Source: Planctomycetota bacterium
GTDB lineage: Bacteria; Planctomycetota; Phycisphaerae; Tepidisphaerales; Tepidisphaeraceae
DNA: 36,065 nucleotides
Direction of reading: 5' to 3'
Assembly (NCBI GenBank): GCA_029777755.1
Contig: JAKORQ010000077.1
Location: forward strand, 1 to 36,065
Positions within the stretch are counted from its first letter, which is position 1, and every line of letters begins with the position of its first letter. The notes under the pieces were generated by a model, which ran no database searches, was not told the origin of the DNA, and saw only the letters and a program-made list of their open reading frames with translations. Positions 1-36,065 of this stretch are shown here, piece by piece. A program made the position numbers and the translations under genes.

Positions 1-568
1 CAAGGAACTTGCCAAACTGGTTGTCATGGGCGTCATGGCAGGTGGTGCACTGCAGCTCCTGGTTGTGGTCGAGACGGACGGAGGAATGCAGCGCGGCCGG
101 GCTCTTGAGCTTGGGATTCTTCGACACCAGGGCGCTGTCATAGCGGAAGCTGATGGGGTGATCGTCCGAAAGGTCGGTACCGAGGTTGGACTTCCCCGGG
201 GGAAGCGTGGTGATACCGCCGGCCATCATGATCGGCTGGTGGCGCGATACCACGTTGCCCAGCGCGATCGTGCCGTCATGGCATGACAGGCAGAGCTTGG
301 AGTTGCCCGTTGGCTGCCCCGGGCTGGCCTTGAGCGAGTTGGATGAATAGACCTTGTACGCGGCGGCGGGCAGCTGACGATTCCACAGCGGCTGGACCGG
401 CGTGGCATTGTGCGGGGTGTGGCAGAAGATGCAGACCTGCTGCTCGGAGGTGGCGCGCACGCTGCCCGGGCCGGCGGCCGAGAGATTGTGCACCGAGTCG
501 ACGATGCTCTGCTGCGCCAGCAGGAGCTGCCCCATGAGCACACATATCACCAGAGATGTCCATCTCAT
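1..568 (-). CDS. Multiheme c-type cytochrome (OmcE-like tetraheme pattern), 3' end truncated by window edge
   Basis: Manual translation from ATG at 568 (overlaps the upstream TGA in ATGA): MRWTSLVICVLMGQLLLAQQ...CIFCHTPHN...CLSCHDGTIAL...LGTDLSDDHPISF...CTTCHDAHD. Three CxxCH before the edge; same layout as the 6334 cytochrome. Missing from the ORF track because it is open at the edge. Confidence 0.88.
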   Translation of the reverse strand, partial: MRWTSLVICVLMGQLLLAQQSIVDSVHNLSAAGPGSVRATSEQQVCIFCHTPHNATPVQPLWNRQLPAAAYKVYSSNSLKASPGQPTGNSKLCLSCHDGTIALGNVVSRHQPIMMAGGITTLPPGKSNLGTDLSDDHPISFRYDSALVSKNPKLKSPAALHSSVRLDHNQELQCTTCHDAHDNQFGKFL

Positions 569-1653
569 TGCTTGTTCTCCGGTAGATAGTCGAACACCTG
601 CAACCGACGGTTGTACGTGTCGGCGACCCAGATGCGGTCGTGTGGATCGATGAAGATGCCGGCCGGCAGCCAGAACTGCCCCGGCCCGCGCCCCTCCTGG
701 CCGAAGGTCAGCAGCAACGTCCCCTGTTCATCGAATATCTGCACCGCCTCGAACTGGGCATCGACGACGTACAGGTGATCCTCCGAGTCGATGGCGATTC
801 CCTTCGGCTGCGCGAATGTCCCGGGAACGGTCCCCTGCTTGCCGATCACCAGCGCCGGGCGGAACGTCGCGTCAAACTGCTGCACACGGAAGTTGAGCGA
901 GTCAGAGACATACACGCGCCCCTTGCTGTCGACCACGACGTTGGTGGGATAGTTGAACTGGCCCGGCTCGGTGCCACGCTCTCCGATTCGGGTGAGCAGT
1001 TCGCCATCCAGCGAGAAGACCGCGAGCTGATGAGCGCCGGTATCGACGACCAGCAGCCGGCGGGTGACTGCGTCATAGGCCATGCCGGCCGGCCGGCGCA
1101 GCTCGCCGCTGCCGAACGTCCCCTGGTACCTGCCATCACTGGCGAACACGTGGATGCACGCACCAACCGAGTCTGACACCAGCACGCGCCCGGCAGGGTC
1201 GTATGCTATTCCCACCGGCTGGGCAATGAGCTGTGGCCTGGGCGGGCTCCAGCGGGCGTACTTGCGCGTGTCCAGGTCGAATACATGCACGAACTGCCCC
1301 TGGGCGTCGGCCACGAAGATGCGGTCCTGCCCATCGGTGCAGACCGCGTACGGCGAGAGCATCGAGTAGGCTTCCTTCTTGCCGAAGATGGCGCGGTTGA
1401 TCGCCTGCCCAAGCCCCACCCCGGGCTTGAGGTCATCGCTAGTGACCAGCTCCCCCACCCATTCGATGCGGGTACGCTCCGGCGGAGGCGGCCAGACGAT
1501 CGGGTTCTCCAGGCGCGGGAATACCACCCCGGCCGAGCGCACGCAACTGACCGACAGGGCGGCCAGCGACAACAGCAGGATCATCGCGCAGGCGCCAAGC
1601 AGGCGTCTCTTGCCTTGCCGCTTCAGTCGCATTGTGTCCGTGTCGTGTCGCAT
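565..1653 (-). CDS. NHL-repeat (6-bladed beta-propeller) lipoprotein
   Basis: Signal peptide with lipobox (LSVSC); repeated 'GQFNYPTNVVVDSKGRVYVSDSLNFRVQQFD' type NHL blades. Confidence 0.9.
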   Translation of the reverse strand: MRHDTDTMRLKRQGKRRLLGACAMILLLSLAALSVSCVRSAGVVFPRLENPIVWPPPPERTRIEWVGELVTSDDLKPGVGLGQAINRAIFGKKEAYSMLSPYAVCTDGQDRIFVADAQGQFVHVFDLDTRKYARWSPPRPQLIAQPVGIAYDPAGRVLVSDSVGACIHVFASDGRYQGTFGSGELRRPAGMAYDAVTRRLLVVDTGAHQLAVFSLDGELLTRIGERGTEPGQFNYPTNVVVDSKGRVYVSDSLNFRVQQFDATFRPALVIGKQGTVPGTFAQPKGIAIDSEDHLYVVDAQFEAVQIFDEQGTLLLTFGQEGRGPGQFWLPAGIFIDPHDRIWVADTYNRRLQVFDYLPENKQ

Positions 1654-1668
1654 CGTCGTTCGCTCACA

Positions 1669-3687
1669 TCAGAAGTACCTGCGAATCCCCATTCGAATGA
1701 ACTCAAAGTTCGTGTCCTGCGCATCGCCGCGGAACTGTGCCGCCCGCGCCTGCAGGTAAAGATCGACCTGGCGATAGTTCCAGCGCAACTCCAGCTGCTC
1801 CTCAAACCCAGTGTTGTCGCCGTAACGCCGATTGCTTTCATCTCGCCACATCACCAGGGCGCTGCCGCTGAGGCGGGTGCTGAATCGATGGTCGACACGC
1901 GCCGAGATCGTGTACAGCCCAAGCACGTTGTCATCATCGATAAGCTCGATGCGTGTATACGTTCCATTCACCGACCAGGTAGTCTCGGCCGCGTTGCGTA
2001 TCCAGCGGAAGTACACGCGATCGGCATTGTACGGGTATACGGTGCTGTCATGCTCCTGGTGCTCGGCGCCAACAGTGAACTCCTTCAGGAAGCGGTAATC
2101 AGCGCCATAGACATAGTCGTCATACTCATTGAACGGTACCCGTCCCGGGTCGGGCGAATCAATCTCCTGCCGCTGGAGGCTGTAGCGGACGAACAGGCCA
2201 AGTCCATCCAGGGGCCCACGATCAAAGTCATAGCGCAGGCCTGACCCGAGCCGCCGCGTCTCGATCACATTGGCGGGCAGCGAATCCTGCGTGTAGTCGA
2301 TCAGCACCGACTGCCCCGAGCCGATCCGCCCGCCGATCACCCGGTGCAGCTCGACGCGGTCGCCGAAATCCTCCACCGTATAGTCGACACCGGGCAGGTA
2401 CAGCAGGCCCGATGGATCGGTCAGCACGATGCTGCTGGGCGAGGTGTTCGAGGGCAGCACGATCGGGAGAGGATCGGTGAAGGAGCTGACCATGTCGATC
2501 ACCTGGATCTCGCCGCTGCCTTCACTCTCGGCGCGGCTCCAGCCCAGGTTGAGGTTCGCACCCAGCCTGCCCATGGGGACGCGCTTGCGGTATTGCCAGT
2601 CGATGTCGGCAAATGTCTCGGTGGTTTGGTAGCCCTCGGAATCATCGGTGCGCATGATGCCGATGTCCGCATCGGTGGTCAGACTCTGGTATAGGCTGTG
2701 GGAGAACCCGGTGCTGGCGCGATGGGTGTCGGTGGTGTAATCGCGCAAGTTCAGCCGCTCGAAGCTGTAGTTGTAGCGGGTGCGGAACTTGCGCGAGTGC
2801 CGCAGCATCAGCGACTCGGACCAGCGGAAGCGATTCACGTCCGAGGTGCCGCTGTACTCCGACCAGCGGACCGACGAAGTAAGCCGGCTGCCGCCACGCT
2901 CGCCGAAGTTGGCGCGATGCGTGGCCGAGGCATCCTGCTGCTGGTACTCGAAATCGACTCCGTTGGTCTCGTCGATGCGCGAGTAGTTGTACGCCATCTC
3001 CAGCGTCTGGCTCTGCGACAACAGCGCAAACGCCGACCAGGAGATGCGATCCTGCGTGTACCTGAGGTCATCCTCCGGCTCCGGTCCATCCTGGCTCGAC
3101 TCGATATGCGAGATTGACAGGGTATTGTCGAATTTGCCGATGCGATGATTCAGGCTAAGCCCCGTCTCGGTGGTCTGTGCCTCGATAGCCGCCCCGAAGT
3201 CGCGAAAGATCCAATTCTGATCGCGCCGGCTGAAGACGGTCAGCGGCCATTCGCCGGTGCGCAGGTATGTCGCGCTCACGTCCCAGCGATACAGCGGGCC
3301 GACGGTGGTTGAGTCCTGGCCATTGGTGTCGGAGAAGCGTTCCTCGGCCCCTCCGGAGAACGACATCTCCAGAGACAGGTAGTTGGGGTGCAGGTAATAG
3401 CCGGTGGTGTCGTAGTTGAGCGTCTGGCCGAGCACGAAGTCGGTGGTCTCGACCCGGCCATTATCCTGGTGATTGTCGGTGCGATTGTGGTGATACAGCG
3501 ACACCATCTCCAGCGAGAGCAGTCCCGGGTTTATACGCAGCCCGCTGCGGGGCAGTTCGCGGGTCAGGATGATCGGCTCACCGTCGTCGGCGCGGGTGGT
3601 CTGCGCAAGCGAGAACTCGGCCGCGATGGCCACCGCCATGCATGCCTGCATCAGTCTCACCACGTCTCGCCCGCGCAACAGCCTCAC
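1669..3687 (-). CDS. Outer-membrane beta-barrel (porin-like) protein of the cytochrome cluster
   Basis: 672 aa, signal peptide, many alternating amphipathic segments with aromatic girdles, C-terminal '...FEFIRMGIRRYF' (terminal Phe as in BAM substrates); overlaps the pentaheme gene by ATGA. Confidence 0.75.
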   Translation of the reverse strand: MRLLRGRDVVRLMQACMAVAIAAEFSLAQTTRADDGEPIILTRELPRSGLRINPGLLSLEMVSLYHHNRTDNHQDNGRVETTDFVLGQTLNYDTTGYYLHPNYLSLEMSFSGGAEERFSDTNGQDSTTVGPLYRWDVSATYLRTGEWPLTVFSRRDQNWIFRDFGAAIEAQTTETGLSLNHRIGKFDNTLSISHIESSQDGPEPEDDLRYTQDRISWSAFALLSQSQTLEMAYNYSRIDETNGVDFEYQQQDASATHRANFGERGGSRLTSSVRWSEYSGTSDVNRFRWSESLMLRHSRKFRTRYNYSFERLNLRDYTTDTHRASTGFSHSLYQSLTTDADIGIMRTDDSEGYQTTETFADIDWQYRKRVPMGRLGANLNLGWSRAESEGSGEIQVIDMVSSFTDPLPIVLPSNTSPSSIVLTDPSGLLYLPGVDYTVEDFGDRVELHRVIGGRIGSGQSVLIDYTQDSLPANVIETRRLGSGLRYDFDRGPLDGLGLFVRYSLQRQEIDSPDPGRVPFNEYDDYVYGADYRFLKEFTVGAEHQEHDSTVYPYNADRVYFRWIRNAAETTWSVNGTYTRIELIDDDNVLGLYTISARVDHRFSTRLSGSALVMWRDESNRRYGDNTGFEEQLELRWNYRQVDLYLQARAAQFRGDAQDTNFEFIRMGIRRYF

Positions 3688-4283
3688 TGAACTACTTCAC
3701 TTCCTTCGGCCGGAGCCGCCATGGAATCATCCGCGATTTTCAGCAGGAAATTCCGGTCCTCCCCGCCATGCCCCGAGTGGCAAGTCAGGCAACCACTGTT
3801 CTGTTCCGAGTGCTCTGGCACGCGCGTGCTGAGCAGTTCCGTCTCGTGACACTGCACGCAGATCCTGGGGGATGAATACTTCAGCAGGTGCACCTCCGAC
3901 GCCTGGTGCGGCTGGTGACACTGCAGGCACTCCTTCGCTGCCACCGGCCCGTGCATCACGGGGTATGACGCGGCCACATCCGCATGGCATGAGATGCACG
4001 CATCCGGCTTCACGCGCGCGCGAGCGAAGATGTCGCGGGTGTTCAGGTGGCAGGCGTCGCACTGGTTCTCGGCGTACGGGGCATGGATGTAGACCGGCCG
4101 GCCGCTGCTGCTCACCAGTTGCTTCTTCTGGGTCGTCTGCGATGGGTCAGGCACGCCATCGAAGAAGAAGCTCAGGATCTTGTAGCGCTGCTCGGGCGTG
4201 CCGCAGCCGGCCAGCATTGCCCCCAAGACAAGGACAATCCCGGTCAGCCACCCTCTCGCAGCGCTATGCCGTATTCCGCGCAT
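3684..4283 (-). CDS. Pentaheme c-type cytochrome lipoprotein (doubled CXXCH type)
   Basis: CDACH, CISCH, CLQCH, CVQCH, CLTCH; lipobox 'MLAGC'. Confidence 0.92.
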   Translation of the reverse strand: MRGIRHSAARGWLTGIVLVLGAMLAGCGTPEQRYKILSFFFDGVPDPSQTTQKKQLVSSSGRPVYIHAPYAENQCDACHLNTRDIFARARVKPDACISCHADVAASYPVMHGPVAAKECLQCHQPHQASEVHLLKYSSPRICVQCHETELLSTRVPEHSEQNSGCLTCHSGHGGEDRNFLLKIADDSMAAPAEGSEVVQ

Positions 4284-4301
4284 TTGCCGGTGCGTCTTTC
4301 C

Positions 4302-5510
4302 TCAGTTTGCCGGCCTGGTCGTCGGACCGGCCGTAGAATCGCTCGCTCTCGGGGCATCCGAGATGGTGATCGACCCGCTGGTATTGGCGCTGTCGGCCGA
4401 GGTGTCGGCCACGGTGTAACCGGGCTTCAACCGCCCCATCGCATAGACTGAAACCTTCTGGTCGCCGAACTGGTTGGCCACGAATATCAACCGTTCCGCC
4501 TGGAAAGCCGGGTGGATGTACCTGGCGAAAATCTCGAGGTTCTTCTCTGAGATCTCCAGCCCGGCCGGCAGGTCCATCGCCCCGGGGAAGGAACCCAGCC
4601 CGCCGTAGAAGCCAACCACCCTTCCCTCGGAATCAAACACCTGCACGTTGTTGAACGCAGCATCAACTACATGAATGTGGTCGTCGCTGCCGATCGCCAG
4701 GTGCTTGGGACGAACGAACTGGCCCGGGCGATTGCCAGTCTGCCCGAATCCGAGCAGGAAAGTGCCATCGGGAGCAAACTTCTGCACCCTCGCCTTGATG
4801 AAATCCGAGACATAGATGTTGCCCTGGCGATCAACCGCCACCCCCAGTGGCCCGATGAACTGCCCATCCTCGCCGCCGCGCTCGCCGATGGTGTGCAGCA
4901 GCTCGCCAGTCTCACGGTCGAGTACCTTCACGTGGGCATTCTTCAGGTCGGAGACGTATAGCCGATCCTGGTAAAGCGCGATGGCCACCGGGTTGGTGTC
5001 GGTAAGCCGCAGGCTCTTTACGTATCGCTCCTCAGGGGAGAAGACGGAGATCTGGCTCTGCGCTGAATCGACGACGTACTTGGTCCCATCGGGGGCGATG
5101 GCAAGATCGACGGCCTTGCGGATGGCCGACGACCCGGTGGCGCCCATCAGGCGGGCCTGCTGCTTTGGGAGATCCAGCACGACGATGCCGGTGCCGCGGA
5201 CATCGCAAACGTAGATTCTCCCGTTCCAGAAGCGCACGCCGTAAGGCTTGTTGATGGGATAGGCCTCGGCCGCCTGAGAGCCGAAGATCGTCTCATCCAG
5301 GCTGCTGCGCGGCGGACTTACATCGGTAGACCTGTTGTAGGAGACGAGGAACTGGATGCGCGGTTCATCGGGCGCGGGCGGCCAGAACGAGTAAGTGCGC
5401 TTCTCCGCCGGCGCCTGCGTCGGCGTACTGACACATCCCCCGAGCACCATCGCACAAAGCGCCACGGCGGCGAATCTCACAAAGCTTCTGCTTGCCATTA
5501 GCACAGTCAC
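4302..5510 (-). CDS. NHL-repeat lipoprotein, paralogous to 565..1653
   Basis: Lipobox 'VLGGC'; shared 'FWPPAPDEPRIQF' after the signal peptide (cf. 'WPPPPERTRIEW'); NHL blades 'GQFIGPLGVAVDRQGNIYVSD'. The start may be the Met at 5498. Confidence 0.9.
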   Translation of the reverse strand: MTVLMASRSFVRFAAVALCAMVLGGCVSTPTQAPAEKRTYSFWPPAPDEPRIQFLVSYNRSTDVSPPRSSLDETIFGSQAAEAYPINKPYGVRFWNGRIYVCDVRGTGIVVLDLPKQQARLMGATGSSAIRKAVDLAIAPDGTKYVVDSAQSQISVFSPEERYVKSLRLTDTNPVAIALYQDRLYVSDLKNAHVKVLDRETGELLHTIGERGGEDGQFIGPLGVAVDRQGNIYVSDFIKARVQKFAPDGTFLLGFGQTGNRPGQFVRPKHLAIGSDDHIHVVDAAFNNVQVFDSEGRVVGFYGGLGSFPGAMDLPAGLEISEKNLEIFARYIHPAFQAERLIFVANQFGDQKVSVYAMGRLKPGYTVADTSADSANTSGSITISDAPRASDSTAGPTTRPAN

Positions 5511-5590
5511 CTCATTTCAACATCGATTCGGTCCTCTCCCCTGCCGCATCGGGCAAACGCGCGGAAGCGGGGCAGCCGTCGATGTGCTCG

Positions 5591-6334
5591 TTACTTGTGG
5601 TGGCAGCTCAAGCAGATCTCGCTGCCGGTGTTGGTTACCCGCAGAAGTCCCGGCTCATCGGGCAACGTGCCATTGTGTACGTCATGGCAGGTCACGCAGG
5701 AGATCGAAGGCCAGTTCGTGTAGGTGATGTCATTTCCGTCCTGGTCCTTGGAGCCGGCGGGAACCGGCGTGGTCGACCAGGCGAATTTGCGGAACTTGGC
5801 CTGCACGCTGGCGAACGGGGCATAGCCATAGTGGCCGCCGTGCTGCGTGTTCTCCTTGTACTGAGCGCGGAAGCCGACCGGGTGGTCGTTGCTCAGGTCA
5901 GTGCCGAGGTTTGCGGTAGGTGAGCCGTGGCCGGCGGTGCCGATGGTGCCACCGGTGACGCGGCTCTGGTCCTTGCCCATGAAACTGTCGAGGGCGACAG
6001 TCCCGTCATGGCAGGACAGGCACAGGCGAGACGCGCCGTCCATGTCATTCTGGGTAAGGATGGTATCGCCGGCATCGAGCGTGGTGGTGTTATCCACCGA
6101 CGTCGAGCGGGTACCGTGATAGTTGTACTCGGCGGTCGAGAGGGTGTGGGCCCAAAGGCGGCCGGTGATCCCCGTCTCGATCGCATTGTGAGGCGTATGA
6201 CAGGGCTTGCAGATGGCGTTATCTGACCAACCCTGCGCCGAAAAATCATGCTTCGAGCCGGCGACTTCGCCCAGCGCAAAGCAGGCCGCGAGCATTGGCG
6301 TGGCCGCGGCTATAAACTTGAACAAGCTTCTCAT
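5591..6334 (-). CDS. Tetraheme c-type cytochrome (OmcE-like pattern)
   Basis: MRSLFKFIAAATPMLAACFALG signal; CKPCHTPHN, CLSCHDGTVAL, LGTDLSNDHPVGF, CVTCHDVHN, CLSCHHK. Start trimmed from the ORF track to the Met at 6334 ahead of the signal peptide. Confidence 0.9.
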   Translation of the reverse strand: MRSLFKFIAAATPMLAACFALGEVAGSKHDFSAQGWSDNAICKPCHTPHNAIETGITGRLWAHTLSTAEYNYHGTRSTSVDNTTTLDAGDTILTQNDMDGASRLCLSCHDGTVALDSFMGKDQSRVTGGTIGTAGHGSPTANLGTDLSNDHPVGFRAQYKENTQHGGHYGYAPFASVQAKFRKFAWSTTPVPAGSKDQDGNDITYTNWPSISCVTCHDVHNGTLPDEPGLLRVTNTGSEICLSCHHK

Positions 6335-6788
6335 GAGATTCTCCCATCTGGTCCTGGCGGCGGCCAGACCATCCGGCTTGCCCGCCAGGTCGCGTTGCGT
6401 GTGACTGCCCCGCTTCCGCGCATTTGCCAAGCGTGCTCATGGCAAGCACCGTACCAACCAGATGTGAGATTCCCGCAGCCGCCATCATGACCCGATTTCC
6501 CCATCCGACCGGGCTTCTGCCTCACCGATCCTTCCCGGATTCAAGAGAGCAAAGCAGCCTCATCTCCCAAAGCGGAGAGCGCTGTCATCTTTGACGGTTA
6601 ATCGCACTTCCCGTGTGCGAGATATACGGCCTGGTCAATTCCCAGTTTCAAGACGAAGGCAACCAGATTACGCGGCATTCTGCAGCACAAATGCCCTCTG
6701 CGGGGCGGAAAACGTCGATGGGTTGCCTGGAACACGGCTCAAGCGGCTATGGCACCGTCGTTGCGAACTCGTCGGGCGAGGCATACCT

Positions 6789-7202
6789 ATGCAGAAGATG
6801 ACAATTAAGCTGATCTTCGCCGGGCTTACCCTGGTGATGGCCGCGGGCTACCTGGCATATGCCGGGTTAAAGGACGGCTGGGTATACCACGTTGAGGTTG
6901 ATCAGTACCTTGCGGCGCGGGAGATGCACACGCAACGTGTGCGTCTGGTCGGCAAGGTTGGGGAGGAGAACTTTAAGTCCGATTCGGCCGGGCTGCATGC
7001 CAGCTTCCAACTGCTGGGTGAAGGCAGCCAGCTTCCGGTGGTCTACCGCGGGGCGATCCCGGAACTGTTCAAGCCAGAGGCCGAGGTGGTGGTCGAGGGC
7101 AAGCTTGATCCCCTGGGCGTTTTCCAGGCGGATGTGCTGATGACCAAGTGCGCCAGCAAGTATGAGTCCGAGGCGCATACCCGGGTGAATGAGGGGCTGT
7201 AA
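6789..7202 (+). CDS. ccmE: Cytochrome c maturation heme chaperone CcmE (CxxxY variant)
   Basis: MQKMTIKLIFAGLTLVMAAGYLAYAGL TM anchor, OB-fold region, 'GVFQADVLMTKCASKYESEAH' where CASKY replaces the usual HxxxY; immediately upstream of ccmF. Confidence 0.9.
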   Translation: MQKMTIKLIFAGLTLVMAAGYLAYAGLKDGWVYHVEVDQYLAAREMHTQRVRLVGKVGEENFKSDSAGLHASFQLLGEGSQLPVVYRGAIPELFKPEAEVVVEGKLDPLGVFQADVLMTKCASKYESEAHTRVNEGL

Positions 7203-9305
7203 ATGGGCGGCGTAATCTCCATCAACGGGCTTGTCGGCGGCTATTCCCTGCTGGCGGCAGTAGTTATAGCAGGATTGACCGTGGTGGCGTCGCTGGGCGC
7301 CGCCAGGCTTGGTGAGGTGAGATTTCACCGCATGGCCCGCTGGGGGATCTACCTCACCGCACTGATGTTCGCGGTGGCCTCCGGTGCGATGGCGCGCGCC
7401 CTGTACATGAGCGATTTTTCCATCGCCTACGTCGCCAGCTATACCGAGAGGGCATTGCCGCTGGGGTATAAGCTCTCGGCCTTTTGGGCCGGGCAGGAAG
7501 GCAGCTTGCTGTTCTGGGCACTGGTGCTGGCGATGATGGTGGCTGCATATGCATTCATCCGCCGACATGACCATTCGCGCCAGCAGGCGATCACGCTGTT
7601 GGTGCTGGCCGTCACGCTGGGATTCTTCGCCTCGTTGCTGACCTTCGTGGATGCCGACAAACTGCCTTTCAGCCCCCGGCACCCGGTGCCAGCCGACGGC
7701 ATGGGGCTTAACCCCATGCTGCAGAACATCGGCATGATCGCGCATCCGCCGACGCTGTTCATCGGCTATGCCGGCTTCACCATCCCCTTTGCCCTGATGA
7801 TCGCGGCGCTGGTCTGCGGGAGCCTGGAAAGCTGGATCGGCATCGCCCGCCGATGGATACTCTTCGCCTGGATATTCCTGACCATCGGCATCATCCTCGG
7901 GGCACAGTGGGCGTATGTGGAGCTGGGCTGGGGCGGCTACTGGGCGTGGGACCCGGTGGAGAATGCCTCGCTGCTGCCCTGGCTGACGGGCACCGCCCTG
8001 CTGCACTCGATCTTCGTACAGCAGCAGCGCTCGATGTTCCGCCTGTGGAACGTGCTGCTGGCCGGCGGCACCTTCATACTGTGCATATTCGGGACGTACA
8101 TCACCCGCAGCGGCATCATCCAGTCGGTGCACGCGTTCCAGCCGTCGCTGATCGCCACATTCTTCCTGACATTCATGATCCTCTGCACGATCGCCTGCCT
8201 GGCGCTGATCATCTTCCGCTGGCGGCGTCTCGGGCAGCAGCCCGCCGTACGCGGCAAGGGGGATGCATTCGAGAAGGCCCCTGCCATGCAGGGCCTGATC
8301 AGCAGGGAAGGCGCGGTCTTGCTGGGCAACTCGCTGCTGGTGCTGATGACCGTGCTCACGCTGCTGGGCACCATGTCGCCCGTGATCAACGAACGCCTCA
8401 CCGGCCGCGCCATCACCATGCAGCAAAACTTTTACAACACCGCAGTTCTGCCGCTGGCGCTGGTGATGCTGCTGATCATGGGCGCAGCACCGATGCTGGG
8501 ATACGGCCTGACAAAGCTCGGCGATCTTTTACGGTGCGTGCGCGTCCCGCTGGCGATCTCCTTCCTGGCGGCGATCGTGGTCAGCTTCATTGTTGGCATC
8601 CCCATCCCGGAGGATGCCCCGCTCAAGACCGTCGTACGGCTGATGCTGCTTGGCCCGCATAGCTGCACCTTCGTGGTGGCGATGACCATCTGCTGCCTGC
8701 TGGCCGACTTCATACAGGTGTTGCGTGCCCGGATGCGCAACGTCGGCGGAAATCTGCTGGGCTGTGCCTTCGCCGCGATCGACGCCAGCCATCGCCGCTA
8801 TGGAGGACACATGGCGCACCTGGGCATGGCAATGATTGTGGCCGGCATCGCCGGCTCCAGCCTGTTCGGGCAGAAGGAATCAGCGCAGCTTGTGCTGGGT
8901 GAAAGAACCCGCATCGGCTCCTATGAGGTATCGCTCGATGCGGTGAACCGTATCCGCGGCGCCAACTTCACCGGCATGGAAGCGGTGGTGACGCTCACCA
9001 CGCCCGCCGGCAAGCAGCACGTGCTTAAGCCCCAGATCCGCGAATATGCCAAGTCGCGCAACGGCGCCAACGCCGAGGTGGCGCTGATGACCAACCTTGC
9101 CGAGGATGTCTACATCAGCGCCCTGGGGTTTGGCTCGGAAAGCTCGGCCACCATCCAGGTGATGATCAATCCGCTGGTGCTGTGGATCTGGATCGGCGGG
9201 CTTGTTATGACGCTCGGCGGCGTGTGGGCGATGCTCCCCACACTCATGCCGGCTGGGCAGCGCGTGGAAGTTAAGCAAGCAGTACCCGTGACTCAGGGAG
9301 TGTGA
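7203..9305 (+). CDS. ccmF: Cytochrome c maturation heme lyase CcmF
   Basis: Polytopic; WWD motif 'WAYVELGWGGYWAWDPVENASLLPWLTGTALLHS'. Confidence 0.95.
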   Translation: MGGVISINGLVGGYSLLAAVVIAGLTVVASLGAARLGEVRFHRMARWGIYLTALMFAVASGAMARALYMSDFSIAYVASYTERALPLGYKLSAFWAGQEGSLLFWALVLAMMVAAYAFIRRHDHSRQQAITLLVLAVTLGFFASLLTFVDADKLPFSPRHPVPADGMGLNPMLQNIGMIAHPPTLFIGYAGFTIPFALMIAALVCGSLESWIGIARRWILFAWIFLTIGIILGAQWAYVELGWGGYWAWDPVENASLLPWLTGTALLHSIFVQQQRSMFRLWNVLLAGGTFILCIFGTYITRSGIIQSVHAFQPSLIATFFLTFMILCTIACLALIIFRWRRLGQQPAVRGKGDAFEKAPAMQGLISREGAVLLGNSLLVLMTVLTLLGTMSPVINERLTGRAITMQQNFYNTAVLPLALVMLLIMGAAPMLGYGLTKLGDLLRCVRVPLAISFLAAIVVSFIVGIPIPEDAPLKTVVRLMLLGPHSCTFVVAMTICCLLADFIQVLRARMRNVGGNLLGCAFAAIDASHRRYGGHMAHLGMAMIVAGIAGSSLFGQKESAQLVLGERTRIGSYEVSLDAVNRIRGANFTGMEAVVTLTTPAGKQHVLKPQIREYAKSRNGANAEVALMTNLAEDVYISALGFGSESSATIQVMINPLVLWIWIGGLVMTLGGVWAMLPTLMPAGQRVEVKQAVPVTQGV

Positions 9306-9311
9306 ATCAGG

Positions 9312-10373
9312 ATGACCAAGCGCACCATCGCAACTCTGGCCCTGTGCCTGTCGGCCACCGTATTGGCGGCCGAGCAGGAGATGCCGCTGCCCCCCGGCCA
9401 CCCGGAGATAGCCCATCCGTCTCCATCCAGCATGCCGGAAAGCGCCATCGGCACCCTGCGCATCCACGCGCAGCAGAAGACCGCCGATGGTCCTTCCCTA
9501 CAGGGGCAGAAGGCGATCGTGCACTTCTACCAGGGAGACAAAGTCATCAAGCACGTGGATGCGGTGCTGGATGCCAACGGCGAGGCGACGGTCGGCGACA
9601 TCCCGCTGACACGCAATGCCGTGCAGGCGCTGGTGATGGTCCCCTACGGCAACATCACCTACCAGGCGGTCAGTCACATCATGAACTCGGCCATGACCGA
9701 GGCAAAGGTGGAGGTCCCCGTCTACGAGACCACCAGGGACATCCCCGAGTGGAAGATCGCCATGCGCCACCTGATGATCTCCCACACCTCGGCCGGCGTG
9801 CGGGTTGTGGACATGCTGGCGGTCGACAATCCCTCCGATCGAACCTGGATTGGAACCAACGAACATGAGGAGGGAACCACGCTGATCCTCAAGCTGCCGC
9901 CGGGCGCGGGGAATATCGAGATCGGCGATGGCTTCACCGAGCATAGCCTGCATTTCCACAACGGAACGATTTACAACGTAGCGCCGATGACGCCGGGCAT
10001 GACCCATTACAGCTTCGGCTATACCATCCCGGTAAAAAGCGGGAAAGTGGAGATCCCCATCAATACCCCGGCGCTCACGCAGCAGCTGATCGTCTTCGCA
10101 CCCAACGACGGTAGCGAGATCAAGGCAAACGGGCTGCTGGAGCAGGGCACACGAAAGACAGACGGCGGCGAGATGCGCATGTTCAGCGGTGTGGCGCTGA
10201 TGCCCGGGCAGCCATCCGGGCTTACCATCAGCGGGCTGGCAAACACCCCTGCCGCCGTGGGTGGCGGCTGGAGCACCGCACAGGTCGTGGCCGCCTCGGC
10301 GCTGGGAGTGGTGCTGCTGGGCGGGATCGGCTTCATGCTCCTCAAACCCGTCAAGCCAAAGGCGGAGAATTAA
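9312..10373 (+). CDS. Uncharacterised exported, C-terminally membrane-anchored protein within the ccm operon
   Basis: Signal peptide, 'MPLPPGHPEIAHPSPSSMP', beta-rich middle, C-terminal TM 'VVAASALGVVLLGGIGFMLL' plus KPVKPKAEN tail; sits between ccmF and ccmA. Confidence 0.8.
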   Translation: MTKRTIATLALCLSATVLAAEQEMPLPPGHPEIAHPSPSSMPESAIGTLRIHAQQKTADGPSLQGQKAIVHFYQGDKVIKHVDAVLDANGEATVGDIPLTRNAVQALVMVPYGNITYQAVSHIMNSAMTEAKVEVPVYETTRDIPEWKIAMRHLMISHTSAGVRVVDMLAVDNPSDRTWIGTNEHEEGTTLILKLPPGAGNIEIGDGFTEHSLHFHNGTIYNVAPMTPGMTHYSFGYTIPVKSGKVEIPINTPALTQQLIVFAPNDGSEIKANGLLEQGTRKTDGGEMRMFSGVALMPGQPSGLTISGLANTPAAVGGGWSTAQVVAASALGVVLLGGIGFMLLKPVKPKAEN

Positions 10374-10393
10374 CCACTGGTATGATCTGATAG

Positions 10394-11131
10394 ATGCGAT
10401 CCATAGAGAGGTCAACTTCGGCTCAGGCAGCAGCGGCCGAGTTGGCCGTTCACGCCCGGAACCTGCGCAAGGTCATCGACGACCGTGTTATCCTCGATGA
10501 CCTGGGCTTTGCCATCCCCCGCGGCCGGTATATCGCCCTGCTGGGAGCCAACGGCGCCGGCAAGAGCACGTTGATGCGCATCCTCTCGATGCTCACGCCT
10601 CCCAGCGGCGGGGAGCTTTCCTTGTTCGGCCAACCGCTCAGGAGCACCAGCGCGGGCATGCGCCGGCGCATCGGGCTGATAAGCCACCAGGCGATGCTCT
10701 ATCGCGATCTCTCGCCGCGCGAGAACCTTCGCCTGTTCGGCAAGCTGTACGGCATGCGCAATGCCGACCAGCGGGCCACGCAACTGCTACAGCTGGTGAA
10801 CCTAGCTGACCGTGCCGACGACCCCGTGAAGAACTTCAGCCGCGGCATGACGCAGCGCACCGCCATCGCGCGGGCGCTGATGCATGATCCTGACCTGATC
10901 CTGGCGGATGAGCCGTTCGCCGGACTGGATGCGCCATCGACGCATACCGTCGAGCTGCTGCTGGATGCCCTTAACAAGTCCGGGCGCACCATCCTGCTGG
11001 CCAATCACGATATTGAGCAGTCGCTGCGCCTTGCGCAGCAGGTGCTGGTTCTCAGGCGCGGGAAGCTGGTGCTGGATTGCCCCTCTTCGCAGGTCAGCGC
11101 CGCGGAAGTGCTCAAGGAGATCGGAGGATGA
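10394..11131 (+). CDS. ccmA: Heme ABC exporter ATP-binding protein CcmA
   Basis: Walker A 'GANGAGKST', signature 'NFSRGMTQR', Walker B 'DLILADEPFAGLD'; position in ccm operon. Confidence 0.93.
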   Translation: MRSIERSTSAQAAAAELAVHARNLRKVIDDRVILDDLGFAIPRGRYIALLGANGAGKSTLMRILSMLTPPSGGELSLFGQPLRSTSAGMRRRIGLISHQAMLYRDLSPRENLRLFGKLYGMRNADQRATQLLQLVNLADRADDPVKNFSRGMTQRTAIARALMHDPDLILADEPFAGLDAPSTHTVELLLDALNKSGRTILLANHDIEQSLRLAQQVLVLRRGKLVLDCPSSQVSAAEVLKEIGG

Positions 11132-11132
11132 G

Positions 11133-11807
11133 ATGCGCACCACGCTTTCCCAGATTCTTTTGCTTGTCGGCAAGGATCTGCGCATCGAGGCGCGCAGTCG
11201 GCAAACGCTCGGCCTGGTGATCACCCTCGGGCTGCTGATCGTGGTGGTGCTGGGGCTGGGGCTTGGCGCGGAGGCGGCGAAGGGCTACTCGGCGATGGCT
11301 GTCCTATGGGTGGCATACCTTTTCTCAGGTGTTCTCTGTTTTGAGAAAACCATGGCGGTGGAGCGGCATGAAGGAGCGATGGCCGGGCTGCTGCTGGCGC
11401 CTGTGGATCGTGGCGTCATCTACCTTTCCAAGCTGATAGCCAACCTGCTGATGATGCTGGCGGTGGCGCTGGTGGTGACGCCGGCCGGCGTACTGTTTTT
11501 CTCGTTCGATCTGTCAGCGGCGCCACTGTCATTTGCCCTGATCATGGGGCTGGGAATGCTGGGGGTGGCGGCCGTGGGAACGCTGTTTGCTGCAGTCGTA
11601 TCCTCGACGCGGCTCGCAGGCGGGCTGCTGGCTATGGTGGTGTTCCCGGTGGTGCTGCCGGTGGTGATTGCCTCAACGCAACTGATGCTGGGCATCTTCC
11701 GCGACGGCAAGGAACTGGGCGGAACCGGCCTGGCGGTGCTGATCGCGTTCGACGTGATCTTCGTGACGGTGAGCTGGTTGGTATTCGAGTGGATCCTGGA
11801 GCCGTAA
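11133..11807 (+). CDS. ccmB: Heme exporter subunit CcmB
   Basis: MRTTLSQILLLVGKDLRIEARSRQTLG; six-TM-like protein with 'FEKTMAVERHEGAMAGLLLAPVDR'; start trimmed to the ATG at 11133. Confidence 0.93.
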   Translation: MRTTLSQILLLVGKDLRIEARSRQTLGLVITLGLLIVVVLGLGLGAEAAKGYSAMAVLWVAYLFSGVLCFEKTMAVERHEGAMAGLLLAPVDRGVIYLSKLIANLLMMLAVALVVTPAGVLFFSFDLSAAPLSFALIMGLGMLGVAAVGTLFAAVVSSTRLAGGLLAMVVFPVVLPVVIASTQLMLGIFRDGKELGGTGLAVLIAFDVIFVTVSWLVFEWILEP

Positions 11808-11812
11808 GGGAC

Positions 11813-12565
11813 ATGAACTCAAAGACAAAAACTCTGATCGCGGCCGGCACAGTGCTGACGCTTGCCCTCTTTGGCGCGGCGCTGGCCATGCTCGTCTACT
11901 ACACCCCCACCGAGAAAAGCATGGGGCAGATCCAGAAGGTTTTCTACATCCACCTTCCGGTTGCCATCAACACGTTTCTGGCCTGCCTGGTGTCGTTCAT
12001 CGCGTCGGTGGGATACCTGTGGACACGGCGGATGAGCTGGGACGACCTGGCCGCGTCATCCGCCAAGGTCGCGGTCGTGCTTTGCAGCATCGTGCTGCTC
12101 ACCGGCATGATCTGGGGCAAGGCGGCGTGGGGACAGTGGTGGACCTGGAGCCCGCGACTGACCTTCAGCCTGATGCTGTGGCTGCTGTACGTGGTCTACC
12201 TGATCATCCGCAATTCGATCGACTCCGCGCCCCGACGGGCGCTCATCAGCGCGGTCTACTCGGTCATCGCCTTCCTCGACGTGCCGCTGGTGTACCTGTC
12301 GGCGCGCCTGATGCAGGACATTCACCCGCAGAGCATCGAGCTTGAACCGGCAATGAAACTCACGCTGCTGGTCTGGTTCATCCCGGTGACACTCGCCAAC
12401 GCGGGGATGATTACTCTTCGCTACATGCTGGCGCGAGCCCAGGCGGAAACGGCCGGGCAGTCGCCGACGGACCAGCAGCAGCCGGCCATCGAGCCAGGGT
12501 CCGCCCAGTGGCATGCCCTGCTCAATGGAAACGGCAGTACAAGTGACAGGGAGGTAAACAAGTGA
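11813..12565 (+). CDS. ccmC: Heme transporter subunit CcmC
   Basis: Trp-rich 'WGKAAWGQWWTWSPRLTFSLMLWLLYVVYL' motif; start trimmed to the ATG at 11813. Confidence 0.93.
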   Translation: MNSKTKTLIAAGTVLTLALFGAALAMLVYYTPTEKSMGQIQKVFYIHLPVAINTFLACLVSFIASVGYLWTRRMSWDDLAASSAKVAVVLCSIVLLTGMIWGKAAWGQWWTWSPRLTFSLMLWLLYVVYLIIRNSIDSAPRRALISAVYSVIAFLDVPLVYLSARLMQDIHPQSIELEPAMKLTLLVWFIPVTLANAGMITLRYMLARAQAETAGQSPTDQQQPAIEPGSAQWHALLNGNGSTSDREVNK

Positions 12566-12699
12566 ACTTCACGCAGTACCTGATCGCGGCATACGTCATC
12601 GGTATCGGGATGATCATGCTGTACGCCTTCTACACGATGGTGCGCCTGTTTGCCGCCAGCCAGCGCTGCCCGGTGAAGTCCCGCCGGGAGAGGAAATAG
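12562..12699 (+). CDS. ccmD: CcmD-like small membrane protein
   Basis: GTG start overlapping the ccmC stop: VNFTQYLIAAYVIGIGMIMLYAFYTMVRLFAASQRCPVKSRRERK (45 aa, one TM). Too short for the ORF track. Confidence 0.75.
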   Translation: MNFTQYLIAAYVIGIGMIMLYAFYTMVRLFAASQRCPVKSRRERK

Positions 12700-12754
12700 A
12701 TTTTTCCGCGCCCACCCGACAGGGCATAATCGGGTATATGGTATCTAGAAGACC

Positions 12755-13279
12755 ATGGCGCAGATGACACGTACGCGCGAGCTTCACTTCGAGAAACTCG
12801 CTGACATACAGATGGAGCTGGATCGCATCGAGCAGGCGCACGCCGCCGGGCGGCTGGTGACCACGGGGAACTGGTCGGCCGGCAAGATCCTCGGCCATCT
12901 CGCATGGTGGGTCGAGCGCGCCTATCACGGCTATCCCTTCGAGGTTCCCTGGCTGGTACGGAAGATCCTGCGTTTGCGCAAGAACAAGATGCTGTTCGGC
13001 AGGATGAGGCCCGGGTTTCGCCTGCCTCGGGCGCCCGGGGGGACCTACGGCACCGAGGAGATGACATTCGAGGCGGGATTGCAGCGATACCGCGAGGCAC
13101 TGGAGCGGTTGCGGGTGCAGCCGCCGGTGCTCGCCAATCCCGCGCTGGGCGACCTGAACCATCACGAGTGGATCGCGCTGGCCTGCCGGCATGCCGAGCT
13201 GCACCTGGGGTTCCTCGATCTTCAGGCAGCGTCGGCCGCCCCACAGGACCAAAACGAAGCAAGGCCGACCAGCGTGTAG
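12755..13279 (+). CDS. DUF1569 / DinB-like protein
   Basis: 'NWSAGKILGHLAWWVERAYHG...HAELHLGFLDL' layout. Confidence 0.75.
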   Translation: MAQMTRTRELHFEKLADIQMELDRIEQAHAAGRLVTTGNWSAGKILGHLAWWVERAYHGYPFEVPWLVRKILRLRKNKMLFGRMRPGFRLPRAPGGTYGTEEMTFEAGLQRYREALERLRVQPPVLANPALGDLNHHEWIALACRHAELHLGFLDLQAASAAPQDQNEARPTSV

Positions 13280-13289
13280 CTGGCCGGCC
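13263..13289. terminator. Inverted repeat spanning the stop codon between convergent genes
   Basis: GGCCGACCAGC-gtgta-GCTGGCCGGCC, 11-bp arms with one mismatch; no clear T-tract. Confidence 0.45.
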
Positions 13290-13317
13290 CTGGGAGCAGA
13301 GGGAAGCATCAAATCGA

Positions 13318-14193
13318 TCAGCGCTTGGTGGGATCTCCCAGCCCGTTCCAATAGCCGTTGTCGACGTTGCCGTCGCCATCCATGTCATCCAGCTGCTTGG
13401 GGTGCAGCGACTCAACATGCCCGTCGCAGAACAGGACGTTCACCTTGCCCTTGTTGCGCGGCGCGGGGGTGGCACGCATGGGTGAGTCCGGCGGATCGGT
13501 GATGTTGCCGCCACGGTAGCCGAAGTTGCCGTTGGCATAGGGATCGGCGGAGCTGCGGCGGCTACCCTTCGAGCCCAGTTCAACTGACTGCAGCGGCGGA
13601 TCGATCGCATACACGCCCTCGCCGGCATCCCAGCCATCGCGGCAGCCCTGGGTGTCGGCGATCGCCACCGTCAGGCTGGGATTGCGAATGTGCGATTCCT
13701 TGGCATAGAACTTGGAGATGCCGCCCGGATCGCGCCCGTTGCCCAGGTACTGGTAGTTGTAGCCGTAGCCGCCGTAATACTTGGTATCCGGCAGGATCCC
13801 GGGATTGGAGTTGGGATCGCAGGTGTGGGCGAAGGGCTTCTGCATGCGCTGGCGGTCGGTGTCATCGAGGTGGGGGCTCATGTAGACCTCGGTGTTCTGC
13901 ATGTAGGGGTAGATCAGGTCCGCCCAGCGAATCTTCGGTGTGTTGGTGGTTGAGATGGAGTGAACCGGGTAAGTGCCGCGATTGTCATTGCGATACATGA
14001 GCAGGCCGATGCCAAGCTGGCGCAGGTTGCTCAGGCTGGCGGTGGTGACGGCAGCCGCCCGCGCCGAGGCAAGGCTCGGCAGCAGGATGCCTATCAACAG
14101 CGCAATGATACCGATAACTACTAACAGCTCGACAAGGGTAAATCCCCGCGAGCCTGCTTGCCGGCTGTCGCCGACAACTGATCCCTGACGCAT
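13318..14193 (-). CDS. Prepilin-type N-terminal cleavage/methylation protein (DUF1559-like)
   Basis: '[33 protein letters not shown]' and C-terminal '[13 protein letters not shown]'. Start trimmed to the Met at 14193. Confidence 0.88.
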
Positions 14194-14298
14194 TACTGAT
14201 CCTCTTTCCGCCCGTGGGTTTTGTTTCAAGGGCCGCAACGCGATGCACGGGCTGCACATCGCGTGCGGGTTTCGTTTTCTCGCTTGGGTAAGGACGTC

Positions 14299-14847
14299 CT
14301 AGCAGCAGTCGGGCTTGCGAGCCCTGGAGCACGGTTCGCATTCCGGCCCGCCGGGCGTTTTCGTCCGGGAGCAGCGGAAGCCGATGGAAGGATCCCACTG
14401 CCCGATCCCGGCCGGGCAGCGCCGTACGAACTCGATGAACGCCGCCAGGCGCTCCATCACCACCGGCGGGAGAGCGTGCTCCATCCGGCAGGCGGCGGCG
14501 TTGGCCTCCTCCTCCTCGATCTGGAGAACGTCGCTGAAGAAATCGCGGAGGGTGACGTGGCGACGGGCCACATCCTCGGCCGCCCGCAGACCAGCGGGGG
14601 TCAGCGTGACGTATTCATACGGCGAATAATTGATCAGGCCTCGCTTGGCGAGATTCTGCAGCGCCGAGGTAACCGAGGAACGGTTCACCTGAAGCTGATC
14701 CCCAATCTCCTTGGCCCTGGCGACTTCCCGCCGCCGGGTAAGCATCAGGATCGTCTCCAGATAGTCCTCCAGGCTGGAGGAAATCTCCTGGCCATCAATG
14801 ACGTTGCCAACCTGGGCAACCGGCACGACCTCTTTTGACTTCGCCAT
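14299..14847 (-). CDS. DtxR/MntR-family metal-dependent transcriptional regulator
   Basis: 'SLEDYLETILMLTRRREVARAKEIGDQLQVNRSSVTSALQNLAKRGLINYSPYEYVTLTPAG' wHTH plus dimerisation helices; Cys-rich C-terminus. Alternative upstream start at 14871. Confidence 0.88.
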   Translation of the reverse strand: MAKSKEVVPVAQVGNVIDGQEISSSLEDYLETILMLTRRREVARAKEIGDQLQVNRSSVTSALQNLAKRGLINYSPYEYVTLTPAGLRAAEDVARRHVTLRDFFSDVLQIEEEEANAAACRMEHALPPVVMERLAAFIEFVRRCPAGIGQWDPSIGFRCSRTKTPGGPECEPCSRARKPDCC

Positions 14848-14951
14848 GGCGCAAAATGTACGGCGCGTCAAACATTTTTCAAGTACCCATCGGCGAGAAA
14901 ATGAAAATTGCTCAGCTCGGAGGAGGAGGCGGCGACGTGGGAGCGCCTATC

Positions 14952-14990
14952 GACACAAAGACACGAAGGCGCCAAGGCATCAAGAAAGAG
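14952..14990 (+). repeat. 8-bp-period degenerate tract (CACGAAGR-like)
   Basis: cacaaaga/cacgaagg/cgccaagg/catcaaga. Confidence 0.7.
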
Positions 14991-15039
14991 GGATTGAGCG
15001 ACGAAGCGACGGAGGGAAAAGCACAGCAATCCCGCCCAA

Positions 15040-15103
15040 AGTGGAGCGGGTGGTCCTCCACCCGCGGGAGGTAAGGTGATCCACGATGGAAATTCGCCTG
15101 TGG
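15040..15103 (+). repeat. Hairpin repeat unit H1
   Basis: AGTGGAGC-GGGTGG-TCCT-CCACCC-GCGGGAGGTAAGGTGATCCACGATGGAAATTCGCCTGTGG. Confidence 0.75.
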
Positions 15104-15243
15104 AGGTAAGGAAATCACAACGCGCGTCTTCCTTCGTCGCTGCGAAGCTACTGTTGACCTCTCGATACGGGGCACCGTGTTCCAATTTTGGCGTCCGCCG
15201 ATTCGACATCCCGCGACTTGAGGACAAGCCGCCCTCTTGAGAA

Positions 15244-15304
15244 GTTGAGCTGTTCCGCCGGAACTGCGGGAGGTAAGGCGCTCTTCGACGTAGATACGCC
15301 ATTG
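15244..15304 (+). repeat. Hairpin repeat unit H2
   Basis: GTTGAGC-TGTTCC-GCC-GGAACT-GCGGGAGGTAAGGCGCTCTTCGACGTAGATACGCCATTG; same flanks as H1 with a different stem. Confidence 0.72.
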
Positions 15305-15306
15305 GT

Positions 15307-15366
15307 GACGGGAGATCGAAAGAGCTTCCTTCTTCACCACGAAGAAGCGAAGCGACGAAGCCGAAC
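15307..15366 (+). repeat. 8-bp-period tract with leader block (copy 1)
   Basis: gacgggagatcgaaagagcttccttcttcaccacgaagaagcgaagcgacgaag; matches 26212..26268. Confidence 0.72.
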
Positions 15367-15562
15367 TACGCTACGTCAACCATGTCATAGCACTTCGTCA
15401 GCTTCAGTTTCGGCATTTCGTCGTTGCGCCGTGGTAACGCGGGATCGGAGTATGTACCAACGTTCGGCACACGCCGCGTCACGGGGACGAATCGTCGCGT
15501 CGTGGTGGATCTGGTCCGCGTGAGCCTGCGACGGCCGACCCAGAGCTTTGTTTGGGAGGCCC

Positions 15563-15597
15563 AAAAACAACCCCGGCCAGCGTCGCCGCCGGCCGGG
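15563..15597 (-). terminator. Rho-independent terminator for the 15624..17087 gene
   Basis: On minus strand: CCCGGCC-ggcggcgacgct-GGCCGGG followed by GTTGTTTTT. Confidence 0.75.
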
Positions 15598-15623
15598 TTT
15601 AGGTTCATCACTTTGCTGCCAGT

Positions 15624-17087
15624 TTACCGCCGCACTGCCTCGGCCTGGCCGGTGAAGTGCAGGAAGCGGTTCTGGTTCAGGATCGGGATGTGCAGTTCGC
15701 GGGCCTCCTGGATGATGTTCTGGTAGGCCTCGAGTTCTGCACGGGCATCCTCCTGGCGCTTGATGTTCACCGGGTCGGTCAGTTCCTCATCGGTGAAGGA
15801 GGGGATAACCGGCTCCACGCCGATCACCAGGAAGTCGGTGTTCACGCCCATCTCATCGGTGACGTTGCCGCCCCACTGCGTGATGATGCGGCGGACGATC
15901 TGGGCGTCGCCCTCGGTGGCGATGCCGTTGCGGTCAAGGTCAAATCGGCCGAACACCAGGAAGTTGTACTTGATGTTGGGGTCGAAGACGATGTTCAGGA
16001 TCGGGTCGCCTTCCATGATCTGCATGCCGGCCTCGCGACGGATGACGCGGCACTCGCTGGCATTGTCCAGCACGCGCATCACCTCGATGGTGGCCTTGCC
16101 GGCGGGCTGCTCTTCCTCAAGCGGATCGCCGATCTTCGGGATGCCGCGGCTCTTGTCGTAAACCTCGAAGGTCAGGCCGGGGATGACCTGCTTGCCGCGG
16201 CCAAGGTTGATGTAAACGATGTCCGGGCCGGAAAGCCCGCTGATCACGCCATCATTGTGGCGAACCACCGGATCAGTCACGCCAACGCGAATGCGATCAA
16301 AGCGGGCCTGCGTGTTGCGGATGCGCTCCTCGAGGCGGCGAACCTCGTTGGCGCGGGCGGCCAGCTCAGCATCCTTCTGGGCCAGGATCTCTTCCAGCTT
16401 GCGGCGCTCTTCCTGGCGAGCCTTCTCGATCTCGGCGACGGTCGACTGCTGGCGATTGCGATCCTGGGTGGCAGCGGCGATGGCCTTGTTGGCCTCCTCG
16501 CGGATCGCCTGGATCTGCCTGTCGCGCTCGGCCAGGCCGGCGTCACGCTGGGCGATGGCGTCCAGCGCCTGCTTCTTGGCATCCTCCAGCATCGTGTCGC
16601 GCTGGGCGATGGTGCCCGCCTGGGCACGCACCTTGTCGGCCAGCACGTTGATGGCGCCGATCATGTCGTCGTTGGTGGAGGGAAGGGTCAGGTTCGCGAT
16701 CTCCACCGTCTCGGCGGCAGCGCTGAGCGCCGTGCCGGCCGACTTGATGGCGGCGGAGGCTGTGTTGTCGCCGCCGGCTTCACGGCCGGTGACAACCTTC
16801 ACAAGCTGGTTGCGCTGGCCGACGAGAACATCCCAAAGCTTGGTCTGGGGGGTGAAGCCGCTGGCGGGATCGGAGCGAACCGTCTTGAGCTCTTCGACGT
16901 CGGGGCCCAGCAAGGCCGCGTCAGAAATGACATCGCCGTAGCGTTTACGCAGATCGGCGAGCTGCTCATCAACCTTCCGCTTTTCCGCCCCGTACCAGAA
17001 GGCAAAGATAATCGCGACGACGCTGACAATGGCGAGGATTACTACCGACGTAATCAGGCCGGCACGCGAACCTTGGTTGGCAGCCAT
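15624..17087 (-). CDS. Membrane-anchored coiled-coil protein with BRCT-like C-terminal region
   Basis: N-terminal TM 'GLITSVVILAIVSVVAIIFAFWYG', long Ala/Glu/Arg coiled coil, C-terminal 'YNFLVFGRFDLDRNG...VRRIITQWGGNVTDEMGVNTDFLVIG...YQNIIQEARELHIPILNQNRFLHFTGQ'. Start trimmed to the Met at 17087. Confidence 0.75.
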   Translation of the reverse strand: MAANQGSRAGLITSVVILAIVSVVAIIFAFWYGAEKRKVDEQLADLRKRYGDVISDAALLGPDVEELKTVRSDPASGFTPQTKLWDVLVGQRNQLVKVVTGREAGGDNTASAAIKSAGTALSAAAETVEIANLTLPSTNDDMIGAINVLADKVRAQAGTIAQRDTMLEDAKKQALDAIAQRDAGLAERDRQIQAIREEANKAIAAATQDRNRQQSTVAEIEKARQEERRKLEEILAQKDAELAARANEVRRLEERIRNTQARFDRIRVGVTDPVVRHNDGVISGLSGPDIVYINLGRGKQVIPGLTFEVYDKSRGIPKIGDPLEEEQPAGKATIEVMRVLDNASECRVIRREAGMQIMEGDPILNIVFDPNIKYNFLVFGRFDLDRNGIATEGDAQIVRRIITQWGGNVTDEMGVNTDFLVIGVEPVIPSFTDEELTDPVNIKRQEDARAELEAYQNIIQEARELHIPILNQNRFLHFTGQAEAVRR

Positions 17088-17328
17088 GAAACTCTCCGTG
17101 TATGCCCAAGCCCGTGAAATCTGAACACTGCAGGTGCCCTGCAGCGCTGCTACGGGCGCTACCCTGCAAATAGGCATATTAAACGGCAACCTCATCAGCC
17201 GGTCAAGGAATCTTACCTCATTTGTTTATCTGTATTTACACTCCCACCGGACGCATATCTCTGATATAGTCAACGTTGCAGTTCTCAAACTCAGTCTCTT
17301 GCCCTGGGGCAGATGCGAGGTACCGATC

Positions 17329-17799
17329 ATGTCTGATACCGACCGCATTGGTGACAGTGCAGGCGAGCACAGAACCGCCTTGAGTAGCGATTCCAGTGCA
17401 ATGGGCACGACCGTGAACAAGGTCTGCTGCATGTGTGGAGTCGACCTTCATGGCCGAACCCGCTACAAGGATTCATCCGGCCGATACTGGTGCCCTACCT
17501 GCAATGAAAAAGACCGGCTCGCGAAGGAGCCGGCAACGTGTCCTGACTGCAACCAATCCATGACCAGGGCCGACCTGGTTGACTTCAAGGGAACGGCTGT
17601 CTGCCAGTCCTGCTGGGAGAAACGCCGGGCGGCCGCCAAGCGCGAAGAAGCCCGCCTGCGCGCCCTGGAGGAAGCGATCAGGGAAGAAGAGGAACGCAAA
17701 CGCCGACTGAAGATCTACCTGAGCGTGGGGCTGATCATGGTGGCGCTATGGGCGATCGCATACGCAATCTACTGGTTCATCGCACGCAGCGCCTCATAG
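17329..17799 (+). CDS. Tandem zinc-ribbon, C-terminally tail-anchored protein
   Basis: CCMC, CPTC, CPDC and CQSC motifs, charged helix, C-terminal TM 'IYLSVGLIMVALWAIAYAIYWFIARSAS'. Confidence 0.72.
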   Translation: MSDTDRIGDSAGEHRTALSSDSSAMGTTVNKVCCMCGVDLHGRTRYKDSSGRYWCPTCNEKDRLAKEPATCPDCNQSMTRADLVDFKGTAVCQSCWEKRRAAAKREEARLRALEEAIREEEERKRRLKIYLSVGLIMVALWAIAYAIYWFIARSAS

Positions 17800-18111
17800 G
17801 CAAACGATCCACAGATGCACCTCGATTATCGCGGATCTCCGGGTGAAGTGGCTGGGCTGACGGGTAAATGGTATTTCGGTCAATAGCTGCCGGCTCGCCG
17901 GGCTCCTATCCTTTTTGCACTATGGGCGCAGTTTCTTCTGGGCTTTACGGAAAGCTATGGGCTGGGGTCTGGGAGCTTCCCGGCCGACTCGGTACTCGAT
18001 CGGGGCGACATCCAAAACGCCGCGATCATGTCGCGGAAGCGATTCCACATATTCTGCATATGGCAATCGGCGGCCAGATAGCGTTCCGCTCCACGCGGAA
18101 AGGAGCGAGCC

Positions 18112-19161
18112 ATGGCGGCTGAGCAGATCGCCAGACATCTGCGCACGCAGGCCAACTGGTGCCAGCGACTCGGGTCGCCGCTCTATGCTTACCTCCTCGA
18201 GCGTGCGGCAGCGGACGCGGAATCCGGCGGCCCGATATGCCATATCCTCAGGCCACACGCCCACACGGCCGACCCGAACGCGCTCGCGCTTCGCTTCATG
18301 GGCGCTGTCCATCGGCTGGTGCTCACCGGCCGCGCGCCCGACCTCGCGCGACACTACCCGTCGGCCGGCGGCTCCGTCGGCAACATGGACGCTGCGTGGA
18401 CGGACTTTTACGCGACCGTGGCACGCGAATGCGATGCTATTTGCCCGATACTCGAGCGTCACGTGCAGACCAACGAGATCGGCCGATCCGCTTCGCTGCT
18501 TGGCGGGTTTCTCAGTGCGGCGGAGAGTGGACTTCCGCTGCGGCTCCTGGAAGTCGGCTCGTCGGCCGGGCTGAATCTGCTATGGGATCTCTTCCGCTAC
18601 GAGTGGAACGGCGCCGCGTTCGGGCCGGCCGATTCGCCGGTGCGCTTCGTGGACATCTTTCCGAATGCCGCGCCTTCTGGCGTGCCGGCCGTGACCATCG
18701 CCGAGCGGCGAGGCTGCGACGTGAACCCGATCGACCCGGCGAGCGAGGAAGGTCGGCTGACGCTTCTCTGCTACGTCTGGCCGGATCAGGCACAGCGCTT
18801 CGCGCGCCTGCGCGGGGCGCTGGACGTCGCGAAGACAACGCGCGCATCGATCGACCGGGCCGAAGCATGCGAGTGGCTATCGGAGCGCCTGGCCACCCCG
18901 ACGCCAGGCGTCGCGACGGTGGTGTTTCACTCGATCGTGCTGCAATACCTCGGGGAACGAGCCGCGCGCCTGCGTGAGATCATCGAGGAAGCCGGCCAGC
19001 GGGCGACCGCCAGGGCGCCACTTTTCTGGCTACGACTGGAACCGGAGCGGCAAGGCAACGAATCGATCTTCTCGGTAAGGATGACCACATGGCCCAACGG
19101 CCAAGACCGCCGCCTGGCCATCAGCTCCCCCCACGGCCCACCGGTGGATTGGGAGGGGTGA
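18112..19161 (+). CDS. DUF2332 family protein
   Basis: 'MAAEQIARHLRTQANWCQRLGSPLYAYLLERAAAD...LRLLEVGSSAGLNLLWDLFRYEW...VVFHSIVLQYL'. Confidence 0.88.
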   Translation: MAAEQIARHLRTQANWCQRLGSPLYAYLLERAAADAESGGPICHILRPHAHTADPNALALRFMGAVHRLVLTGRAPDLARHYPSAGGSVGNMDAAWTDFYATVARECDAICPILERHVQTNEIGRSASLLGGFLSAAESGLPLRLLEVGSSAGLNLLWDLFRYEWNGAAFGPADSPVRFVDIFPNAAPSGVPAVTIAERRGCDVNPIDPASEEGRLTLLCYVWPDQAQRFARLRGALDVAKTTRASIDRAEACEWLSERLATPTPGVATVVFHSIVLQYLGERAARLREIIEEAGQRATARAPLFWLRLEPERQGNESIFSVRMTTWPNGQDRRLAISSPHGPPVDWEG

Positions 19162-19252
19162 AAGGCAATGTGCGGGAGCGTTTCTGTGGCTGTAGATTTC
19201 TACCGATCTCCCTACCTGGTTTACCGATCGCTCGGATGGTAGCCTGGTGCGC

Positions 19253-19909
19253 ATGTCTCGCGGAGATCGTTGGACGCGTGATCAATTGCTGATCGCTCTT
19301 CGGCTGTACACCAACACGCCCTTCGGCCAACTGCACAATACGAATTCCGAGATCATCCGTCTGGCTGGCCTCATCGGGCGTACGCCCAGCGCGCTATGCA
19401 TGAAAGCATGGAATTTCGTCAGCCTTGATCCGAATCAGAAGCAACGCGGAATTAAAGGGCTAAGGGGAGCAAGCGATGCGGACAGGCAACTTTGGGCTGA
19501 GCTCATGGAAAACTCAGAGGCGGTAGCCGCGGCCGCCGAAGAAGTCTACGACCGTCTGGCATCCCAACCGGAACAGGCCGGAGGAAAGGAACTGGCGATT
19601 CCGGAAGGACCTACGGAAGTTCTCCAGACTATTCGCGCGCGCCGAGTACATCGCTTTTTCGCGGCCGCAGTCTACACAGCCTACGAGGGTAAGTGTGCGC
19701 TCACCGGGATAGATGCCCGTGAACTGCTGAACGCAAGCCACATCATTCCCTGGAGCGCGGACGAAAAGCGACGGGCTAACCCCAGCAACGGCATCCTCCT
19801 CAATCGCAGACACCGTAGTGCATCTAGGCATCGTCGTTTACTGTCTCTGAAGCCGCAAATGTCAATATATGCTCGCCGTCGCCGTGGAAGTATGCGTGAA
19901 GTATTTTGA
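19253..19909 (+). CDS. HNH endonuclease-family protein, possibly C-terminally decayed
   Basis: 'WTRDQLLIALRLYTNTPFGQLHNTNSEIIRLAGLIGRTPSALCMKAWNF' N-domain; 'CALTGIDARELLNASHIIPWSADEKRRANPSNGILLN' HNH core. Confidence 0.82.
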   Translation: MSRGDRWTRDQLLIALRLYTNTPFGQLHNTNSEIIRLAGLIGRTPSALCMKAWNFVSLDPNQKQRGIKGLRGASDADRQLWAELMENSEAVAAAAEEVYDRLASQPEQAGGKELAIPEGPTEVLQTIRARRVHRFFAAAVYTAYEGKCALTGIDARELLNASHIIPWSADEKRRANPSNGILLNRRHRSASRHRRLLSLKPQMSIYARRRRGSMREVF

Positions 19910-19923
19910 ATTTACATAACGGC

Positions 19924-20286
19924 TCAGAAGAAGATATGAAACAGGTAATCAATCCGTCCCCGGTAGAGCATCTTGGTGCCGGAGTGGCGCATTACCTGGC
20001 GGATCTGTTCTCTATAGGTGGGGGCGTAGCAGTGCTTGGGGCAGTTCTTGCAGGTGGGCTTGGGGTCCATCGTGCAGTGGGTGCGCTTGGTGAAGCCGTG
20101 CTGCAATAGTTTCGTGCAGGAGGGGCAGAGCACGATTTCCCGGCCGGCGATTTCCTTGACGTCGTGGGTGCGCATCGTCACCGGCTGGCGCGGCTGGTCG
20201 GCGTGCATGTCGTTGCAGTACAGCTGGATGAAACGCGCCAGCGTCTTGAGGTCTCGGGCGATCCTGCGATCCAGTACAGCTTCCAT
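19924..20286 (-). CDS. YgbA_NO ('nitrous oxide-stimulated promoter') family protein
   Basis: 'CNDMHADQPRQ...LCPSCTKLLQHGFTKRTHCTMDPKPTCKNCPKHCYAPTYREQIRQVMRHSGTKML' matches the Cys-rich YgbA pattern. Confidence 0.85.
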   Translation of the reverse strand: MEAVLDRRIARDLKTLARFIQLYCNDMHADQPRQPVTMRTHDVKEIAGREIVLCPSCTKLLQHGFTKRTHCTMDPKPTCKNCPKHCYAPTYREQIRQVMRHSGTKMLYRGRIDYLFHIFF

Positions 20287-20351
20287 GCCGGTTCTTCTAC
20301 AGCGCGTTTCCCCAATTGAGCATTGATCCAGATCAACCCATAATAACGCCG

Positions 20352-20879
20352 ATGGACTTCGAGCTCATCGAGAAGCAGGTCATCTATGATGGCGATCGCA
20401 TTCGCCTGGAACTTCACCACCTCATGGCGGACGAGCAGCGCTACCGCAAGGAGGTGGTGGTACACCCCGGCGCGGTGGTGATCGTGCCGGTGCTGGAGGA
20501 TGGCAGGATCCTCCTGATACGTCATCGCCGCTACGCGATCAACCAGGTGCTTATCGAGCTGCCGGCCGGCACGCTGGAGAAGAACGAGGATCCCATGAAC
20601 TGCGCCGGGCGGGAGCTTCTCGAAGAGACCGGTTACCTGGCGCGGCGACTGAAGCCGATGATGTCCATGTACGCATCGCCGGGCGTGCTTACAGAGAAGA
20701 TGTATGTGTTCATCGCCTATGATCTGCAGAGGCGCGAGCAGGTTCTGGACCTGGGGGAGGACATCGAGCTCCTTCCTGTCTTGCTGGAGGAGGCATCCGA
20801 GATGATTCGCACCGGCGAAATCCAGGATGCAAAGACCATCGCCTCGCTGATGTACTACGAGCGCTTTTGCCAGCGCTGA
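20352..20879 (+). CDS. NUDIX hydrolase (ADP-ribose pyrophosphatase-like)
   Basis: Nudix box 'GTLEKNEDPMNCAGRELLEETGY'. Start trimmed to the Met at 20352. Confidence 0.92.
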   Translation: MDFELIEKQVIYDGDRIRLELHHLMADEQRYRKEVVVHPGAVVIVPVLEDGRILLIRHRRYAINQVLIELPAGTLEKNEDPMNCAGRELLEETGYLARRLKPMMSMYASPGVLTEKMYVFIAYDLQRREQVLDLGEDIELLPVLLEEASEMIRTGEIQDAKTIASLMYYERFCQR

Positions 20880-20932
20880 GGTGCGATTTCCCATAGAGCT
20901 ACTGACTGGAAACGCGCCTTTCAGCCCGGGGA

Positions 20933-21958
20933 ATGGACGGCGCCATGGGTTTTCAGGATCGGTACTACTACCGCGAGCAGAGCGACCGCTACAACCCACT
21001 GCTGTGGCTGCTTGGCGCGTCGGTGCAGGTGCTGAGCGTCGCCGGCACCCGCGTGAGGCTGCATATCTCGCTGATCCTGTTTGTCGGACTGGCGCTGCTG
21101 ATGGGGATCTCCGACGAGTTCACTATGCCGCATCGCCTGGTGAGCATGGCGGCGCTAGTGGTATGCCTGGTTCTGCATGAACTGGCCCACTGCTTTGCCA
21201 CCCGCGCGTTGGGGGGATTTGCCGATGAGGCACTGCTCTGGCCGCTGGGCGGGCTGGCGGACTGGCAGTATCCGCATCGGCCGGGACTGGCGTTCGTGTC
21301 GGTGGCGGCCGGGCCGGCGCTGAATCTGGCGATCGCCGCGGCGGCCGCCGGCGTGCTCTTTGGCGTTTACCGGGTGGAAGTGCCCTTCTCACCGCACGCC
21401 AGCCTGCTTGCCCCGGGGGATTGGAGCCAAGCGCAGTTTTACCTCTGGTATCTCTACATCGTCAGCTACCTGCTGCTGCTGGTTAACCTGCTTCCGGTAT
21501 TGCCGCTGGACGGGGCACACCTGCTCCAGACGCTGCTATGGCCGACGCTTGGATATGGCAAGTCGCTGCTCGTGACCTGCAACATCGGTATCGGGTCGGC
21601 GGTGGTCATCGGCGGATATGGCATCTACAGCAGCGAGTGGATCCTGATATTTGCCATGATCGCCTGCATGGCGTTTTGCGTTCAGAAGAGGTCGGCCATA
21701 AAGGCTGCTGGCGTATGGACTTTTGACGATTACGACACCGACATCCGCCGCCCGCGCAGGCGCCATCGCCTCAGCCGCTATACCAAGTGGCGTACCCGCC
21801 GACAGATCCGCCGGGAGGAGGCTGAGCGGATACATGTGGATGCGATCCTCGAGAAGATCCAGCGCCAGGGGATCAACTCGCTTACATGGTGGGAGCGGCG
21901 GGTGCTCCGGCGGGCGACTGAACGGCAGCGCCAGCGGGAGATGGAGATCGGTTCATAG
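20933..21958 (+). CDS. Site-2 protease (peptidase M50) family membrane protein
   Basis: HELAH zinc motif, 'NLLPVLPLDGAHLL' second motif, multiple TMs; basic C-terminal tail. Start may be 20945. Confidence 0.88.
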   Translation: MDGAMGFQDRYYYREQSDRYNPLLWLLGASVQVLSVAGTRVRLHISLILFVGLALLMGISDEFTMPHRLVSMAALVVCLVLHELAHCFATRALGGFADEALLWPLGGLADWQYPHRPGLAFVSVAAGPALNLAIAAAAAGVLFGVYRVEVPFSPHASLLAPGDWSQAQFYLWYLYIVSYLLLLVNLLPVLPLDGAHLLQTLLWPTLGYGKSLLVTCNIGIGSAVVIGGYGIYSSEWILIFAMIACMAFCVQKRSAIKAAGVWTFDDYDTDIRRPRRRHRLSRYTKWRTRRQIRREEAERIHVDAILEKIQRQGINSLTWWERRVLRRATERQRQREMEIGS

Positions 21959-21979
21959 CTCTCGTTGCCCGGGGTGCTG

Positions 21980-23440
21980 TTACTGCGGCGGCTCGATGCG
22001 GATTGTCTGGTTTCTCCCCTCGCGCAACACCACCATTACCACCGCTTCCCGGCGGCGCTCCTCGCGAAACTTCCGGTAAAGCTCGACGAACTGCTGGAAG
22101 CTGGTGATGTTCTCGCCATTGAGCTCGACGATCATGTCGTTCATCTCCAACCGAGCAGCCTGGGCGGCCGACTGCGGGCGAACCATCGCCACGATCACGC
22201 CCTCGGTACCCGGCTCCAGCCGGCGCTGGTAGGCGTCGAGGAAGACCATCTCACGCACGGAAAAGCCCATATCCTCAGCGTAATAGCGCTCGGCCAGGTT
22301 GGCCGGCTTGGGGCGCTCCTCCAGCGTGAGGGAGACATCGCTGATTTTGCGTGTGCGTGGGTCCAGCAGGGTGAGAGTGATCTCGGTACCCGGCTTTAAG
22401 TGCAGAATCTGCCGGCGGAGGATCATGGGCAGCTCTTCCGGCTCATCGCCGCGGGGAATAGCCTGGCCATTCACGGCCGTGATGATCTGCCCGGGCTGGA
22501 TGCCGGCGCGATGGGCGGGCGCACCGGGGATGGTGTCGCCGATCTGCACGGCAGTCTGCCCGGCAAGCCCGAAATACTCAGCCACTTCCTTGCTCAGCCC
22601 CGCCATCTGCATGACGCCGATCCACGGCAACTTGAGCGGCTCGCCGGTGGGAGGATCGGAGATGCTGTGCAGCAGCGCCTTTGATGCCACGAAAATCACC
22701 GGTGGGCGGGATACGGCCGACAGTCCCGATCGTGGATCGTTCAGCAAAATCGCCTGCTCCGATTGGGCGACCACCAGCCCAATCGCCTCGCCGGCCGAGT
22801 TAAACACCGGCGACCCCATGGCCGCCAGGCTGCCTGATACCAGTACCTGCGGGAACTCACCGCGCAGGAGGGCCGATATCTTGCCCTCGACGATGTACGG
22901 CTTGTAGCCGGCGATCTTGGGCAGCACCCCCACCGACCAGACAGGCTGGCCAACCTCCAGCGGCCGATCGACGAACTCGACCGGCTTCCACTTCCGCTCA
23001 CCTACGGCCCGCACGAACGCCACATCGGCGCGCTCATCCCGGCCGAGGAATACTGCACTGACCTCCTCGACATCGCCGGTGTCGCTGGGGATGAAGATCT
23101 TGAAGTCGCGCATCTGCGAGTCGGGGATGCGGGGATCGACCAGTGCGAGGGTCGTCATGACCAGCCCGTCCTCGCCGACGACGATGCCTGAACCAACCAC
23201 TTCGCGCCGGCCCATCTCATGCTCCCAGGTGTAACCCACCGCCACCAGCGATGGCGACACCTGCGTGTAGAGATCCTGGGCACTGCGGATGGCGTCCGAG
23301 GCGATCCGCTGCGTCGCGGCGGCCGCGGTTTCCTCGACGCTTGGCGCAGTGGCAGCATCCTGCGCCAGTGCGCCAACTGAAACAGTCAACGACACCAGGG
23401 AAGCAAATCCGATTCGCCGGCAGTGATTGAGTCGAAGCAT
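21980..23440 (-). CDS. Exported HtrA/S1C-like protein with two PDZ domains; catalytic residues apparently lost
   Basis: Signal peptide; 'GSGIVVGEDGLVMTTLALVD' in place of TAAHV, 'SLAAMGSPVFNSAGEAIGLV' in place of GNSGGP; PDZ segments 'GDTIPGAPAHRAGIQPGQIITAVNGQAI' and 'AAQAARLEMNDMIVELNGENI'. Alternative start at 23488. Confidence 0.83.
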   Translation of the reverse strand: MLRLNHCRRIGFASLVSLTVSVGALAQDAATAPSVEETAAAATQRIASDAIRSAQDLYTQVSPSLVAVGYTWEHEMGRREVVGSGIVVGEDGLVMTTLALVDPRIPDSQMRDFKIFIPSDTGDVEEVSAVFLGRDERADVAFVRAVGERKWKPVEFVDRPLEVGQPVWSVGVLPKIAGYKPYIVEGKISALLRGEFPQVLVSGSLAAMGSPVFNSAGEAIGLVVAQSEQAILLNDPRSGLSAVSRPPVIFVASKALLHSISDPPTGEPLKLPWIGVMQMAGLSKEVAEYFGLAGQTAVQIGDTIPGAPAHRAGIQPGQIITAVNGQAIPRGDEPEELPMILRRQILHLKPGTEITLTLLDPRTRKISDVSLTLEERPKPANLAERYYAEDMGFSVREMVFLDAYQRRLEPGTEGVIVAMVRPQSAAQAARLEMNDMIVELNGENITSFQQFVELYRKFREERRREAVVMVVLREGRNQTIRIEPPQ

Positions 23441-23560
23441 CAGGTCTGATGGTAGCGTCGTTCGCGGGCCAGAGCCACGTCTGCGCAAGTGGCAGTGAGG
23501 CAGAACCAGAAGCGCGGGCGCACGTTCGCGCCCGAGCTGTTTGGCAGACCTCGTGTTGGC

Positions 23561-25918
23561 CTACTTCGTCTCGGTCAACGTCCGGCGGACCGCGTCCGGC
23601 TCATTGGTGACCGACCAGCCGAACTTCAGGCCCAGTACGAACCATCCCAGCGCCAGCACGCCCACGGCGAAGATGGTGTCACCCACCACGCGCAGCCAGC
23701 GCAGGATGTTCATGGTGTCGTTCTGCATGAACTCGGCCGAGCGGGCGTACCAGGTGCCATGCTCGACGCTGGCCCAGGTCTGCATCAGCCCCACCGGCAA
23801 CAGGCTCAGGATCACCATCAGCGCCAGGCCGATGTTGATCGACCAGAAGGCGAAACTCACCCAACCGGTCTTCCAGACGTTGCGGGTAGTCAGGCCCTTC
23901 ATGCAGAAAAGCATCAGGCCGATTCCCAGCATGCCGTACACACCGAACAGCGCCGTGTGTCCATGCACAGGCGTAGTGTTCAGGCCCTGCATGTAGTAGA
24001 GCGCGATCGGCGGGTTGATGAAGAAGCCAAACAGGCCAGCGCCCACCAGATTCCAGAACGCCACCGCCACGAAGAAGTAGATCGGCCACCTGTACGCCGA
24101 CACCCACGGCTGGGCCCGCGAGAGGGAGAGGTTCTCGTATGCCTCAAAGCCGATCAGCACCAGCGGCACGACTTCCAGCGCGCTGAACACCGCACCCAGG
24201 GCCAGTACCGCGGTGGGAGTGCCGGTGAAGTAGAGGTGATGGAACGTGCCGATGATGCCGCCGGAGAGGAAGATGATGGTGGAGAAGAGCACGGCCGCGG
24301 TCGCAGTGCGTGTCTTGAGCAGGTTCATGCGGGTAAAGAGGAAGGCGATCACCACTGTCGCGAAGACCTCGAAGAACCCTTCCACCCACAGGTGCACCAC
24401 CCACCAGCGCCAGTACTCGGCGATGGCGAGGTTGGTCTGGCGTCCCCACATCAGGCCCGCGCCATAGAACAGCCAGATGGCCGCGGAGGAGATCAGGAAC
24501 AATCCCAGCAGATGTTTGTGATCCCCGGGCTTGCGGAAGGCCGGCCACATCGCGCGCGCCATCAGCAGCAGCCACACCAGCAGCCCCACGAACAGGAAGT
24601 ATTGCCAGAAGCGGCCGAGGTCGACGTACTCATACCCCTGGTGGCCGAACCAGTAGTTCGCCTCCAAGCTGAGGCGCTGGCGCGTGCCCAGCCACTGACC
24701 GAACATCGAGCCAAGCACGATGATCACCAGGCAGACGAACAGGAACAGGACGCCGGCGCGTTGGAACTTTGGCTCATGCCCCGACACGGCCGGCGCCATG
24801 AAAAGGCCGGTCGCCAGCCAGGCGGTAGCGATCCAGAAGATGCCAAGCTGCGTGTGCCATGTGCGCGTTACCGAGTACGGCAGCCACTCCGCCAGCGGGA
24901 AGCCGTAGAAGCCGGACCCCTCCACTCCATAGTGGGCAGTAACCGCGCCCAGCATCACTTGCAGCACCAGCAGCGCTGCTACCGTCCAGAAATAGATGAG
25001 TGTTGCCCGCATGGATGGCGTTGGCGAAAGCGCCAGCAGCGGGTCGTTGCTGGGGAAATCCGGAGGCTCCTCAGGCCGGCCGTGCAGCACCGCGTAATAC
25101 CACGCCAGTGCCGCCACGCCCGCCAGCAGCAGCACGAAGCTGATCACCGACCAGACGATCACCTGCCCGGAGGGTGCGTTGTCGATCAGTTCCTCCGGCG
25201 GCCAGTTGTTCGTATAGCTGATGCGCTTGCCCGGTTCGCTGGCGCCAGTGGCGATGGCCGCGTCAGGCCGCTCCGCGCCGCAGGCCCACGCCGACCACCA
25301 GAAGAACGCCGCCATCAGCCGCATCCGCTCAGGATCGCGAATGGTGTTGCGGGCGATGGCATAGGCATCGCGCAGCTCCGGCGGCGAGCGGCCATCGTCG
25401 GCCAGCGAGCGCGATTGCTCGGGAAACTCCGGGGCATCAGAGAAGATCGCCCAGTAGTAGTCCCTCAGCACCTCGAAAGCCTCGGCGCGATCCTGCGAGA
25501 TGACGATCTGCCCGTTGTCGGGGTTGTAGGTGTTGGTGCGGATCTCCTGTATCAGGCGGCTCTTGAGGGCGGCCTGATGCTGTGGCTCAAGCTCGCTATA
25601 GGCCCGGCCATGCTCCTGTTGCGACCATTTGTTCAGCAGGTAGACGCACTCGCGATGCAGCCAGTCGGCCGACCAGTCCGGCGCCACGTATGCGCCATGT
25701 CCCCAGACAGAACCGACCTCGTGGCCACCCATGGACTGCCAGACGTTCTGCCCATCCATGATCTCCTGCCCGGTGAACATCGTGACGCCGGAGGTTGTGA
25801 CAACCTCCCTGGGAATCGGCGGCGCCTTGTTGTAGAGCTCCCAGCCATAGTAGCCGAGCACAAGGAATGAACCGACGATCACAAGGACCAAACCGATCCA
25901 CAGGCCACGATATCGCAT
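23561..25918 (-). CDS. norZ: Quinol-type nitric oxide reductase, large single subunit (qNor)
   Basis: 'MRYRGLWIGLVLVIVGSFLVLGYYGWELYNKAPPIPREVVTTSGVTMFTGQEIMDGQNVWQSMGGHEVGSVWGHGAYVAPDWSADWLHRE', polytopic heme-copper oxidase-like core, 'NTTPVHGHTALFGVYGMLGIGLMLF'. Start trimmed to 25918. Confidence 0.95.
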   Translation of the reverse strand: MRYRGLWIGLVLVIVGSFLVLGYYGWELYNKAPPIPREVVTTSGVTMFTGQEIMDGQNVWQSMGGHEVGSVWGHGAYVAPDWSADWLHRECVYLLNKWSQQEHGRAYSELEPQHQAALKSRLIQEIRTNTYNPDNGQIVISQDRAEAFEVLRDYYWAIFSDAPEFPEQSRSLADDGRSPPELRDAYAIARNTIRDPERMRLMAAFFWWSAWACGAERPDAAIATGASEPGKRISYTNNWPPEELIDNAPSGQVIVWSVISFVLLLAGVAALAWYYAVLHGRPEEPPDFPSNDPLLALSPTPSMRATLIYFWTVAALLVLQVMLGAVTAHYGVEGSGFYGFPLAEWLPYSVTRTWHTQLGIFWIATAWLATGLFMAPAVSGHEPKFQRAGVLFLFVCLVIIVLGSMFGQWLGTRQRLSLEANYWFGHQGYEYVDLGRFWQYFLFVGLLVWLLLMARAMWPAFRKPGDHKHLLGLFLISSAAIWLFYGAGLMWGRQTNLAIAEYWRWWVVHLWVEGFFEVFATVVIAFLFTRMNLLKTRTATAAVLFSTIIFLSGGIIGTFHHLYFTGTPTAVLALGAVFSALEVVPLVLIGFEAYENLSLSRAQPWVSAYRWPIYFFVAVAFWNLVGAGLFGFFINPPIALYYMQGLNTTPVHGHTALFGVYGMLGIGLMLFCMKGLTTRNVWKTGWVSFAFWSINIGLALMVILSLLPVGLMQTWASVEHGTWYARSAEFMQNDTMNILRWLRVVGDTIFAVGVLALGWFVLGLKFGWSVTNEPDAVRRTLTETK

Positions 25919-26102
25919 CGCTCCTCCCTTGGATGTGTACGTTTTCTGGAGGCGAACCTCCAGATCATAGGAACGTGCTCGTCCATGGGACAGACAAACA
26001 GGAACATTATCGCGCAAGCGGAGGATCGGGGACGCAGGAATTTGCCAGCGGGCGGGCAGGCTCAGCGGTAAAGAAAGTCGAAGCGGGCTGGAACGTTCAT
26101 CT

Positions 26103-26136
26103 CAACACTAAGACGCGAAGGCTAGAAAACGCAGAG
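26103..26136 (+). repeat. 8-bp-period degenerate tract
   Basis: aacactaa/gacgcgaa/ggctagaa/aacgcaga. Confidence 0.6.
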
Positions 26137-26211
26137 TCTCGGTCCAAAGGTGGCACATGCCCCGTCCATTCAACCCACTAAGGTGATCCCTGGCGATCAC
26201 GCGCTTTGTGG

Positions 26212-26268
26212 TCCAGGGAGATCGCGAGACACTTCCCTCTTAACCACGAAGAGACGAAGCAACGAAGT
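26212..26268 (+). repeat. 8-bp-period tract with leader block (copy 2)
   Basis: tccagggagatcgcgagacacttccctcttaaccacgaagagacgaagcaacgaag; ccacgaag/agacgaag/caacgaag. Confidence 0.72.
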
Positions 26269-26280
26269 TGCGCGCCGAGA

Positions 26281-26315
26281 CGTCTGTCCCTCTATGGTGA
26301 ATCTGTGGTGAAATC
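26281..26315 (-). repeat. About 10-bp-period CACAGAT tract
   Basis: Minus strand: gatttcaccacagattcaccatagagggacagacg. Confidence 0.55.
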
Positions 26316-26320
26316 CCCTC

Positions 26321-28963
26321 TCAACGTTCCAGCAGGTAGTACGGCAAAGCCCGGTCGAGCTGGACCGCTTGGCCGGCGGGCAGCTTCTTTACCTCCCGGC
26401 CATTGAAGTCAAAGGCGCGAACACTCGCCACAGGCTGGGCAAACCGGACTGTGCCGGAGAACTCGCGATACTGGATGGGCATGGTCCCCACGCTCCTGAT
26501 GGTCTTGAGACCGCCCGTTTCCTCCGACACTTCCCAGCCGGTGTTGCGCTGCTCGCTTGCCAACTGGAGCAGTATCCGGCGAGACTCGCTCAGTGGCCGA
26601 TCGTCCAGCGACACTGCAATGATCGAGCCGAACTCCATGTCAGAACTGATGCTCATCGAGGGAAGTTCGACCGTCCCGGCCGACTTGAGGAAGCCGGTCG
26701 CTCCCTGTGCTGCTGGCGCTGTGACCGCGAAGATCCCCCTGCGGTATTCCCAGCGGGTTTCGCCGTTGGCGCTGGTGATGACGCCCTCTCGTGAGTCCAG
26801 CCATCTGGCGAGATCCGGCAATTGGGCGCGTGAGGGATCTTCGTTGTAGTCATAGCGCACCTTACCAATCGCCAGCAGGGCGTTCTCGACCGCCGGGTGG
26901 GTACTCTTGCTCTCCTGCCTGCCCTCGGCCGCGCGGACAAAGTCGCCCAGCCGGTTGGTCCGGGCAGGCGCGCCTTTCAGGCTGAACATGTCCTCGAGAT
27001 TCACGTTCACGCTGGCGACGACATCCGCCTCCCGCACGAGCTGCTTTCGGAAGATCACGGCCGCCGCGGGAAACTGCCCCAGCTCGGCCGGCGTCTGGAT
27101 CGGCCAGTATTCCGCCGTCTCCGTCCCCCGCCACTGCGGCACAGAGTGGAGCGAGAAAAGCACCATGGCATCCATGCCCGTGAGGCTGGCAAGGGCACTT
27201 GAGAATAGCGCCATCTCCGCGCGGTAGCGATTGGGGTTCACCCACGCATACTCAGAGACCATCGACGGCTTGCCGTCATGCACCACGTCGAGGAATGGCA
27301 AATCGAGCGCTTTCTCGCCATCCACCTTGGCCGGGTCCAGGCGAACCAGCGCGCGATCGGCGTACTGATCACCCATCTGGACGGGGAACGCCTGCACGTT
27401 CTTCTTCCATGGTCGATCGAAATAGCCGTGGTGATTCATGAAATCCGCACCCAGGTTGGTCCAGGTGTCGATCGGCTCGAGATAGTTGGCGCTGCCGGTG
27501 ATCCAGTTGGAGGCGCAGATGGCGCCTTTGAACCCCAGCGAACGCACATGGTCGCGGCTGTCATCGAAGAAGCGCCGCTGGACCTGCCCCAGGAAACGCA
27601 CCGTATCCTGGCATCGTGCATCACGCACGTTGCCCATCTGCCAGATATCGACAAATGCCACCCGGCCATCCTCAAGGGCATCTTCCTTGAGCCGCCTGCC
27701 TCCCCATGCTGCCATCGCCAGCCGCAGCGACCCATACTTTTGCGTGAGCCACTGGGCAAACTGCTTCTCGAGGATCTGCATCTGCTCCCTCGGGATGCGG
27801 CGATAGTCGAACGTCCAGAAAAACAGGCTGTCCTCGTTGAGCAGCTCCAGGCCCATGACGGCCGGCTCATCCACGAGCGGCCGGCCGATGTGCGGGCTCC
27901 GGCTCGTCAGCAGCGCCTCCCACCACGAGCGATACATCCGCTGAAAATCAGGATTGAAGAAGTGGATGGCAAACGGCAGTGTCTGGGCATCATATCCAGC
28001 AAACTGCTGAAGCTCATTGAGGCGCAGCCAGTGCTGGAAGTGGATCGAGAGGTGCGTGTAGACCCCCTCGCGCTTCATGGCCGCGATGAAGTAGAAGAGA
28101 TTGTCCAGGCGCGCCTGGTCGATCTTTCCCGCGTCCGGACCATTTTGAATGTAGATCGGCCCGTGATAGCGAACGAGGTTAACTCCCCGCTTGGCAAGGA
28201 AGCGGGCCAGTTGGTCGACGTAGCGGCGCGGCATGTCCACGACGGCCGGCCCGGCATTCACCGCCCAGAACTTTATCGGCCGGCGCTCCAGCCCCTGCAC
28301 GAAGCTTTCGCCCTCGACCGCGATGAACCCATTCTCGCCGGCGACCGCCTCATTCAGGTAGCGCAGGTCGATGGGAGTCTCATCAAACGTGTCGATGCCG
28401 GGATCGAAATTCACCCATCCTTCCGGCGCGGGCGGAAACGGTTCATCCGGCTTGAACTTGCCGCGCGGGGAAAACGGATGGCTGGTCAGCAGGAAGGCAT
28501 CGAAGAATGCCACGCCGCTCTCCTGCAGCACCTCGATGCGCAGTCGATGCCTGCCAGCGTCCAGCTTCACCGTCCCGGCCGGCACCCAGTTGGCCACCCA
28601 ATGGGTGCGCATCTCCACGCCATCCAGCAGCGTGCAGTCGCGCCCGACCTCGCGCCAGTCCTGTTCATCGAAGCGATAGCGAAACGGCCCATGCTTCCAG
28701 AACTTGCGCACGAAAAAGTCGTACTCGCCGGCGGCTGGAAGCTCGATCTCATACTCAAGGAACCGCCCTGCCCCGTGCTGTCCCTCCACGCCGATCCACA
28801 GCCCCCCGGACAGCACCTGCTGCTCGCGGGTGTCTCCCTTCCTCGCGGGCGGGAAATTGGTGGCCGCCGGCCGCTCCGCCTCCCACCACAGGCAGCCGGG
28901 CGACTGGACATAGGCCTGGCCGACCAGCAGGCCGGCCGCGATGAAGCTCAGCGTTTTTACCAT
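26321..28963 (-). CDS. Exported GH5-like glycoside hydrolase with N-terminal carbohydrate-binding-like domain
   Basis: 'AVMGLELLNEDSLFFW' (acid/base NE) and 'GKPSMVSEYAWVNPNRYR' (nucleophile E), TIM-barrel-like segments 'RGVNLVRYHGPI'; N-terminal beta-sandwich-like 'YEIELPAAGEYDFFVRKF'. Confidence 0.75.
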   Translation of the reverse strand: MVKTLSFIAAGLLVGQAYVQSPGCLWWEAERPAATNFPPARKGDTREQQVLSGGLWIGVEGQHGAGRFLEYEIELPAAGEYDFFVRKFWKHGPFRYRFDEQDWREVGRDCTLLDGVEMRTHWVANWVPAGTVKLDAGRHRLRIEVLQESGVAFFDAFLLTSHPFSPRGKFKPDEPFPPAPEGWVNFDPGIDTFDETPIDLRYLNEAVAGENGFIAVEGESFVQGLERRPIKFWAVNAGPAVVDMPRRYVDQLARFLAKRGVNLVRYHGPIYIQNGPDAGKIDQARLDNLFYFIAAMKREGVYTHLSIHFQHWLRLNELQQFAGYDAQTLPFAIHFFNPDFQRMYRSWWEALLTSRSPHIGRPLVDEPAVMGLELLNEDSLFFWTFDYRRIPREQMQILEKQFAQWLTQKYGSLRLAMAAWGGRRLKEDALEDGRVAFVDIWQMGNVRDARCQDTVRFLGQVQRRFFDDSRDHVRSLGFKGAICASNWITGSANYLEPIDTWTNLGADFMNHHGYFDRPWKKNVQAFPVQMGDQYADRALVRLDPAKVDGEKALDLPFLDVVHDGKPSMVSEYAWVNPNRYRAEMALFSSALASLTGMDAMVLFSLHSVPQWRGTETAEYWPIQTPAELGQFPAAAVIFRKQLVREADVVASVNVNLEDMFSLKGAPARTNRLGDFVRAAEGRQESKSTHPAVENALLAIGKVRYDYNEDPSRAQLPDLARWLDSREGVITSANGETRWEYRRGIFAVTAPAAQGATGFLKSAGTVELPSMSISSDMEFGSIIAVSLDDRPLSESRRILLQLASEQRNTGWEVSEETGGLKTIRSVGTMPIQYREFSGTVRFAQPVASVRAFDFNGREVKKLPAGQAVQLDRALPYYLLER

Positions 28964-28987
28964 CAGGTTTCCGCTTCCAGGGCGGCG

Positions 28988-30397
28988 TCAGCTCACCAGG
29001 TGCGTCGCCACCGGGGTGCGGTATGCCTTGAGCGCCGGCACGATCCCGGCCAGCAAGGCGATCAGCACAACCACCGCGACATACACCAGCTCCTCATCCG
29101 CCACATGCAACCAGTTTATGCCCTCACCCACGTAGCGTTGGAAGAAAAGATTCCCCACGGCGCCAAGGGCATGGCCGAGGACAAGCCCCGCGATACCGCC
29201 GATCAGCCCCACGATGCCGGCCTCGACGCAGATCAGCGTCAATACGCGCATGCGGGTCGCGCCCAGGGCGCGGATGATGGCGATCTCGCGCAGGCGGGCC
29301 GAAACCGAATTGTAGATGGAAACGAGAATCCCCACGGCCGCCACCACCGTCACCAGTGCGCTGATGGACAAGAGCAGCGCCCGCGATCCCTTCATGAACC
29401 CCTCGAAGAACTGCCGCATCTCCCACGCGGGATTCACAGCGGCCGCGTACGGCTGGTTGTTGATCTCGAAGATCAGGTTCTGCGAGCGCCCGCCGATGGA
29501 GCGAACGAAGATGGCCGAAATCAGCCAGTCCTTCTCGGGCAGATGCAAATCGATGGTGCCGTCCTCCTCAAGGTGATACACGTGGTCGTGATGGTCATGC
29601 CCGGCGTGATCATGCTCGTCATGCCCGGGGCCATCATGTTCGTGGTGATCGGCATGATCGTCATGGTCATCATGCCCGGCACGTTTGCGGATCTCGGCGA
29701 TACCCTGCGCCACCTCCGCATGGGCAGGCACCGCCTGCGCCGAGATGATGGGAATGAAGATGAGGCGGTCCATCGCCGTGTGGGTCGGCTCGAGGATACC
29801 CACCACCTCCCATTGCTCGTCATGCTCATCGAGAAACTCCGACTGCTCCGAGCCGTGTGATGCCTTGAACCTTGACCCGATCGCCAGGTCGGTGCGCCGG
29901 GCCACTTCCGCCCCGATCACCGCTTCAAACTTCCTCGGGTGAAACGCCCGGCCCTCGGCAATGGCAAAGCGGCGATTCAGTCGATACTCAAACCGCTTCT
30001 CTTCCGGCAGCGGCTGAAGCTCATCATCCAGCCCCAGAAGGGCCGGGGTCGTGCCGATGATGCGATAGCCGCGATAGTTGTCCCCCAGCGCCCATGGCAG
30101 CGCCCAGCGCACATCGGAATTCTTCACCAGGTCCTGGTATACCGAGTAGCTGATCGGCGTTGGCGCGCCGCCGACCTGGTAGACCGCGCTGAGCACACTG
30201 TTGAGCTTGCCGCCGGTCTTCGATGCCACCAGCACATCAAAGCCGAAATCCGCCTGGGCAAAGAGCTTGTCCCCCTCGCGATACAGCAGCAGGATCGCGA
30301 TCGCCAGCGCCACGCCCAGCATCACCGAAAGGAACGTCAACCAGGTGGAAAGCGCCCTTTGGCGCATCTGCTTGAATGTCAGTTGCAAAAGGTTCAT
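28988..30397 (-). CDS. FtsX/MacB-like ABC transporter permease with His-rich periplasmic loop
   Basis: N-terminal TM 'WLTFLSVMLGVALAIAILLL', C-terminal FtsX TMs with 'ARLREIAIIRALGATRMRVLTLICVEAG'; loop 'GHDDHDDHADHHEHDGPGHDEHDHAGHDHHDHVYH'. Confidence 0.9.
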   Translation of the reverse strand: MNLLQLTFKQMRQRALSTWLTFLSVMLGVALAIAILLLYREGDKLFAQADFGFDVLVASKTGGKLNSVLSAVYQVGGAPTPISYSVYQDLVKNSDVRWALPWALGDNYRGYRIIGTTPALLGLDDELQPLPEEKRFEYRLNRRFAIAEGRAFHPRKFEAVIGAEVARRTDLAIGSRFKASHGSEQSEFLDEHDEQWEVVGILEPTHTAMDRLIFIPIISAQAVPAHAEVAQGIAEIRKRAGHDDHDDHADHHEHDGPGHDEHDHAGHDHHDHVYHLEEDGTIDLHLPEKDWLISAIFVRSIGGRSQNLIFEINNQPYAAAVNPAWEMRQFFEGFMKGSRALLLSISALVTVVAAVGILVSIYNSVSARLREIAIIRALGATRMRVLTLICVEAGIVGLIGGIAGLVLGHALGAVGNLFFQRYVGEGINWLHVADEELVYVAVVVLIALLAGIVPALKAYRTPVATHLVS

Positions 30398-30454
30398 TTT
30401 CCGGTCACCTTCGATACTCGACCGAGCGCTTTTCACGCGGGTCTGGTGGCAGGT

Positions 30455-31132
30455 TCATTGCTTGCTGTTCAACTCGTCCAGGCGCACCGTCCTGGCCAGC
30501 CGCTGCGCGACGGCGGGGTCGTGCGTCACCATCAGCAGGCTCGCGTTCACCTCGCTGGTGAGGCGCAGGATCAGCTCAAGCACCTGCTGGGCGTTTTTCA
30601 CATCCAGCGCGCCGGTCGGCTCGTCGGCCAGCACCAGCTTTGGCCGATTCGCCAATGCCCGCGCCACCGCCACCCTCTGCTGCTGCCCAACCGAGAGCTT
30701 GGCCGGGCGATAGTCCAGCCGTTCGCCAAGCCCCACCGCTTCCAGCAGATGCCTCGCCCACGCGACATCATGCCGCCGGCCGGTGAAGCTCATCCCCAGC
30801 AGAACGTTCTCCAGCGCCGTGAACCCGGGCAGCAGGTGATGCGTCTGGAAGATGTAGCCGATGTTTCGCCCGCGAAAGACATCGCGCAGTGCTTCCGGCA
30901 GCGAGACGATGTCGGTCGTCTGCCCGTCGCAGGAGAACAGGATCTCGCCCGCGTCGGCCGGCACGATCCCGGCGATCATGTTCAGCAGTGTCGTCTTGCC
31001 CGACCCGGATGAGCCGATCAGCGCCACCTGCTCGCCATCGGCCAGGGCGAAATGCCGGATGTTGACGATCGGCGTCTTACTGCCATCGGGCGCAACGTAG
31101 GTTTTCTGCAGGTTCTTAATCTCGATTGCCAT
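30455..31132 (-). CDS. ABC transporter ATP-binding protein (LolD/MacB type)
   Basis: Walker A 'GSSGSGKTT', 'LSVGQQQRVAVARAL', 'LVLADEPTGALD'. Start trimmed to 31132. Confidence 0.93.
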   Translation of the reverse strand: MAIEIKNLQKTYVAPDGSKTPIVNIRHFALADGEQVALIGSSGSGKTTLLNMIAGIVPADAGEILFSCDGQTTDIVSLPEALRDVFRGRNIGYIFQTHHLLPGFTALENVLLGMSFTGRRHDVAWARHLLEAVGLGERLDYRPAKLSVGQQQRVAVARALANRPKLVLADEPTGALDVKNAQQVLELILRLTSEVNASLLMVTHDPAVAQRLARTVRLDELNSKQ

Positions 31133-31349
31133 TTTGCTCACCCGAGATGTCTGCGCGGATCTGCTCGTGACGATAGCGAATCCCCTGCATCCCCAGGGCG
31201 ATACACGCCACACCACCGATGACGATGAGCAGGGCCTGCCATCCGGGAATCTTCTGGTCCACCGATGTCTGCCATTTGTACACCTGGTAGAACATGACCC
31301 CGCCGATGATCAAAAGTGAATACGAGAATCGCCCAAGCCATTTGCGCAT
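31116..31349 (-). CDS. Small two-TM membrane protein upstream of the ABC transporter
   Basis: MRKWLGRFSYSLLIIGGVMFYQVYKWQTSVDQKIPGWQALLIVIGGVACIALGMQGIRYRHEQ; overlaps the ATPase start. Alternative start 31376. Confidence 0.65.
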   Translation of the reverse strand: MRKWLGRFSYSLLIIGGVMFYQVYKWQTSVDQKIPGWQALLIVIGGVACIALGMQGIRYRHEQIRADISGEQNGNRD

Positions 31350-31416
31350 GGTCCCGATTGTAATGGTTCGCCGCAACCAGTGCGCGTAACCAGACTACAG
31401 AGGAACGGATTGTTGA

Positions 31417-31436
31417 AACCACAGAATAACACAGAT
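31417..31436 (+). repeat. 10-bp-period CACAGATGAA-like tract
   Basis: aaccacagaataacacagat. Confidence 0.55.
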
Positions 31437-31470
31437 CTGCCCAATGTACATACTCCGGTTTCCGTGGTTC

Positions 31471-31532
31471 TTATTCCACATGTCCGTCGAGTACCACCTT
31501 AACTGCCCGCAGTTCCGACGGAACTGCTCTGC
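31471..31532 (-). repeat. Hairpin repeat unit H3
   Basis: Minus strand: AGCAGAGC-AGTTCC-GTC-GGAACT-GCGGGCAGTTAAGGTGGTACTCGACGGACATGTGG. Confidence 0.7.
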
Positions 31533-31555
31533 TGATACTGCGAATCCTTTTGGTC

Positions 31556-31617
31556 TTGAAGCGAATCCCCGTCGAGGCTCTGCTTATCTCCCGCGGGCGG
31601 GGACCGCCCACTCCACT
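31556..31617 (-). repeat. Hairpin repeat unit H4
   Basis: Minus strand: AGTGGAGTGGGCGG-TCC-CCGCCCGCGGGAGATAAGCAGAGCCTCGACGGGGATTCGCTTC. Confidence 0.72.
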
Positions 31618-31714
31618 CTAGCTGGAGCCGCCCCAGGGTGTACTTGTCACGACGCTCCGCCATTTCGCAGCACACGAGCGCCCTTCGTACCTTCATGCCT
31701 CCGCCGGAAATCAC

Positions 31715-31749
31715 ATTTCATCCGTGTGCATCGGTGTTCATCTGAGGTT
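31715..31749 (-). repeat. 10-bp-period CACAGATGAA-like tract
   Basis: Minus strand: ctcagatgaa/caccgatgca/cacggatgaa/atg. Confidence 0.7.
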
Positions 31750-31755
31750 GCGTCC

Positions 31756-31800
31756 AAAAAAAGAACCAGCGCCAGCCGATGGGCCGGCGCCGGTGGTTTT
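31756..31800 (-). terminator. Rho-independent terminator after the phosphohexomutase gene
   Basis: Minus strand: ACCGGCGCCGGCCCATCGGCTGGCGCTGGTTCTTTTTTTT; also GGTTTT on the plus side. Confidence 0.8.
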
Positions 31801-31813
31801 CTCGTGTTCTGAG

Positions 31814-33310
31814 TTACTCCACGACTTTTCCGCCGAACTGCTTCTCGCAGATCTCGCGGGCGATTTTCTCCACCCGCTGTCCGCTGGTGGTGTCCCCGGC
31901 CGAGAAGTAGCTGCGCAGGACGCTCTTCTCATTGGTCGAGATGCGGATGTAGCCGGAGTACCAGCCATCCTCCAGATGGACGTGGCCGGGGTTAAGCTCC
32001 ACGCCCTTCTCGAGGCAGGTTCCCTGCAGGTCGATGCCGTCGTCGGTGGCCGACTGCTGACGGGCGCCCTCGCCGCCGAAGTAGCTGAGGATCGCCGCCA
32101 TGGCGCCATCGCGGCCCATGTCGTCGGCAAACTGGTAGTTCATCTCGCCGGTGGTGAAGATCTTCTCCTGCATGCTCCACAGTTCGCTCATCATCCCCGG
32201 TTGACGCTTCAGCGCCGCCAGGAACAGCAGCACCGTAACCAGCGAATTCTCCGCGCTCACGGTAAGGTCGCCAAGCTTGAGGCGATGGTAGTAGTGCCCT
32301 GACTCCTCGGCCGCCGCGATGGCGCCGATGCGCGTCATGTACTCCTTGATCTGCGAGTGCCCATTGCGGAACAGCACCGGGCGTGCGCCCAGCTTGCCCC
32401 ATTCGGCCAGCGCCAGCGGCGAGACCTTCGGGTCATACAGAACGGCCGGGGCATCGCTGCCCCCTTCCGCCTGCAGGCACTGCCTGAGGATCGGCACGAA
32501 GGCAAAGCCGGCCGTGAGGATGCCGCGTGAGTCACCGAAGACGATGCGATCGCCATCGCCATCGACGCCGATCACCGCCTGCGCCCCGACCTGCTTCGCG
32601 AGGGCGACGGCCGCCTCCATCTTTCCCTGGCTGGTGGGATTGGGCGATCCGGTGGGGAAATTGCCGTCGGGCACCAGACGCAGGGCATGCACCTTTACCC
32701 CGGCCTTCTGCAGCGCCCGGAACATCTCCGGCCCGCAGGAGCCATTGAAGCCATCAAGCACTACCGTGATCCCCTCAAGGTCGCCTGGCTTGAGGCCTGC
32801 GGTCTTCAGCGAGTAGTCGATGTACTCGCGATCCAGGTCCAGCAGTGTGAGTGTCCCGCCGGGGGCTTCGGCGAACTTTTCCGCGCTGTGGTAAAGCTCG
32901 CGCACCTTGGTAAGCCCGCCCATCGGCCCGCAGTCCTGCCCGATCGCCTGCACCGGGGGGATGACAAACTTCACACCCACGTAGGCGGCCGGGTTGTGCG
33001 AGGCCGTGACGGTCAGCCCCATGCAGTTGGGATGCTGCTGCGAGATCCAGTGCGTCTGGAAATAGCTGTGCGGCGTGCTGATCGGCTCCATGCGGGCAAA
33101 TACCCGCAGACCCATCCTCATGGCGACATCGATACCGATGCCCATCACCCGCCCGGCCGCCAGGCGGGCATCGCGGGCAAACGTCACCGTGTCGACCTTC
33201 AGCAGCCGGCCGTAGGCAAAGGTGGCCTCAAACAGCCGCGCCACCTGCTCATCGTTGAACTCCGACGCCTCCCAGCGCGCGTCGTAAACCTTTATCGGAT
33301 CCTTGGACAT
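31814..33310 (-). CDS. Phosphomannomutase/phosphoglucomutase (alpha-D-phosphohexomutase)
   Basis: 'LTVTASHNPAAYVGVKF' active-site Ser, 'GVDGDGDRIVFGD' metal loop, 'AAEESGHYYH' sugar loop. Confidence 0.93.
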   Translation of the reverse strand: MSKDPIKVYDARWEASEFNDEQVARLFEATFAYGRLLKVDTVTFARDARLAAGRVMGIGIDVAMRMGLRVFARMEPISTPHSYFQTHWISQQHPNCMGLTVTASHNPAAYVGVKFVIPPVQAIGQDCGPMGGLTKVRELYHSAEKFAEAPGGTLTLLDLDREYIDYSLKTAGLKPGDLEGITVVLDGFNGSCGPEMFRALQKAGVKVHALRLVPDGNFPTGSPNPTSQGKMEAAVALAKQVGAQAVIGVDGDGDRIVFGDSRGILTAGFAFVPILRQCLQAEGGSDAPAVLYDPKVSPLALAEWGKLGARPVLFRNGHSQIKEYMTRIGAIAAAEESGHYYHRLKLGDLTVSAENSLVTVLLFLAALKRQPGMMSELWSMQEKIFTTGEMNYQFADDMGRDGAMAAILSYFGGEGARQQSATDDGIDLQGTCLEKGVELNPGHVHLEDGWYSGYIRISTNEKSVLRSYFSAGDTTSGQRVEKIAREICEKQFGGKVVE

Positions 33311-33377
33311 GGCAGATTCCGCTGTTGATTGTTCCTGTTGATTGATAAAGCCTTGACGGGCACCAGGGCACGCATCC

Positions 33378-34340
33378 TCACGAAGCCTTCACCTGCAGCG
33401 CAAGCTGCTTCGCGATCGACTCGCAGATCTCCACGCGATAGACGCTGCTGAGCGCCAGGGCGATCTGCGTTTCCATCAGCGCCTGCGGGATGCCGGTATC
33501 CAGGCGCTGGCCCTTTACGTCCACAATCCAGTACTTGTCGCAGTTCTGCCGCAGGTGCTCCTGCGCCGCGGTCATCTGGATCTCGCCCTTCTCGCGCACG
33601 TTGTTGCGGATAAGGAACTCCAGCGAGTCGAAGATCTGCGCCGAGAACACATGCATGCCAAAGTGCCCCAGGTAGGTGCCCGGGGGCACGCCCGGCGTCA
33701 GCAGCCGCTCGCGGGCCACCTCGATGGTGGGCTTCTCGATGATCAGCTCCGCCTTGTAGATGCCGTGCGCCAGGTCGATCGGCCGGCCCTTGATCACGCC
33801 GAACAGGTGCAGCAGGTGCTCCTGCGTCGGCTGCACGCCGCTGACCACGTCGCACTCGTACTGCTCGTAGATGTTGATCATCTGCCGGGCGCAGCGCTCG
33901 CGGGTGGCGCTGATGTAAATGTGGTCGCCGAGCATCAGCAGGAATGGATCGTCGCCGACGAAATCCTTCGCCTGGTAGACAGCGTGGCCAAACCCCTCTG
34001 GGGATTCCTGCACCGCGAACGACAGCCGCTCGCCGAACGCCTGCAGCTTCTGGCTGGCGGCCAGCGCCCAGTCCTTGCCCTTGAACGGTCCCTTCGCAAG
34101 CTCCTCGTCCATCTTGCGGAAGTAGTTGCGATATATCTCCTCGTCGCCGGGGGTGCAGACGATGCAGATCTCCTCAATGCCGCTCTCGATGGCCTCCTCG
34201 CCGATGATCTGCATGATCGGCTTGGTGAGCCCGTCGCGATCGACCAGCGGGAACATCTCCTTCTTTACCACCGTCGATGCGGGATACTGACGTGTTCCCC
34301 GGCCAGCGGCCGTGATCACTGCCTTGCGAACTTTCGCCAT
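33378..34340 (-). CDS. UTP--glucose-1-phosphate uridylyltransferase-like nucleotidyltransferase
   Basis: 'KAVITAAGRGTRQYPASTVVKKEMFPLVDRDGLTKPIMQIIGEEAIESGIEEICIV'; 'PFLLMLGDHIYI'. Confidence 0.88.
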   Translation of the reverse strand: MAKVRKAVITAAGRGTRQYPASTVVKKEMFPLVDRDGLTKPIMQIIGEEAIESGIEEICIVCTPGDEEIYRNYFRKMDEELAKGPFKGKDWALAASQKLQAFGERLSFAVQESPEGFGHAVYQAKDFVGDDPFLLMLGDHIYISATRERCARQMINIYEQYECDVVSGVQPTQEHLLHLFGVIKGRPIDLAHGIYKAELIIEKPTIEVARERLLTPGVPPGTYLGHFGMHVFSAQIFDSLEFLIRNNVREKGEIQMTAAQEHLRQNCDKYWIVDVKGQRLDTGIPQALMETQIALALSSVYRVEICESIAKQLALQVKAS

Positions 34341-34377
34341 GATCGTTGCTCCTGGTTCTCTTCCTTTGCCCGACCTT

Positions 34378-35541
34378 CTAGACTTCCCACGACTCCACCG
34401 GCATCACGATGCGATCTATGCCGGCCGCCACCAGGCCCGCCAGCCGATACCGCGGCGCGCCATGGCAGATCATCTTCCCGAACCTGCGCCACAGGCATCC
34501 GTTGATCACCGCCTGTGAAAGATGCTCCATCACGCTGGCAGGAAGCTCATTCAGGCTGCCGGTGATGATCACGCGATCGATCCCCATGACGTTGGCGGCG
34601 GCCGCGATCGCCGTCGCCACATGCTCCAGCGCATCGGCCAGCCATCTCCGCACGCCATACCTGTCGATGTGTTCCGCCAGGTCGGCGAAGGTGACGTCTT
34701 TCCTCCCCACCTCTGCCGCGAACGACTCCAGCAGGCCGGCGCGATTCACCAGCGTCTCCACGCACCCGACCGATCCGCAGCCGCAGCGCCGGCGATTGCC
34801 CACCACCGGCGTGTGTCCCAGTTCGCCATTGAGCGCCAGCGGGCCGACGTACACCTTTCCACCAACGGCCGCCGCAGCACCCAGCCCATCCCCGAAATCG
34901 ACCAGCAGGAAATCGGACAGTCGCTCACCATCGGGCGGATCAACCGCAAGCTGGCCATACGCCAGCGCCCTGATCTCCTGCAACAGCGTGGTTCGCCGGC
35001 CAATCACTTCGCCGACCAGCTCGATCAGGTTCACGCTGTCGAGCCAGCGGAGGTTGGGGGCGAGCAGAACCCGCCCGGCCCGTTCATCCACCACGCCCGG
35101 CACACTCACCAGCGCTGCCACCACCTCGTCGCTCATCACGCCGCGGCATGCTTCCTTGAGCTGCCTTTTCCACGCGCTGGCAGAATCAGGGGTCTGGAAC
35201 GTGACTGTCCACTGGTCCTCGCTGTAGCTCCCGATCGGCGCCCGCGCCAGGCGCGTGTTGGAGGTTCCCAGTTGAATGGCAAGGAATGGTGCGCGCGAGG
35301 TGCTCAGGCGCAGCATCCGCCCCGGGCGTCCAAGCTTGCCGGCCCCGGTGGGCGCCGGCTGATCGATCTCCTCCACAATCCCCTCGGCCAGCAGCTCATC
35401 GACAATCTTGCCGGCCGTCACCTGGCTCATCCCCACCTGCTTGGCCAGGTCCGCCCGGGAAGCCGGCGCAGACCGCATGAGTGCCCGCACGATGGCGCGT
35501 TTGTTGTAGCGTCGAAGAGAAGCCGGCCGCCCGATCATCAT
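34378..35541 (-). CDS. ROK-family transcriptional regulator (NagC/XylR-like)
   Basis: N-terminal wHTH 'SRADLAKQVGMSQVTAGKIVDELLAEGIVEE'; ROK zinc motif 'CGCGSVGCVET'; 'GDGLGAAAAVGGKVYVGPLALNGELGHTPV'. Confidence 0.92.
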   Translation of the reverse strand: MMIGRPASLRRYNKRAIVRALMRSAPASRADLAKQVGMSQVTAGKIVDELLAEGIVEEIDQPAPTGAGKLGRPGRMLRLSTSRAPFLAIQLGTSNTRLARAPIGSYSEDQWTVTFQTPDSASAWKRQLKEACRGVMSDEVVAALVSVPGVVDERAGRVLLAPNLRWLDSVNLIELVGEVIGRRTTLLQEIRALAYGQLAVDPPDGERLSDFLLVDFGDGLGAAAAVGGKVYVGPLALNGELGHTPVVGNRRRCGCGSVGCVETLVNRAGLLESFAAEVGRKDVTFADLAEHIDRYGVRRWLADALEHVATAIAAAANVMGIDRVIITGSLNELPASVMEHLSQAVINGCLWRRFGKMICHGAPRYRLAGLVAAGIDRIVMPVESWEV

Positions 35542-35552
35542 TTAGTGAATAG

Positions 35553-35580
35553 ATTTAATTAAGTAAGCTAACAAAGTCAA
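35553..35580 (-). promoter_or_regulatory. Candidate sigma70-like promoter of the ROK gene
   Basis: Minus strand TTGACT (35580-35575), 16-bp spacer, TTAAAT (35558-35553) just upstream of the start at 35541; AT-rich against a GC-rich background. Confidence 0.5.
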
Positions 35581-35647
35581 TTGAAAAGCCGCAGATGGGG
35601 CACTGATGGGTAGACTCGATTTCTCGATCAAGCGGCAACGCCGATCA

Positions 35648-35666
35648 GGCACGAAGGCACGAAAGA
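35648..35666 (+). repeat. 8-bp-period tract
   Basis: ggcacgaa/ggcacgaa/aga. Confidence 0.55.
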
Positions 35667-35743
35667 CTGTGGAGTTGCCTTGGCTGAAGGAGAATCCTGT
35701 TTTCACCACGTTGCAGCGACGAAACGACGGAACACGATGCAAG

Positions 35744-35800
35744 AGTAGAGCAGGTCAGCCTCGACCTGCGGGATGAGGATGGCACGGCACGCCAATCGGC
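35744..35800 (+). repeat. Hairpin repeat unit H5
   Basis: AGTAGAGC-AGGTC-AGCCTC... read as GCAGGTC-agcctc-GACCTGC-GGGATGAGGATGGC...ACGCCAATCGG; flanks match H1. Confidence 0.68.
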
Positions 35801-36065
35801 TAGTCCGGCTCACACCAGCGCGATACACGCCGCTCCACTTGCATCCGTGCCGCACCCGATCTTGTTTTATTCTTGCGTTAACCCTTCCACGCGTGGTTGA
35901 TCCTTGTATTACCGGGCTGATCACCGACATACCCTTGTCAGTGACTCCTGTAAGCTGATCTGTGGCAATGGATTGCTGGCGGGTCGTTGGCCGCGGATCG
36001 GCTTGCAATCGACTTTTGACCAGATAAGATTCTTCCAAACAAAAGCTAAACGCGGCGGAGTTGGC

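Follow-up and report, generated by a model that had tools for sequence, protein, structure and literature searches.

The window, by which we mean the whole stretch of 36,065 nucleotides analysed from the planctomycete contig JAKORQ010000077.1 (Phycisphaerae; Tepidisphaeraceae), carries on its forward strand a tightly packed operon in the order ccmE-ccmF-X-ccmA-ccmB-ccmC followed by a CcmD-like ORF. These are the heme chaperone gene ccmE (6789..7202, PF03100 5e-24), the heme lyase core ccmF (7203..9305, PF16327 1e-52 and PF01578 3e-37), the ORF termed X (9312..10373, defined by its translation and its homologs), the ABC ATPase ccmA (10394..11131, profile matches), the permease ccmB (11133..11807, PF03379 2e-23), ccmC (11813..12565, TIGR01191 2e-25 and PF01578) and a 45-aa ORF with one transmembrane helix (12562..12699) that is probably CcmD-like judging from its size and position. 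Only 6 bp lie between the end of ccmF and the start of X, and 20 bp between the end of X and ccmA. The heme-binding His of CcmE is replaced by Cys followed by xxxY (CASKY in the window), as in System I*, and this CxxxY form was present in 36 of 36 planctomycete CcmE examined. The region upstream of ccmE (565-6430) carries on its reverse strand genes for two multiheme cytochromes with 4 and 5 CxxCH motifs and for two lipoprotein-like proteins with NHL repeats. A further gene there encodes a beta-rich protein of 672 aa that has no Pfam match and resembles an outer-membrane barrel; the set reads like an outer-membrane cytochrome conduit adjoining its own maturation genes. Inspection of the ORF list by eye also revealed at 13318-14259, on the reverse strand, a product that starts like a prepilin and has FCDGHVE in its C-terminal part, a combination typical of planctomycetes.

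X encodes a protein of exactly 353 aa for which searches with the window protein returned no Pfam, NCBIfam or PDB sequence match, and one copy is present in the window genome, which is 82% complete. A predicted signal peptide (approximately aa 1-21, 9312..9374; helix 3-19 in the AlphaFold model) containing the only Cys of the protein is followed by a linker with one LPPGHP motif (aa 26-31, 9387..9404), by domain 1, a prealbumin/CnaB-like beta sandwich (aa 45-137, 9444..9722) assigned from AlphaFold, a PF13620 match in homologs and pilin matches, by domain 2 (aa 148-307, 9753..10232), which AlphaFold and Foldseek liken to domain I of M1 aminopeptidases and the luminal domain of Ost1, and by a C-terminal transmembrane helix (aa 322-344, 10275..10343) placed from the model and comparison of the tails. 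This agrees with the initial annotation, which had described a 353-aa protein between ccmF and ccmA with a signal peptide, a GHP-containing linker, a beta-rich part and one C-terminal transmembrane helix. The AlphaFold model, predicted from a 27-sequence X alignment (A2) that was also used as a search query, has a mean pLDDT of 88.9 and consists of the two beta domains and the helix.

Foldseek searches with the window model and with a separate model of the L034 homolog both placed Ost1/ribophorin I at the top of the ranking and M1 aminopeptidases next with ~200 columns matched, giving E values of 8e-9 to 1e-5 for the Ost1/M1 aminopeptidase N-domain fold at the domain level. As these matches have ~10% identity and full-length superposition was poor (TM 0.28-0.35), the likeness holds at the level of the domain only, and no sequence homology to Ost1/ribophorin I or M1 aminopeptidase was detected as a Pfam or PDB sequence match. 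Some X homologs match CarboxypepD_reg (PF13620).

We looked at the linkage of X to ccm genes in 392 Planctomycetota genomes, 43 of them with CcmF, using loci annotated with iterated profiles. The A2 search found full-length X in 24 genomes, all 24 of which have ccm genes; 22 belong to the 43 CcmF-bearing genomes (Fisher p 4.7e-22, a statistic that ignores kinship among genomes) and the remaining two, G096 and G162, have ccmA/B beside X. In 29 genomes the ccm operon includes X, with ccmA following it immediately unless the contig ends first, as happens on two contigs, and the profile-annotated loci show it in the same slot across planctomycete families and classes. Diverged versions occupy the ccm operons of five more genomes from one family, a count that leaves out several CcmF-bearing genomes of that family, and were tied to X by a single profile-profile comparison over ~96 columns (prob 97.7, E 2.3e-12) whose set also took in L091, already among the 29. 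In family f39 (L081-L084, L090, L091) CcmF is ~1000-1100 aa long instead of ~700. Four relatives with 29-35% identity all have X between ccmF and ccmA, one of them as two tandem copies, and because homologs at this distance hold the same slot in other genera X is more than a chance ORF. A scan of genome contigs for X homologs gave only four loci and nothing additional, and a plasmid tblastn with an X homolog gave no match. X evolves faster than its neighbours, with identities in the comparison with L008 of 33% for X against 46% for CcmF, 54% for CcmE, 57% for CcmA, 65% for CcmC and 68% for CcmB.

The only full-length copy outside a ccm operon is an extra paralog in G092 (L033:7144-8739), downstream of genes for NrfD and 4Fe-4S proteins in an operon that includes ferredoxin genes. 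Two operons, L065 and L077, have ccmF-ccmH-ccmA with a CxxxY CcmE and no X, so X is not universally needed. Tandem X genes occur at L011:7428-9651, where the first copy lacks the transmembrane helix, and X is internally duplicated at L067:5422-7800 and L070:6444-8822. Across the phylum X is nearly always found in ccm operons and every accompanying CcmE is CxxxY; the comparison shows X to be a conserved ccm-linked family, predicted to be exported and anchored, that occurs alongside CcmH or outlasts its loss. The initial annotation had named as refuting its reading a spread of homologs mainly outside ccm loci or membership of an established unrelated family; both were checked and neither came up, as X homologs are nearly all in ccm operons and have no sequence match to a known family. 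Its wider suggestion of a new cytochrome-assembly component thus retains its conserved, operon-linked part.

Outside the Phycisphaerae the usual gene order in most lineages is ccmE-F-H-[small CcmI-N-like ORF]-X-A-B-C. An ORF between ccmF and X in these lineages is CcmH, with PF03918 over cut-off in several and further CcmH ORFs found by a family profile built from the ORFs of the ccmF-X interval, while no CcmH scored over cut-off in the ten X-bearing Phycisphaerae searched, several of which are at least 96% complete. Weak CcmH matches within ccmC were treated as chance. As CcmH is encoded beside X in most non-Phycisphaerae lineages X is not a CcmH substitute, and the earlier placement of X in the CcmH slot has to be revised in favour of one in which CcmH coexists with X and X appears in place of the CcmI periplasmic domain. 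The observation that X has no CxxC, the redox pair of CcmH and CcmG, held for the window protein and for every homolog. In G159 and G096 (L034:7739-9058 and L031:2325-3431, both on the reverse strand) a CcmH-like domain is apparent at the N-terminus of X, weakly by profile HMM (E 0.007 for L031 and 0.8 for L034) and with prob 88.7 and E 2.5e-6 in a single hhalign profile-profile comparison, and this stretch is modelled as helices ahead of the beta domains. CcmH of E. coli is likewise fused to CcmI (PMC3601427). Planctomycete CcmH (L068:5492-6088 and similar slot ORFs) often has CxCPxENWxxTLxxCPxxC instead of the usual CcmH CxxC motif.

CcmI, the apocytochrome chaperone of the CcmFHI complex (PMC3884852), did not score over cut-off in any of the 32 genomes tested, with a Caulobacter control scoring positive. 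Many operons have between ccmH and X a small ORF that encodes a transmembrane helix and a hairpin; in four genomes it matches TIGR03142 (CcmI N-terminal) with E values of 2.5e-5 to 5e-3, below cut-off, and in others similar ORFs were recognised by eye. Many non-Phycisphaerae X homologs have a cytosolic hairpin after their transmembrane helix with weak CcmI and SHOCT matches; 6 of 20 X tails matched TIGR03142 (best E 0.0017, below cut-off), and the hairpin is also SHOCT-like, a generic resemblance. X of the window has a short tail with no CcmI-like hairpin region. The TPR periplasmic domain characteristic of CcmI is missing from X, which has a beta-sandwich model and no Pfam match. Lying beside CcmH and a CcmI-N-like ORF in genomes with no standard CcmI, X would take the position expected for the periplasmic domain of CcmI.

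Its position, apparent fusion and fold lead us to propose, with a probability of roughly one half, that X belongs to the CcmF(H) heme lyase of a planctomycete System I* as a CcmI-like subunit that holds apocytochrome but has no TPRs. The two periplasmic beta domains would hold or present unfolded apocytochrome beside CcmF, or might steady it after heme addition, taking on the task of the CcmI TPR domain in proteobacteria, with X beside CcmF being comparable to the single-helix Ost1/ribophorin I beside oligosaccharyltransferase. Where CcmH is present X would work with CcmH and the TPR-less CcmI-N-like protein, and in the Phycisphaerae CcmH would have been lost and X kept. We prefer this explanation because of the conserved operon position (29 genomes and the five diverged ones recognised by profile), the co-occurrence of X with ccm genes, the apparent CcmH-like fusion, the CcmI-N-like ORF between ccmH and X where CcmI itself is missing, the CcmI matches among the tails, the Ost1/M1 fold matches from two models and the lack of conserved Cys, His or Met such as redox or heme chemistry would require. 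Against it we count the operons of L065 and L077 that have no X, the G092 paralog beside NrfD/ferredoxin, the fold-level nature of the Ost1 match, the SHOCT-like tail and the questioned chaperone role of Ost1. More tentatively, X may represent a new non-TPR class of apocytochrome-handling protein built on a ribophorin-I-like fold that replaces the CcmI periplasmic domain and lets CcmF work without CcmH in the Phycisphaerae.

A role on the heme-export side, with X docking on CcmABCD/CcmE and aiding the release of holo-CcmE with its Cys-bound heme or guiding CcmE to CcmF, is possible but unlikely. It fits the location of X immediately 5' of ccmA wherever the contig continues, the CxxxY form of all 36 CcmE found with X and the persistence of X without CcmH in the Phycisphaerae; however CxxxY CcmE also occurs in the X-less operons of L065 and L077, the fusion partner of X is CcmH-like and no CcmABCE protein, and the operon already has a CcmD-like ORF following ccmC.

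We are more doubtful that X relays heme by binding it, or a metal, through a GHP-repeat linker and conserved W/M/H residues. LPxGHP is present in one to five copies in several Phycisphaerae and W147, M151, H153 and W179 are invariant among close relatives, but over the 27 sequences of A2 only G90, N173 and P196 are invariant, H153 is found in only about half and no His, Cys or Met is shared by all, which speaks against a family-wide role in ligating heme directly. The GHP motif highlighted in the initial annotation proved to be mainly a Phycisphaerae trait, missing from several homologs there and from most of the rest of the family, and its reading as a heme ligand was downgraded as the motif is not conserved.

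A general envelope scaffold co-transcribed with ccm genes by chance is similarly improbable. The fold of domain 1 is very common and domain 1 alone has weak matches phylum-wide in many large planctomycete proteins, which we took as generic domain matches and did not count as X, yet full-length X is limited to ccm-bearing genomes and to one slot and shows the apparent CcmH fusion. A divergent thiol-reducing replacement for CcmG/CcmH, suggested by adjacency to ccmF and the missing CcmH of the Phycisphaerae, is highly improbable, being contradicted by sequence and model alike in that no homolog has CxxC or a conserved Cys, the model is a beta-sandwich and neither a thioredoxin nor a three-helix bundle, and X coexists with CcmH elsewhere.

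A literature search of partial coverage on Ccm together with planctomycetes or carboxypeptidase-regulatory domains found no title or abstract describing X. CcmH is lacking in some bacteria with System I* and kept in about a third (PMC3601427), and since CxxxY with or without CcmH is already known the new element here is X. The archaeal Ccm study calls it unclear how heme is attached by System I* when CcmH/CcmI are absent, and poses as open whether non-orthologous proteins took over from CcmD/H/I in archaea (PMC9084895). With X as a conserved candidate linked to the operon in a bacterial phylum, the CcmH/CcmI part of that question becomes testable, and the Ccm pathway would gain a component that current models and annotations do not have.

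The planctomycete system shares with System I* of Desulfovibrio and Archaea the CxxxY CcmE and, in the ten X-bearing Phycisphaerae, the absence of CcmH, a frequent but not definitional trait that does not extend to other planctomycetes, where CcmH is present; it differs in X, an added conserved component with no counterpart mentioned in the excerpts at hand. Like CcmI/CycH (the C-terminal half of E. coli CcmH) X is encoded after ccmF-ccmH, is predicted to be a membrane-tethered periplasmic protein, in some genomes apparently carries a fused CcmH-like domain and in many homologs has a transmembrane helix and cytosolic hairpin resembling the CcmI N-terminal region, but it has two periplasmic beta domains instead of TPRs and does not match CcmI models significantly by sequence. 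Ost1/ribophorin I, whose described role is to restrain glycosylated peptide and for which a chaperone role has been questioned (PMC7226087), has two domains of the M1-aminopeptidase type where X has one and a CnaB-like domain, shares no usable sequence identity with X and serves another enzyme. Both combine beta domains like M1-aminopeptidase domain I with one C-terminal transmembrane helix, and X, like Ost1, would have as its neighbour a membrane enzyme acting on polypeptides after their translocation.
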